A DNA stretch of 64,000 nucleotides from Leclercia pneumoniae (GTDB lineage Bacteria > Pseudomonadota > Gammaproteobacteria > Enterobacterales > Enterobacteriaceae): the NCBI RefSeq assembly GCF_017348915.1, contig NZ_CP071383.1, positions 930,001-994,000 of the forward strand, in the 5' to 3' direction. The notes below the pieces were generated by a model. It was not told the origin of the DNA and made no database searches. It saw only the letters and a program-made list of their open reading frames with translations. The position numbers were made by a program, and so were the translations under genes. Numbering within the stretch: the first letter of the stretch is position 1; every line of letters begins with the position of its first letter. Of this stretch, positions 1-64,000 are shown one piece after another.

Positions 1-76
1 GCTCATTAGCGAGCATGAAACGGAGCAGGAAGCGCTCGACGCCAAGGTCCGCTACGAAGATCCCGATAAGACTTAA
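1..76 (+). CDS. yaiA: YaiA, C-terminal end (partial)
   Basis: The window opens inside a plus-strand gene read from base 2 to the stop at 74-76. The visible 24 residues contain LISEHE and end VRYEDPDKT, which matches the end of the small (about 63 residue) protein YaiA of E. coli, the gene that lies between aroL and aroM. The function of YaiA is unknown; its position in the TyrR-controlled aroL operon is the only clue. Start and promoter lie outside the window. The 238 bases from here to aroM hold no gene or clear regulatory site that I can see. Confidence 0.8.
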   Translation, partial: LISEHETEQEALDAKVRYEDPDKT

Positions 77-314
77 AAAAAATCTGAAAGCGGGAAATAC
101 CACGCCTAAATCACATTTATCACTCATTGAATAAGTTAAGCAGAGGTTAATATCTAGTTATTACAGATACCTTCTGCCAGGCGTCCGGATCTTTACATTC
201 CGGCAGGCACATACGCTGCTACGCTATTGTGCTGTTCATACCAGAACAGCGAGCCGCGCAGCGTTGTGAGCCTGTGCCTGTTTTACGTAGTGGTAGTGGA
301 GAAAGGCGAGAAAG

Positions 315-991
315 ATGAAGGCCACCTTGGCGATCCTCACGATTGGGGTAGTCCCAGTAAGCGAAGTGTTACCGCTCTTGACCGAGCATATTTCGGAACA
401 ACAGATCACCCATCATAGCTTGCTGGGTAGTCTAAGCCGTGAGGCGGTCATGGAGACCTACGGCGTTGCGCGGGAGATGATTCCCTGCCGACACTGTTAA
501 GCGACGGTAAAATGGCGACGGTATCCCGGCAAAAGATCGAACGCGATCTGCAGGCCGTTATTGAAGTGCTTGATAATCAGGGGTATGACGTCATCCTGCT
601 GATGAGTACCGCCCCGGTATCCGGGCTGGTGGCCCGTAATGCGATCCTGCTTGAGCCGATGCGGATTATCCCGCCGCTGGTGGCCTCGATTGTGGATGGT
701 CATCAGGTGGGGGTGATCGTGCCGATCCCCGAATTGATGCAAAACCAGTCCCGAAAATGGCAGGCGTTAGAACGTCCGCCGCTCTACTCGCTGGCGAACC
801 CTATCTGGGATAACGAGGCCAAATTGATCGAGGCCGGGCGCGATCTGCTGGCGCAGGGAGCTGATGTATTGATGCTGGATTGCCTCGGTTTTCATCAGCG
901 TCATCGCGATCTGTTACAAAAAGCGCTCGATGTGCCCGTTTTGTTATCAAACGTACTGGTGGCGCGGCTTGCCTCGGAGCTGCTGGGGTAA
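315..991 (+). pseudogene. aroM: AroM, interrupted by a one-base frameshift
   Basis: AroM is a protein of unknown biochemical role of about 225 residues encoded downstream of aroL. Here the reading frame starts at ATG 315 (preceded by GGCGAGAAAG) with AILTIGVVP and runs to a stop at 498-500 after only 61 codons. The rest of the protein, containing VERD-like [18 protein letters not shown] and ending [16 protein letters not shown]...LLG, is in another frame up to 991. Inserting one C in the GCGCGGG tract around 468-474 would restore a continuous frame of the usual length. No second lesion is visible. The disruption may be genuine or an assembly error in a GC run; the downstream half is well conserved, which suggests recent loss or an error. 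Confidence 0.85.
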
Positions 992-1063
992 TGATTTTGC
1001 GTGACAGGCAGGGAGTGTGCCCCCTATATTGGATTGACATCCAACAACAAAAAGGGCCAGTTC

Positions 1064-1348
1064 ATGCTTCAAAGTAATGAGTACTTTTCCGGTAAAGTGA
1101 AGTCCATCGGTTTTGCCAGCAGCATCACTGGCAATGCCAGTGTCGGCGTGATGGCTGAAGGGGAATATACATTTGGTACCGCTCAACCTGAAGAGATGAC
1201 CGTCGTCAGTGGCTCTCTGAAGGTATTGTTACCGGGTGAGACGGAGTGGAAATTGTTTACTGCGGGTCAGATCTTTAACGTTCCGGGCCATAGCGAGTTC
1301 CACCTGCAGGTGGCTGAGCCGGCCTCTTATCTCTGCCGTTATCTGTAA
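1064..1348 (+). CDS. ppnP: Pyrimidine/purine nucleoside phosphorylase PpnP (YaiE)
   Basis: A 94-residue protein matching E. coli YaiE/PpnP over its whole length, starting [14 protein letters not shown] and ending ASYLCRYL. The family is a small single-domain cupin that carries out phosphorolysis of several nucleosides to the free base and ribose-1-phosphate. The cupin core is visible in [11 protein letters not shown] and in the later [13 protein letters not shown] strand pair. The ATG at 1064 gives the family length; an upstream in-frame start at 1001 would add 21 residues not found in the family. The gene stands alone between aroM and the converging rdgC. Confidence 0.93.
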
Positions 1349-1356
1349 TTTTTTTT

Positions 1357-1380
1357 ACCCTCTCCCGGTCGGGAGAGGGT
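1357..1380. repeat. CCCTCTCCC-type palindrome between ppnP and rdgC
   Basis: Two 10-base arms (ACCCTCTCCC and GGGAGAGGGT) flank a GGTC loop. A run of eight T lies on the ppnP side, before the hairpin on the plus strand, so neither transcript ends in hairpin plus U-run and this is not a standard intrinsic terminator. A related palindrome lies at 30097-30119 after thiL. It may be a member of a dispersed palindromic repeat family. Confidence 0.6.
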
Positions 1381-1395
1381 AAACAGCATGGCCGA

Positions 1396-2307
1396 TTAGC
1401 GCTGTGCTTCTCCGCCGAGACCCTCTACCAGGCTTTGTATCAGTGCGGCTAACTCGCCCGTCATCAGAATAAAGTCGGCATCAAAACGCTGCGCCGGATC
1501 GTCACGGTCGATGTCGTCGTTCTGATCGCGCAGTTCGTCAGAGAATTTCAGCCGTTTTACGGAGCCATCGTCGCAGATCATGAACTGGATCCGTTGCTGC
1601 CAGTCGAGCGCCAGCTTGGTTACCAGTTTGCCCGCTTCAATGTGTACGGCAATTTCATCGCTCACCAGATCCTGTTTTTTCGCGCGGATCACACCGCCAT
1701 CTTCCAGGATCGCCTTCAGTTCTGCTTCATCCAGCAGCTGGAAGCCCTGCGGCACGGTACCGCCGCGAACCCATTCGGTGAGCGTCAGCTCAATGGGGTT
1801 TTCCATGGTCAGCGGCACGACCGGAAGGGAGCCCAGGCTCTTACGCAGCAGCGCAAGGGTATCTTCCGCTTTTTTGGCGCTGGCACAGTCGACAATAATC
1901 AGGCCGTTAACGGTGTCGATCCACATCATCGTCTGGCTGAAGCGGCTAAAAGCGCGCGGCAGCAGCGAGTGCAGTACTTCATCTTTCAGCGAGTCTTTCT
2001 CGGTTTTTTTCAGCTTGCGGCCCTGTTCTGCCTCCAGCTTGAAGATCTTCGCTTCCAGTGCCTGTTTCACGACCGGCGCGGGCAGAATTTTCTCTTCTTT
2101 GCGGGCGCAAATGATGATTTGACCATTGGTGGTGTGGGTCAGCGCATCGCTCTGAGAGCCCATCGGTGGAACCCAACCGGTTTTGGCCATATCCTGGCTG
2201 CCGCAAGGGCTAAACGTATAAAGGGCTAACTGTTTTTCCATCTCGTCAGCGCGCAGCGGGACATCGCGGCTGAGACGGTAAACCATCAAATTTTTGAACC
2301 ACAGCAT
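1396..2307 (-). CDS. rdgC: Recombination-associated protein RdgC
   Basis: A 303-residue protein equal in length to E. coli RdgC. Family members form a ring-shaped dimer around DNA and limit RecA access. It starts [15 protein letters not shown] at ATG 2307; a longer frame exists upstream but adds 22 residues absent from the family. Recognisable stretches are [16 protein letters not shown] near the N-terminus, [10 protein letters not shown], and the C-terminal [16 protein letters not shown] and GLGGEAQR. It is divergent from mak, with a 124-base shared promoter region. Confidence 0.96.
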
Positions 2308-2431
2308 GATAATTTCCACGGCCTTGTCGTTAAATGCAGCGGGCATGATAACGAATTGTCGCATCGCTTGCATTGCTAATCGGGATGCCGACTTCTACTC
2401 TGTTGATAATCAAAAAAATGAGGAACGTCCT

Positions 2432-3337
2432 GTGCGAATTGGTATCGATTTAGGCGGCACGAAAACCGAAGTGATAGCGCTGAGTGAGCAGGGGGAGCAG
2501 CTGTTTCGCCACCGTCTGCCCACCCCTCGTGATGATTATCAGCAAACCATAGAAACCATTGCCACGCTGGTGGAGATGGCGGAGCAGGCCACAGGCCAGA
2601 GTGGTAGCGTAGGTATGGGGATCCCGGGTTCGATTTCGCCCTATACCGGCGTGGTGAAAAACGCTAACTCAACCTGGCTCAATGGCCAGCCGTTTGACAA
2701 AGATCTGAGCCAGCGCCTGAATCGTGAAGTACGGCTGGCAAACGATGCCAACTGCCTGGCGGTATCTGAGGCTATTGATGGAGCTGCGGCGGGGGCACAG
2801 ACCGTTTTTGCGGTCATAATCGGCACCGGTTGCGGCGCGGGCGTGGCCTTTGGCGGTCGCTCTCATATCGGCGGCAACGGCACGGCGGGCGAGTGGGGGC
2901 ACAACCCTTTGCCGTGGATGGACGAAGATGAGCTGAAATACCGCGCAGAAGTGCCCTGCTATTGCGGCAAGCAGGGGTGTATTGAAACCTTTATCTCCGG
3001 CACGGGCTTTGCCACCGATTACCACCGACTGAGCGGCAAGCCGCTGAAGGGGAATGAGATCATCCGTCTGGTTGATGCGCAGGATCCCCTTGCTGAACTG
3101 GCCCTCAGCCGCTACGAAACGCGGCTGGCGAAATCTCTGGCGCACGTGATCAATATTCTGGATCCGGATGTGATCGTGCTGGGGGGCGGCATGAGCAATG
3201 TGGATCGTCTTTATGCCACCGTGCCTCAGCTGGTGAAGCAGTGGGTGTTCGGCGGCGAGTGCGAGACCCCGATTCGCAAAGCGGTGCACGGGGACTCCAG
3301 CGGGGTGCGCGGCGCCGCCTGGCTCTGGCCGCAGTGA
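2432..3337 (+). CDS. mak: Fructokinase/mannokinase Mak (ROK family)
   Basis: A 301-residue ROK-family sugar kinase that phosphorylates fructose (and mannose) with ATP. The N-terminal phosphate-binding loop [13 protein letters not shown] begins at residue 2, the ROK zinc site appears as [10 protein letters not shown], and [17 protein letters not shown] gives the C-terminal ATP site. The start is GTG at 2432, preceded by GAGGAACG; this reproduces the usual N-terminus, whereas the longer open frame from 2294 runs antisense through the start of rdgC. In E. coli araJ follows mak; here sbcC follows at once and convergently, so araJ is absent. Confidence 0.95.
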
Positions 3338-3343
3338 CGATGT

Positions 3344-3368
3344 CGCCCTCTTGCAGCGCAAGAGGGCG
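3344..3368. terminator. Hairpin between convergent mak and sbcC
   Basis: An 11-base perfect stem (CGCCCTCTTGC / GCAAGAGGGCG) with a 3-base loop sits in the 36-base gap between the stops of mak and sbcC. It is well placed to end both transcripts, although the T-tract is short (GTCTTATT on the mak side). Confidence 0.7.
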
Positions 3369-3373
3369 CAGTC

Positions 3374-6300
3374 TTATTCGACCGCAAACGCGCGGTCTAG
3401 CTTGCTGAAGCCCAGCCCGTTGATCTTCTTAACCTTAATCTGCACCGGAATGCGCTCCTTCATCGCCTCGACGTGACTGATCACCCCGATGGTCTTGCCG
3501 CTGGCGTTCAGGGCATCCAGCGCATCCAGGGCTGTGTCCAGCGTCTCGCTGTCCAGGGTGCCAAAACCTTCATCGAGGAACAGCGAGTCGATACGCGTTT
3601 TATGACTCACCAGGTCGGAAAGCGCCAGCGCCAGCGCCAGGCTCACCAGGAAACTCTCACCGCCTGAAAGGGTGCGGGTATCGCGTACGGCATCGGCCTG
3701 CCAGGTATCGACCACCTCCAGCTCCAGCGCGTCGCTGACTTTCCGTTGCAGGAGATAGCGGCCGTGCAGGCGGATTAGCTGCTGGTTTGCCAGCCAGACC
3801 AGGTTATCCAGGGTCAGCCCCTGCGCAAATTTACGGAAGCGATCGCCCTCTTTTGAGCCAATCAGCGCATTCAAATATCCCCAGTCCTCCGCCAGACGTG
3901 CGGCCTCTTCAATTTGCTGCATCAGCACCTGCTGGTGCTGGCGATTGTCGGCGTCCTGTTTTACCTGCTGGCGTATTTCACCCTGGCGGGTGGTATTTTC
4001 ACGCAGTTTCAGCGCCAGGTGGTGTAACTGCTCCTGCAGGGTCTGCATCGCGACCTCATCAGGAAGATCTGCAGGGCGTTGTGCCGCATGCGCTTTACAC
4101 TGCTGCTCTGCCTGGTGAGCCAGGGCGCGTGATTGCTGGATCTGCTGCTCCAGCGTCTGTTTCAGCTGCTCCAGCTTGCTCACGCTCTCATCATCCAGCA
4201 CGGCGGCCAGGAAGGCCTGCTGATCGGTAAAACAGCTGGCGGACAGGGCTGCCGCAAACTGCTCTTGTAATTCCGTCAGCCTGTCTGCGTCCACTCTCTC
4301 TTGCGCCTGCAGCGTATTCAGTTGGCTCTGCAGCGAGATGCACTCGGTGTGGATCGCCTGCCAGTTTTCGGGCACCGGCTCTTCATCTTCCTGCTCTGAA
4401 GGCGGTAGGGTATCAAGCAGGGGTTTCAGGGCCTGGATACGCTCCTGGATGGCCGCAAGCTGCGTCTGTTGCGCTTGCCAGCTATTCGCCTCGGCTTCAC
4501 GCTCGGCGAGCCAGGCCGCAGCTTCGCCCTCGGCGGGGGCGGTGAGTGCCAGCGCCTCTAGCGCGCTCTGCAGCGACTGTTGCTGGGCGTCGAGTTGTTG
4601 TTTGCTCTGCTGTCGCTGCTGTTCCAGGTCGTTTAACTGTACCTGTAGAGCGTGAAGCTGGCTTAGCTGGTAAAGCTGCTGCTCGTACTGCTCCTGCTCG
4701 TTCAACCAGTGTGTAATGTCGTCCTGAATCGAGTGGGTGATGGCTAGCTGGGAGCAACTCTCCTGCCACGCTTTAGTAAGTGCTTGCTCATCTTCTGAGA
4801 GCGTCTGGATCAGCTTCGCCTCGCGTTGCAACTGCTCAACACGTGCGTTCAGTTGCCCGCGCAGCAGCAGACCCTCTTCCTCAAGCTGCTTAACCGCACG
4901 CTCAAGTTCATCACGACGTCGCTGATTTTCCGTTAACTCCAGCGCCTGGTATTGTGATACCGCAGGATGGTGGGTCGAGCCGCAGAGCGGGCAGGCTTTG
5001 CCGGCCTCCAGCGTGGCGCGATAACTTTCCAGTACTTTAATCTGTTCTTCCTGCGCGCAGAGCGTTTTGACATCCAGGTAGTGTTGATGCTTCTCTTTAT
5101 ACTGCAGGCGGCGCGCCGTCAGGGTCTCTTCCAGACGGGTTTTCTCTGCTTCTCCTTTCTGCTGACCGTCGCGATTATCAGCCAGTTGTTTTTGCAGAGG
5201 CTGGTAGCGAGCCTGTAGGGTGGCGAGGCGCTGGCGCACTGGGCGCAGTTGCACCTGTCGCTCAATGGCGGCGGCGGTCTCCTCTGGCGACAGCGTCAGA
5301 GCAGGCTGCGGCAACGCAGCGCGTTTTTGTTGAAACTCCGCAAGCCGTTTGTTGAGGCCATCATACTGCTGTTTATCGCGTTGCTGCTGGCTGAAAAGGG
5401 CCCGCCAACCGGCAATGTGCGAACTCCAGAGACCAAACTGACGATGCGCTTCCATCCAGAGGGTCATCTGCTTTTGTTGCGCCTCAAGTTGCGCCATGCT
5501 GCGGGCTGCACCGTTACGGACGCGCCCCCGCTGTGCCATCCGATCACGTAAGCAAGCATTCACTTCTGAAATTTGCTGGCGGGTACGGGTGAGAGAGGCG
5601 CTCTGCTCTTGCTCGCGCGTCCATAGCGGGCGCAGCGCCTGTGCGGGAAGGGCCAGCTGCAGCCTTGCCAGTTGCGGCTGGGCATCCGTTTGCGCGTGAA
5701 GCGCCTGCTGATGTGCAGCCTGCGCCTGTTGCTGGGCGCGGGCCAGTTCATCACTGCGCACCCACCACTGATGCCAGCGCTGCTGGCGCTGTTGTTCGGC
5801 CAGCAGTGAGGTTTCTTCGTCAGTAAGTGCCTGCAAACCTTGAACTAACTGCTGCTGTTGTTCTTCGCTTAACAGCACGACCCCGGCGGCTTGCGCTTCG
5901 CGCATCTCAAGCTGTTGGCGAGCGGCTTTGTGTTTTTCAAATACCTTCGCCGAAATCTGGCCGTAGATCTCCGTTCCCGTCAGCTCCTCTAACAGCTCCG
6001 CACGCTCTTTCGGTTTTGCATTGAGGAAGGCGGCAAACTGACCCTGCGAGAGCAACATTGAGCGGGTAAAACGGTCGTAATCCAGCCCGGTCAGGGAGGC
6101 GGTCAGTTCCAGTTTATCTTTCACTTTGTCGGCGAGGATTTTGCCATCTTCACAGCGGGCCAGCTCAACGCGCGGCGCCTGCAGATTGCCATCAGGCTGG
6201 TTGCGGGCACGGTTCTGGCTCCAGAAGGCGCGATAGGCCACCTCTTTGACCTCAAATTCCACCTCGGCAAGACACTCGGCGGTGTCCCGGGTCATGAGAT

Positions 6301-6508
6301 CATTTTGTGACTGTGAGAGCGTGTTCAGGCGCGGTGTTTCGTGGTACAGCGCGAGGCAGATGGCGTCCAGCAGGGTGGTTTTCCCCGCACCGGTCGGCCC
6401 GGTAATGGCAAACAGGCCGTTGCTGAGAAAGGGCTCGGCGGTGAAGTCGATTTTCCACTCACCCTTTAATGAATTGAGGTTCTTCAGGCGCAGACTCAAA
6501 ATTTTCAT
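3374..6508 (-). CDS. sbcC: Nuclease SbcCD subunit C (SMC/Rad50-like ATPase)
   Basis: A 1044-residue Rad50-type ATPase that with SbcD cleaves DNA hairpins and processes blocked double-strand ends. The Walker A motif [12 protein letters not shown] lies near residue 40, long glutamine-rich coiled coils flank a zinc-hook CPLC at about residues 506-509, and the C-terminus holds the signature [19 protein letters not shown] and Walker [12 protein letters not shown]. Its ATG overlaps the last four bases of sbcD, so the two are translationally coupled in an sbcDC operon. Length is close to the E. coli protein (1048). Confidence 0.97.
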
Positions 6509-7710
6509 GGGTGCGACTCCTCGTCATTCAGGGTATTCAGCGCATCGTTAAATAGCTCATTCAGCCGCGCGCGCCGTGTTTCATCCAGCTCTTCCTGGGC
6601 CAGTCGCCGTTCGAAGACCTCTTCCACCTTCAGTTCACTCAATGTCTCGCGCTGGGCGGCGAGCAGACTTTTCTGGCGCTGTTCCCGGCTGCGGCGCACC
6701 AGTAACACCTCTACCGGCAGATCCTCGGTGAGCGCCTGAATTTTGCGCTGCATATTGTGCAGGTATTCGTCGGTAGTGATCTCAATATCGAGCCATACTG
6801 GCGGGGTTTGCGCGACGCCGCGCCACTGTTCAAGCTGCTGGGTAATTGACGCCAGGTCGCCTTTCAGGACGGCCAGTTGCTGGGTTACCGGCACCTCCAG
6901 CGTCTCGACGGCGCTCAGCTTGCCGTCATGGAAGCTGACCAGATGCACGCTTTTGTTTTTCCCCGTCTCGTCAAAGCTAAGGGCGATAGGGGAGCCGCAG
7001 TAGCGGATATGCTCACAGCCGCCGATGACCTGCGCCCGATGAATATGGCCCAGCGCGATATAGTCCGCCGCCGGGAAGTTCTGCGCCGGGAACGCGTCCA
7101 GCGTGCCGATATAGATGTCGCGGACCGCATCGCTTTTACTGGCGCCAACGGTCGTCAGATGGCCCGTGGCGATCACCGGCAAGGCGCTATCGCTCCGCAG
7201 GGCACAGGCGTCGGCATATTGTCTGGCGTAATAATCGGTAATGGCCTGCAGGAGATGCTGCTGCTTCTCTGCACCGGACATCCCCGCCTGGCTCTGCACC
7301 ACATCGCGAGGGCGTAAAAACGGTACCGGGCAGAGTATGGCACCCGGGGTGCCGTCGCGTTTTTTTAACACCTGCGGTGGGTGTCCGGTGCTGGCGATAA
7401 CGGTCGTATTCAGAAACGCCAGCAGATCGCGGGATTCGTTCAGGGTCGCCACGGAATCATGATTGCCTGCGACAATCACCAGATGGCAGCCGGTCTGCTG
7501 CAGGTTCACCACAAAACGGTTATAAAGCTCACGCGCATAGCTGGGAGGCGATCCGGTATCGAAGATATCTCCGGCGACGACGATGGCATCTACCTGCTGC
7601 GCTTGCGCTACCTCCAGCAGCCAGTTGAGGAAGGCTTCATGTTCATTGGCGCGGCTCTTACTGTAAAAATTCTGACCCAGGTGCCAGTCTGAGGTGTGAA
7701 GTATGCGCAT
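6505..7710 (-). CDS. sbcD: Nuclease SbcCD subunit D (Mre11-like)
   Basis: A 401-residue calcineurin-like phosphoesterase, the nuclease subunit of SbcCD. The five metal-binding motifs are visible: DWHLG (residues 8-12), GDIFD, GNHDS, the later GH in IATGHLTT, and ALGHIHRAQ. The C-terminal third is charged and is the SbcC-binding part in this family. The upstream gap to phoB is 182 bases and carries divergent promoters, including the Pho box of phoB. Confidence 0.97.
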
Positions 7711-7813
7711 AACAGATCCGTGGCAAAAAGAGGGGAAGGGGATTATAAACGTCTAAAGGCAGGAAAATCACGGCTGCCAGAAAACAACAGCTTGCCATCT
7801 GAGCTGGAACAGT

Positions 7814-7847
7814 TTTTCATAAATCTGTCACAAATCTGACGCATAAT
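7814..7847 (+). promoter_or_regulatory. Pho box and promoter of phoBR
   Basis: Three successive 11-base units, TTTTCATAAAT, CTGTCACAAAT and CTGACGCATAA, match the PhoB-binding pattern (CTGTCAT-like heptamers spaced every 11 bases). The last overlaps a -10 element, CATAAT at 7842-7847; the Pho box replaces the -35 as in E. coli phoB. The site lies about 45 bases upstream of the phoB ATG and indicates autoregulation under phosphate limitation. Confidence 0.88.
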
Positions 7848-7892
7848 GACGCCGCATTACAATCATGTAACCTAATTAAGACAGGGCAATGT

Positions 7893-8582
7893 ATGGCGAG
7901 ACGTATTCTGGTCGTAGAAGATGAAGCACCTATCCGTGAAATGGTCTGTTTCGTGCTTGAGCAAAATGGCTTTCAGCCCGTTGAAGCCGAGGATTATGAC
8001 AGTGCGGTGAACCAGCTCAACGAACCCTGGCCCGATCTTATTTTGCTGGACTGGATGCTGCCTGGCGGCTCGGGTCTGCAATTTATCAAACACATTAAAC
8101 GTGAAGCCCTGACCCGGGATATCCCGGTGGTGATGCTGACCGCGCGTGGTGAAGAGGAGGATCGTGTCCGCGGTCTGGAAACCGGCGCGGATGATTACAT
8201 CACCAAGCCCTTCTCGCCAAAAGAGCTGGTGGCGCGTATCAAAGCCGTGATGCGCCGCATCTCGCCGATGGCGGTGGAAGAGGTGATTGAGATGCAGGGA
8301 CTTAGCCTGGATCCTACCTCACATCGCGTCATGACCGGCGAAAACCCACTCGATATGGGCCCCACCGAATTCAAATTATTGCACTTCTTTATGACCCACC
8401 CGGAGCGTGTCTACAGCCGCGAACAGTTGCTCAACAATGTCTGGGGAACTAACGTCTATGTCGAAGACCGGACGGTGGATGTCCATATCAGGCGCCTTCG
8501 CAAAGCGCTGGAACTCAGCGGGCACGATCGCATGGTGCAGACGGTCCGCGGCACGGGTTATCGATTCTCGACCCGTTACTGA
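7893..8582 (+). CDS. phoB: Phosphate response regulator PhoB
   Basis: A 229-residue OmpR-type response regulator that activates the phosphate-starvation regulon. The receiver domain has the acidic pocket VEDE at residues 8-11, the phospho-acceptor Asp53 in LLDWMLPGG and the conserved Lys in [13 protein letters not shown]. The winged-helix DNA-binding domain occupies roughly residues 130-229 ([17 protein letters not shown]). It is followed by phoR after 21 bases, and is preceded by its own Pho box. Confidence 0.98.
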
Positions 8583-8603
8583 ACAATGACAGGAGTGTGA
8601 CGC

Positions 8604-9890
8604 GTGCTGGAACGTCTGTCATGGAAAAGGCTTTTATTTGAACTGATCTTATGCTGCATTCCGGCCCTGATTCTGGGGGCCGTGTTAGGTTATCTTCCGT
8701 GGTTTTTACTTGCGGCAGTGACCGGCCTGCTTATCTGGCACTTCTGGAATTTATTGCGTCTCTCCTGGTGGCTATGGGTAGACAGAAGCATGACCCCACC
8801 GCCGGGTAGCGGCAGTTGGGAGCCGCTCCTGTATGGCCTGCACCAGATGCAGATGCGTAATAAAAAGCGTCGACGCGAGCTGGGTAGCCTGATTAAGCGC
8901 TTTCGCAGCGGTGCCGAATCGTTGCCGGACGCGGTGGTGTTGACCACCGAAGAGGGGGCGATCTTCTGGTGTAATGGCCTGGCGCAGCAGCTTCTTGGCC
9001 TGCGCTGGCCGGACGATAACGGCCAGAATATCCTTAACTTGCTGCGTTATCCGGAATTCGCCCGTTACCTGAAAGCGCGCGATTTTACCCGCCCGCACAA
9101 TCTGGTACTGAACAATAGCCGTCATCTTGAGATCCGCGTCATGCCTTACAGCGATCAACAGTGGTTGATGGTGGCGCGTGACGTGACCCAGATGCACCAG
9201 CTGGAAGGGGCGCGTAGAAACTTCTTTGCTAACGTCAGCCATGAGTTGCGTACGCCGTTAACGGTGTTGCAGGGCTATCTGGAGATGATGCAGGAGCAGA
9301 CGCTGGAGGGAGCACCGCGCGAGAAAGCGTTGCACACCATGCGTGAACAGACCCACCGGATGGAGGGGCTGGTTCGCCAGTTATTGACGCTTTCGCGTAT
9401 CGAAGCCGCACCAACGCTGGCGCTGAACGATACCATTGATGTGCCGATGATGCTGCGCCTGCTCGAACGTGAAGCCCAGACCTTAAGCCACGGTAGACAC
9501 CAGCTGAGCTTCGACGTGGACAACACGTTAAAAGTGCGCGGCAGTGAAGATGAACTGCGCAGCGCCATCTCGAACCTGGTATATAATGCGGTGAATCACA
9601 CCCCTGAGGGCACCTCGATTAAGGTGCGCTGGCAGCGTGTCGCTTCCGGCGCGGAGTTCAGCGTTGATGATGATGGACCCGGGGTGGCACCAGAACACAT
9701 TCCGCGTTTGACTGAACGCTTCTACCGGGTGGATAAAGCCCGATCCCGGCAGACCGGGGGCAGTGGCCTGGGGCTGGCGATTGTGAAGCATGCCATTAAT
9801 CACCATGAAAGCCGGCTCGATATCTCCAGCCAGCCCGGCGTAAGCACGCGTTTCAGCTTCGTTATTCCGGAACGTTTGCTTGCCAGTTGA
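8604..9890 (+). CDS. phoR: Phosphate sensor kinase PhoR
   Basis: A 428-residue membrane histidine kinase that phosphorylates PhoB when phosphate is scarce. The N-terminus has two closely spaced hydrophobic segments (residues about 10-60) with almost no periplasmic loop, followed by a PAS domain, the H-box [10 protein letters not shown] with phospho-acceptor His213, the N-box NLVYNAVNH and the G-boxes DDGPGV and [10 protein letters not shown]. The start is GTG 8604 behind AGGAGTG. It forms an operon with phoB and is followed by a strong hairpin. Confidence 0.97.
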
Positions 9891-9925
9891 AAGGGCTGAG
9901 AGGAGTGCTGTAATCGGAAGTTGCC

Positions 9926-9956
9926 ACAGGCCAGCGAAAGCTGGCCTGTTTACTTT
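9926..9956 (+). terminator. Terminator after phoR
   Basis: A perfect 10-base stem (ACAGGCCAGC / GCTGGCCTGT) closed by a GAAA tetraloop and followed by TTACTTT lies 36 bases after the phoR stop. Confidence 0.85.
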
Positions 9957-10308
9957 GCAGTCAGGCGAAGCGAGCATGATTTTCATACTGCTGTTGCTTT
10001 TTTGTTCGCATGATTAGCCATGAGTTTTTCTTATACATGGTTCATTGTTCCAATCACTCTTTTCATTCCGGCATAATGTTCTGGTTTTGAGATCCTATAT
10101 TGCCTTTAAACGTTATAAGCGTTTAAATTGCGCCCCAGATATCGTCATACCGACTATATTTGCGTGGTAAATCGAAAAACTATTCTTCTCCACGCCAGTA
10201 CGGGAGTATATCCCACTGAAATTGAGTATTTTTTCCGCTGTTTTGTCCCGGCAGGGATGGCGAAAAATTCATCGTTTTCAACACCACATCCACAGGCAGT
10301 AAGGTTTT
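9957..10308 (+). promoter_or_regulatory. Long leader region upstream of brnQ
   Basis: About 350 bases, richer in A+T than the flanking genes, separate the phoR terminator from brnQ. An inverted repeat, TTTAAACG (10105-10112) and CGTTTAAA (10120-10127) with a 7-base loop, is the clearest structure. No convincing small gene is seen: the open frame from 10128 lacks a good ribosome-binding site and runs into brnQ out of frame. The region probably carries the brnQ promoter and a long untranslated leader. Confidence 0.4.
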
Positions 10309-11628
10309 ATGACCCATCATCTGAAATCGCGCGACATCGTTGCGCTGGGCTTTATGACATTTGCGCTGTTCGTTGGCGCAGGCAACATCATCTTTCCTCC
10401 CATGGTTGGCTTGCAGGCGGGTGAACACGTCTGGACGGCAGCCATTGGCTTCCTGATCACTGCCGTGGGTCTGCCGGTGCTAACCGTTATCGCGCTGGCG
10501 AAAGTGGGCGGCGGCGTAGACAGCCTCAGCACCCCGATTGGTAAAGTGGCTGGCATTCTGCTGGCGACCGTCTGTTATCTGGCCGTGGGCCCGCTGTTTG
10601 CCACGCCACGTACCGCGACCGTCTCATTCGAAGTGGGGATCGCGCCCCTGACGGGCGACGGCGCGATGCCGCTGTTTATCTATAGCCTGGTCTACTTCGC
10701 GCTTGTGATTCTGGTTTCTCTCTATCCGGGCAAACTGCTGGATACGGTAGGTAACTTCCTGGCTCCGCTGAAAATCGTTGCGCTGATCGTTCTGGCCGTG
10801 GCCGCCGTGATGTGGCCTGCTGGCCCCATCAGCGATGCGATGGATGCCTATAAAAACGCTGCCTTCTCTAACGGCTTCGTGAATGGCTATCTGACGATGG
10901 ATACGCTGGGCGCCATGGTGTTTGGTATCGTTATTGTCAACGCTGCGCGTTCCCGTGGCGTAACGGAAGCGCGTCTGCTGACCCGTTACACCATCTGGGC
11001 GGGTCTGATGGCCGGCGTGGGCCTGACGCTGCTCTATCTGGCATTGTTCCGTCTGGGTTCCGATAGCGCCACGCTGGTGGATCAGAGCGCTAACGGTGCG
11101 GCGATCCTGCATGCTTACGTGCAGCATACCTTTGGTGGTGCAGGTAGCTTCCTGCTGGCGGTATTGATCTTCCTGGCCTGTCTGGTGACGGCGGTAGGGC
11201 TGACCTGCGCCTGTGCAGAGTTCTTTGCGCAGTATCTGCCGCTCTCTTACCGCACGCTGGTGTTTATCCTCGGCATCTTCTCAATGGCGGTCTCGAATCT
11301 GGGACTGAGCCACCTGATTCAGGTGTCCATTCCGGTACTGACGGCCATTTACCCGCCGTGTATTGTACTGGTTGTGCTGAGCTTTACCCGCCCGTGGTGG
11401 CATAACTCCTCACGAATTATTGCCCCGGCCATGTTTATCAGCCTGATTTTTGGTATCCTTGACGGGATAAAAGCATCCGCTATTGGCGACGTACTGCCTG
11501 CCTGGACACAGCGTCTGCCGCTGTCTGAGCAGGGGCTGGCCTGGCTGATGCCTACCGTTGTTGCACTGGTATTGGCTGTTATCTGGGATCGTGCTGCAGG
11601 ACGCCAGGTTACATCGAACGCGCATTAA
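10309..11628 (+). CDS. brnQ: Branched-chain amino acid transporter BrnQ (LIV-II)
   Basis: A 439-residue inner-membrane carrier with about twelve hydrophobic segments, the same length as E. coli BrnQ. It imports leucine, isoleucine and valine driven by a cation gradient. Family-typical stretches are [17 protein letters not shown] near the start and the conserved LTCACAEFF segment. The start ATG 10309 follows CAGTAAGGTTTT. A strong terminator follows, so it forms a single-gene unit beside proY. Confidence 0.97.
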
Positions 11629-11645
11629 TCAACGGCAGAATGTAC

Positions 11646-11680
11646 AACCACGGGGCTTATGGCCCCGTGGTTTTTTGTTT
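11646..11680 (+). terminator. Terminator after brnQ
   Basis: A 10-base stem AACCACGGGG / CCCCGTGGTT with a 7-base loop is followed by a long T-rich tract (TTTTTGTTTTTTTG). It is a textbook intrinsic terminator. Confidence 0.93.
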
Positions 11681-11705
11681 TTTTGTGTTGAATGGCAAGA
11701 CATAA

Positions 11706-13079
11706 ATGGAAAGCTCTAACAAACTCAAGCGGGGTCTCACCGCCCGTCACATTCGCTTTATGGCACTGGGTTCTGCAATAGGCACGGGCCTTTTTTATGG
11801 CTCGGCAGATGCCATAAAAATGGCCGGTCCCAGCGTATTGCTGGCCTATGTTATTGGCGGCGCTGCGGCCTATATCATCATGCGTGCCCTTGGGGAGATG
11901 TCGGTTCATAACCCCTCAGCCAGCTCCTTCTCACGCTATGCCCAGGAAAACCTCGGGCCACTGGCCGGGTATATCACCGGCTGGACCTACTGCTTTGAAA
12001 TTCTGATTGTGGCCATCGCCGATGTGACCGCGTTCGGAATTTATATGGGCGTCTGGTTCCCCACGGTGCCGCACTGGATCTGGGTCTTAAGCGTCGTGAT
12101 GATCATCTGCACCGTTAACCTGATGAGCGTAAAAGTGTTCGGTGAACTGGAGTTCTGGTTCTCGTTCTTTAAAGTCGCCACCATCATTGTGATGATTGCT
12201 GCCGGCTTTGGCATCATTATCTGGGGCATTGGCAACGGCGGCGAAGCGACCGGAATTCATAATCTCTGGAGCAACGGCGGCTTCTTCAGCAACGGCTGGA
12301 TTGGAATGGTGATGTCGCTGCAGATGGTGATGTTTGCCTACGGCGGGATCGAAATCATCGGTATTACCGCGGGCGAAGCGAAAGATCCTGAAAAATCTAT
12401 TCCTCGTGCGATTAACTCAGTGCCAATGCGTATCCTGGTCTTCTATGTGGGCACGCTGTTCGTCATTATGTCCATCTACCCGTGGAATCAGGTCGGCACA
12501 AACGGCAGCCCGTTTGTCCTTACCTTCCAGCATTTGGGGATTGCCTTTGCCGCCAGCATTCTTAACTTTGTGGTGCTGACCGCTTCGCTCTCGGCCATTA
12601 ACGCCGACGTATTTGGCGTGGGTCGTATGCTGCACGGCATGGCCGAGCAGGGCAGTGCGCCGAAGATCTTCGCCAAAACCTCCCGTCGTGGTACGCCATG
12701 GGTGACGGTGATGGTGATGACGGTCGCGCTGCTGCTGTCGGTCTACCTGAACTACATCATGCCGGAGCGCGTCTTCCTGGTGATTGCTTCGCTGGCCACC
12801 TTCGCCACCGTATGGGTGTGGATTATGATCCTGTTGTCGCAGATCGCCTTCCGCCGCCGTCTGGGGCCAGAGGCCTCGAAAGCGCTGAAGTTTAAAGTGC
12901 CGGGCGGGGTAGCGACGACGGTCGTTGGGCTGATCTTCCTGGTCTTTATTATCGCGCTGATCGGTTACCACCCGGATACCCGCATTTCGTTGTACGTAGG
13001 CTTCGCGTGGATCGCTCTGCTGCTGGTGGGCTGGGTCTTCAAACGCCGCCACGAACGTCGGATCGCCAAGGTACAGTAA
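11706..13079 (+). CDS. proY: Proline-specific permease ProY (APC family)
   Basis: A 457-residue amino acid permease of the APC superfamily with twelve predicted membrane segments. It matches E. coli ProY across the full length. The family signature is visible as [20 protein letters not shown] near the N-terminus and [22 protein letters not shown] in the middle. In E. coli and Salmonella ProY is a cryptic or low-activity proline transporter. The start ATG 11706 is only 25 bases past the brnQ terminator. It is followed by a hairpin that immediately precedes the malZ control region. Confidence 0.95.
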
Positions 13080-13084
13080 TCAGA

Positions 13085-13112
13085 ATGCCCGGCACCTGCC
13101 GGGCATTTTTTC
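13085..13112 (+). terminator. Terminator after proY
   Basis: ATGCCCGGCA and TGCCGGGCAT form a 10-base stem with a CC-containing loop, followed by TTTTTCT. It abuts the first of the MalT-like boxes of malZ. Confidence 0.88.
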
Positions 13113-13133
13113 TCCTCCCCCGATCTCCTCCCC
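13111..13133 (+). promoter_or_regulatory. Paired MalT-like boxes upstream of malZ
   Basis: The decamer TCTCCTCCCC occurs twice, at 13111-13120 and 13124-13133. Its complement GGGGAGGAGA is one base from the MalT recognition decamer GGGGA(T/G)GAGG. Two copies in the same orientation with a three-base gap, about 80-100 bases before the malZ start, fit activation by MalT, which is known for malZ in E. coli. Confidence 0.7.
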
Positions 13134-13211
13134 TAATAATTGTCTCCGCGATGAGTGAACATCCTCTACCCTATGGCAAGGTGGCCTCAATTCTGGGAAA
13201 GGGGATACGAA

Positions 13212-15032
13212 ATGTTGAAGGCATGGCACCTCGCGGTTGCCCCATTTGTTAAGCAAAACAAAGACAAGCTCGTGATTACGCTCTGGCTGGCAGGCGACAA
13301 TCAGCCTGAGCGGGTGACGCTTCGCGCCGAAGTGGACAATGAAGAGACGACGCTGAAAATGCACAAACAGCGTAGCCAGCCGCAGCCGGAGATCACGGCA
13401 TGGCGGGCCACGATCGATCTGAACAGCGGCCAGCCGCGTCGACGCTACAGTTTTAAACTGCTCTGGCACGACCGCCAGCTGTGGTTTACCCCCCAGGGCT
13501 TCAGCCGTTTTCCACCGGCTCGTCTGGAGCAATTTGCCGTCGATTATCCCGATAATGGCCCTCAGTGGGTGGTGGAGCAGGTCTTCTACCAAATCTTCCC
13601 GGATCGCTTCGCCCGCAGCCAGCAGCGCACGGCATTGCAGGACCAACGCTACTATCACCACGCCGCCGGGCAGGAGGTTATCTTCCGCCAGTGGGATGAA
13701 CCCGTCACCGCGCAGGCGGGCGGCTCCACCTTCTATGGCGGGGATCTGGACGGTATCAGCGAAAAGTTACCCTATCTGAAAAAACTCGGCGTCACGGCGC
13801 TCTACCTGAATCCGGTCTTTGCCGCGCCCAGCGTGCACAAATACGATACCGAGGATTATCGTCGGGTAGATGAGCAGTTCGGTGGCGATGGAGCATTGCT
13901 GCGCCTGCGTGAAAATACTCACCGTGAGGGGATGCGTCTGATTCTGGATGGCGTCTTTAACCACAGCGGCGACTCTCATGCCTGGTTTGATCGCCACAAC
14001 CAGACAATGGGCGGCGCCTGTCATAATCCGGAATCGGCCCAGCGTGACTGGTATAGCTTCAACGACGAGGGCTACGCGCTTGACTGGCTGGGTTACCCCA
14101 GCCTGCCGAAGCTGGACTATGCCTCGAATGCGCTGGTGCAGGAGATTTATGGCGGCGAGGAGAGTATTGTCCGCCACTGGCTGATAGCCCCCTGGAACAT
14201 GGACGGCTGGCGGCTGGATGTCGTGCATATGCTTGGCGAAGCGGGCGGCGCGCGGAATAATTTGCAGCACGTCGCCGGTATCACCCGTTCGGCGAAAGCC
14301 GCCCGGCCAGATGCCTTTGTCTTTGGCGAGCATTTCGGTGATGCCCGTCAGTGGCTGCAGGCCGATGCGGAAGATTCGGCGATGAACTATCGCGGTTTTA
14401 CTTTCCCGCTCTGGGGCTTTTTGGCGAATACGGATATCTCTTACGATCCGCAGCGTATCGACGCTGAAACCTGCATGGCGTGGATGGATAACTACCGCGC
14501 CAGTCTGTCGCATCAGCAGCAGCTCCGGATGTTCAACCAGCTGGATAGCCACGATACCGCACGCTTTAAAACGCTGCTGGGCAAAGATGTGGCGCGGTTG
14601 CCGCTGGCGGTCATCTGGCTCTTTAGCTGGCCGGGCGTGCCGTGCATCTATTATGGCGATGAAGTCGGGCTGGATGGCAATAATGACCCCTTCTGCCGCA
14701 AAACCTTCCCGTGGGAGCCAGAGAAGCAGGATAAACACCTGCTGGCGCTCTATCAGCGGATGGCGAAGCTGCGCAAACAGAGCCAGGCCCTGCGCTACGG
14801 CGGTTGTCAGGTGATCTATGCGCACGATAACGTGGTGGTGTTTATACGCGTCTATAACCAGCAGCGGGTGCTGGTGGCGATAAATCGCGGTGAGGCCTGC
14901 GAAGTAGTACTGGACGACACGCCGTTATTAAGCGTGAAGACGTGGCTTCTGAAAGAGGGGAAAGGCAGCGTGCAGGATGGCGTGCTCTCTCTGCCGGCGA
15001 TATCGGCCACCGTCTGGGCAGGCAACCATTAA
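13212..15032 (+). CDS. malZ: Maltodextrin glucosidase MalZ
   Basis: A 606-residue cytoplasmic GH13 glucosidase that removes glucose from the reducing end of maltodextrins. An N-terminal beta-sandwich domain (about residues 1-115) precedes the TIM barrel. The catalytic triad is visible as Asp336 in [10 protein letters not shown], Glu373 in FGEHFGDA and Asp448 in LDSHDTAR. The ATG at 13212 gives MLKAWHLAV, the N-terminus of the family; an upstream in-frame ATG at 13155 would add 19 unrelated residues. Paired MalT-like boxes upstream suggest control with the maltose regulon. Confidence 0.96.
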
Positions 15033-15036
15033 TAAC

Positions 15037-15064
15037 AAAAAGGCCCGCATGCGCGGGCCTTTTG
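15037..15064. terminator. Bidirectional terminator between malZ and tsaA
   Basis: AAAAGGCCCGC and GCGGGCCTTTT form an 11-base stem with an ATGC-containing loop. A-rich and T-rich flanks on both sides make it suitable for ending both converging transcripts. Confidence 0.92.
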
Positions 15065-15079
15065 CGTAAACCTTGCCAG

Positions 15080-15682
15080 TTACAGGCTGGATACGTTCTC
15101 GGACAGGTATTTTGCAACGCCGTCTGGAGAGGCGTTCATACCTTCTTTACCTTTTTCCCACTGAGCCGGGCACACTTCACCGTGCTCTTCGTGGAACTGC
15201 AGCGCGTCAACCATGCGCAGCATTTCGTCGATGTTACGACCCAGCGGCAGATCGTTCACAACCTGGTGACGAACGATGCCGTTTGCGTCGATCAGGAAAG
15301 AACCACGCAGCGCAACGCCCGCGTCCGGATGTTCGATACCGTAAGCCTGCTGAATTTCACGTTTGATGTCCGCAACCATCGCGTATTTCACCGGACCGAT
15401 GCCGCCGTTGTCGACAGGGGTATTACGCCATGCGTTGTGTACAAACTCAGAGTCGAAGGAGACGCCAACCACTTCCACGCCACGCTTCTGGAATTCTTCA
15501 TAACGTTTGTCGAACGCGATCAGCTCAGACGGGCAAACGAAGGTGAAATCCATCGGCCAGAAGAACAGAACGGTCGCTTTACCGTTGGTGTGCTGTTTGA
15601 AGTTGAAGTTATCAACGATTTCACCGTTACCCAGTACAGCTGCTGCTGTAAAATCCGGAGCCGGACGAGTTACCAGAACCAT
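15080..15682 (-). CDS. tsaA: Typical 2-Cys peroxiredoxin (AhpC/TSA family)
   Basis: A 200-residue thiol peroxidase that reduces hydrogen peroxide and organic hydroperoxides. The peroxidatic cysteine is Cys50 in DFTFVCPSE, the resolving cysteine is Cys171 in HGEVCPAQ near the C-terminus, and the active-site Arg is in ALRGSFLID. The protein belongs to the eukaryotic-like Prx1 branch that Salmonella calls TsaA, distinct from E. coli AhpC. E. coli K-12 has no gene here between malZ and acpH. It is transcribed alone toward malZ, ending at a shared terminator. Reduction would be by thioredoxin or a similar thiol system; no dedicated reductase gene is adjacent. Confidence 0.9.
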   Translation of the reverse strand: MVLVTRPAPDFTAAAVLGNGEIVDNFNFKQHTNGKATVLFFWPMDFTFVCPSELIAFDKRYEEFQKRGVEVVGVSFDSEFVHNAWRNTPVDNGGIGPVKYAMVADIKREIQQAYGIEHPDAGVALRGSFLIDANGIVRHQVVNDLPLGRNIDEMLRMVDALQFHEEHGEVCPAQWEKGKEGMNASPDGVAKYLSENVSSL

Positions 15683-15809
15683 ATGATTCTCCTGTATTTA
15701 CTAAGGTTATTTGGAACGCAACGCCGGCCAGTATAGAGAGTGTGGCGCTTTAACTCAAAGAGGCCCTAACAATCGTTCGATGAGCTTTTGCCTATCAATG
15801 ACGCACCGG

Positions 15810-16391
15810 TTACAGCTGTCTGCTTTTTGCCTGCGCCATCATGCGTGGATAGAACTGCCAGAAACGGGTTTCAAGTGCGTCATAATGGTCGTCCAGATCT
15901 TGCCAGGAGTCGCGCAGAGCATCCAGACGCGGGCGGCGGCTGGCCATGCCATTAAGCACGTTCTGAATAAAATCCATATCGCGATAACGTTCCATCCAGC
16001 GCTCTGACCATAAGTAATGATTCAGATTCACAAAGCGTGGGGGAGAGTCGGGCAGGATGGTTGCTATCTGCGTCTGGGCATAGCGTACAAATTCTGACAG
16101 CGGCATCTCGGGTGAGAGCTGTGCCCAGTGCCGAGAGAGAAAGTGATCCCACATGACGTCCAGGGTAATCGGCGCGACGCGGCGGGTGTGAGGACGGAAC
16201 CAGCCTTTCGCTTCGGTCACTTCGGGCAGGTTATCGGTCAACACGTCGATACGCCGGTGCATAAAAATACCCTCTACAACCTCGGGAGGGTACTCTTCTG
16301 CCGGGTTGCCGCGGACGAAATCGGCCAGCAAATTACCAGAAAGCGAGCTATCGGCCAGGTGAGCCAGGTGCAGGTGAGCGAGAAAATTCAT
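15810..16391 (-). CDS. acpH: Acyl carrier protein phosphodiesterase AcpH (YajB)
   Basis: A 193-residue enzyme that removes the 4'-phosphopantetheine group from holo-ACP, giving apo-ACP. It matches E. coli AcpH along its length, starting [28 protein letters not shown]; the acidic and histidine residues there and in [10 protein letters not shown] and [13 protein letters not shown] are the metal-site pattern of this HD-like family. It lies divergent from queA with a 91-base intergenic region holding both promoters. Confidence 0.94.
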
Positions 16392-16482
16392 GCGATTCGG
16401 TATCCGGAGTCGGCTAGTTGTTGCAGCAAAGTGGTGTGAGCACTAGACTAAGCCGCCTGTTTTTAAGTCACGAGTATAAGTC

Positions 16483-17553
16483 ATGCGCGTCGCCGATTTC
16501 TCCTTTGAATTACCTGATTCCCTGATCGCCCACTATCCAATGCCTGAGCGCAGTAGCTGTCGCTTACTCTCTCTGGACGGGCCAACGGGCGCGCTGACGC
16601 ACGGTACTTTCACCGATCTGCTCGATAAGCTCAACGCGGGCGATCTGCTGGTCTTTAACAATACCCGTGTGATCCCGGCCCGCCTGTTTGGTCGTAAAGC
16701 CAGCGGCGGAAAGATTGAAGTGCTGGTTGAGCGCATGCTGGATGATAAACGTATTCTGGCACATATTCGCGCATCCAAAGCGCCAAAGCCGGGCGCGGAA
16801 CTGCTGCTGGGCGATGACGAGAGCATCAACGCAACCATGGTTGCGCGCCATGATGCCCTGTTTGAAGTGCAGTTCAACGATGAACGTCCGGTGCTGGATA
16901 TTCTGAATGCCATTGGCCATATGCCACTGCCGCCCTATATTGAGCGCCCGGACGAAGAGGCCGACCGCGAGCTGTACCAGACCGTCTATAGCCAGAAGCC
17001 AGGCGCAGTTGCTGCGCCGACGGCGGGCCTGCACTTTGACGAACCTCTGCTGGCAAAACTGCGCGACAAAGGTGTTGAGATGGCCTTTGTAACGCTGCAC
17101 GTCGGCGCGGGCACCTTCCAGCCCGTGCGCGTGGACTCTATCGAAGACCACATTATGCACTCGGAATACGCAGAGGTCCCGCAAGAGGTTGTGGAGGCGG
17201 TAATGGCGACCAAAGCGCGTGGCAACCGCGTTATCGCGGTGGGGACCACCTCTGTCCGCTCGCTTGAGAGCGCGGCGCAGGCGGCGAAAAGTGAACTGAT
17301 TGAACCCTTCTTTGGCGACACGCAAATCTTTATCTACCCGGGCTATCAGTACAAAGTGATTGATGCGCTGGTGACCAATTTCCACCTGCCTGAATCAACG
17401 CTGATTATGTTGGTTTCCGCCTTTGCGGGTTATCAGCATACGATGAATGCCTATAAGGCTGCGGTAGAACAAAATTATCGCTTTTTTAGCTACGGGGACG
17501 CGATGTTTATCACGTACAATCCGCAGGCTTTGAATGAGCGTGTCGGGGAATAA
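16483..17553 (+). CDS. queA: tRNA preQ1(34) S-adenosylmethionine ribosyltransferase-isomerase QueA
   Basis: A 356-residue enzyme that transfers and isomerises the ribosyl group of SAM onto preQ1 in tRNA, making epoxyqueuosine. It matches E. coli QueA over its full length; family stretches include [30 protein letters not shown] and [13 protein letters not shown]. It is the first gene of the queA-tgt-yajC-secD-secF operon, with tgt 55 bases downstream. The next step, QueG, is not in this window, while QueC, which makes the preQ0 precursor, is at 61 kb. Confidence 0.97.
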
Positions 17554-17593
17554 GTCCGCGGCACCGGAATAATGTGTTGGACTGTTTTTCTGA

Positions 17594-18736
<1,143 letters not shown>

Positions 18737-18758
18737 TTTTAATAATGAGGGAATTTAA

Positions 18759-19091
18759 ATGAGCTTTTTTATTTCTGATGCGGTAGCAGCAACTGGCGCT
18801 CCGGCGCAGGGCAGCCCAATGTCTCTGATCCTGATGCTGGTTGTGTTCGGTCTGATCTTCTACTTCATGATCCTGCGTCCACAGCAGAAACGCACCAAAG
18901 AGCACAAAAACCTGATGAACTCCATTGCGAAAGGCGATGAAGTGCTGACCAACGGTGGCCTGGTGGGTCGCGTGACCAAAGTAGCGGAAAACGGCTACAT
19001 TGCTATCGCCCTGAACGACACCACTGAAGTGGTTATCAAACGTGACTTCGTAGCTGCCGTTCTGCCGAAAGGCACCATGAAGGCGCTGTAA
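18759..19091 (+). CDS. yajC: Sec translocon accessory subunit YajC
   Basis: A 110-residue inner-membrane protein with one hydrophobic segment (about residues 20-42, SLILMLVVFGLIFYFMILRPQQKR) and a conserved cytoplasmic tail. RPQQKR after the membrane segment is the family hallmark. It associates with SecD and SecF at the SecYEG translocon. It is encoded 22 bases after tgt and 27 bases before secD. Confidence 0.96.
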   Translation: MSFFISDAVAATGAPAQGSPMSLILMLVVFGLIFYFMILRPQQKRTKEHKNLMNSIAKGDEVLTNGGLVGRVTKVAENGYIAIALNDTTEVVIKRDFVAAVLPKGTMKAL

Positions 19092-19118
19092 TCCAACCAT
19101 TTCCCAAAGGGAACTGCC

Positions 19119-20966
19119 GTGTTAAACCGTTATCCTTTGTGGAAGTACATCATGCTGGTCGTCGTGATTATCGTCGGCCTGCTGTACGCGCTTCCCAACC
19201 TGTATGGTGAGGATCCGGCTGTTCAAATCACTGGCGCGCGCGGTGTCGCCGCCAGTGAGCAAACGCTGATCCAGGTCCAGAAAACGTTACAAGAAGAAAA
19301 AATTACCGCTAAGTCTGTGGCACTGGAAGAGGGCGCTATTCTTGCTCGCTTCGACTCCACCGATACGCAGCTCCGCGCTCGTGAAGCGCTGATGGGCGTG
19401 ATGGGTGATAAATATGTCGTGGCGCTGAACCTTGCTCCTGCAACTCCGCGTTGGCTGGCTGCGCTGAACGCAGAGCCAATGAAACTCGGTCTCGACCTGC
19501 GTGGCGGTGTGCACTTCCTGATGGAAGTGGATATGGATACCGCGCTGGGCAAGCTGCAGGAACAGAACATCGACAGCCTGCGCAGCGATCTGCGTGATAA
19601 AGGCATCCCTTACACCACCGTGCGTAAGGAAGAGAACTACGGCATGAGCATCGCGTTCCGCGACGGCTCTGCACGCGACCAGGCAGTCACTTACCTGACG
19701 TCGCGTCACCGCGATCTGGTGATCACCTCGCAGGGCAGCAACCAGCTGCGCGCCGTGATGACGGATGCCCGTCTGAGCGAAGCGCGTGAATACGCCGTTC
19801 AGCAGAACATCAACATTCTGCGTAACCGTGTAAACCAGCTGGGGGTAGCCGAGCCGCTGGTACAGCGTCAGGGTGCTGACCGTATCGTGGTTGAACTGCC
19901 AGGTATTCAGGATACCGCGCGTGCGAAGGAGATTCTGGGCGCGACCGCGACCCTGGAGTTCCGTCTGGTAAATACCAACGTTGACCAGTCCGCAGCCGCC
20001 TCTGGCCGCGTACCGGGCGACTCTGAAGTGAAGCAGACCCGTGAAGGTCAGCCGGTGGTGATGTACAAACGTGTGATCCTGACCGGTGACCACATTACCG
20101 ACTCCACTTCCAGCCAGGATGAATACAACCAGCCGCAGGTGAACATCTCGCTTGATAGCGCAGGTGGCAACATCATGTCTAACTTCACTAAGGACAACAT
20201 CGGTAAACCGATGGCAACCCTGTTCGTGGAGTATAAAGACAGCGGTAAGAAAGATGCGAACGGTCGCTCGGTGCTGGTGAAAGAGGAAGAGGTGATTAAC
20301 ATCGCCAATATCCAGTCCCGACTGGGTAACAGCTTCCGTATCACCGGTATCAACAACCCGAACGAAGCACGTCAGCTGTCGCTGCTGCTGCGTGCCGGTG
20401 CGTTGATTGCGCCAATCCAGATTGTTGAAGAGCGTACCATTGGTCCAACCCTGGGTATGCAGAACATCAAACAGGGTCTGGAAGCCTGTCTGGCCGGTCT
20501 GGTGGTCTCCATCATCTTCATGATCTTCTTCTATAAGAAGTTTGGTCTGATCGCGACAAGCGCGCTGGTGGCGAACCTGGTCCTGATTATCGGCATCATG
20601 TCTCTGCTTCCGGGGGCGACGCTGACCATGCCGGGTATTGCGGGTATCGTTCTTACCCTTGCGGTGGCGGTCGACGCCAACGTACTGATAAACGAACGTA
20701 TCAAAGAAGAGCTAAGCAACGGTCGTTCTGTGCAGCAGGCGATTGAAGAGGGCTACAAAGGGGCGTTCAGCTCCATCTTCGATGCGAACGTAACAACACT
20801 GATTAAGGTTCTTATCCTGTATGCAGTGGGTACTGGCGCTATCAAAGGCTTTGCGATTACCACCGGTATCGGTGTAGCAACGTCAATGTTTACCGCTATT
20901 GTCGGCACCCGTGCCATCGTGAACCTGCTGTACGGCGGCAAGCGCGTTAAAAAGCTGTCTATCTGA
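19119..20966 (+). CDS. secD: Protein translocase subunit SecD
   Basis: A 615-residue RND-type membrane protein that with SecF uses the proton gradient to complete export of proteins through SecYEG. The first membrane segment is near residues 8-28, followed by the large periplasmic P1 domain with [16 protein letters not shown], and five membrane segments after about residue 450; [18 protein letters not shown] holds the family's conserved Asp-Asn pair. The start is GTG at 19119 behind AAAGGGAACT. Length equals that of E. coli. Confidence 0.97.
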
Positions 20967-20976
20967 GGAGTGCGTT

Positions 20977-21948
20977 GTGGCACAGGAATATACTGTTGAA
21001 CAATTAAACCACGGCCGTAAAGTCTGGGACTTTATGCGCTGGGACTACTGGGCCTTCGGCATATCAGGTTTTCTGCTGATTCTGTCCATCGTCATTATGG
21101 GCGTGAAAGGCTTCAACTGGGGTCTGGACTTCACCGGTGGTACGGTGATTGAAATCACCCTGGAAAAACCGGTCGATATGGACCAGATGCGCGAATCACT
21201 GCAGAAAGCGGGCTTTGAAGAGCCGCTGCTGCAGAACTTCGGCAGCAGCCGCGACATCATGGTGCGTATGCCACCGGTACACGATGCCAACGGCAGCCAG
21301 GAGCTGGGCAGCAAGGTCGTTCAGGTTATCAATGAATCGACCAGCCAGAATGCAACGGTTAAGCGTATTGAGTTTGTTGGCCCGAGCGTGGGTGCAGACC
21401 TGGCCCAGACCGGTGCCATGGCGCTGCTGGTGGCGCTGATCTCCATCCTCGTTTATGTTGGCTTCCGCTTCGAGTGGCGCCTGGCGGCCGGGGTGGTTAT
21501 TGCTCTGGCGCACGACGTGGTGATCACCATGGGCGTATTGTCGCTGTTCCACATTGAGATTGACCTGACGATTGTGGCATCCCTGATGTCCGTTATCGGT
21601 TACTCACTGAACGACAGTATCGTGGTATCTGACCGTATCCGTGAAAACTTCCGTAAGATCCGTCGCGGTACGCCGTACGAAATCTTTAACGTGTCGTTGA
21701 CCCAGACGCTGCACCGTACCTTGATCACCTCCGGGACCACCTTGATGGTGATCCTGATGCTGTATCTCTTCGGTGGCCCGGTACTGGAAGGCTTCTCGCT
21801 GACCATGCTGATTGGTGTCTCTATCGGTACGGCGTCGTCCATTTACGTGGCGTCCGCACTGGCACTGAAACTCGGCATGAAGCGTGAGCACCTGATCCAG
21901 CAGAAGGTCGAAAAAGAAGGGGCGGATCAGCCGTCCATTCTGCCGTAA
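20977..21948 (+). CDS. secF: Protein translocase subunit SecF
   Basis: A 323-residue partner of SecD with six membrane segments and a periplasmic domain after the first. Family motifs [12 protein letters not shown] near residue 50 and [20 protein letters not shown] in the fourth membrane region are present. The start is GTG at 20977, ten bases past the secD stop. A terminator follows, ending the queA operon. Confidence 0.97.
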
Positions 21949-21970
21949 AGGCAACAGCGCGTTAAAACAG

Positions 21971-22000
21971 AATCCCGGTCGCAAGGCCGGGATTTTTTTT
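21971..22000 (+). terminator. Terminator after secF
   Basis: AATCCCGG and CCGGGATT form an 8-base stem around TCGCAAGG, followed by eight T. It closes the queA-secF operon. Confidence 0.93.
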
Positions 22001-22064
22001 GGTACATCGCGCACGGATTTGGGTACTCTCCAGTGTGAATGCGAAATGACATGGAGCAATACCG

Positions 22065-23450
22065 ATGGCCGTCATCACCCTCTCATCTGTTCCCCAACCG
22101 ACCCTCTGGCACGATGTGCCATCTGTAACGCTAAGCGATGAAACTCTGCAGCAGCGCAAGGCGAAAGTCCTTAGCCGCATGGTACAGCAGGGGCTGGATA
22201 CGCTGGTTATCTATGCCGACAAAGAGCACGGCGGCAATTTTGAATATCTCACCGGGTTTATCCCGCGCTTTGAAGAGGCGCTCCTGATACTGCAACAGAC
22301 GGGGGAGGCGGCCCTGGTGCTGGGTAATGAAAACCTGAAGCTGGCGGCGCATGCCCGACTGGCGAACCGCGTTATCCATGCGCCGTGGTTTTCACTGCCA
22401 AACCAGCCGATGGATAATCAGCACTCCTTCCCGGAGTTGCTTCGTGAGGCGGGGCTCTCAGGCGCGAACACCGTTGGGCTGGCGGGCTGGAAGCTATTTA
22501 CTGGCGCGCGCGACGACAATTTGCAGATGTTCGATCTCCCCGCGTTTATTGTCGATGCCCTGCGTCTGGCGGCACCTCAGGCGCAGTTACGCAACGCAAC
22601 GGGGATCTTTATCTCGCCCGAGAGCGGCGCCCGCATCACCAATAATGCAAACGAACTGGCGCACTACGAATACGGTGCCAATCTCGCCTCTACGGCAATG
22701 CTCACGGCGCTGAATGCCATCGCGCCCGGCAAAACCGAGAAGCAGATCGGCGCGCTGCTGGCGGCAGAGGGGCAGGCCAATAACGTGGTGATGATTGCCG
22801 CCACTGGCGAGCGCTTTGCTGATGCCAGGCTCTATCCAGGGGACAAAATTATTCAGCGCGGCGATAAATTCTCGCTGACGACCGGTTATAAAGGCGGCTT
22901 AAGCAGCCGTGCGGCTTATGTGGTGGCAGATGAAAATGAGCTAACACCGGCGGTAGCAGACTACCTCGAGGTGGTCGCCAAACCCTATTTTAATGCGGTG
23001 GTCAGTTGGCTGCAGCACCTGCGTATCGGCCTGCGTGGCGGTGAGATGTATGACCTGGTCGAACGGGTGTTGCCGAAAGCAGACTACCACTGGCACCTTA
23101 ATCCGGGACATCTGGTGGCGGATGAGGAGTGGCTCTGCTCGCCCATTGGACCGAATTCGGCGGCAACATTACAAAGCGGCATGCTCCTGCAAATCGATAT
23201 CATTCCCTCCCGCGCGGGATATGCTGGCGCCAGCATTGAAGATACCGTGGCGCTGGCGGACGAGGCGCTTCGCCACGAGATTCAGACCGCCTGGCCTGCG
23301 CTCTGGCAGCGTATTTGTACGCGCCGGGCCTATATTCAGACGCAGCTGGGCATCAGGCTGCCCGAGCAGGTTTTACCGCTCTCTAATACCGTCGGTTATC
23401 TGCGCCCGTGGCTGCTAAATCAATCACTTGCCCTTATTTTTACTGAGTGA
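22065..23450 (+). CDS. M24 (pita-bread fold) protein with degenerate metal site
   Basis: A 461-residue protein with the two-domain layout of Xaa-Pro peptidases: an N-terminal creatinase-like domain (about residues 30-170) and a C-terminal M24 domain (about 195-410). Active M24 enzymes have five metal ligands, Asp, Asp, His, Glu, Glu. Here the first Asp position reads LTTG (Thr272), the second SSRAA (Ser280/281), the His is kept in NPGH (His349), the first Glu reads QIDII (Asp378) and the last Glu is kept in SIED (Glu392). Two ligands therefore look lost and one altered. It may be inactive as a peptidase or work without metal as creatinase does. It is followed by a VOC protein and a WYL regulator, where E. 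coli has yajD. Confidence 0.8.
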   Translation: MAVITLSSVPQPTLWHDVPSVTLSDETLQQRKAKVLSRMVQQGLDTLVIYADKEHGGNFEYLTGFIPRFEEALLILQQTGEAALVLGNENLKLAAHARLANRVIHAPWFSLPNQPMDNQHSFPELLREAGLSGANTVGLAGWKLFTGARDDNLQMFDLPAFIVDALRLAAPQAQLRNATGIFISPESGARITNNANELAHYEYGANLASTAMLTALNAIAPGKTEKQIGALLAAEGQANNVVMIAATGERFADARLYPGDKIIQRGDKFSLTTGYKGGLSSRAAYVVADENELTPAVADYLEVVAKPYFNAVVSWLQHLRIGLRGGEMYDLVERVLPKADYHWHLNPGHLVADEEWLCSPIGPNSAATLQSGMLLQIDIIPSRAGYAGASIEDTVALADEALRHEIQTAWPALWQRICTRRAYIQTQLGIRLPEQVLPLSNTVGYLRPWLLNQSLALIFTE

Positions 23451-23527
23451 GCCACTCTGCTGACAGTATGCTGTCAGGAGGCCAGGCGTACACTCCTTCT
23501 GAACTTACTCAACAGGCAGGAGGATGT

Positions 23528-23893
23528 ATGAATAACGTCATTAACTGGTTTGAGATTGCGGTTACGGATATGGAGCGGGCCATTGCCTTTTATGAGCCGG
23601 TGATGCAGGTCTCGCTAAAACGTGAAGCAATGGACTGCGCGGAACTGGCCGTGTTCCCGCACGATGATCCGGCCGTCGGCGGTGCGCTGGCAAAATTTGA
23701 CGGCATTGCGCCGTCGCAGCAGGGGGCGATTATCTATCTTCATACCTCAAACCTTGCGGCAACGCTCGATCGCGTGGCCTCAGCCGGGGGAGAATGTGTT
23801 TTCGGCCCGCTGGTCCTGCCGCGCGGCATTGGCACTATCGCGCTGTTTACGGACAGCGAAGGCAACCGGGTAGGGCTCCATCAGCCCGCCTGA
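23528..23893 (+). CDS. VOC (glyoxalase/dioxygenase fold) family protein
   Basis: A 121-residue single-domain protein. FEIAVTDMERAIAFYEPVM at residues 9-27 and the closing IALFTDSEGNRVGLHQ are the hallmark halves of the vicinal-oxygen-chelate fold. The typical E-x-H metal pattern is not clearly kept (the end reads DSEGNRVGLHQ), so the substrate and activity cannot be given. The start at ATG 23528 follows a strong AGGAGG; the longer frame from 23447 overlaps the previous gene and adds unlike residues. The WYL regulator follows after 22 bases, suggesting a two- or three-gene operon. Confidence 0.82.
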   Translation: MNNVINWFEIAVTDMERAIAFYEPVMQVSLKREAMDCAELAVFPHDDPAVGGALAKFDGIAPSQQGAIIYLHTSNLAATLDRVASAGGECVFGPLVLPRGIGTIALFTDSEGNRVGLHQPA

Positions 23894-23915
23894 TAACGAG
23901 TGAAGGTGAAAATCG

Positions 23916-24596
23916 ATGACCCGACGCGCTGACCGCCTGTTTCAGATCGTACAGATTCTGCGGGGCAGACGGCTGACCACCGCCGCGCTGCTTGCTGAAC
24001 GACTGGGCGTGTCGGCGCGCACGGTGTATCGCGATATCCGCGATCTGTCGCTGTCGGGCGTGCCGATAGAGGGCGAAGCCGGAAGTGGTTATCGACTGCT
24101 GTCGGGCTTTGATTTGCCGCCGTTGATGTTGACTAACCGCGAGTCCGAAGCGCTGATCGTTGCCATTCGCCTGCTCAAAACCTGGGGAGGTGAGTCGCTC
24201 TCAAAAGAACTGGAGTCGGCGCAGGAGAAAGTGCTCGCTATTTTGCCCGAAGAGAGCCGTCGCAAGGCCGAGCAGACCCGCATTTACGCGCCGGATATTG
24301 CCCTGCAACCCCATTCGAGAAGCGGCTTTGATGTCATTCATCAGGCGATATCGTCCCAGCAGGTGCTCGCGTTACATTATCGGGATGAGGCCGGGCAGCT
24401 CTCCTGGCGGGAGGTGCAGCCGTTAGGGCTGTTCTTCTGGGGAGAGCACTGGCTACTCGCAGCCTGGTGTGAGCGACGCAATGACTACCGCTGTTTTCGC
24501 CTCGACCGTTGCCTGACCATTACCCTGACCGGGCGACGCTTCAGCGAAAGTGTAGAACGTTCTCTGGCCGACTTTTTGCGTAAAGTGAAGCAATAA
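23916..24596 (+). CDS. HTH/WYL-domain transcriptional regulator (YafY-like)
   Basis: A 226-residue regulator. The N-terminal DeoR-like helix-turn-helix is visible as RRLTTAALLAERLGVSARTVYRDIRDLSLSGVPIEGE (residues about 18-55). A WYL-type ligand-binding domain follows (about 130-205; LALHYRDEAGQLSWREVQPLGLFFWGEHWLLAAWCERRNDYRCFRLDR). WYL regulators bind nucleotides, nucleic acid or other small ligands. Being downstream of the VOC and M24-like genes it probably controls this cassette, but this is inference. Confidence 0.85.
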   Translation: MTRRADRLFQIVQILRGRRLTTAALLAERLGVSARTVYRDIRDLSLSGVPIEGEAGSGYRLLSGFDLPPLMLTNRESEALIVAIRLLKTWGGESLSKELESAQEKVLAILPEESRRKAEQTRIYAPDIALQPHSRSGFDVIHQAISSQQVLALHYRDEAGQLSWREVQPLGLFFWGEHWLLAAWCERRNDYRCFRLDRCLTITLTGRRFSESVERSLADFLRKVKQ

Positions 24597-24597
24597 A

Positions 24598-24621
24598 AAA
24601 GCCAGCCCGGAGGCTGGCTTT
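24598..24621. terminator. Bidirectional terminator between the WYL regulator and tsx
   Basis: AAAGCCAGCC and GGCTGGCTTT make a 10-base stem with a CGGA loop, with A-rich and T-containing flanks on opposite sides. It serves the two converging genes. Confidence 0.88.
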
Positions 24622-24639
24622 CATACATTGAAGCGATGC

Positions 24640-25524
24640 TTAGAAGTTGTAACCGACAACCAGATAACCACCCCAGCCGGTAGTACGTGTGTTGAAGTTG
24701 CCATTGCCAAAGTTCAGCTCAGCATCGTCGTTCCACTGACCACCGTTGTGCCAGTAACGCGCAACAACAGAGTAATGCCAGTGATCGTAGTTCAGCGCCA
24801 GAATGTGGCTGGAGGCGATAGAGTCGTTGGTACGGGATTTATTGCCGTTCAGATCGTTGGCGCTGTCATCGCCTAAATCGGAACCCCAGTCAAAGTTGGT
24901 GAAGCCGATATAGCTCAGGTTACCGCCCCACAGCTGGGTAATCGGCACGAAGTATTTCACTTTGAAACGGTAGCCATCCCACTCGTTTTCGTTCGCAGCA
25001 CCGTAGTTCTGCCATTGGTATTTCGCGTACACGTTCAGGGAGAGGCTCATCGGCAGACCGGTATCGATGTCGGTACCCAGACCCATATACCAGGTGCTCT
25101 GGCGGCCATCTTTATTGCGACCCATGTCGTAGATGTAGTTGTTCGCGATGTACCACTCTTTGAATGGACCAAAGCTCAGATCGGTGCCGGTCAGCTTATC
25201 GATAGAGAAACGCGGCTCGATCTCCATGAACAGCGGAGAGCCGTGGTTCCAGATACCTTTCGCATTAGTGTTACCACCGAAGAATACCGGCGCATCCAGG
25301 TAACCATAGAAATCAAACCAGTCTTTTTTGGCAAACGCTTCGTATTCAAGGTAGGTATCGTTACGGATCTGAGGTCCGAAGCGGGTGTGGTAGCTACCGA
25401 CCACGTTTACGCTCTGGTGCCACCAGTCGGAGACATATTCAGGTTTATCGTTTTCCGCTGCGTTAACAGAGAAAGTGGTTGAGAGCGCCAGAACTGCGCC
25501 AGCTGCCAGTAATGTTTTTTTCAT
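24640..25524 (-). CDS. tsx: Nucleoside-specific outer membrane channel Tsx
   Basis: A 294-residue outer membrane beta-barrel that lets nucleosides and deoxynucleosides through; in E. coli it is also a phage T6 and colicin K receptor. A 22-residue signal peptide ([22 protein letters not shown], cleavage after SVNA) is followed by [33 protein letters not shown]. The protein ends in [10 protein letters not shown], the C-terminal Phe typical of Omp85-assembled barrels. It is monocistronic with a 263-base upstream region. Confidence 0.97.
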
Positions 25525-25633
25525 AATGATGCCACTGATTTGAAATCCCTTACGGGAGTGAAAAATGCGCGAATAGCGTTTCTAAATATTTCGTGTTTCT
25601 GCGAGCCTATTATAGGAATCCGTGCTCACAAAA

Positions 25634-25653
25634 ATATGTGTTGTTTCACATAT
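25634..25653. promoter_or_regulatory. Inverted repeat in the tsx control region
   Basis: ATATGTG and CACATAT are perfect 7-base inverted arms with a 6-base spacer, about 110-130 bases before the tsx start. They resemble the TGTGA/TCACA halves of a CRP site but are spaced two bases too close. E. coli tsx is controlled by CRP, CytR and DeoR, so a regulatory role is plausible. The rest of the gap (25525-25787) shows no gene. Confidence 0.4.
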
Positions 25654-25787
25654 CTCTCACATACGTAATCGATTGCGTTCACGTTTGCGTACTTTAAACG
25701 GAGCGGATTGTACTGGCAAACATTTATGTTGCCAATCTTTGCGGAATTTAAATGAAAGCGGAACGTGGTTACGTTCCGCTGAAGAGA

Positions 25788-26327
25788 TTACTGCGCGACG
25801 GGCTGGATATCGTGGATGCGGACAAAACCGAGCTGTTCTGGGGTAACGCCATTCAACTGCAGTGGGATATCCACATCGCTCGGGGCGAGTACGCTGGCCG
25901 GCGCATTAATCAGCTGGCTTTGCACATTCACCTCCTGGAAATTATCTGTGGTGCCCTGGATCTGGCCCCACTCCACGGTGCCGCTGAAAGCGGGTAAGGG
26001 ATCGTTAGACTCGCCCTGAATGCGCAGCGTCGCACGGGTACCGTCAGCATTGGGCGCCACGTCGACCAACGACATTCGCAGCGTGCCGATCTGGCTTTTC
26101 AGCCGCGCCGGAGTGTTAGCGCCCGGTAGCAGATAAACACCGCTGGTCGATTTCACATTCAGCGCGTTCTGCTGGGTGATCTTTACGGTTTCTTGGTTGA
26201 GCTCGCTCATGGTTTGGTTTAGCGCGCTCACGCTCTGGTTCATCTGGCGAACTTCGCTTTGCTGTGCACAGGCGCTAAGGCTAAAGAGGCTCCCCACCAG
26301 GAGAATTTTCAGGTAACGTCTTGTCAT
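25788..26327 (-). CDS. yajI: Lipoprotein YajI
   Basis: A 179-residue predicted lipoprotein. The start at ATG 26327 gives MTRRYLKILLVGSLFSLSACAQQ, a short signal peptide with lipobox LSAC (Cys20); the longer frame adds 15 residues before a normal signal and is unlikely. After the lipid-anchored Cys comes a coiled-coil-like heptad stretch (VRQMNQSVSALNQTMSELNQETVKITQQ). It matches E. coli YajI in position and length. Function is unknown. Confidence 0.85.
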   Translation of the reverse strand: MTRRYLKILLVGSLFSLSACAQQSEVRQMNQSVSALNQTMSELNQETVKITQQNALNVKSTSGVYLLPGANTPARLKSQIGTLRMSLVDVAPNADGTRATLRIQGESNDPLPAFSGTVEWGQIQGTTDNFQEVNVQSQLINAPASVLAPSDVDIPLQLNGVTPEQLGFVRIHDIQPVAQ

Positions 26328-26444
26328 TGCGTTTAATTCCTTGAAATAACGGATGGTGATAAGCGTAGCCAACGAAGCAAGGCAGGGTATAGATCCATTA
26401 TCTCAAAAACGCTCTTCCTTTGTTGTCAGCCCAGTTCAGGGTAA

Positions 26445-26930
<486 letters not shown>

Positions 26931-26934
26931 GCCC

Positions 26935-28038
26935 ATGCAGGATGAAATGTACATGGCGCGAGCCTTAAAGCTGGCGCAGCGCGGACGTTTTACTACCCAT
27001 CCCAATCCCAACGTTGGCTGTGTAATTGTGAAAGAGGGCGAAATCGTCGGAGAAGGTTTTCACTTTCGCGCCGGCGAGCCGCATGCCGAAGTACACGCCC
27101 TGCGGATGGCCGGCGAGAAGGCGCGTGGGGCGACGGCTTACGTGACGCTTGAGCCTTGCAGCCATCATGGGCGCACGCCACCCTGCTGTGAAGCGCTGAT
27201 TAACGCAGGGGTGACGCGCGTGGTGGCAGCGATGCAGGATCCTAATCCGCAGGTAGCCGGCCGTGGATTGTTCCGCCTGCAGCAGGAAGGGATTGAGGTG
27301 AGTCATGGCCTGATGATGCAGGAAGCCGAAGCCATTAATAAAGGTTTCCTGAAGCGCATGCGGACGGGCTTTCCCTTTATTCAGTTAAAGCTCGGCGCCT
27401 CCCTTGATGGCCGTACGGCGATGGCCAACGGCGAGAGCCAGTGGATCACTTCTGCGCAATCAAGGCGCGATGTGCAACGTCTGCGCGCGCAAAGCCATGC
27501 TATTCTCACCACCAGTGACACCGTGCTGGCGGATAACCCGTCAATGACCGTGCGCTGGGACGAACTTTCTGCCGATACGCAGTCCTGCTATTCCCAGGAT
27601 GACCTGCGTCAGCCGCTTCGCATCGTGCTGGACCGCCAAAACCGCGTCACGCCAGAGCATCGTATTGTCCAGCAACCAGGTGAAACGCTTTTTGTCCGCA
27701 CCGGGGAAGATAGCCGCACATGGCCGGAGGGCGTTCGAACGCTGATTGTACCCGAGCATAATGGCCACCTCGATCTGGTGGTACTTATGATGCAGCTTGG
27801 CAGACAGCAGGTGAACAGCATCTGGGTTGAAGCAGGGCCGACCCTTGCTGGGGCGCTACTGCAGGCGGGGCTGGTGGATGAACTCATTGTTTACGTTGCC
27901 CCTAAACTGTTAGGCAACGACGCGCGTGGTCTGTTTGTCCTGCCGGGCCTTGAAAAACTGGCCGATGCACCGCAGCTTAAGTTCAGCGAGATACGCCCGG
28001 TTGGACCCGATATTTGCCTGCATTTAATTCCCGCGTAA
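26935..28038 (+). CDS. ribD: Bifunctional riboflavin deaminase/reductase RibD
   Basis: A 367-residue enzyme for two successive steps of riboflavin synthesis: deamination of the pyrimidine intermediate and NADPH-dependent reduction of its ribose. The zinc deaminase site is HAE (EPHAEVHAL) with PCSHHGRTPPCC near residues 75-90; the reductase domain runs from about residue 145 (FIQLKLGASLDGRTAM). ATG 26935 gives the family N-terminus MQDEMYMARALKLAQRG; the in-frame start at 26899 lies inside nrdR. Confidence 0.97.
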   Translation: MQDEMYMARALKLAQRGRFTTHPNPNVGCVIVKEGEIVGEGFHFRAGEPHAEVHALRMAGEKARGATAYVTLEPCSHHGRTPPCCEALINAGVTRVVAAMQDPNPQVAGRGLFRLQQEGIEVSHGLMMQEAEAINKGFLKRMRTGFPFIQLKLGASLDGRTAMANGESQWITSAQSRRDVQRLRAQSHAILTTSDTVLADNPSMTVRWDELSADTQSCYSQDDLRQPLRIVLDRQNRVTPEHRIVQQPGETLFVRTGEDSRTWPEGVRTLIVPEHNGHLDLVVLMMQLGRQQVNSIWVEAGPTLAGALLQAGLVDELIVYVAPKLLGNDARGLFVLPGLEKLADAPQLKFSEIRPVGPDICLHLIPA

Positions 28039-28125
28039 GGCTTACTGAAATAGGGAAGCAGTACGCAAATTATTATGATAAAATCCGCCCCCCTGCGGGG
28101 CCAAATGAACCCGTTAAGGAAGAGT

Positions 28126-28596
28126 ATGAACATTATTGAAGCCGCTGTTGCTACCCCGGACGCTCGCGTCGCCATCACCATTGCGCGTTTTAACAACTTC
28201 ATCAACGACAGCCTGTTGGAAGGTGCGGTAGACGCACTGAAACGTATCGGTCAGGTGAAAGACGAAAATATTACCGTTGTCTGGGTTCCAGGCGCTTATG
28301 AACTGCCGCTGGCAGCAGGCGCGCTGGCGAAAACCGGCAAGTATGATGCGGTAATTGCGCTGGGTACGGTTATTCGTGGCGGTACCGCGCACTTTGAATA
28401 TGTAGCAGGCGGTGCCAGCAATGGTCTGCTGCACGTTGCGCAGGATGCTGAAATTCCTGTCGCGTTTGGCGTGCTCACCACTGAAAGTATTGAACAAGCT
28501 ATCGAACGCGCTGGCACCAAAGCCGGTAACAAAGGTGCAGAAGCTGCACTGACCGCGCTTGAAATGATTAATGTATTGAAAGCCATCAAGGCCTGA
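28126..28596 (+). CDS. ribE: 6,7-dimethyl-8-ribityllumazine synthase
   Basis: A 156-residue enzyme (ribE in E. coli, also ribH) condensing the RibD product with dihydroxybutanone phosphate. It forms a 60-subunit capsid in many bacteria. Substrate-binding stretches [16 protein letters not shown] and [15 protein letters not shown] are all present. ATG 28126 is preceded by AAGGAAGAGT; an in-frame start at 28075 would add 17 unlike residues. nusB follows after 19 bases. Confidence 0.97.
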
Positions 28597-28615
28597 TTTT
28601 TGTAAGGGGAATTCC

Positions 28616-29035
28616 GTGAAACCTGCTGCTCGTCGCCGCGCCCGTGAATGTGCCGTCCAGGCACTTTACTCCTGGCAGTTGTCCCAGAACGACATCGCTG
28701 ATGTTGAATACCAGTTCCTGGCGGAACAAGACGTCAAAGGCGTTGATGTCCTGTACTTCCGTGAACTGCTGTCGGGAGTGGCGACTAATAGCGCGTATCT
28801 CGACGGACTGATGAAGCCATACCTGTCCCGTCTGCTCGAAGAGCTGGGCCAGGTTGAAAAAGCCGTACTGCGTATCGCCCTGTTCGAACTGTCTAAACGT
28901 GACGATGTGCCGTACAAAGTGGCCATCAACGAAGCGATCGAACTGGCGAAAACCTTCGGTGCTGAAGACAGCCATAAATTCGTCAATGGCGTGCTGGATA
29001 AAGCCGCTCCTGCGATCCGTCCCCACAAAAAGTGA
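28616..29035 (+). CDS. nusB: Transcription antitermination factor NusB
   Basis: A 139-residue all-helical RNA-binding protein that with S10 binds boxA RNA in rRNA operon and lambda-type antitermination complexes. The arginine-rich N-terminus [22 protein letters not shown] is the RNA-binding segment, and [27 protein letters not shown] the conserved core. It starts with GTG at 28616 behind TAAGGGGAATTCC. A terminator-like hairpin lies before thiL. Confidence 0.97.
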
Positions 29036-29040
29036 TCCGC

Positions 29041-29092
29041 AAACCGGAGTACTGTGCTGCCTTCGTGCGGTGTAGTCTCCGGTTTTTTCTTT
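29041..29092 (+). terminator. Terminator between nusB and thiL
   Basis: AAACCGGAG and CTCCGGTTT form a 9-base outer stem with a roughly 25-base partly pairing interior, then a T-rich run. It would end or attenuate transcription leaving nusB before thiL. Confidence 0.75.
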
Positions 29093-29111
29093 TCTTAGCG
29101 AGGCATAACGT

Positions 29112-30086
29112 ATGGCATGCGGCGAATTCTCCCTGATTGCCCGTTATTTTGACCGCGTCAGATCTTCTCGTCGTGATGTTGAAACCGGCATCGGTGACGA
29201 CTGCGCACTGCTCAATATTCCGGGAAAACAGACGCTGGCCATCAGCACCGATACGCTGGTGTGTGGCAACCATTTTCTGGCGGACATCGATCCTGCCGAT
29301 CTGGCGTACAAAGCGCTGGCGGTGAACGTCAGCGATCTGGCGGCGATGGGGGCCGACCCGGCGTGGTTAACGCTGGCGCTCACCCTGCCGAAGGTAGATG
29401 AAGCGTGGCTGGAAACGTTCAGCGATGCCCTTTTCGAGCAGCTTAACTACTACGATATGCAGCTGATTGGCGGCGATACCACAGCGGGCCCGCTGTCGAT
29501 GACGCTGGCGATCCACGGCTATGTCCCGGCTGGACGGGCTCTGAAGCGCTCAGGCGCGAAGCCGGGAGACTGGATCTATGTGACCGGAACCCCTGGCGAC
29601 AGTGCGGCCGGGCTGGCGATTTTACAAGATCGACTGGTGGTCGAAGAGGCTGCTGATGCCGACTACCTGATAAAGCGTCATCTGCGTCCGACGCCACGTA
29701 TTCTTCATGGGCAGGCGCTACGGGATCGTGCCAGCGCGGCAATCGATCTCTCTGATGGCTTGATTTCCGATCTTGGCCACATACTTAAGGCCAGCGGCGT
29801 AGGAGCGCGTGTCGATCTCGATACCTTCCCGCTTTCGGCGCCGCTGCGCCGCCATGCTGAGCCTGAACAGGCTCTACGCTGGGCGCTCTCGGGGGGTGAA
29901 GACTACGAGCTGTGTTTCACCGTGCCTGAACTGAATCGCGGTACGCTGGACGTAGCGCTTGGCCATCTGGGCGTTCCATTTACCTGTATCGGCCAGATCC
30001 TGCCGGAAAGCGAAGGGATGCAGTTTTTGCGTGACGGAGAACCTGTCACGCTGGACTGGAAAGGCTACGATCACTTCGCGCAGTAA
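29112..30086 (+). CDS. thiL: Thiamine-monophosphate kinase ThiL
   Basis: A 324-residue enzyme that phosphorylates thiamine monophosphate to the active cofactor. Family motifs are FSLIARYF at the N-terminus, [35 protein letters not shown] and [11 protein letters not shown]. In E. coli the last codons of thiL contain the start of pgpA in an overlapping frame. Here the end reads GYDHFAQ with no ATG in that place and no following pgpA; a palindrome and yajO follow within 40 bases. Confidence 0.96.
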
Positions 30087-30096
30087 ATAGTGTGTC

Positions 30097-30119
30097 CCCT
30101 CTCCTTGCGGGAGAGGGGG
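30097..30119. repeat. CCCCTCTCC-type palindrome between thiL and yajO
   Basis: Arms CCCCTCTCC and GGAGAGGGG (9 bases) flank TTGCG, continuing as GGTTCGGGGTT. The sequence is close to the palindrome at 1357-1380. It occupies the place of the missing pgpA and may also act as a hairpin ending both convergent genes; no clear U-run follows on the thiL side. Confidence 0.65.
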
Positions 30120-30126
30120 TTCGGGG

Positions 30127-31101
30127 TTATTTAAACCCCACGACCGGATGATGCTGATAGGGCGTCTCGAGTTCGGCGATCTGCTCCGGCGTAAGTGTTA
30201 GCTCAACCGCACGCAGCAACTCATCCAGCTGATCCTCGCGTGAAGCACCAATAATCGGTGCCGCTACCCCACGTTTACTCAGCAACCATGCCAGCGCCAC
30301 CTGCGCGCGGGTTGCATGGGTCTCTTCTGCAATGGCGGCCAGACGTTCGGCGATCTGCGCATCGTTGGCGTCACTTTCTGAATAGAGGGTTTTGCCAAAC
30401 TCATCCGAAACCGAGCGGGCCGTAGTCTCGCCCCAGGGACGAGTTAACCTGCCGCGCGCCAGCGGGCTCCAGGGGATCACCGCAACGCCTTCCTGATAGC
30501 AGAGCGGCAGCATCTCGCGCTCCTCTTCCCGATAGATGAGGTTATAGTGATTCTGCATTGTCACGAAGCGCGCCCAGCCATGTTGTGCCTGTAAATCCAG
30601 CGCCTGGGCAAACTGCGAAGCGTGCATGGAGGATGCGCCGATAAAACGTGCTTTCCCGGCTTTAACCACGTCGTTCAGCGCTTCGAGCGTCTCTTCGATA
30701 GGGGTGTTGTAATCCCAGCGATGGATTTGCAGCAGATCCACATAATCCATATTCAGCCGACGCAGGCTGTCGTCAATCGATCGCAGAATCTGTGCGCGGG
30801 AGAGCCCTTCCGGCAGGTCGCCTACCTGATGGTAAACCTTAGTGGCGACAACCACCTCGTCCCGACGTGCAAAGTCGCGCAGGGCGCGACCGACAATCTC
30901 TTCGCTGCTGCCGTCGGAATAGCTGTTTGCGGTATCAAAAAAGGTAATGCCGCCATCAAGGGCGTGCTTGATGAGCAGGCGACTGCTCTCTTCCGGCAGC
31001 GTCCAGGCGTGTTTACCCCGATCCGGCTCGCCAAATGTCATACAACCCAGACAAAGACGGGAAACCTTAAGGTCTGTTTTTCCTAATGTTGTATATTGCA
31101 C
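30127..31101 (-). CDS. yajO: Aldo/keto reductase YajO
   Basis: A 324-residue NADPH-dependent oxidoreductase with the AKR TIM barrel. The catalytic tetrad is visible: Asp in FFDTANSYSDGSSEE with its Tyr, Lys in VVATKVYH and His in LLQIHRWDYNT. In E. coli YajO has been linked to ribose 5-phosphate to 1-deoxyxylulose conversion and lies downstream of dxs, as here (68 bases). This context supports a role near the DXP pathway, but the physiological substrate is not fixed by sequence. Confidence 0.93.
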   Translation of the reverse strand: MQYTTLGKTDLKVSRLCLGCMTFGEPDRGKHAWTLPEESSRLLIKHALDGGITFFDTANSYSDGSSEEIVGRALRDFARRDEVVVATKVYHQVGDLPEGLSRAQILRSIDDSLRRLNMDYVDLLQIHRWDYNTPIEETLEALNDVVKAGKARFIGASSMHASQFAQALDLQAQHGWARFVTMQNHYNLIYREEEREMLPLCYQEGVAVIPWSPLARGRLTRPWGETTARSVSDEFGKTLYSESDANDAQIAERLAAIAEETHATRAQVALAWLLSKRGVAAPIIGASREDQLDELLRAVELTLTPEQIAELETPYQHHPVVGFK

Positions 31102-31168
31102 GGTTCCACTCCTGCTGTTTTAAACATGAGGTTTAAGCATAGCAGGAGCGGAAAGGGGAGAGATGGGG

Positions 31169-33031
31169 TCAGGCCAGCCAGCTGCGAATTCTGGCTTCGA
31201 TACCGGCGGCATCAAGACCAATTTCTGCGCGGGCTTCATCCTGGGTGCCCTGGGCAATGAAGTGATCCGGCAGACCAAGGTTCAACACCGGTACTGGCTT
31301 GCGGTTCGCCATCAGCACTTCGTTCACGCCGCTGCCCGCGCCGCCCATAATCGCGTTCTCTTCCAGCGTGACCAGCATCTCGTGACTGGCGGCCATTTCA
31401 AGGATAAGCGCTTCGTCGAGCGGCTTCACAAAGCGCATATCAACCAGAGTCGCGTTTAGCGCGTCGGCGGCCTGAGCGGCTTCCGGCATCAGCGTGCCGA
31501 AGTTCAGGATCGCGACCTTTTCACCGCGACGCCTGATGACGCCTTTGCCAATCGCCATTTTTTGCAGAGGTTCAAGCTCAACGCCCAGGGCGTTACCGCG
31601 CGGGTAGCGAACCGCACTTGGACCGTCCTGATAGTGATAGCCGGTAAACAGCATCTGACGACATTCGTTTTCATCAGACGGGGTCATGATCACCATGTCA
31701 GGAATACAGCGCAGGAACGACAGATCGAATGCGCCCTGATGGGTCTGGCCGTCGGCACCGACAATGCCTGCGCGGTCGATAGCAAACAGCACCGGCAGCT
31801 TCTGGATAGCCACGTCGTGGATCACCTGATCGTAGGCGCGCTGCAGGAAGGTGGAGTAGATCGCCACGATCGGCTTATAGCCGCCAATCGCCAGACCAGC
31901 CGCGAAGGTCACCGCGTGTTGCTCGGCGATCGCCACGTCAAAATATTGATCCGGATATTTTTTAGAGAACTCAACCATGCCGGAGCCTTCGCGCATGGCG
32001 GGCGTAACGGCCATCAGCTTGTTATCTTTCGCTGCGGTTTCACACAGCCAGTCACCAAAGATTTTGGAGTAGCTCGGCATGCCGCCGCTGCTTTTCGGCA
32101 GACAGCCGCTGGTAGGGTCGAACTTCGGTACCGCGTGGAAAGTGATCGGATCTTTTTCCGCCGGTTCGTATCCGCGACCTTTTTTGGTCATGATATGCAG
32201 GAACTGCGGGCCTTTGAGGTCTCGCATGTTCTTGAGCGTAGTGACCAGCCCCAGCACATCGTGGCCATCGACCGGACCGATATAGTTAAAGCCCAGCTCT
32301 TCAAACAGCGTGCCTGGCACGACCATGCCTTTGATATGTTCTTCCGTACGCTTGAGCAGCTCTTTGATCGGCGGTACACCGGAGAAGACTTTTTTACCGC
32401 CTTCACGCAGGGTGGAATAGAGCTTACCGGAGAGCAGTTGCGCCAGATGATTATTGAGCGCGCCGACATTCTCGGAGATCGACATTTCGTTGTCGTTCAG
32501 CACCACCAGCATATCCGGTTTGATATCGCCCGCATGGTTCATTGCCTCGAAGGCCATACCCGCGGTGATCGCCCCGTCACCAATTACGCAGACGGTACGG
32601 CGCTGCTTGTTCTCTTTCTCTGCCGCGACGGCAATGCCGATACCGGCGGAAATTGAGGTGGAGGAGTGACCGACGCTTAAGACGTCGTATTCGCTCTCAC
32701 CGCGCCAGGGGAACGGATGCAGCCCCCCTTTCTGGCGAATGGTGCCAATTTTATCGCGACGGCCAGTAAGAATTTTATGCGGATAAGCCTGATGGCCAAC
32801 ATCCCAAATCAGCTGATCGAAGGGGGTATTGTAGACGTAGTGCAGCGCTACGGTGAGCTCCACCGTGCCAAGCCCGGAGGCGAAGTGGCCGCTGGAACGA
32901 CTTACGCTGTCGAGCAGATAGCGACGTAACTCATCGCACAGCTTCGGCAGGCTCTCTTTCGGCAACAGACGCAACTCCTGGGTGGAGTCAACCAACGCCA
33001 GTGTCGGGTATTTGGCAATATCAAAACTCAT
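31169..33031 (-). CDS. dxs: 1-deoxy-D-xylulose-5-phosphate synthase Dxs
   Basis: A 620-residue thiamine diphosphate enzyme joining pyruvate and glyceraldehyde 3-phosphate, the first step of the MEP isoprenoid pathway and a source for thiamine and pyridoxal. The ThDP motif [18 protein letters not shown]...NDN is near residues 150-185; the transketolase-type catalytic Glu lies in [17 protein letters not shown] 33031 gives [14 protein letters not shown] as in E. coli; the frame has one further Met upstream. It lies 24 bases after ispA in the xseB-ispA-dxs operon. Confidence 0.97.
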
Positions 33032-33055
33032 CAAAGGCTCATCGAGATATATAGT

Positions 33056-33955
33056 TTATTTATCACGCTGGATTATGTAGTCCGCTAGCGCTTCCAGTGC
33101 CGAGGTGTCCAGTGACTGCGCGGCCAGTTCATTTAGCGACTGGCGGGCATCATCAATCAGATCCCGGGCTTTACGTTGGGCTTGCTCAAGACCCAACAGG
33201 GCGGGGTAGGTACTTTTGCCAAGCTGCTGATCGGCACCCTGACGTTTACCCAATATTGCAGTATCGCCCACGACATCCAGAATGTCATCCTGAACCTGGA
33301 AAGCCAGACCGATACTTTCTGCGTAGCGATCCAGGATCGGCAGGGCGTTACGCCCTTGTTCGCCCGCGCTCAATGCTCCCAGACGAACGGCGGCGCGAAT
33401 CAGTGCCCCGGTCTTGTGGCGATGAATGCGTTCCAGCTGTTCCAGCGTCACCTGGCGCCCTTCGGCTTCCAGATCCAGTGCCTGACCGCCGCACATACCC
33501 GCCACGCCGCTGGCCTGCGCCAGTTCGGAGATCATGGCCAGACGGTCACGATCGGCCACCTCTGCCATCGGCGCATCACTCAGGATAGCAAACGCCAGGG
33601 TTTGTAGCGCATCGCCCGCCAGAATGGCATTCGCTTCGCCAAACTTAATGTGGCAGGTTGGCTGGCCGCGGCGCAGATCGTCATCATCCATCGCCGGTAA
33701 ATCGTCGTGCATTAATGAGTAAGCATGAATACACTCAACGGCGGCCGCGGGGGCGTCCAGCGTTCCGGTGCTGATACCAAACATGTTGCCGGTGGCATAG
33801 ACCAGGAACGGGCGCAGACGTTTGCCGCCCAACAGTGCGCCATAGTGCATGGCGCCGACCAGCGGAGTGTTCTGAAAAGGCTGTGGCTCAATGAAACGGC
33901 GAAGCGCGTCGTTAGCACGCTCGACGCACGTCTGAAGCTGATTCGCAAAATCCAT
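33056..33955 (-). CDS. ispA: Farnesyl diphosphate synthase IspA
   Basis: A 299-residue prenyltransferase that makes geranyl and farnesyl diphosphate. The first aspartate-rich motif is DDLPAMDDDDLRRG (near residue 85) and the second is QVQDDILDVVGD (near residue 225), both required for Mg-diphosphate binding. The start codon directly abuts the xseB stop, so translation is coupled. Confidence 0.97.
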   Translation of the reverse strand: MDFANQLQTCVERANDALRRFIEPQPFQNTPLVGAMHYGALLGGKRLRPFLVYATGNMFGISTGTLDAPAAAVECIHAYSLMHDDLPAMDDDDLRRGQPTCHIKFGEANAILAGDALQTLAFAILSDAPMAEVADRDRLAMISELAQASGVAGMCGGQALDLEAEGRQVTLEQLERIHRHKTGALIRAAVRLGALSAGEQGRNALPILDRYAESIGLAFQVQDDILDVVGDTAILGKRQGADQQLGKSTYPALLGLEQAQRKARDLIDDARQSLNELAAQSLDTSALEALADYIIQRDK

Positions 33956-34198
33956 TTACTCAGCGTCCGGTGTAAAAGGGGTGGGGGCAGCATCTTCGCT
34001 ATTAGTAAGCAGGATCTGCACGCGCTGTTCAGCTTGCTGCAGCTTAACTTGGCCCTGACGCGCCAGCTGCACGCCGCGCTCGAACTCATTCAGCGCCTCT
34101 TCCAGCGGCAGATCGCCATTTTCCAGACGGGTAACGATTTGCTCTAGTTCACCCAGCGTAGTTTCGAAACTGGCGGGTGCGTCATTTTTCTTTGGCAT
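33956..34198 (-). CDS. xseB: Exodeoxyribonuclease VII small subunit XseB
   Basis: An 80-residue helical subunit of exonuclease VII, which degrades single-stranded [30 protein letters not shown] is the conserved family block. It is the first gene of the minus-strand isoprenoid operon, as in E. coli, and is divergent from thiI with a 190-base shared upstream region. XseA is encoded elsewhere. Confidence 0.96.
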
Positions 34199-34388
34199 AG
34201 TGAATTGACTCTACTGTTTTTGCCTGTTCATGGTAACGGACTCAGGCTGATAAGCAAATAACGCGCAATATGCACAGGAGCCGCGCGATGGTGGTATACT
34301 TGCGCGCCTGGATGCAGTCTTCGGTATAGGGGCTGCTGTACTTTTCCATCACAAGCCTCTCAGGGCTTGCCAAAGAACCATTGCCGCC

Positions 34389-35837
34389 ATGAAGTTTATC
34401 ATTAAATTGTTCCCTGAAATCACCATCAAAAGCCAATCTGTGCGTTTGCGCTTTATTAAAATTCTGACCGGGAACATTCGTAACGTATTAAAGCACTATG
34501 ACGAAACCCTCGCTGTGGTTCGCCACTGGGACCACGTTGAAGTGCGCGCCAAAGATGAAAATAAGCGTATTGATATTCGCGATGCGCTCACCCGTATTCC
34601 GGGCATCCACCATATTCTGGAAGTTGAGGACGTGCCGTTCACGTCTCTTCATGACATCTTCGAGAAGGCGCTGGCGCAGTACCGCGACCAGATCGAAGGC
34701 AAAACCTTCTGCGTTCGCGTAAAGCGCCGCGGTAAACATGAATTTAGCTCAATTGAAGCTGAACGCTATGTGGGCGGCGGGCTGAATCAGCACGTTGAAT
34801 CGGCGCGCGTGAAGCTGACCGACCCGGATGTGACCGTTCACCTTGAGATCGAAAACGATCGCCTGTTGCTGGTGAAAGGGCGCTACGAAGGGATTGGCGG
34901 TTTCCCCATCGGTACCCAGGAAGATGTGCTGTCGCTTATCTCCGGTGGGTTCGACTCCGGCGTATCCAGCTATATGCTTATGCGTCGCGGTTGTCGTGTG
35001 CACTACTGTTTCTTTAATCTGGGTGGCGCCGCGCATGAAATCGGCGTTCGTCAGGTTGCACACTATCTGTGGAACCGCTTTGGTAGCTCCCACCGCGTGC
35101 GTTTTGTGGCGATAAACTTCGAACCCGTGGTCGGCGAGATCCTCGAGAAAGTGGAAGATGGCCAGATGGGGGTGATACTGAAGCGCATGATGGTGCGTGC
35201 GGCCTCCCAGGTTGCTGAGCGCTACGGCGTGCAGGCGCTGGTCACCGGCGAAGCGCTGGGACAGGTTTCCAGCCAGACGCTGACCAACCTGCGCCTGATC
35301 GACAACGTCTCTGATACTCTGATTCTCCGCCCGCTGATCTCTCACGATAAAGAGCATATCATCGACCTGGCGCGTGAAATCGGTACCGCTGACTTCGCCC
35401 GCACCATGCCGGAATATTGTGGCGTGATTTCAAAAAGTCCAACGGTGAAAGCGGTGAAGGGAAAAATCGAAGCGGAAGAAGAAAACTTCGACTTCAGTAT
35501 CCTGGATAAAGTGGTCGCCGAAGCGTCCAATATCGATATTCGCGAAATTGCTCAGCAGACCGAGCAGGACGTTGTGGAAGTGGAAACCGTGAAAGGTTTT
35601 AGCGCTAACGATGCGATTCTGGATATCCGCTCTATTGATGAACAGGATGACAAACCACTGCAGGTTGAGGGTGTGGAGGTGGTTTCACTGCCATTCTACA
35701 AACTGAGCACGAAGTTTGGTGACCTCGACCAGAACAAAACGTATTTGCTGTGGTGTGAGCGTGGGGTGATGAGCCGCCTGCAGGCGCTCTATCTCCGCGA
35801 ACAGGGCTTTGCCAACGTGAAGGTGTATCGCCCGTAA
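34389..35837 (+). CDS. thiI: tRNA uridine 4-sulfurtransferase ThiI
   Basis: A 482-residue enzyme that adds sulfur for 4-thiouridine at position 8 of tRNA and for the thiazole of thiamine. A THUMP RNA-binding domain covers roughly residues 60-165, the PP-loop ATP motif is [14 protein letters not shown], and the C-terminal rhodanese domain ends with the persulfide Cys in [12 protein letters not shown]. Length equals the E. coli protein. The bases across the stop codon are tandemly duplicated (35820-35850). Confidence 0.97.
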
Positions 35838-35850
35838 GGTGTATCGCCCG
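35820..35850. repeat. 15-base tandem duplication across the thiI stop
   Basis: AAGGTGTATCGCCCG occurs at 35820-35834 and again at 35836-35850, separated by one T. The first copy encodes the last residues (KVYRP) and the stop begins at the junction, so the second copy is untranslated. It looks like a small recent slippage duplication. Confidence 0.8.
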
Positions 35851-35859
35851 CAATACGAT

Positions 35860-35890
35860 AACGGCAACCTCAGGGTTGCCGTTTTTTATT
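35860..35890. terminator. Terminator between thiI and yajL
   Basis: AACGGCAACC and GGTTGCCGTT form a perfect 10-base stem closed by TCAG, followed by TTTTATT. It overlaps the last bases of the converging yajL. Confidence 0.92.
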
Positions 35891-36476
35891 CGTAGTAATT
35901 ATAAATGCCCGCCGCCATAACCAGTTGAGATGCCACTTCATGGGCTTTCTCGCGTCCAGCCAGTAGCTGAATAATCTTCAGCGCAAAATCAATCGATGTA
36001 CCCGGCCCCTGGCTGGTTAACAGATTGACGCGCGGATCCCAGACCACGCGTTTATCCACCCATTGCTCTTCGGGGATACGATCTTTAAGCGTCGGGAAAC
36101 CCGTCATGTTGCCGACAGGAAACAGGTTATGAGGCACAAGCACCGTGCCCGCTGCGGCGCAAATGGCCGCGACGATACGCCCGGAAAGATGGAACTGACG
36201 CACGGTCTCTACCAGCAGGGGGCTGTCCCGAAAACACTCTGCCCCCTTCAGGCCACCCGGTAACACGATGATGTCGTAATCACCATCCGCCACCTCTACC
36301 AGCGGGGCATCGGCCAGGAGCTTCACGCCGCGTGAACAGACAATTGCCAGGTTACCATCGCTGGCTACGCTGGCGGTGGTAACGTTAATGCCGCCGCGCA
36401 CCAGTAAATCAATGGTCGTGACTGCTTCGGTCTCTTCGCTACCAGGGGCGAGGCATACCAGTGCCGACGCGCTCAT
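35886..36476 (-). CDS. yajL: DJ-1/PfpI family protein YajL
   Basis: A 196-residue member of the DJ-1 (Parkinson protein 7) family, in E. coli a redox-sensitive chaperone with reported protein/nucleotide deglycase activity. The nucleophile-elbow cysteine is in [11 protein letters not shown] (about Cys106), with the supporting Glu in the early SEETEAV. ATG 36476 gives [15 protein letters not shown], the family N-terminus; the much longer upstream frame overlaps panE and is not coding. It overlaps panE by 38 bases on the same strand. Confidence 0.95.
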
Positions 36477-37350
36477 ACTCACTCTCCTTACGTTTAACCA
36501 TGTCATACAGACGGGCGTTTTCCGGCACGCTAATGCCGTGGGCTCGCGCTCGTTTAAGTAAATACCCGGTAATATAATCGATCTCAGTGTGACGCTGGGC
36601 ACGCACATCCTGCAGCATTGAAGAGATATTTTCTGCTGTACTTTCAATAACCTGATCGACGTAATAACGGAGATCGTCAGCGGAGGTGTGTAAGCCTTCT
36701 CGCTCCACCACCGACGCGACCTCCGCGCAGAGCGTGGCCACCAGCTGCGGATGATTTTTTAATTCGCCGTTTGGACAATTCCAGAGCGCCGTCAGGGGAT
36801 TGATCACGCAGTTTACCGCCAGCTTACGCCAGAGCTGTGGACGAATATGATTATGCCAGGCCACATCGGGTAAAACGTCCTGCAGCGTATCGGCCAGGTA
36901 GCTGTAATCCCCATCCTGCGCCCGGGCCGGGCCAATATGGGTGACGCCGCCCGCGACGTGAACAATGATATTGCCATCGCGCCGCGCCGCGTGCGTGGTG
37001 GTGGCCATCAAAAGCGGCTGGTGGATACTTTTTAGCTCATCAATGGTGCCCATACCGTTATGCAGCAACAACACAGGGGATGAGGCGGGTAGCGTGGCGG
37101 CCAGCGCTTTAACGGCATCGGAAACTTGCCAGGCCTTCAGGGTCACCAGCAGCATATCGCTCTGGGCGAGAAAATCGGGATCGTTGGCGGTAAGCGATTC
37201 ATTAAAAATCGTCCCGTCCTCTTCAATCAGGTTCACACTGCAATAAGGCTGGGGCACGCGCAACCAACCCTGAACATCGTGACCATGCTTACGCAGCGCA
37301 GTAAGCCAAAGCTGGCCCAGGGCTCCGCATCCAAGCACAGTAATTTTCAT
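36439..37350 (-). CDS. panE: 2-dehydropantoate 2-reductase PanE
   Basis: A 303-residue NADPH-dependent enzyme making pantoate for pantothenate and coenzyme A. The N-terminal nucleotide-binding motif GCGALGQLW starts at residue 8, and the catalytic Lys is in [25 protein letters not shown]. It precedes yajL with an overlap, as in E. coli, and is divergent from yajQ. Confidence 0.96.
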
Positions 37351-37478
37351 TGTTCCTCCTCACCTGCAACTGCGCCAGGTGTTACGGCCTAAGTATAGCG
37401 CCGCCAGCTAAGCTTCTGTTGAGTTATGCCTCGTAGCGGGTATTATGCAACGCAACAAATATGAAGGGAGAAGAAAAG

Positions 37479-37970
37479 ATGCCATCTTTCGATATTGTTT
37501 CTGAAGTGGACATTCAGGAAGTGCGTAACGGCGTGGATAACGCTAGCCGTGAAGTCGAGTCACGTTTCGATTTTCGGGGCGTTGAGGCCACTTTCGAGCT
37601 GAATGACGCAAATAAGAGCATTAAGGTGCTCAGCGAGTCCGATTTCCAGGTAAACCAGTTGCTGGATATTTTGCGTGCCAAGCTGCTGAAACGCGGCATT
37701 GAAGGTACCTCACTGGATGTTCCGGAAGAGTTCGTCCACAGTGGTAAAACCTGGTTTGTTGAAGCCAAACTGAAGCAGGGCATTGAGAGCGCGGTGCAGA
37801 AGAAAATCGTTAAGCTCATCAAAGACAGCAAGCTGAAAGTGCAGGCGCAAATCAAGGGTGAAGAGATTCGCGTAACCGGTAAATCCCGTGACGATCTGCA
37901 GTCCGTGATGGCTCTGGTGCGAGGCGGCGATCTGGGGCAGCCGTTCCAGTTTAAAAACTTCCGTGATTAA
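37479..37970 (+). CDS. yajQ: Nucleotide-binding protein YajQ
   Basis: A 163-residue protein of the UPF0234 family, made of two ferredoxin-like folds. Family members bind nucleotides, including c-di-GMP in Xanthomonas. [21 protein letters not shown] opens the protein and [14 protein letters not shown] closes it, as in E. coli. ATG 37479 is preceded by GGGAGAAGAAA, whereas a start at 37461 would begin inside this ribosome-binding region. Confidence 0.95.
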
Positions 37971-37971
37971 T

Positions 37972-38002
37972 AAAAAAGCCCGGTCGGACCGGGCTTTTTT
38001 TT
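37972..38002. terminator. Bidirectional terminator between yajQ and yajR
   Basis: AAAAAAGCCCGGTC and GACCGGGCTTTTTT form a long stem with minimal loop (CG centre), with A-run and T-run flanks. It serves both converging genes. Confidence 0.94.
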
Positions 38003-39362
38003 AGGCTTTCACTGCCTGCTCCACTTCGAAACGGTTAGTCACCTTGCTGTCAATTTTGACGTAGGCACTGCGCTCTTCCGCGGCAATAAGAACTTCACTT
38101 ACGCCTTCAGTGGATTCAAGACGCTGTTTCAGCGCTTCACTTATCTCAACGCCATCAGGAATTTCGATCCGCAGGCTGCTTACGTAACGGGGCTCTTTCA
38201 TGGTGGTGGCAACAAACAGCCAGACCATGGCCAGCAGTGCGCCCGCGAGGAAGACCGTTTGTGAGTCAAACAGACCATCTACCCAGCCCCCAAGCGAGCC
38301 GCCAATGGCCACCCCAAGAAACTGGCTGGTGGAATAAATGCCCATCGCCGTCCCTTTATAACCGGCCGGAGACTCTTTACTGATCAGCGACGGCAGCAGC
38401 GCTTCCATCAGGTTAAAAGCGAGGAAGAAGAGTTGTACGCCGGCTACCAGCTCCCAAAAGTGCGGGCCGGAGCCCCAAAGTACGATCTCGGCAATGAGCA
38501 ATATCGCCACGCAACCGATAAAGACGCGCTTCATCTTACGCTTCACTTCGGCATAGATAATAAATGGCACCACCGAGACGAACGAAATCAGCATCGTCAC
38601 GAGGTAAATCTTCCAGTGCTCTGCCGCCGGAAAACCTGCCGCGGCAAGCTGTCCTGGCAGGGCGACAAAGGTCGACATCAGCAGAATATGCAGGCACATA
38701 ATGCCGAAGTTAAGCTTGAGCAGGCGCGGCTCCATGAGCACTTTGCTGAAGCAGCCTTTCACCATCCCCGACTCACGGTTAAGGACGTGATTTTTACTGT
38801 CCGGCACTACCCACAGCGTTAAGGCAATACCGATAGTCGCCAGTATGGCAATCATCCAGAACAGGGCATGCAGACCCAGCTTGTGCGTAATAACCGGGCC
38901 GAGCACCATCGCTATGGCAAAGGTAACCCCGAAACTCACGCCAATAAAGGCCATTGCTTTGGTGCGGTTTTGTTCGCGCGTTAAGTCTGACAACAGTGCC
39001 ATCACGGCGGCGGCTATCGCGCCGGAACCTTGCAGCGCGCGGCCAAGAATAATACCCCAGATAGAGTGGGAGAGGGCGGCGATAACGCTACCCAGCACGA
39101 AGACCAGCAATCCGCCCACAATTAACGGCTTGCGACCTACGCGGTCAGAGAGCAGACCGAAGGGGATCTGGAAGATGGCCTGGGCCAGGCCATAGATGCC
39201 AATCGCCAGACCAATCAATGCTTCGCTGGCACCCTGCAGCGCCATACCATACGTAGTCAGAACGGGCAGGACCATAAACATGCCGAGCATACGCAGTGAG
39301 AAAACAGTCCCTAAACCCCAGGTGGCGCGCAACTCGCCCGGCGTCATTTTATAATCGTTCAT
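38001..39362 (-). CDS. yajR: MFS transporter YajR
   Basis: A 453-residue major facilitator superfamily protein with twelve membrane segments and a C-terminal soluble ferredoxin-like YAM domain (about residues 388-453; VSSLRIEIPDGVEISEALKQRL). Motif A, GLLSDRVGRKPLIVGG, lies after the second membrane helix. The E. coli structure is known but the substrate is not. The ATG at 39362 (MNDYKMTPGELRATWG) agrees with E. coli. It marks the left edge of the accessory segment; in E. coli cyoE is the next gene. Confidence 0.95.
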   Translation of the reverse strand: MNDYKMTPGELRATWGLGTVFSLRMLGMFMVLPVLTTYGMALQGASEALIGLAIGIYGLAQAIFQIPFGLLSDRVGRKPLIVGGLLVFVLGSVIAALSHSIWGIILGRALQGSGAIAAAVMALLSDLTREQNRTKAMAFIGVSFGVTFAIAMVLGPVITHKLGLHALFWMIAILATIGIALTLWVVPDSKNHVLNRESGMVKGCFSKVLMEPRLLKLNFGIMCLHILLMSTFVALPGQLAAAGFPAAEHWKIYLVTMLISFVSVVPFIIYAEVKRKMKRVFIGCVAILLIAEIVLWGSGPHFWELVAGVQLFFLAFNLMEALLPSLISKESPAGYKGTAMGIYSTSQFLGVAIGGSLGGWVDGLFDSQTVFLAGALLAMVWLFVATTMKEPRYVSSLRIEIPDGVEISEALKQRLESTEGVSEVLIAAEERSAYVKIDSKVTNRFEVEQAVKA

Positions 39363-39368
39363 TACCAC

Positions 39369-40804
39369 CTCAACCTAAAAGCAGGCCATAGTTTAGGTGG
39401 GGTGATAAGTGCGGTAAATAGATGTTTGTTAAAATATATTAAGTAAACGTTAATGTTAGCGTTTTTCAGCCAGATAAATGTGGGCATTGAGGCACGAAAT
39501 GCAAAATTGTAACGTTAGCAGAGTCAAGAAAGGCTTCCGTCTTGTTAACCTTTATCTCTCTTGATGTGTTTGAATCAAATCTCTTCCAATCGAATGCGGT
39601 AGTGTTCAGGCATTATCTTGTTCGCCCAAAGAATTCATAACAGTAATAAGTTTGGCTATCCGCGTCGTAGATGAAGGGGATTAACGATCTCTTTACCCGT
39701 TATAAGTTATTTAAAAATTTATGGCGGCTATCTGCTGCAAACGCAAAGTCATGGGCATAGTGATGCTGTCATGCAGGTGATTGCACTGATAATCCGCATT
39801 GACTGGAATAAAATATATTTATCCAATTTATAAGTCTGATACTAACATTTTTATTCCGAATGTGTTCTTTTGACCTGCTTCGATAGAGTGGATTCAATAT
39901 AAATAGGATATTTAAACGACAGAATTATTGAAGGTATATAATAGTTTCTTGCACTGTATTTATCGATAGCTGTGAAAAGGATATTCATTTTGGGTTTACA
40001 AGAGCGGTGTGCCGAAAACGGTTTTAACGCTAAAGCGACGATTTTACTGAGTAACTTTTTAGAATAACGAAATGTATTAATGGTGCGAAAAGCAGACTAA
40101 TTGAATATAAACATAATATGAAGCATGTTGTTTTTATCTCTTCAGTATGTGAAATGGATATGAATATACGGCGATGAAAGTTTTAGATAAAACGTGATTT
40201 ACTTCATTAATGGTTCATTTTGGCTGCATGTAATTGAAAAACATAACTTTGTTTTGTGTTTTTTAATTGATAAATAGTTGCGGCTAAATTCATTCTCATT
40301 TTTTTATATAATTCATTAAGAAAAGTGTTGATTCACGTTTTCGTCACAGAATTCAGTGCTTATTCACTATTGTATTAATCTCGTTGCGATTAAAATTCTG
40401 CTGTCAAAGAGGTTGGGTGACATTATACATTATTTAGATGTTCGATTTGAACATCTAACAAAGAAGATCTGCATCGAAATTTTGCTCAGTAACTATACGT
40501 GTCCTGAACAGGGAGGCGTGAGTTCTCAGGCATATTTACTTTGTGGTGAAGCTATTGGGTGGTGTTAATTGTTGCGCCATGAAATTAGTTTCATTAAGGG
40601 CGGATTTAAATTCATTATTTTGCCTGATCTTTTTGAGTTAATGAGGTCGGCATGGCATGACCTTGTAGCATAGTTTATTAACACATAATTGAATGTACCT
40701 GCGGCATGAAATGGCCAAAAGGGAGACGCTTTTGAATTAAAGTTCAGTGTTGGGTTTCCTTTGGTCTGGGTATTAACAACATAATTTTTACTTGATAGGT
40801 TTAT
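39369..40804. other. AT-rich segment without convincing genes
   Basis: About 1.4 kb between yajR and the truncated exoprotein gene. It is much richer in A+T than the core genes and full of stop codons in all frames. The longest open frame (GTG 40356 to 40568, 70 codons) has no internal Met, no ribosome-binding site and no recognisable motif. One strong palindrome lies at 40434-40458. No gene for an exoprotein transporter (TpsB) is seen. Horizontally acquired DNA silenced by H-NS, or decayed remnants, would look like this. Confidence 0.6.
40434..40458. repeat. 10-base perfect inverted repeat
   Basis: TTAGATGTTC and GAACATCTAA are exact inverted copies around GATTT. It lies about 350 bases upstream of the truncated exoprotein start. 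It could be a regulator-binding site or an RNA hairpin; there is no T-run for termination on either side. Confidence 0.6.
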
Positions 40805-40966
40805 ATGAAAAATAGCGAAAACAAATGTAAGGCAATCAGATTAAATCCTATTGCTGCTTCACTGTTAATGCTGATGCCAGTAATGGCGCAGGCGGCCGAT
40901 ATTACAATGGTTGATGGCAATGTAACCAGAGCAGCTAACGGTACAACTATGAATCGCCACAGATAA
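40805..40966 (+). pseudogene. N-terminal fragment of a secreted exoprotein, cut by the IS element
   Basis: ATG 40805 begins MKNSENKCKAIRLNP, followed by a hydrophobic core (IAASLLMLMPVMA) and a likely signal cleavage site AQA-A at residues 28-31, then DITMVDGNVTRAANGTT. The native frame is lost at the IS end (base 40950) after 48-49 codons, and a stop follows inside the element at 40964-40966. A signal peptide with a lysine-rich start and an early ANGT segment recalls the start of two-partner-secretion exoproteins (haemagglutinin or CdiA type), or an autotransporter, but too little remains to assign it. No matching downstream part is seen beyond the IS. Confidence 0.5.
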
Positions 40967-40967
40967 T

Positions 40968-41780
40968 CTAGACACTTCCGAGCCGCTGATAATATTGTTT
41001 TTCGTATTCAGTTGGTGGCATATGATCACTCGAACCATGCCGACGCTTACTGTTATAAAATATTTCGATGTAATCAAAAATATCACCGCGAGCTTCTTCT
41101 CGCGTTCCGTAGATCTTTTTCTTTATCCGTTCACGTTTCAGTAGCTGGAAAAAACTTTCTGCGACTGCGTTGTCATGACAGTTACCGCGACGGCTCATAC
41201 TGCCCTCCAGCCCGTGTGATTTCAGGAACGACTGCCACTCATAGCTTGTGTACTGACTGCCTTGATCAGAATGAACCAGCACCTGCTTTTGAGGATTACG
41301 TCGCCACACGGCCATCAGAAGTGCATTCAGGACAATATCCTTTGTCATCCGGGGCTGCATTGACCAGCCAATAACTTTGCGCGAGAACAGGTCAACAACC
41401 ACAGCCAGATACAGCCAGCCTTCGTGAGTCCGGATGTAGGTGATGTCCGTTACCCAACGCTCATCCGGTGCTTCCGGGTTGAACTGCCGCTGGAGCCTGT
41501 TGGGCGTCACGATGCTGGTTTCACCCTTACGTGCCCGTGGGCTACGGTACCCGACCTGAGCCCTTATCCCGGCACGCTTCATCAGTCGCCAGACACGGTT
41601 AACTCCGCACTGTTGTCCGGTATCCCGCAGGTCGAGGTGGATCTTGCGATAACCATAAACGCAACCCGACTCCAGCCAGAACTGCTTTATCAGCCCCGTC
41701 AGCCTCAGGTCAGCATGATGCCGCCGTGAATCCGGCTGCTGAAGCCAGGCGTAAAAACCACTCGGATGCACATCCAGCAC
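40968..41780 (-). CDS. IS3-family transposase OrfB (catalytic part of OrfAB)
   Basis: A 270-residue DDE integrase-type transposase. The catalytic residues are seen in WVTDITYIRT (Asp), LVHSDQGSQYTS (Asp) and NAVAESFFQLLKRE (Glu), with HTH_21 region upstream. The first possible start is GTG 41780, but the open frame continues upstream to overlap orfA (KAVRLRYAFIRDNTYCWPVRLLCRVLDVHPSG), as expected for a fusion made by -1 frameshifting at the A-run at 41870-41876. Confidence 0.92.
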   Translation of the reverse strand: MLDVHPSGFYAWLQQPDSRRHHADLRLTGLIKQFWLESGCVYGYRKIHLDLRDTGQQCGVNRVWRLMKRAGIRAQVGYRSPRARKGETSIVTPNRLQRQFNPEAPDERWVTDITYIRTHEGWLYLAVVVDLFSRKVIGWSMQPRMTKDIVLNALLMAVWRRNPQKQVLVHSDQGSQYTSYEWQSFLKSHGLEGSMSRRGNCHDNAVAESFFQLLKRERIKKKIYGTREEARGDIFDYIEIFYNSKRRHGSSDHMPPTEYEKQYYQRLGSV

Positions 41781-41836
41781 CCGACAAAGCAGTCGGACAG
41801 GCCAGCAATAGGTGTTGTCACGGATAAAGGCGTACC

Positions 41837-42115
41837 TCAGTCGGACAGCTTTGCGAAGTACGCCGCGGCTTTTTTTAATATGTCCCGTTCGTCGGTAACC
41901 CGCTTCAGCTCTTTCTGGAGGCGTCGGATCTCAGCCTGAGCGTCTGACTGGACTTTATTGGTTGAGGAATCCGGGCCATATGCCTTTATCCAGGCATAAA
42001 GACTGTGGGTGGTGATACCGAGACGTGTTGCCACGCTGGAAACAGAATGGCCGCGATCAACAACCTGTTTTACCGCTTCAATTTTAAACTCTTCGGGATA
42101 ACGCTTACCGCTCAT
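41837..42115 (-). CDS. IS3-family transposase OrfA
   Basis: A 92-residue DNA-binding protein with a helix-turn-helix (KRYPEEFKIEAVKQVVDRGHSVSSVATRLGITTHSLYAWIK) followed by a leucine-zipper-like helix (IRRLQKELKRVTDERDILKKAAAYFAKLSD). The ATG at 42115 follows GAGAGG. Near its end, AAAAAAAG (complement of 41869-41876) is the slippery sequence for the -1 frameshift that produces OrfAB. Confidence 0.92.
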   Translation of the reverse strand: MSGKRYPEEFKIEAVKQVVDRGHSVSSVATRLGITTHSLYAWIKAYGPDSSTNKVQSDAQAEIRRLQKELKRVTDERDILKKAAAYFAKLSD

Positions 42116-42178
42116 GGGCACCTCTCTTTAAGTCATCTTAAATGACTCTGAGGTGTCTGTTAAACCCGTGGCGATTCA

Positions 42179-42446
42179 AACGTCATTATTGCATGGCCGC
42201 TCTTATCCACGGCGGACATGTAGTGATATAAAACGCTGCTTATAACAGGTGAGGGGCAGTATGCTACATTCCCCGGCGTCTCGTAGGTGCAGGTTATGAT
42301 GCCGGGCTTGCCAGCAATGCCAGAGTAGTCTGCCTGAGATAACGACTGAGGTATCCTTGCTGATGCGTTAGTTCAGAGAGTAAAGTGAATAAAACCGCTA
42401 ATTTTCTCTGGCAGGCAGCTTTACCTGCCAGAAATTTCACCCTGCG
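42179..42446. other. Region between the IS and the double-glycine peptide gene
   Basis: No confident gene. A minus-strand frame of 70 codons without a usual start, from 42372 into the IS end at 42163, is open; its translation (for example ADYSGIAGKPGIITCTYETP) is not recognised. On the plus strand no continuation of the cut exoprotein is visible: the three frames stop within about 20 codons. It is probably gene remnants. Confidence 0.4.
42408..42431. terminator. Hairpin downstream of the double-glycine peptide gene
   Basis: CTGGCAGG and CCTGCCAG form a perfect 8-base stem with an 8-base loop, 16 bases after the stop of the minus-strand peptide gene. The following bases on that strand (AGAAAATT) are only weakly U-rich, so termination is possible but not certain. 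Confidence 0.5.
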
Positions 42447-42779
42447 TCAGGCAGAGGCAGCATCAATAAATTTATTCCAGTCATTTCCGGCATTACTGAC
42501 GAAGTTAGACCAACTGTCTCCAGCGGTACTGGTAAAGTTATTCCAGTTACTGGATCCAGTCGAAACGACAGATGTCCAGCTGGACTGGCTAATCACATAC
42601 TTACCGAACTCCAGTGCGCTATCGGCGACAAAATGCGTAAATGCCGTACCAGACGTCCAGACAAACGAGGCAAAACCGATGCCTGAATTAAAAACAAAGC
42701 TGGAAAACCCGGTGACGGCGCCAAAGAGATCGAAGCCCCCTGAGACATATTCCATTTCAATTATAGATAATTCTTTCAT
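42447..42779 (-). CDS. Putative class II microcin-like peptide: double-glycine leader plus 11-residue aromatic repeats
   Basis: A 110-residue small protein. Residues 1-15, MKELSIIEMEYVSGG, form a double-glycine leader of the same length and pattern as colicin V (Met-x-x-Leu ... Val-Ser-Gly-Gly), the type cleaved by C39-peptidase ABC exporters. The remaining 95 residues fall into nine units of about 11 residues, each starting with Phe (first five) or Trp (last four) and usually with Phe, Tyr or Val at position 4, for example FASFVWTSGTA, WNNFTSTAGDS and WSNFVSNAGND. There is no Cys, the mature part is acidic and rich in Ser, Gly, Asn and aromatics. The start at ATG 42779 is preceded by TTAAGGGAATAAAC; the longer frame to 42812 lacks a better site. 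No exporter or immunity gene is adjacent. Not a known microcin that I recognise. Confidence 0.75.
   Translation of the reverse strand: MKELSIIEMEYVSGGFDLFGAVTGFSSFVFNSGIGFASFVWTSGTAFTHFVADSALEFGKYVISQSSWTSVVSTGSSNWNNFTSTAGDSWSNFVSNAGNDWNKFIDAASA
42472..42567. repeat. Degenerate 33-base tandem repeats inside the peptide gene
   Basis: The Trp-type 11-residue units are mirrored by 33-base DNA units beginning TTATTCCAG (42472), TTAGACCAA (42505) and TTATTCCAG (42538) on the plus strand. Similarity persists at DNA level, which suggests growth by duplication of a 33-base unit. Confidence 0.6.
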
Positions 42780-42962
42780 GTTTATTCCCTTAATAAATAA
42801 TCCTGAATACATCAGTTATGTATCCATTTCGGGAGGCTAACACTGTCGATAGCGTTAAGCTATAGCGTCTTCAAAACTAAGAATTAGTAAATATACAGGG
42901 GTCACCTTGCATACTCTTAGCCTGGCATATGACCGTGACATCCTTGTCAGAACCTTACGCAA

Positions 42963-42999
42963 TAAAAAAAGCCCCGGGCGCAGGCCCGAGGCTTTTTTA
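42963..42999 (-). terminator. Terminator after cyoE
   Basis: GCCCCGGGC and GCCCGAGGC pair across a GCAG loop with A-run and T-run flanks. It ends the cyoABCDE transcript and insulates it from the upstream part of the peptide gene. Confidence 0.88.
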
Positions 43000-43013
43000 A
43001 CAGCATCCTGAAC

Positions 43014-43901
43014 TTACCAGACGTAAGTGAGCAGGCTGTGTGAATCCGGTACCATAAAATCGACGGACATCATCACGCTCAATGCGGTAATAGCAATGAT
43101 AGAGAAGCCGAACAGCTTACGCGCCCAGACCTTATCATCTTCCACTTTATAACCGCGCAGTGCCATGCCCAGCCACCAAACGCTCACGGCGGCAGCGACA
43201 ACCAGATATTTATATCCAGCGTAACCGCCCAAAGAGAGCATCAGCGTCGCGATAGCGAAGGCAATGATATAAAGCGTGATATGGTTTTTGGCGACCGAAA
43301 TGCCTTTCACGACCGGCAGAACCGGGATGTTCGCAGCCTGATAATCCTTAAAGCGGAAAATCGCAATGGCATAGGAGTGCGGCATCTGCCACAGGCTAAA
43401 GATAGCCAGCAGGATGAGCGCACCGCTGTCGAACTCGTTAGTGACCGCGCAGTAGCCAATCACCGGCGGCGCAGCGCCGGAGAGTGAACCAATCAGCGTA
43501 CCGTAAACGGAGTGACGTTTCATATACAGGCTGTAGATGCCTACATAAACCACGAAACCCATCACCCCCAGCCAGCAGGCCAGAGGATTAGCACCGAACC
43601 ACAGCAGCATAAAGCCAGCAATACCCAGCAAGGTGGCGTACACCAGCGAGACGGAAGGGGACATCAGGCCTTTTACCAGCACCCGGTTCTTAGTCCTTTC
43701 CATCTTCCTGTCGATATCCATGTCGATGTAGTTATTAAATACACAACCGGACGCAACCACCAGCGACACCCCAACCAGCGTATTGATAAAGAGGGTGTAA
43801 TCAATGCTGCCCTTAGAGGCCAGCAGGAACCCTCCGATCACGGAGATCAGGTTGCCAAAGATGATGCCTGGTTTCGTAACTTGCAGGTATTGCTTAAACA
43901 T
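43014..43901 (-). CDS. cyoE: Protoheme IX farnesyltransferase CyoE (heme O synthase)
   Basis: A 295-residue UbiA-family membrane prenyltransferase that adds a farnesyl group to heme b, giving heme O for cytochrome bo. The first Asp-rich motif is [18 protein letters not shown] near residue 60-75; the second region is [22 protein letters not shown] 43901 ([17 protein letters not shown]) fits the family; the longer frame runs into cyoD. Here the usual D-x-D-x-x-x-D arrangement is kept (DMDIDRK). Confidence 0.96.
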
Positions 43902-43912
43902 ACTCGCCGCTC

Positions 43913-44238
43913 TTAGTGAACCATCATGTTGTAGTTGAGGTTCCACATGATCCAGATGGAGCCGACTACCAGGATTGCGATGATAATCACAGTAAAGACG
44001 AAGGCCGTCATGTTCCAGCCTTCATCAGACTTGGTGTTCATGTGCAGGAAGCAAACCAGATGCACCAGAATCTGAATCACCGCGGTCACCAGGATTGCGC
44101 CCAGAATAACCGGCTTAGAAGCAGAACCGCTCATCACCATCCAGAAGGGGATAACCGTCAGGATGATCGACAGGATGAAACCTGTCATATAGGTTTTTAC
44201 GCTGCCATGGGAAGCGCCATGATCGTTAGAATGACTCA

Positions 44239-44239
<1 letters not shown>
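43913..44239 (-). CDS. cyoD: Cytochrome bo oxidase subunit IV CyoD
   Basis: A 108-residue three-helix membrane subunit of the quinol oxidase, thought to help assemble the CuB site. A His-rich N-terminus ([11 protein letters not shown]) leads to hydrophobic segments starting [20 protein letters not shown]. Its ATG shares one base with the cyoC stop (TAATG-type overlap), indicating coupling. Confidence 0.95.
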
Positions 44240-47798
<3,559 letters not shown>

Positions 47799-48212
47799 TT
47801 AACGACCTCAATTCCACGGGGACCTGGTGGCGTTTAAAGTGTGGGGGCATTTTACGGGAAGGTTACATTACTGTAAACATCATTAGCCCTGTGTCAGGAA
47901 GGTGTTACCGGGTTCTGCCGCACATGTCACATGTGTTGCAAAACGTGTCTAATTTTAAGACAAAAGTCGCGTGTTATGGGCGTTATAACGAAACAGTTTC
48001 TGAAACCGGTGCCAGGCGGGGAATTGGTATAACCATTGCAAAAAATACACAAATAATTAACAAATGATTATCAATAAAAGGACATTTAAAAAACGATAAA
48101 TTAAACTTTCATCAGCTGAATCGTTTAATGAAAATAGAGTTTATTATCGCTTCCAGTAATTTCCAAATTTCTATTGCGCACGAAACAACAAATATATTTT
48201 TTCATTCACTAG
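47799..48212 (-). promoter_or_regulatory. cyoA upstream control region
   Basis: A gap of about 475 bases between ampG and cyoA, with no convincing gene. A 15-base odd palindrome, CACATGT-C-ACATGTG, lies at 47921-47935, about 125-135 bases before the cyoA start. TTATTGATAATCATTTG (complement of 48061-48077) resembles a Fur box core. In E. coli this promoter answers to ArcA, Fnr, Cra and iron; which of these act here cannot be told from sequence alone. Confidence 0.45.
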
Positions 48213-48261
48213 GGTTATTTGCCGTTATAATTTCACACTGTTATTACAACGGCAAATAACC
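48213..48261. repeat. 14-base perfect inverted repeat after ampG
   Basis: GGTTATTTGCCGTT (48213-48226) and AACGGCAAATAACC (48248-48261) are exact inverted copies separated by 21 bases, starting 13 bases downstream of the ampG stop. As RNA on the minus strand it would form a strong hairpin followed by CTAGTGAATG, without a U-run. It may stabilise the ampG transcript or be a regulator site. Confidence 0.75.
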
Positions 48262-48273
48262 TTTTCTTCTGGA

Positions 48274-49749
48274 TTAGGCCATCTGATGTCTGCGCAGCGC
48301 CAGGTAATCCAGCACCGCACCGATAAGGATACCCGTCACCGCCAGTAGGGCACCTACGTCGAGCAGAAGATCGGCCATCGGCAAGGCGAGCGCGGTGAGT
48401 GCATTGACGATCAACACCAGCAGCCAGACGCCGAGTAACGCACAGCCGGCCATCAGCATGCGCAGAGCAAAACGGTACGCGGAAGGGAAGTCACTTCTCG
48501 GCATGAATTGCTCCGTTTGCTGGGTATATTCCAGTGAGCGGCGGCAAATTAGTAAAAGGATCAACCCGGGAACGGCGGCGATAACCGAGAACAGATAGAA
48601 CTGAGGCCAGCCGTGCGCTTCAACGAACCAGCCTGCCAGCGGGCCGACGTACACCCGGCCAACCGCCGAAAGGGCAGAGAGCAGCGCAAACTGGGTGGCT
48701 GAAAAGGATTTGTTGCACAGCGTCATCAGCAGGGCCACAAAGGCAGCTGTGCCCATACCCCCGCACAGATTTTCAAAGAAGACCGCGGCTGCCATGCTCA
48801 TCATCTGCTTATCGGTCACTGACAGTAACCAGTAACCCGCGTTGGAGATGCCCTGCAGAATGCCAAAGATCAGCAGTGCACGGAAAAGCGTTAAACGCTG
48901 CATCAAAACTCCGCCGTACAGCGCACCCACAATCGTGGCGATCAGCCCCAGGGTTTTATTCACCACGCCCACTTCGCCGGCATCAAAACCGACGCCACGA
49001 ATAAGAAAGGTGGTGGTGAGGCTCATGGCAAACGCATCGCCCAGTTTGTAGAGCACAATCAACAGCAGGATCAGCCAGGCGTTATTACGGGCAAAGAAGT
49101 CACGTAGCGGCTCGGCCACGGCCTGCTCGAGCGTGCGCGGCACCGGAATAATATCGTCTGGTTCGGGCGCGAGTAGGGTGGCGATCATGCAGGGGATGAT
49201 TAACGCGGCCATAAGCCAATACATGCCGTGCCAGCCGAGATAACGGTCAGCCAGCCAGAGCGCCAGTCCACCAGATACCAACATTCCCAGCCGATAGCCC
49301 AGAACGCTGATCGCCGCGCCTGCCCCGCGCTCTTCTGCAGGCAGCACGTCGGTTTTCCAGGCATCAAAGACAATATCTTGCGACGCCGAGCAGAAGGCGA
49401 TGACCACCGCCAGCGCTGCCATCCAGCGTAGCTGTGAAGAGGGATCAAGGAAACCCATCCCGGCGATGGCCAGTAAGAGCATCGCCTGCGTTATCAACAG
49501 CCAGCCCCGGCGACGGCCGAGCAACGGTGGCGTGTAGCGGTCCATCACCGGCGACCAGAGGAATTTAAAGACGTAAGCCTGGCCGACCAGAGAGAAGAAG
49601 CCGATAGTCTTAAGATCGATGTTCTCAACCGTCATCCAGGCTTGCAGGGTGCCGGAGGTCAAAGCGAGGGGCAAACCGGAGGCGAAGCCGAGGATCAGCA
49701 AAATCGCTGATTTAGGTTGCTGGAAAATGCGTAAGTATTGGCTGGACAT
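48274..49749 (-). CDS. ampG: Muropeptide permease AmpG
   Basis: A 491-residue MFS-type inner-membrane importer of GlcNAc-anhydroMurNAc peptides for cell wall recycling, and the route by which wall fragments signal AmpR to induce AmpC beta-lactamase. It matches E. coli AmpG across its length (QQPKSAILLILGFASGLPLALTSGTLQAWM at the start; FCSASQDIVFDAWKTDVLPAEERG in the middle). It is downstream of yajG with a 48-base gap containing a hairpin. Confidence 0.97.
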   Translation of the reverse strand: MSSQYLRIFQQPKSAILLILGFASGLPLALTSGTLQAWMTVENIDLKTIGFFSLVGQAYVFKFLWSPVMDRYTPPLLGRRRGWLLITQAMLLLAIAGMGFLDPSSQLRWMAALAVVIAFCSASQDIVFDAWKTDVLPAEERGAGAAISVLGYRLGMLVSGGLALWLADRYLGWHGMYWLMAALIIPCMIATLLAPEPDDIIPVPRTLEQAVAEPLRDFFARNNAWLILLLIVLYKLGDAFAMSLTTTFLIRGVGFDAGEVGVVNKTLGLIATIVGALYGGVLMQRLTLFRALLIFGILQGISNAGYWLLSVTDKQMMSMAAAVFFENLCGGMGTAAFVALLMTLCNKSFSATQFALLSALSAVGRVYVGPLAGWFVEAHGWPQFYLFSVIAAVPGLILLLICRRSLEYTQQTEQFMPRSDFPSAYRFALRMLMAGCALLGVWLLVLIVNALTALALPMADLLLDVGALLAVTGILIGAVLDYLALRRHQMA

Positions 49750-49763
49750 GTATGCAATGAGAA

Positions 49764-49788
49764 CTGACCCGGCGAAGTGCCGGGTCAG
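49764..49788 (-). terminator. Hairpin between yajG and ampG
   Basis: CTGACCCGGC and GCCGGGTCAG make a 10-base stem with a GAAGT loop, between the yajG stop and the ampG start. It has no U-run on the minus strand, so it is more likely an attenuating or stabilising hairpin than a full terminator. Confidence 0.5.
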
Positions 49789-49797
49789 TGAACAGAA

Positions 49798-50376
49798 TTA
49801 ACGCGCGTTCTGTTTGATGAATTCATGAATGCTGGTGTCCTGCGCCATATCGGCGATGGTATCAGTCAGCACGCTGTTAACCGCATTGGCAATATTTTTG
49901 TTGGTGGCCTGGAAGGCGCCTTCAACGGAATAGCTTGCACGGTAGTTTTTGTTCATCTTATTGCCGTTCTTCGCGGTTGCGATGATGGCGATATCTGCTT
50001 TGGTGGAGATGTTGTAGCGTACGTTGCCCTGAGAGACATCGGCATACAGATTGTTGACGATAATCTGCAGATCAACCGCACCGCTTGGGCCAATCATGTA
50101 GCCGCGGGAGGTCATTTGCTTCTCAAGCACTTCCTGCAGCAAGAAGCGCAGGTCGCGGGATGCGGTCAGGGTAACCAGCTGGTTATCGCGGGTCACTTTC
50201 GCCAGAGCCTGGTCGCGGCGCTGGTCAGCGCCATTGATGCTTACGGTCACGCCCATCAGGCTTGGATCCTGCTGCGGCAGGGAAATTTTTGGCGAAACGT
50301 CAATGGTGGTTGGCGGTGTGGCGCAGCCGGCCAGCATGAAAAGTGCGACAAGCGGGAAAAGGAGTTTTTTTAACAT
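49798..50376 (-). CDS. yajG: Lipoprotein YajG
   Basis: A 192-residue predicted lipoprotein. ATG 50376 gives MLKKLLFPLVALFMLAGCATPP, a signal peptide with lipobox LAGC (Cys18). The longer frame adds 18 unlike residues. It matches E. coli YajG, which is encoded upstream of ampG as here. Function is unknown; a link with wall recycling is suggested only by this neighbourhood. Confidence 0.93.
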   Translation of the reverse strand: MLKKLLFPLVALFMLAGCATPPTTIDVSPKISLPQQDPSLMGVTVSINGADQRRDQALAKVTRDNQLVTLTASRDLRFLLQEVLEKQMTSRGYMIGPSGAVDLQIIVNNLYADVSQGNVRYNISTKADIAIIATAKNGNKMNKNYRASYSVEGAFQATNKNIANAVNSVLTDTIADMAQDTSIHEFIKQNAR

Positions 50377-50626
50377 GTTCGGGGTCTCTACGGATCGTAA
50401 GCATAAATAGACAAAAATTGCCGCCATCATAACATCGCCAACGGCGAGGGGAAGTGGTCAACGCATGTAAATTCATCGTCTTGACTGAAATCTGACCACC
50501 TGAACACAATTCCTTATGCCCCTTGGGCAAAACGCATGAGTCTCTTATAGGACTTCATCCCTTTGAATGAGAAAATCAGACGAAAGCTAAATTTTTGTTG
50601 TCTTCTTGTTATGCAAGCGGTAAAAG

Positions 50627-50681
50627 CGGCTAACATTTAAAGGGATGGGTGACATCTCAGCGTTGTCGGAGGAGTAATTTC
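50627..50681 (+). promoter_or_regulatory. Probable bolA promoter and ribosome-binding region
   Basis: CGGCTAACA at 50627-50635 resembles the -10 of the growth-phase (gearbox, RpoS-dependent) bolA promoter, CGGCTAGTA in E. coli, with ATGCAA at 50611 near the -35 position. GGAGGAG at about 50669-50675 is the ribosome-binding site. Confidence 0.4.
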
Positions 50682-50999
50682 ATGATGATACGTGAACAGA
50701 TCGAAGATAAATTAAGGGCAGCGTTCGAACCCGTGTTCCTCGAAGTCGTCGACGAGAGCTATCGTCATAACGTACCGGCAGGCTCCGAAAGCCATTTCAA
50801 AGTGGTGCTGGTGAGCGATCGTTTTGCCGGTGAGCGATTCCTTAATCGCCATCGTATGATCTACGGTACGTTGACGGAGGAGCTTTCATCTACCGTACAT
50901 GCGCTGGCGCTGCACACTTACACTATTAAGGAGTGGAAGGGCCTGCAGGATACCATCTTCGCGTCGCCACCGTGCCGCGGAGCCGGGACTATCGCGTAG
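50682..50999 (+). CDS. bolA: Transcriptional regulator/iron-sulfur partner BolA
   Basis: A 105-residue protein matching E. coli BolA. The class II KH-like fold and the conserved His in HMR-like [10 protein letters not shown] and in [10 protein letters not shown] are present; the conserved His and Cys can share an Fe-S cluster with monothiol glutaredoxins. In E. coli BolA affects cell shape and biofilm in stress and stationary phase. Start ATG 50682 ([11 protein letters not shown]) lies eight bases after GGAGGAG. Confidence 0.95.
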
Positions 51000-51056
51000 T
51001 AAATCCCGTTTGCAACAGCGGGAGCTTTTCCAGTATGTTGCATAAAGATTACGTCA

Positions 51057-51082
51057 AAACGGCCTGCGGGCCGTTTTGTTTT
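51057..51082 (+). terminator. Terminator after bolA
   Basis: AAAACGGCC and GGCCGTTTT make a 9-base stem around TGCG, followed by GTTTTGT. It lies 58 bases after the bolA stop. Confidence 0.9.
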
Positions 51083-52627
<1,545 letters not shown>

Positions 52628-52655
52628 TTCCGCCGCGTTTGTTTAAAGTTTGTAC

Positions 52656-52692
52656 AAAAACCCGTTGCCTTCCGGCGGCGGGTTTTTTTTAT
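52656..52692 (+). terminator. Terminator after tig
   Basis: AAAACCCG and CGGGTTTT pair, with further GC pairing inside (CCTTCCGGCGG), followed by eight T. It separates tig from clpP. Confidence 0.9.
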
Positions 52693-52762
52693 CACACTAA
52701 TAGCCCAGGAAGAGTGCTAAAACGCCCTTTCAGTGTTAGCGTAACAGCAAAAGATTGTTATG

Positions 52763-52791
52763 CTTGAAATAGGGCGATGCCACCCCCATCT
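52763..52791 (+). promoter_or_regulatory. Sigma-32 heat-shock promoter of clpPX
   Basis: CTTGAAA (52763-52769) and CCCCATCT (52784-52791), separated by 14 bases, match the sigma-32 -35 and -10 consensus almost perfectly. The -10 lies about 95 bases before the clpP ATG, as expected for heat-shock control of clpP and clpX. Confidence 0.88.
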
Positions 52792-52886
52792 GTGGGAAAG
52801 TAGTATTAAAGAGACTGGCTGATAATCCGTCCACAAGGTTACAATCAGTACAGCAGGTATTTTCATTTTTTATCCAGGAGACGGAC

Positions 52887-53510
52887 ATGTCATACAGTGG
52901 CGAACGAGATAACTTTGCACCCCACATGGCGTTGGTGCCAATGGTTATTGAACAGACATCGCGCGGTGAACGTTCATTTGATATCTATTCCCGTCTGCTG
53001 AAAGAACGCGTTATCTTCTTGACCGGCCAGGTGGAAGACCATATGGCTAACCTGATCGTAGCGCAGATGCTGTTTCTGGAAGCGGAAAACCCGGAAAAAG
53101 ACATTTACCTGTATATTAATTCTCCAGGCGGTGTCATTACTGCTGGCATGTCCATCTATGACACCATGCAGTTCATCAAACCGGACGTTAGCACCATCTG
53201 TATGGGCCAGGCGGCATCAATGGGTGCTTTCCTGCTGACGGCTGGCGCTAAAGGCAAGCGCTTCTGCCTGCCGAACTCCCGCGTGATGATTCACCAGCCG
53301 CTGGGCGGCTACCAGGGTCAGGCGACGGATATTGAAATCCACGCCCGTGAAATCCTGAAAGTAAAAGGGCGCATGAATGAACTTATGGCGCACCACACGG
53401 GTCAATCTTTAGAGCAGATCGAGCGTGACACCGAGCGCGATCGCTTCCTCTCCGCATCAGAGGCAGTTGAGTACGGCTTAGTCGACTCCATTTTGACCCA
53501 TCGTAATTGA
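52887..53510 (+). CDS. clpP: ATP-dependent Clp protease proteolytic subunit ClpP
   Basis: A 207-residue serine protease forming a double seven-membered ring that degrades proteins fed by ClpX or ClpA. The triad residues Ser111 (GQAASMGAF) and His136 (MIHQPLGG) are visible, with the Asp in the ERDTERDRF region near residue 172-186. A short N-terminal propeptide (before ALVPMVIEQ) is expected to be removed. It precedes clpX by 128 bases. Confidence 0.98.
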
Positions 53511-53638
53511 TGCCCACGGCGCGCGTGTGCCGCTATACTAAGGTAGGGCGGCATTTTGCTTCATTAGAAGCATGCGCCTCAGAATGGCATTTGCGTCGTC
53601 ATGTGCGGCACAAAGAACTTAAAAAGAGGTTTTGACTC

Positions 53639-54913
53639 ATGACAGATAAACGCAAAGATGGTTCGGGCAAACTGCTGTACTGCTCTTTTTGCGGCAAAAG
53701 CCAGCATGAAGTGCGCAAACTGATTGCCGGGCCGTCCGTGTATATCTGCGATGAATGTGTCGATTTATGTAACGACATCATTCGCGAAGAGATTAAAGAA
53801 GTTGCTCCGCATCGTGAACGCAGCGCGTTGCCGACACCGCATGAGATCCGTCATCACCTTGATGACTATGTCATCGGTCAGGAACAGGCTAAGAAAGTCC
53901 TGGCTGTGGCGGTGTATAACCACTACAAACGTCTCCGTAATGGCGACACCAGCAATGGTGTTGAGCTTGGCAAAAGTAACATTCTGCTGATTGGACCAAC
54001 GGGTTCCGGTAAAACGTTGCTGGCAGAGACGCTGGCGCGCCTGCTGGATGTTCCGTTCACCATGGCGGACGCTACCACATTGACCGAAGCCGGTTATGTG
54101 GGTGAAGACGTTGAAAATATTATTCAGAAGCTGCTGCAGAAGTGCGATTACGACGTGCAGAAAGCCCAGCGCGGTATCGTTTATATCGATGAGATCGACA
54201 AAATCTCGCGTAAATCCGATAACCCGTCCATCACCCGCGATGTGTCCGGTGAAGGGGTTCAGCAGGCTCTGTTGAAACTGATTGAAGGCACCGTGGCTGC
54301 GGTTCCGCCGCAGGGTGGCCGTAAACATCCGCAGCAGGAGTTCCTGCAGGTTGATACCTCCAAGATCCTGTTCATCTGTGGTGGTGCGTTTGCCGGTCTG
54401 GACAAAGTGATCTCCCACCGTGTAGAAACTGGCTCTGGTATTGGTTTTGGCGCCACGGTGAAAGGAAAATCTGAAAAAGCGAACGAAGGTGAGCTGTTAG
54501 CGCAGGTTGAGCCAGAAGATCTGATCAAATTTGGTCTGATCCCTGAGTTCATTGGTCGTCTGCCGGTTGTGGCGACACTGAGCGAGCTGAGCGAAGACGC
54601 TCTGATTCAGATCCTGAAAGAGCCGAAAAACGCCCTGACGAAACAGTATCAGGCGTTGTTCAACCTTGAAGGTGTTGACCTGGAGTTCCGTGACGAAGCG
54701 CTGGATGCGATTGCCAAGAAAGCCATGGCCCGTAAAACCGGTGCCCGTGGTCTGCGTTCAATCGTTGAAGCCGCGCTGCTCGATACCATGTACGACCTTC
54801 CTTCTATGGAAGAGGTCGAGAAAGTGGTTATCGATGAGTCCGTGATTGCAGGCCAAACTAAGCCGCTGCTGATTTATGGCAAACCAGAAGCGCAGCAGGC
54901 TTCTGGCGAATAA
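53639..54913 (+). CDS. clpX: ATP-dependent Clp protease ATP-binding subunit ClpX
   Basis: A 424-residue AAA+ unfoldase that recognises tagged substrates (such as ssrA) and feeds ClpP. A zinc-binding dimerisation domain (CSFC and CDEC at residues 15-18 and 37-40) is followed by Walker [13 protein letters not shown], Walker B YIDEIDK, the pore loop GYVGED and the ClpP-binding loop IGF (SGIGFGATV). A terminator follows. Confidence 0.98.
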
Positions 54914-54939
54914 TTCACCAACTCATACAATCAGTTAAT

Positions 54940-54974
54940 CAAAAAGGGGGGATTTTATCCCCCCTTTTATTTTT
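54940..54974 (+). terminator. Terminator after clpX
   Basis: AAAAGGGGGG and CCCCCCTTTT make a 10-base stem with an ATTTTAT loop followed by ATTTTT. It separates clpX from lon. Confidence 0.93.
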
Positions 54975-54987
54975 CCGTATTCATGAC

Positions 54988-55015
54988 GTTGAATGTGTGG
55001 GAAACATCCCCATAT
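54988..55015 (+). promoter_or_regulatory. Sigma-32 heat-shock promoter of lon
   Basis: GTTGAAT (54988-54994) and CCCCATAT (55008-55015), with 13 bases between them, match the sigma-32 pattern and closely resemble the E. coli lon promoter, including the GGGAAACATCCCC stretch. The lon ATG is 82 bases downstream. Confidence 0.9.
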
Positions 55016-55097
55016 ACTGGATTACATGTTAATGGTTGGGTGAAGCACAGTCACGCAGCCTGATTACCTGGCGGACACTAAACTAAGAGAGAGCTCT

Positions 55098-57452
55098 ATG
55101 AATCCTGAGCGTTCTGAACGCATTGAAATCCCCGTATTGCCGCTGCGCGATGTGGTGGTTTATCCGCACATGGTCATACCCTTATTTGTAGGGCGGGAAA
55201 AATCTATCCGTTGCCTTGAAGCCGCCATGGATCATGATAAAAAAATCATGCTGGTTGCGCAGAAAGAAGCATCAACGGATGAGCCGGGTGTAAATGATCT
55301 TTTCACCGTCGGGACCGTGGCCTCTATTTTGCAGATGCTGAAGCTGCCTGACGGCACCGTCAAGGTGCTGGTCGAAGGCCTGCAGCGTGCGCGTATTACC
55401 ACCTTGTCTGATGATGGCGAACACTTCTCTGCTAAGGCAGAGTATCTTGACTCACCGCAGCTTGACGAGCGTGAGCAGGAGGTGCTGGTACGCACCGCCA
55501 TTAGCCAGTTCGAAGGCTATATCAAGCTGAACAAAAAAATCCCACCAGAAGTGCTGACGTCGCTGAACAGCATCGACGATCCTGCGCGTCTGGCAGATAC
55601 CATCGCTGCGCACATGCCGCTGAAGCTGGCTGACAAACAGTCCGTGCTGGAGATGTCCGACGTTAATGAACGTCTGGAGTATCTGATGGCGATGATGGAA
55701 TCCGAGATCGATCTGCTGCAGGTGGAAAAGCGTATTCGCAACCGCGTGAAAAAGCAGATGGAGAAATCTCAGCGTGAGTACTACCTGAATGAGCAGATGA
55801 AGGCTATTCAGAAAGAGCTTGGCGAGATGGACGACGCGCCGGACGAAAACGAAGCCCTGAAGCGTAAAATCGACGCCGCGAAAATGCCGAAAGAGGCAAA
55901 AGAGAAAGCGGAAGCCGAGCTGCAGAAGCTGAAAATGATGTCTCCAATGTCCGCCGAGGCCACTGTGGTGCGCGGCTACATTGAGTGGATGGTTCAGGTG
56001 CCATGGAATACCCGTAGCAAGGTCAAGAAAGATCTGCGCCAGGCGCAAGAAATCCTTGATACCGACCACTATGGCCTCGAACGTGTCAAAGATCGCATCC
56101 TTGAATATCTCGCGGTCCAGAGCCGTGTGAATAAAATCAAAGGGCCAATTCTCTGTCTGGTAGGGCCGCCGGGGGTGGGTAAAACCTCTCTGGGCCAGTC
56201 CATCGCCCAGGCAACCGGGCGCAAGTATGTGCGAATGGCGCTGGGTGGGGTACGTGATGAAGCGGAAATCCGCGGTCACCGTCGTACCTATATCGGCTCC
56301 ATGCCAGGCAAACTGATTCAGAAGATGGCAAAAGTGGGGGTGAAAAACCCACTGTTCCTGCTTGATGAGATCGACAAAATGTCTTCGGACATGCGTGGCG
56401 ATCCGGCGTCCGCTCTGCTGGAAGTGCTTGATCCAGAACAGAACGTGGCCTTCAGCGATCACTACCTGGAAGTGGACTACGACCTGAGCGATGTGATGTT
56501 CGTGGCGACCTCCAACTCCATGAACATTCCGGCACCGCTGCTGGATCGTATGGAAGTGATCCGTCTCTCTGGTTATACCGAAGATGAGAAGCTGAACATT
56601 GCCAAACGCCACCTGCTGCCGAAGCAGATTGAGCGCAACGCCCTGAAAAAAGGCGAACTGACGGTCGACGATAGCGCCATTATTGGCATCATTCGTTACT
56701 ATACCCGTGAAGCGGGTGTCCGTAGCCTCGAGCGTGAAATCTCAAAACTGTGCCGTAAAGCGGTTAAACAACTGCTGCTGGATAAAACCGCGAAGCAGAT
56801 TGAGATTAACGGTGAAAACCTGCATGAGTTTCTCGGCGTTCAGCGCTACGACTACGGTCGCGCGGATAGCGAAAACCGCGTGGGCCAGGTCACCGGTCTG
56901 GCGTGGACGGAAGTGGGCGGCGATCTGCTGACCATCGAAACCGCCTGCGTGCCTGGCAAAGGTAAGCTCACTTATACCGGTTCTCTGGGTGAAGTGATGC
57001 AGGAATCCATCCAGGCTGCGCTGACCGTGGTGCGCGCGCGCGCGGAAAAACTGGGTATTAATCCGGACTTCTACGAAAAACGCGATATCCACGTTCACGT
57101 ACCGGAAGGGGCAACGCCGAAAGACGGTCCAAGCGCCGGTATCGCGATGTGTACCGCTCTGGTCTCCTGCCTGACCGGTAACCCGGTACGTGCTGATGTG
57201 GCCATGACCGGTGAGATCACTTTGCGTGGCCAGGTTCTGCCGATTGGTGGTTTGAAAGAAAAACTGCTGGCAGCCCACCGCGGTGGTATTAAAACTGTGC
57301 TTATTCCTTACGAGAACAAGCGCGATCTGGAAGAAATTCCAGATAACGTTATTGCCGATCTGGATATCCATCCGGTGAAACGCATTGAAGAGGTTCTGAC
57401 ATTAGCACTGCAGAATGAGCCCTCCGGAATGCAGGTTGTAACGGCAAAATAG
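55098..57452 (+). CDS. lon: ATP-dependent protease Lon
   Basis: A 784-residue AAA+ serine protease that removes damaged and short-lived regulatory proteins such as SulA and RcsA. It has an N-terminal substrate-binding LON domain (about residues 10-200), coiled coil, Walker [13 protein letters not shown] near 356, Walker [11 protein letters not shown], and the protease domain with Ser679 in [11 protein letters not shown] and the catalytic Lys in [14 protein letters not shown]. Length equals the E. coli protein. hupB follows, as in most relatives. Confidence 0.98.
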
Positions 57453-57482
57453 TGACCTCGCGCAAAGAGCGTCAATAAAAAC

Positions 57483-57521
57483 AAGGCTGGTGAGCCATTT
57501 CGGGCTTGCCAGCCTTTTTTT
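57483..57521 (+). terminator. Terminator after lon
   Basis: AAGGCTGG and CCAGCCTT form the outer stem with GTGAGCC/GGGCTTGC pairing inside, followed by TTTTTTGT. Confidence 0.9.
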
Positions 57522-57662
57522 GTATAGCTAATTTAGATTGCTGATTAGGTCAGCCATCAACAACGGGTGTTGTAAGGTTATGGCAGGCCTGATATAACTG
57601 CTGCGCGGTCGCGTTGTGAAGGATTCAGGCGCGATATAAATTATAAAGAGAGGAAGAGAAGA

Positions 57663-57935
57663 GTGAATAAATCTCAACTGATTGACAAAATTGCTGCGGG
57701 TGCCGATATCTCTAAAGCTGCGGCTGGACGTGCGTTAGATGCTCTGATTGCTTCTGTTACCGAATCTCTGCAGGCCGGAGACGACGTAGCGCTGGTAGGC
57801 TTTGGTACTTTTGCTGTTAAAGAGCGTGCTGCCCGTACTGGCCGCAACCCTCAGACCGGCAAAGAAATCACCATCGCTGCCGCTAAAGTTCCAGGTTTCC
57901 GTGCAGGTAAAGCGCTGAAAGACGCAGTAAACTGA
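57663..57935 (+). CDS. hupB: DNA-binding protein HU-beta
   Basis: A 90-residue histone-like protein that bends DNA as a homodimer or with HU-alpha. The family signature [24 protein letters not shown] lies at residues 46-69. The start is GTG 57663 behind GAGAGGAAGAGAA. The 210-base gap to lon contains the hupB promoters. Confidence 0.98.
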
Positions 57936-58146
57936 TTGCTTTTTTGCTTCAGGGAAGTCGACATCTCCAAGGGCGCATCATTTGATGTGCCTTTTTTGTT
58001 TGTCCAGGACTGTTTTCTGCGAGTTTCTGCGAGTTGTGGGCTGACAATCGCCCTGTTTTCTTGTCACAATACATTTTTACGCGCTGCGGTCAGGATTTCC
58101 GCCAGCGTCAGGTCACCAGTCACCTACAGCGGAGTGTGGTCACACC

Positions 58147-60021
58147 ATGATGGACAACTTACGCACGGCTGCTAACAGTCTCGTGCTCAAGATTATTTTC
58201 GGTATCATTATTTTGTCGTTCATTTTGACCGGCGTAAGCGGATATCTGATTGGCGGTAGCGCAAACTATGCCGCAAAAGTGAATGACCAGGAAATTAGCC
58301 GTGGGCAGTTTGAGAACGCTTTTGCCAATGAACGTAACCGTATGCAGCAGCAACTGGGCGATCAGTTCTCTGAACTGGCAGCAAACGAAGGTTATATGAA
58401 AACGCTGCGTGAGCAGACGCTGAACCGTCTTATCGACGAAGCGCTGCTTGACCAGTACGCCCACAATCTCGGCCTGGGTATCAGCGATGATCAAGTGAAA
58501 AAAGTGATTTTCACAACCCCTGCTTTCCAGACCGACGGCAAATTTGATAACACCCGCTACAACGCCATTATTGGCCAGATGGGCATGTCAGCCGACCAAT
58601 ACGCACAAGCGCTTCGCAATCAGCTGACGACGCAGCAGCTAATCAACGCCATCGTGGGTAGCGATTTCATGCTGAAGGGCGAAACCGACGAGCTGGCGGC
58701 ACTTGTTGCACAACAGCGAATTGTTCGCGAAGCCACTTTCGACGTTAACGCTCTGGCCGCGAAGCAAAAGGTGAGCGAGCAGGAAGTTAACGCTTACTAC
58801 GAGCAGAACAAAAATAACTTCACCGCACCTGAGCAGTTCCGCATCAGCTACATTAAGCTGGACGCCGCGGCGATGCAGGAAAATGCGTCGGATGCCGATA
58901 TTCAGTCTTACTACGATCAGCATCAGGATCAGTTCACTCAGCCTCAGCGTAACCGTTACAGCGTGATCCAGACGAAAACGGAAGCAGATGCGAAAGCCGT
59001 GCTGGACGAACTGAACAAAGGCGCAGACTTTGCCGCCATTGCCAAAGAAAAATCCACCGACATCATCTCTGCGAAAAACGGCGGCGATATGGGCTGGCTG
59101 GAAGAGGGTACCACCCCAGAAGAGCTGAAAAACGCCGGTCTGAAAGAGAAAGGCCAACTTTCAGGGGTGATCAAATCTTCTGTAGGCTTCCTGGTTGCCC
59201 GCCTGGACGACGTTGAGCCTGCTAAAACGAAACCGCTGACCGAAGTGCGTGATGATATCGCCGCCAAAGTGAAGCAAGAAAAAGCGCTGGATGCCTTCTA
59301 CGCGCTGCAGCAGAAAGTGAGCGATGCCGCAAGCAACGATAACGAGTCGCTGGCGGGCGCGGAGCAGGCTGCCGGTGCCAAAGCGGTGACCACGGGCTGG
59401 TTTGGTCGTAACAATCTGCCAGAAGAGCTGAACTTCAAACCTGTATCAGACGCTATCTTCAATGGTGGCCTGGTGGGTGAGAACGGCACGCCGGGCAGCA
59501 ACTCCGACATCATCACCGTTGACGGCGATCGTGCCTTCGTTTTACGCGTGGTTGAGCATAAACCAGAAGCGATTAAACCGCTGGCGGAAGTGAAAGACCA
59601 GATCACGGCAATAGTTCAGCACAACAAAGCAGAGCAGCAGGCCAAACTGGATGCTGAGAAACTGCTGGTTGAGCTGAAAGCAGGGAAAGGCGACGAGGCG
59701 CTGAAGGCGGCTGGTCTGAGCTTCGGTGAAGCCAAAACCCTGAGCCGTACCGGTCAGGATCCTGTTAGCCAGGCAGCCTTTGCGCTGAGCCAGCCGGCGA
59801 AAGATAAACCGAGCTTTGGTATTGCAAGCGATATGCAGGGCAACGTGGTTATTCTGGCTCTGGATGAAGTGAAGTCTGGCACCCTGCCGGAAGCGCAGAA
59901 AAAGGCGATGGTTCAGGGGATCACCCAGAACAATGCCCAGATCACTTTCGAAGCGCTGATGAGCAATCTGCGCAAAGAAGCCAAAATTAAGCTGGGCGAT
60001 GTCATAACTCAGCAGCAATAA
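58147..60021 (+). CDS. ppiD: Periplasmic folding chaperone PpiD
   Basis: A 624-residue inner-membrane protein with one N-terminal membrane segment (about residues 14-35, LKIIFGIIILSFILTGVSGYLIGG) and a large periplasmic part of the SurA type. A parvulin domain (about 266-357; NRYSVIQTKTEADAKAVLDELNKGADFAAIAKEKS...GGDMGWLEEG) is present; in E. coli it shows little or no isomerase activity. PpiD works at the periplasmic exit of SecYEG with YfgM. Confidence 0.96.
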   Translation: MMDNLRTAANSLVLKIIFGIIILSFILTGVSGYLIGGSANYAAKVNDQEISRGQFENAFANERNRMQQQLGDQFSELAANEGYMKTLREQTLNRLIDEALLDQYAHNLGLGISDDQVKKVIFTTPAFQTDGKFDNTRYNAIIGQMGMSADQYAQALRNQLTTQQLINAIVGSDFMLKGETDELAALVAQQRIVREATFDVNALAAKQKVSEQEVNAYYEQNKNNFTAPEQFRISYIKLDAAAMQENASDADIQSYYDQHQDQFTQPQRNRYSVIQTKTEADAKAVLDELNKGADFAAIAKEKSTDIISAKNGGDMGWLEEGTTPEELKNAGLKEKGQLSGVIKSSVGFLVARLDDVEPAKTKPLTEVRDDIAAKVKQEKALDAFYALQQKVSDAASNDNESLAGAEQAAGAKAVTTGWFGRNNLPEELNFKPVSDAIFNGGLVGENGTPGSNSDIITVDGDRAFVLRVVEHKPEAIKPLAEVKDQITAIVQHNKAEQQAKLDAEKLLVELKAGKGDEALKAAGLSFGEAKTLSRTGQDPVSQAAFALSQPAKDKPSFGIASDMQGNVVILALDEVKSGTLPEAQKKAMVQGITQNNAQITFEALMSNLRKEAKIKLGDVITQQQ

Positions 60022-60065
60022 TTTCAGCGTTGCTCGCAGATTTACGCAACGCATTGCAACTCTCA

Positions 60066-60091
60066 AAGGCCGCTTTCGCGGCCTTTTCCAT
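60066..60091 (+). terminator. Terminator after ppiD
   Basis: AAAGGCCGC and GCGGCCTTT make a 9-base stem with a TTTC loop, followed by TCCATTT. Confidence 0.85.
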
Positions 60092-60150
60092 TTCTGCCAT
60101 CTGCTGTTTGTTCGTTTGTTAGCGTCCGGCTATCGTGGCCTGGCTGTTAA

Positions 60151-60513
<363 letters not shown>

Positions 60514-60610
60514 GTTTTTTCTTGCACGGTGGCAAAAGTTTGCCAGGATAAAGAGGTCATACCAGTTATGACCTCTGATCCTATAAATAGACAATAAAGG
60601 CTATTGCGCT

Positions 60611-61009
60611 ATGCAGACTCAAATCAAAGTACGTGGTTTTCATCTGGACGTTTATCAGCACGTCAATAACGCCCGCTATCTCGAATTTCTGGAAGAGGCG
60701 CGGTGGGATGGGCTGGAAAACAGCGAAAGCTTTCAGTGGCTAACGGCGCACAACATCGCCTTTGTGGTGGTGAATATTAACATCAATTATCGCCGCCCGG
60801 CCGTACTGGGCGATCTGCTTACCGTAACCAGTCAGGTGCAGCAACTCAACGGCAAAAGCGGCGTCCTGAGCCAGGTCGTGACGCTGGAGCCCGAAGGGCA
60901 AAACGTAGCGGATGCGCTGATCACTTTCGTCTGTATCGATTTGAAGACACAAAAAGCGTTGCCGCTGGAAGGGGAGTTGCGGGAAAAACTGGAAAAGCTG
61001 ATCAAATAA
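60611..61009 (+). CDS. fadM: Long-chain acyl-CoA thioesterase FadM (YbaW)
   Basis: A 132-residue hot-dog fold thioesterase that hydrolyses long-chain, particularly unsaturated, acyl-CoA by-products of beta-oxidation. The 4-hydroxybenzoyl-CoA-thioesterase-type motif is HLDVYQHVNNARYLEFLEEARW (residues 12-33) with the catalytic Asp14. In E. coli it is under FadR; no FadR site was searched for here beyond inspection. Confidence 0.94.
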   Translation: MQTQIKVRGFHLDVYQHVNNARYLEFLEEARWDGLENSESFQWLTAHNIAFVVVNININYRRPAVLGDLLTVTSQVQQLNGKSGVLSQVVTLEPEGQNVADALITFVCIDLKTQKALPLEGELREKLEKLIK

Positions 61010-61054
61010 AGTGGAAACCTGCCGGGTGAAGGATTTCACCCGGCGAGGCCGGAA

Positions 61055-61750
61055 CTACTGCAGCCCGGTTTTCGCTTTCAGCGAAGCCATCACGCCGGCT
61101 TTGTTCGTCAGGTACTGATTCAGGCCGTTTGCCCGCAGGTTACAGGCCGCGCACTGGCCACAGCCATCGCCCTTAATGCCGTTATAGCAGGTGAGGGTTT
61201 CGTTGCGCACCATCTCCAGCTTGCCCCAGTGGTCTGCCAGCGCCCAGGTTTCGGCTTTGTCGAGCCACATAAGCGGCGTTTCAAAGCGAATCTCTTTCGC
61301 CATGCCCAGGCTCACCGCATGGTTGAGGGCTTTAACAAATTCATCGCGGCAGTCGGGGTAGCCAGAAAAATCGGTTTCACACACGCCGGTAATCACTGCT
61401 TCGGCCTGAACCTGATAAGCATAAATTGCGGTCAGGGTCAGGAAGAGAATATTACGCCCCGGGACGAAGGTATTGGGAATGCCACTGGCATCGGGTTCGT
61501 AGTCTGGCACCGGGATGCTATCGCGCGTGAGGCTACTGACCGCCAGTTCGTTCAGCAAGGTGACGTCCAGCACCTTGTGTGCACGTGCGCCAAGCTTGAT
61601 GGCCAGTTCACGGGCGACATCGATTTCAGCGCGGTGGCGTTGACCATAATCGAAGGTGACGCAGTGAACCTCATCATATTGCTGTAGCGCCTGAACCAGG
61701 CAGGTAGTGGAATCTTGTCCTCCGCTAAAGACGACGACGGCACGTTTCAT
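61055..61750 (-). CDS. queC: 7-cyano-7-deazaguanine synthase QueC
   Basis: A 231-residue ATP-dependent enzyme converting 7-carboxy-7-deazaguanine to preQ0 in the queuosine pathway. The PP-loop SGGQDSTTC is at residues 9-17, and four zinc-binding cysteines lie in the C-terminal [22 protein letters not shown] 61750 gives [14 protein letters not shown] as in the family; the longer frame overlaps the end of ybaE. It supplies the preQ0 later used by Tgt (17.6 kb) and QueA (16.5 kb). Confidence 0.97.
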
Positions 61751-61817
61751 ATCTCTTCCCAACGTTAACGGTGTAAAACGCAATGGTAACGCGGGCAGGC
61801 AGCGGCGACCAGCTTCT

Positions 61818-63518
61818 TCACGTTCCCGGTGCCGGCAGCCAGGCTTCGGTAAATTCAAACCAGCCGCGCGGGTTGAGTCGAATACCGTTTACGCCCGGCG
61901 GCGCGCTTACCTGATAGTGATAATTGAAGAGAGGGGTCAGCACGGCGCTCTCCATCAAACCCGCGAAGACCGCTTTTAGCGCTGAGTCGCGAGCGCTGGC
62001 GGCGGGCTGCGTCTGTACTGCATCCAGCGTAGCCAGAAGATGGGAATATTGGGCCGGACTCAGTAATTGCGGCCACAGCACATCGCAGCGTAGCCACTGC
62101 TCAAGCGTGTATTCTGGTGCCTCGCCAATAAGCCTGTCGCCCATCATGATGTCGGCCTGGGGCAGTACGCCGCAGCCATCCCAGGTTTTGGCATCGTGAA
62201 AGATAATGTGCAACTGACAACCCTGCTGTGCCAGATAGAGCCTGAGCTGCTCTGCCATAGTGTGTAACTCCACGGGCAGGTGGTAGGCGAGGGTCAGCGT
62301 TTCTGGTAATGCCGTTTGTTGCGCGTCGGGCCACTCGGGAATGGCCCAGCCCGGCAAGAGCTCGTTTGCCGGTGTAATCAAATTTTCTTCCAGCGGTAAC
62401 GTATGCAGAAGCGCGGTGTGATGAATGATTTGAATAAGACGACGGGCCTGCAGTTCGCTCAGCCGCGAACTCTGGCGCAGGGTCAGATAACAAAATCCCA
62501 GGCTAATGCTGTTGCTCACCAGCCGCAGGCTGGCAAGTTCATCGGGTTCGCCAATCGCGATCTGTACGGGGTGGCGACAGCTGGTGCCCAGATCCTGCTC
62601 AAAGAGTTGCGGGGTAATCCAGTACTCGATCGCTTTCAGCAGAGGGTGGCTAAGATGGTACTGCTCATGGCTTTCGATTCGCACCAGCTCAGGCCCGAAG
62701 ATCGCCAGTCGAAACGGACCGCAGCCGATGAGCGGCATGCTGGGGTGGGCCAGCCGACTGCAGTAGCTCGCCAGCCGATGCGCCAGCCAGTAATCGGGCT
62801 GATGCAGAATAAAGGTCAGGCATTGAGGATGGGTGACCTCAATGCGCGATACGCTGTTAAACAGCTTACGTAGCGCGGGCAGGGCAAGCAGCAGCGCCAG
62901 ACGGTTTTGCAGGTGCGCGGTCTCGACCTTATCGCCGTTATGCCAGTGCAGGGTTGAGCGGATGTAAAAATGCCAGCGCAGGCCATCGGGGGCGATCTCC
63001 CAGTGGTGTGCCAGATCGCCAACCGGCTCGCTGCTCGTATCGTCAAACCGGGTGATACCGGAAAAGATCTGTCCCACCAGGTGCTGCTCTGCACGCCCCG
63101 GTAAAAAGCCCGGCTGCAGCGGCTCCAGTGGGCGGTAGTAAGGGATACGCAGCGTTGGGGTATCGTTCTGCCACTGACCGCCCATAAAGGGCTGCAGCAG
63201 TGTGTGTAGATCCTGCGGCGCCAGCTGCGCCAATTCCAGAGCCGTCTGTTGATGACCACGTTGAAGCGCCTCTTCCATCATCGCGTTGCGTAACGCGTCG
63301 GGGGTAACATGGAAGAGCAGATCGCCGCGTTTACCGCGCCCTGGCCGTGCCGTCCAGCTCAACCAGCCCGCCTCCTGCGCCTGTCGCAATAGCGTACGCA
63401 CATGCCGTTCACTGCAAAAACAGCGGCCGGCCAGCTCAGCCACGCTTACTTGCTGCGGCGCCCCGGCTGAAGGCTGCCAGAGCCGTTGATACTGATTAAG
63501 ACGGTTAAGAAGGCGCAT
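61818..63518 (-). CDS. ybaE: SgrR-family regulator/solute-binding-like protein YbaE
   Basis: A 566-residue protein with an N-terminal SgrR-type winged helix (about residues 1-115; [32 protein letters not shown]) fused to a periplasmic-binding-protein-like domain (about 165-560) that here has no signal peptide. It equals the E. coli YbaE length. SgrR uses the same layout to sense glucose-phosphate stress and activate sgrS. The ligand and targets of YbaE are unknown. It is divergent from cof. Confidence 0.93.
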
Positions 63519-63620
63519 AGAAAACCCGGAACAATATTATTTAACTATTCAGTATTACTTCCGTATATCTCAGGTGATACTGATCCACAAGTTAAACGCA
63601 TCACACTTTCGGGAGTACGC

Positions 63621-64000
63621 ATGGCTCGCCTGGCTGCATTCGATATGGACGGTACGCTATTAATGCCGGATCACCGTTTAGGTGAAAAAACCCTGAGCGC
63701 ACTTAAGCGCCTGCGTGAGCGTGATATTACTCTTACGTTTGCCACAGGCCGCCACGCGCTGGAGATGCGCCATCTGTTGGGTAAACTTTCGCTGGATGCG
63801 TTTCTGATCACCGGCAACGGGACGCGTATTCACTCGCTGGAAGGGGACGAACTCCACCGTCAGGATCTTGATCCGCAGGTGGCGGATATCGTTCTGCACA
63901 GCACCTGGGATACCCAGGCCAGTATTCACGTATTTAATGATGATGGCTGGTTTACCAACAGGGAAATCCCCGAACTGCTGCACGCTCATGCTTACAGCGG
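63621..64000 (+). CDS. cof: HMP-PP phosphatase Cof, N-terminal part (partial)
   Basis: The first 126 codons of a HAD-superfamily phosphatase; the window ends inside the gene. Motif I is FDMDGTLL at residues 7-14, with nucleophile Asp8, and motif II is TFATGRH. In E. coli Cof hydrolyses the thiamine precursor HMP-PP and other sugar phosphates. ATG 63621 follows GGGAGTACGC. The end and the cap domain lie outside. Confidence 0.93.

Follow-up and report, generated by a model that had tools for sequence, protein, structure and literature searches.

An intact double-glycine peptide gene with an aromatic 11-residue repeat in Leclercia pneumoniae, a probable orphan of a C39 exporter encoded at a distant locus in its relatives

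The window analysed here, a stretch of 64,000 nucleotides from Leclercia pneumoniae (positions 930,001–994,000 of contig NZ_CP071383.1), holds a small gene next to the cyo operon whose product begins with a double-glycine leader and continues as a run of aromatic repeats. It raises the question of what kind of peptide this is, which transporter would export it and whether that transporter is still present in this strain. The gene occupies 42447–42779 on the minus strand, with its stop codon at 42447–42449 and a ribosome-binding site, AAGGGAA, at 42785–42791, and both the translation and this site confirm the initial annotation of a 110-residue minus-strand gene with a good ribosome-binding site. 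The leader, MKELSIIEMEYVSGG (42735–42779), carries hydrophobic residues at −4 (V12), −7 (M9) and −12 (L4), and K2, L4, S13, G14 and G15 are invariant in the 20 distinct family members described below, which bears out its assignment as a 15-residue double-glycine leader. Residues 16–110 (42450–42734) form the mature part, made of nine aromatic units of 9–11 residues. There is an in-frame upstream ATG at 42812, giving 121 residues, but the homologues begin at MKEL with AAGG-type sites of their own. A plus-strand open reading frame of 151 residues that overlaps the gene (42385–42840) gains no support from the pattern of selection.

Upstream on the same strand lies cyoE (UbiA family, 43014–43946; PF01040, E 1.7e-62), followed by a terminator-like hairpin at 42969–42987 that sets the cyo operon apart from the peptide gene; this is a match of a terminator consensus scan that returned three matches, against an average of 0.8 in shuffled sequence. 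Just 3′ of the peptide gene, at 42405–42434, is a 13-bp perfect hairpin that is terminator-like and lacks a U tract (minus strand; fold z-score −4.65, with 0 of 200 shuffles as good). The promoter scan gave a single match, on the other strand. Further downstream is yajR (38001–39368, minus strand; PF21987 YajR_YAM plus MFS_1), the downstream neighbour of the peptide gene in several relatives.

The units start with Phe or Trp at residues 16, 25, 36, 47, 58, 68, 79, 90 and 101, and the central unit (58–67) has 10 residues. At a lag of 11 the 95-residue mature part shows 13 aromatic coincidences, a value reached by none of 20,000 shuffles of the same residues either at that lag or at any lag from 2 to 30 (largest 11), so the nine-unit, 11-residue periodicity is far beyond chance. 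The mature part of the window copy is also, as first described, acidic (net charge −4) and free of Cys, while a single Cys is present in the copies of some relatives. At the DNA level just one 15-base repeat pair remains in the gene, implying that the units are old. This pair, together with a length of 110 codons shared by 20 of 20 members, goes against a recent expansion of a Phe block and a Trp block, whose separate growth had been suggested earlier. The Phe and Trp parts more readily correspond to the two arms of a hairpin, which the 10-residue central unit also fits.

The gene has relatives in other genomes. Among 61 genomes of its own genus, strong matches are found in the window genome and eight others, with one further genome carrying only a paralogue; in Klebsiella the peptide is found in 11 of 20 genomes, counting the diverged 100-residue copy of genome G476, and Entomohabitans teleogrylli also carries a member. 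Two of the Klebsiella sequences equal those of K. aerogenes NCTC10006 and K. pneumoniae 176. Across the bacterial family the gene is rare: even draws from larger groups gave positives in 5 of 392 genomes, representing 3 of 154 genera, for the family and in 2 of 394 genomes for the order, and a DNA-level search of E. coli genomes found no homologue. No Pfam family matches the peptide over its cut-off (best E 0.054), no NCBIfam family matches up to E 5, and solved structures gave no convincing match (best E 0.14). The open literature, as far as its accessible text extends, holds no account of the aromatic repeat family or of the groL–epmB exporter described below; the family may have been listed already, without a name, among the putative microcins of published surveys.

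Selection and register were assessed on 20 distinct members including that of the window, omitting the 100-residue G476 copy, the 108-residue paralogues and the duplicates L024, L025 and L092. All 20 have 110 codons with zero indels; pN is lower than pS in every one of the 190 pairs, and the 26 pairs with pS below 0.6 give dN/dS values of 0.035–0.30. Homologues thus exist in other genomes, with a fixed repeat frame and ratios not near one, as the proposal of a conserved family had required, and on these sequence comparisons the family is real and under purifying selection. A tree of the 20 members left 13 of its 17 inner branches open, with the genera mixed, and does not separate vertical from horizontal descent; the window copy is 64–68% identical to five Klebsiella copies and 57–61% identical to those of its own genus.

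Several related genes differ in length. The G476 copy (L106) is 100 residues long, its stop codon falling one unit early. A set of 108-residue paralogues with a GA leader (L071–L075, L095, L107 and L108) shares only the last two Trp units with the family and is located near yajR or cyoE; in G031, G073, G074 and G324 such a paralogue lies beside a gene cluster, which in G031 contains ketosynthase, GcvT-like and FtsX/MacB-like genes.

Our structural reading of the mature peptide comes from prediction and from the alignment. AlphaFold2, given only the window and Entomohabitans proteins as input, places one helix at residues 18–62 (42594–42728, the Phe units) and another at residues 68–109 (42453–42578, the Trp units), joined by a loop at 63–67. 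On this two-sequence input the best model has a mean pLDDT of 86.7 (95–97 in its body) and a pTM of 0.68, and the five models range from 86.7 down to 47.7, two of them being under 50. The single continuous helix implied by the initial annotation is thus replaced, in the prediction, by a two-helix hairpin. In the alignment, 17 columns hold an aromatic residue in 17 or more of the 20 members, and 16 of these 17 pair in one antiparallel register, giving eight aromatic pairs at i+j=129. This register is the best of all sums scanned and its centre, 64.5, agrees with the predicted loop; since two aromatics per unit can always mirror at some centre, the agreement is supportive and, taken alone, not strong. 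In the Trp half the hydrophobic moment is greatest at 98.0 degrees (0 of 2000 shuffles), which is the pitch of an 11/3 helix; in the Phe half the maximum is at 66 degrees, with a modest value at 98.2 degrees (8 of 2000 shuffles). The amphipathic 11/3 helix proposed earlier therefore stands for the Trp half and weakly for the Phe half; that the latter lacks a clear amphipathic pattern at 98 degrees counts against a hairpin built of hendecads. Together these observations suggest that the mature peptide may fold as an antiparallel two-helix hairpin.

The surroundings of the gene were compared in 12 loci. It occupies the cyoE–yajR site in seven, with short gaps, lies beside one of these two genes in four and is found elsewhere in Entomohabitans (L023), so the cyoE–yajR site is not essential. 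No small open reading frame recurs beside the peptide gene between genera in the 12 loci, and hence there is no candidate immunity gene adjoining it, although one may lie at a distance.

A transporter for such a leader is found in the relatives at a different site. Between groL and epmB they carry a C39-peptidase ABC exporter (cvaB, about 710 residues) and its HlyD-type partner (cvaA), with, before or after them, yjeJ (PF15922), one to three other double-glycine peptide genes and a chaperone-usher set of fimbrial genes (usher, PapD chaperone, Fimbrial and a weak MrkD receptor-domain match). We defined this locus by a cvaB at least 80% identical to one reference, plus cvaA and yjeJ; all C39 matches above 115 bits in the genus of the window, except G068:C48, were fetched with their flanks and classified. 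The locus is present in 11 of the 61 own-genus genomes and in 11 of the 20 Klebsiella genomes, and in Klebsiella the same 11 genomes hold both locus and peptide (G476 counted). Eight of the 11 own-genus genomes with the locus have the peptide; G074 has only a 108-residue paralogue, and G062 and G068 have neither. Overall, of the 22 genomes that have the locus, 19 have the peptide (18 if the 100-residue G476 copy is left out), compared with 1 of the 59 that lack it (Fisher p 2e-14, with genomes treated as unrelated). The expectation that a cvaA/cvaB-like exporter accompanies the peptide therefore proves true in the relatives. The two genomes that have the exporter and lack the peptide count against the pairing, and it is broken by the single genome with the peptide and without the locus, which is the window's own.

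Catalytic Cys, His and Asp residues are present in 20 of 20 exporters inspected from the 22 loci. The family leader is identical at a mean of 9.2 of 15 positions to those of 30 peptides from 19 groL-type loci (3 of the 30 mis-cut) and at 6.9 of 15 to those of 20 peptides from other C39 loci, whose cvaB proteins, in both genera, are 26–70% identical and have different neighbours. No upstream motif shared by the peptide gene and the exporter-locus peptides is evident by eye. Both peptide and exporter are present in K. pneumoniae 176, and in K. pneumoniae 2020S07-151 the exporter is found under the annotation "peptidase domain-containing ABC transporter". As a separate observation, yjeJ adjoins cvaB in 22 of 22 groL-type loci (e.g. 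L094:8722–9609), and in three Klebsiella loci at other sites cvaB has as its neighbour a relative that is 25–27% identical; this gene order suggests that YjeJ may belong to double-glycine export. A different C39 locus (L162–L175), found in many own-genus genomes, carries a 64-residue peptide starting MKAISFVEAKDIIGGALNPFAGLVKG.

The genome of the window itself presents another picture. No C39 domain is matched anywhere in its 4.4 Mb, where the initial annotation had advised looking for cvaA/cvaB-like genes, and its best CvaB-like ABC proteins are without the N-terminal domain; export by that route is probably absent in this strain. Its groL–epmB interval reads yjeJ, a copy of an IS3-family element, epmB, with no cvaB, cvaA or fimbrial gene left, and yjeJ is cut there such that its first residues are read from the IS copy. 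A further copy of the element adjoins the peptide gene (40951–42180, minus strand), where it cuts a two-partner-secretion haemagglutinin gene, leaving an N-terminal stub (40805–40950, plus strand) with 33 of 46 residues identical to the L073 open reading frame; the L071 copy matches PF05860 TPS. The genome has 17 matches to the element, 14 of them full-length and nearly identical, and with so many copies chance may account for its presence at both sites. No target duplication flanks either copy, which fits deletions adjoining the element. We infer that the exporter was lost from this genome, probably via the mobile element, rather than never having been present. A yjeJ without an exporter is also known from E. 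coli K-12, so the element might have inserted into a locus from which the exporter was absent all along. Either way, the peptide in the window genome is most likely an orphan substrate whose gene is intact. Three more double-glycine-like peptide genes occur in this genome without a C39 exporter: one at hflC–purA (L192:9343–9660), which has relatives in two records of K. pneumoniae, and a pair near an mpl-like gene (L191:9242–9565 and 9813–10136), with a leader ending in SAA.

On balance we lean towards the view that the family encodes a secreted helical-hairpin peptide that is probably active at surfaces or membranes, is exported in trans and works with fimbriae, and that has become an orphan in the window genome. 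In the relatives, the C39 domain of the distant CvaB-type exporter would most likely recognise the leader and cleave behind Gly15, and the 95-residue product would leave through the CvaB-type channel with TolC, by analogy with known systems. Outside, it may form two antiparallel helices of 11-residue units with their aromatic stripes facing each other, the model placing F25–F104, F28–W101, F36–F93, F39–W90, F47–F82, F50–W79, F58–71 and F61–W68 opposite one another; position 71, one of the 16 paired aromatic columns, is Val in the window copy. There the product would work alongside the fimbriae, on the cell surface or close to it, and serve in adhesion, in the matrix or as a coat on membranes. 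Cleavage, export and function are read here from comparison, and the fimbrial partnership is suggested by the gene neighbourhood of the exporter. A precedent is offered by the double-glycine EbfG proteins, which, according to the accessible portion of PMC9981879, are exported by a C39 transporter and are proteins of the cell surface and the matrix.

The same leader and exporter type would also suit a class II microcin, that is, an antibacterial peptide exported by a CvaAB-type system whose aromatic helices insert into or form pores in the inner membrane of a target. Peptides of this kind from Klebsiella and Enterobacter are called putative microcins in the surveys PMC9746304 and PMC11494933, in so far as their text is accessible, and the other peptides of the exporter loci are, like microcins, rich in glycine (most 18–26%). 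However, no immunity-like gene neighbours the peptide gene in the 12 loci, the gene lies far from the exporter (about 670 kb in G079 and G061), its length is fixed and purifying selection on it is strong. The glycine content, 10.0% in the window copy and 9.1–15.5% across the family, reaches at least 12% in only five of the 20 precursors, compared with 12–26% for known microcins. We therefore regard a microcin as the main alternative, though less probable than not.

Whether the gene has already become a relic in the window genome, its function gone with the exporter and the gene bound to decay, is a matter on which the evidence seems to us evenly balanced. The missing C39 domain, the near-identical IS copies that imply recent change, the truncation of the adjacent haemagglutinin gene by the same element and the three other double-glycine-like orphans all fit such a fate, but the reading frame is intact and its median pN/pS against its own genus (0.31) is close to that among those genomes (0.30), a comparison of low power since dS is saturated. 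A relic here would be compatible with export and surface function in the relatives, which are what our preferred reading concerns. An intact gene without an exporter could also mean that the peptide acts inside the cell or at its membrane and that the leader-like start is incidental; given the invariant leader positions in 20 members and the co-occurrence with the C39 exporter, this seems very improbable. That a fragment of a phage tail tape-measure protein acquired an export leader and so gave rise to the peptide is a reading to which we give hardly any credence. The same 11-residue [FW] period is described in the accessible text of PMC3271669, and there are weak PHROG profile matches to tape-measure families (3 of 12 members, best 0.004; one member E 0.0031). 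The best weak PHROG match, however, is to phrog_6023, whose function is unknown (4 of 12 members, 0.00073), the common hendecad pattern suffices for such scores, and descent from a phage gene was rejected because tblastn against 50,697 phage records at E <= 1 returned zero matches. The likeness is more plausibly one of helix geometry, probably reached by convergence.

If the surface-peptide reading is true, double-glycine export in Klebsiella and its relatives serves more than microcins, one exporter inside a fimbrial locus serves solitary peptide genes at distant housekeeping sites, and searches confined to exporter neighbourhoods miss such peptides. A bolder version, which we hold only tentatively and think more probably wrong than right, is that Klebsiella and its relatives have a novel type of exported surface protein: the groL–epmB exporter would serve a dispersed set of solitary double-glycine genes, the 110-residue member would be a non-microcin aromatic-zipper hairpin of fixed length and a structural or adhesive partner of the fimbriae, and YjeJ would be a component of export. 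The family offers a clear test case of double-glycine peptides as surface builders versus killers of rivals, yjeJ, a gene of unknown function, gains a genomic context from its place beside cvaB in every groL-type locus, and the window genome is a natural case of peptides stranded without their exporter.

Among known systems, membrane helices of the alpha-synuclein type share the 11-residue amphipathic repeat, but they are eukaryotic, are not aromatic and lack a hairpin of two aromatic stripes. Phage tape-measure proteins share [FW] every 11 residues but are long, leaderless, cytoplasmic proteins of the virion. The family is like the MccV (colicin V) type with its CvaA–CvaB–TolC exporter in the 15-residue leader and in the C39 exporter with catalytic residues found in the relatives, and unlike it in its 110-residue precursor, its solitary and distant gene, its mostly low glycine content and its aromatic 11-residue repeat. 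Measured against the defining features of class II microcins, drawn from the accessible text of PMC11494933 and PMC10233263, the window peptide has the leader, given in PMC11494933 as 15–18 residues with hydrophobic residues at −4, −7 and −12, in the form of V12, M9 and L4 before Gly15. The C39 exporter and membrane-fusion protein are absent from the window genome, whereas the remaining 19 of the 20 genomes with the peptide, in two genera, have them; the gene is not near its exporter (cyoE–yajR versus groL–epmB), no immunity gene adjoins it in the 12 loci, and its glycine content is borderline. The putative microcins listed by the cinful and language-model surveys (PMC9746304, PMC11494933) come from the same genera, and the four Klebsiella matches with 8–10% glycine in the language-model survey (PMC11494933) overlap some members in composition and might be the present family, but the accessible text of these surveys describes no repeat, hairpin, fimbrial locus or pairing in trans. 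EbfG1–4 of Synechococcus elongatus are likewise small double-glycine, C39-exported proteins, with roles at the cell surface and in the biofilm matrix; they differ, in the available account (PMC9981879), in being cyanobacterial and, for EbfG1–3, amyloid-forming.
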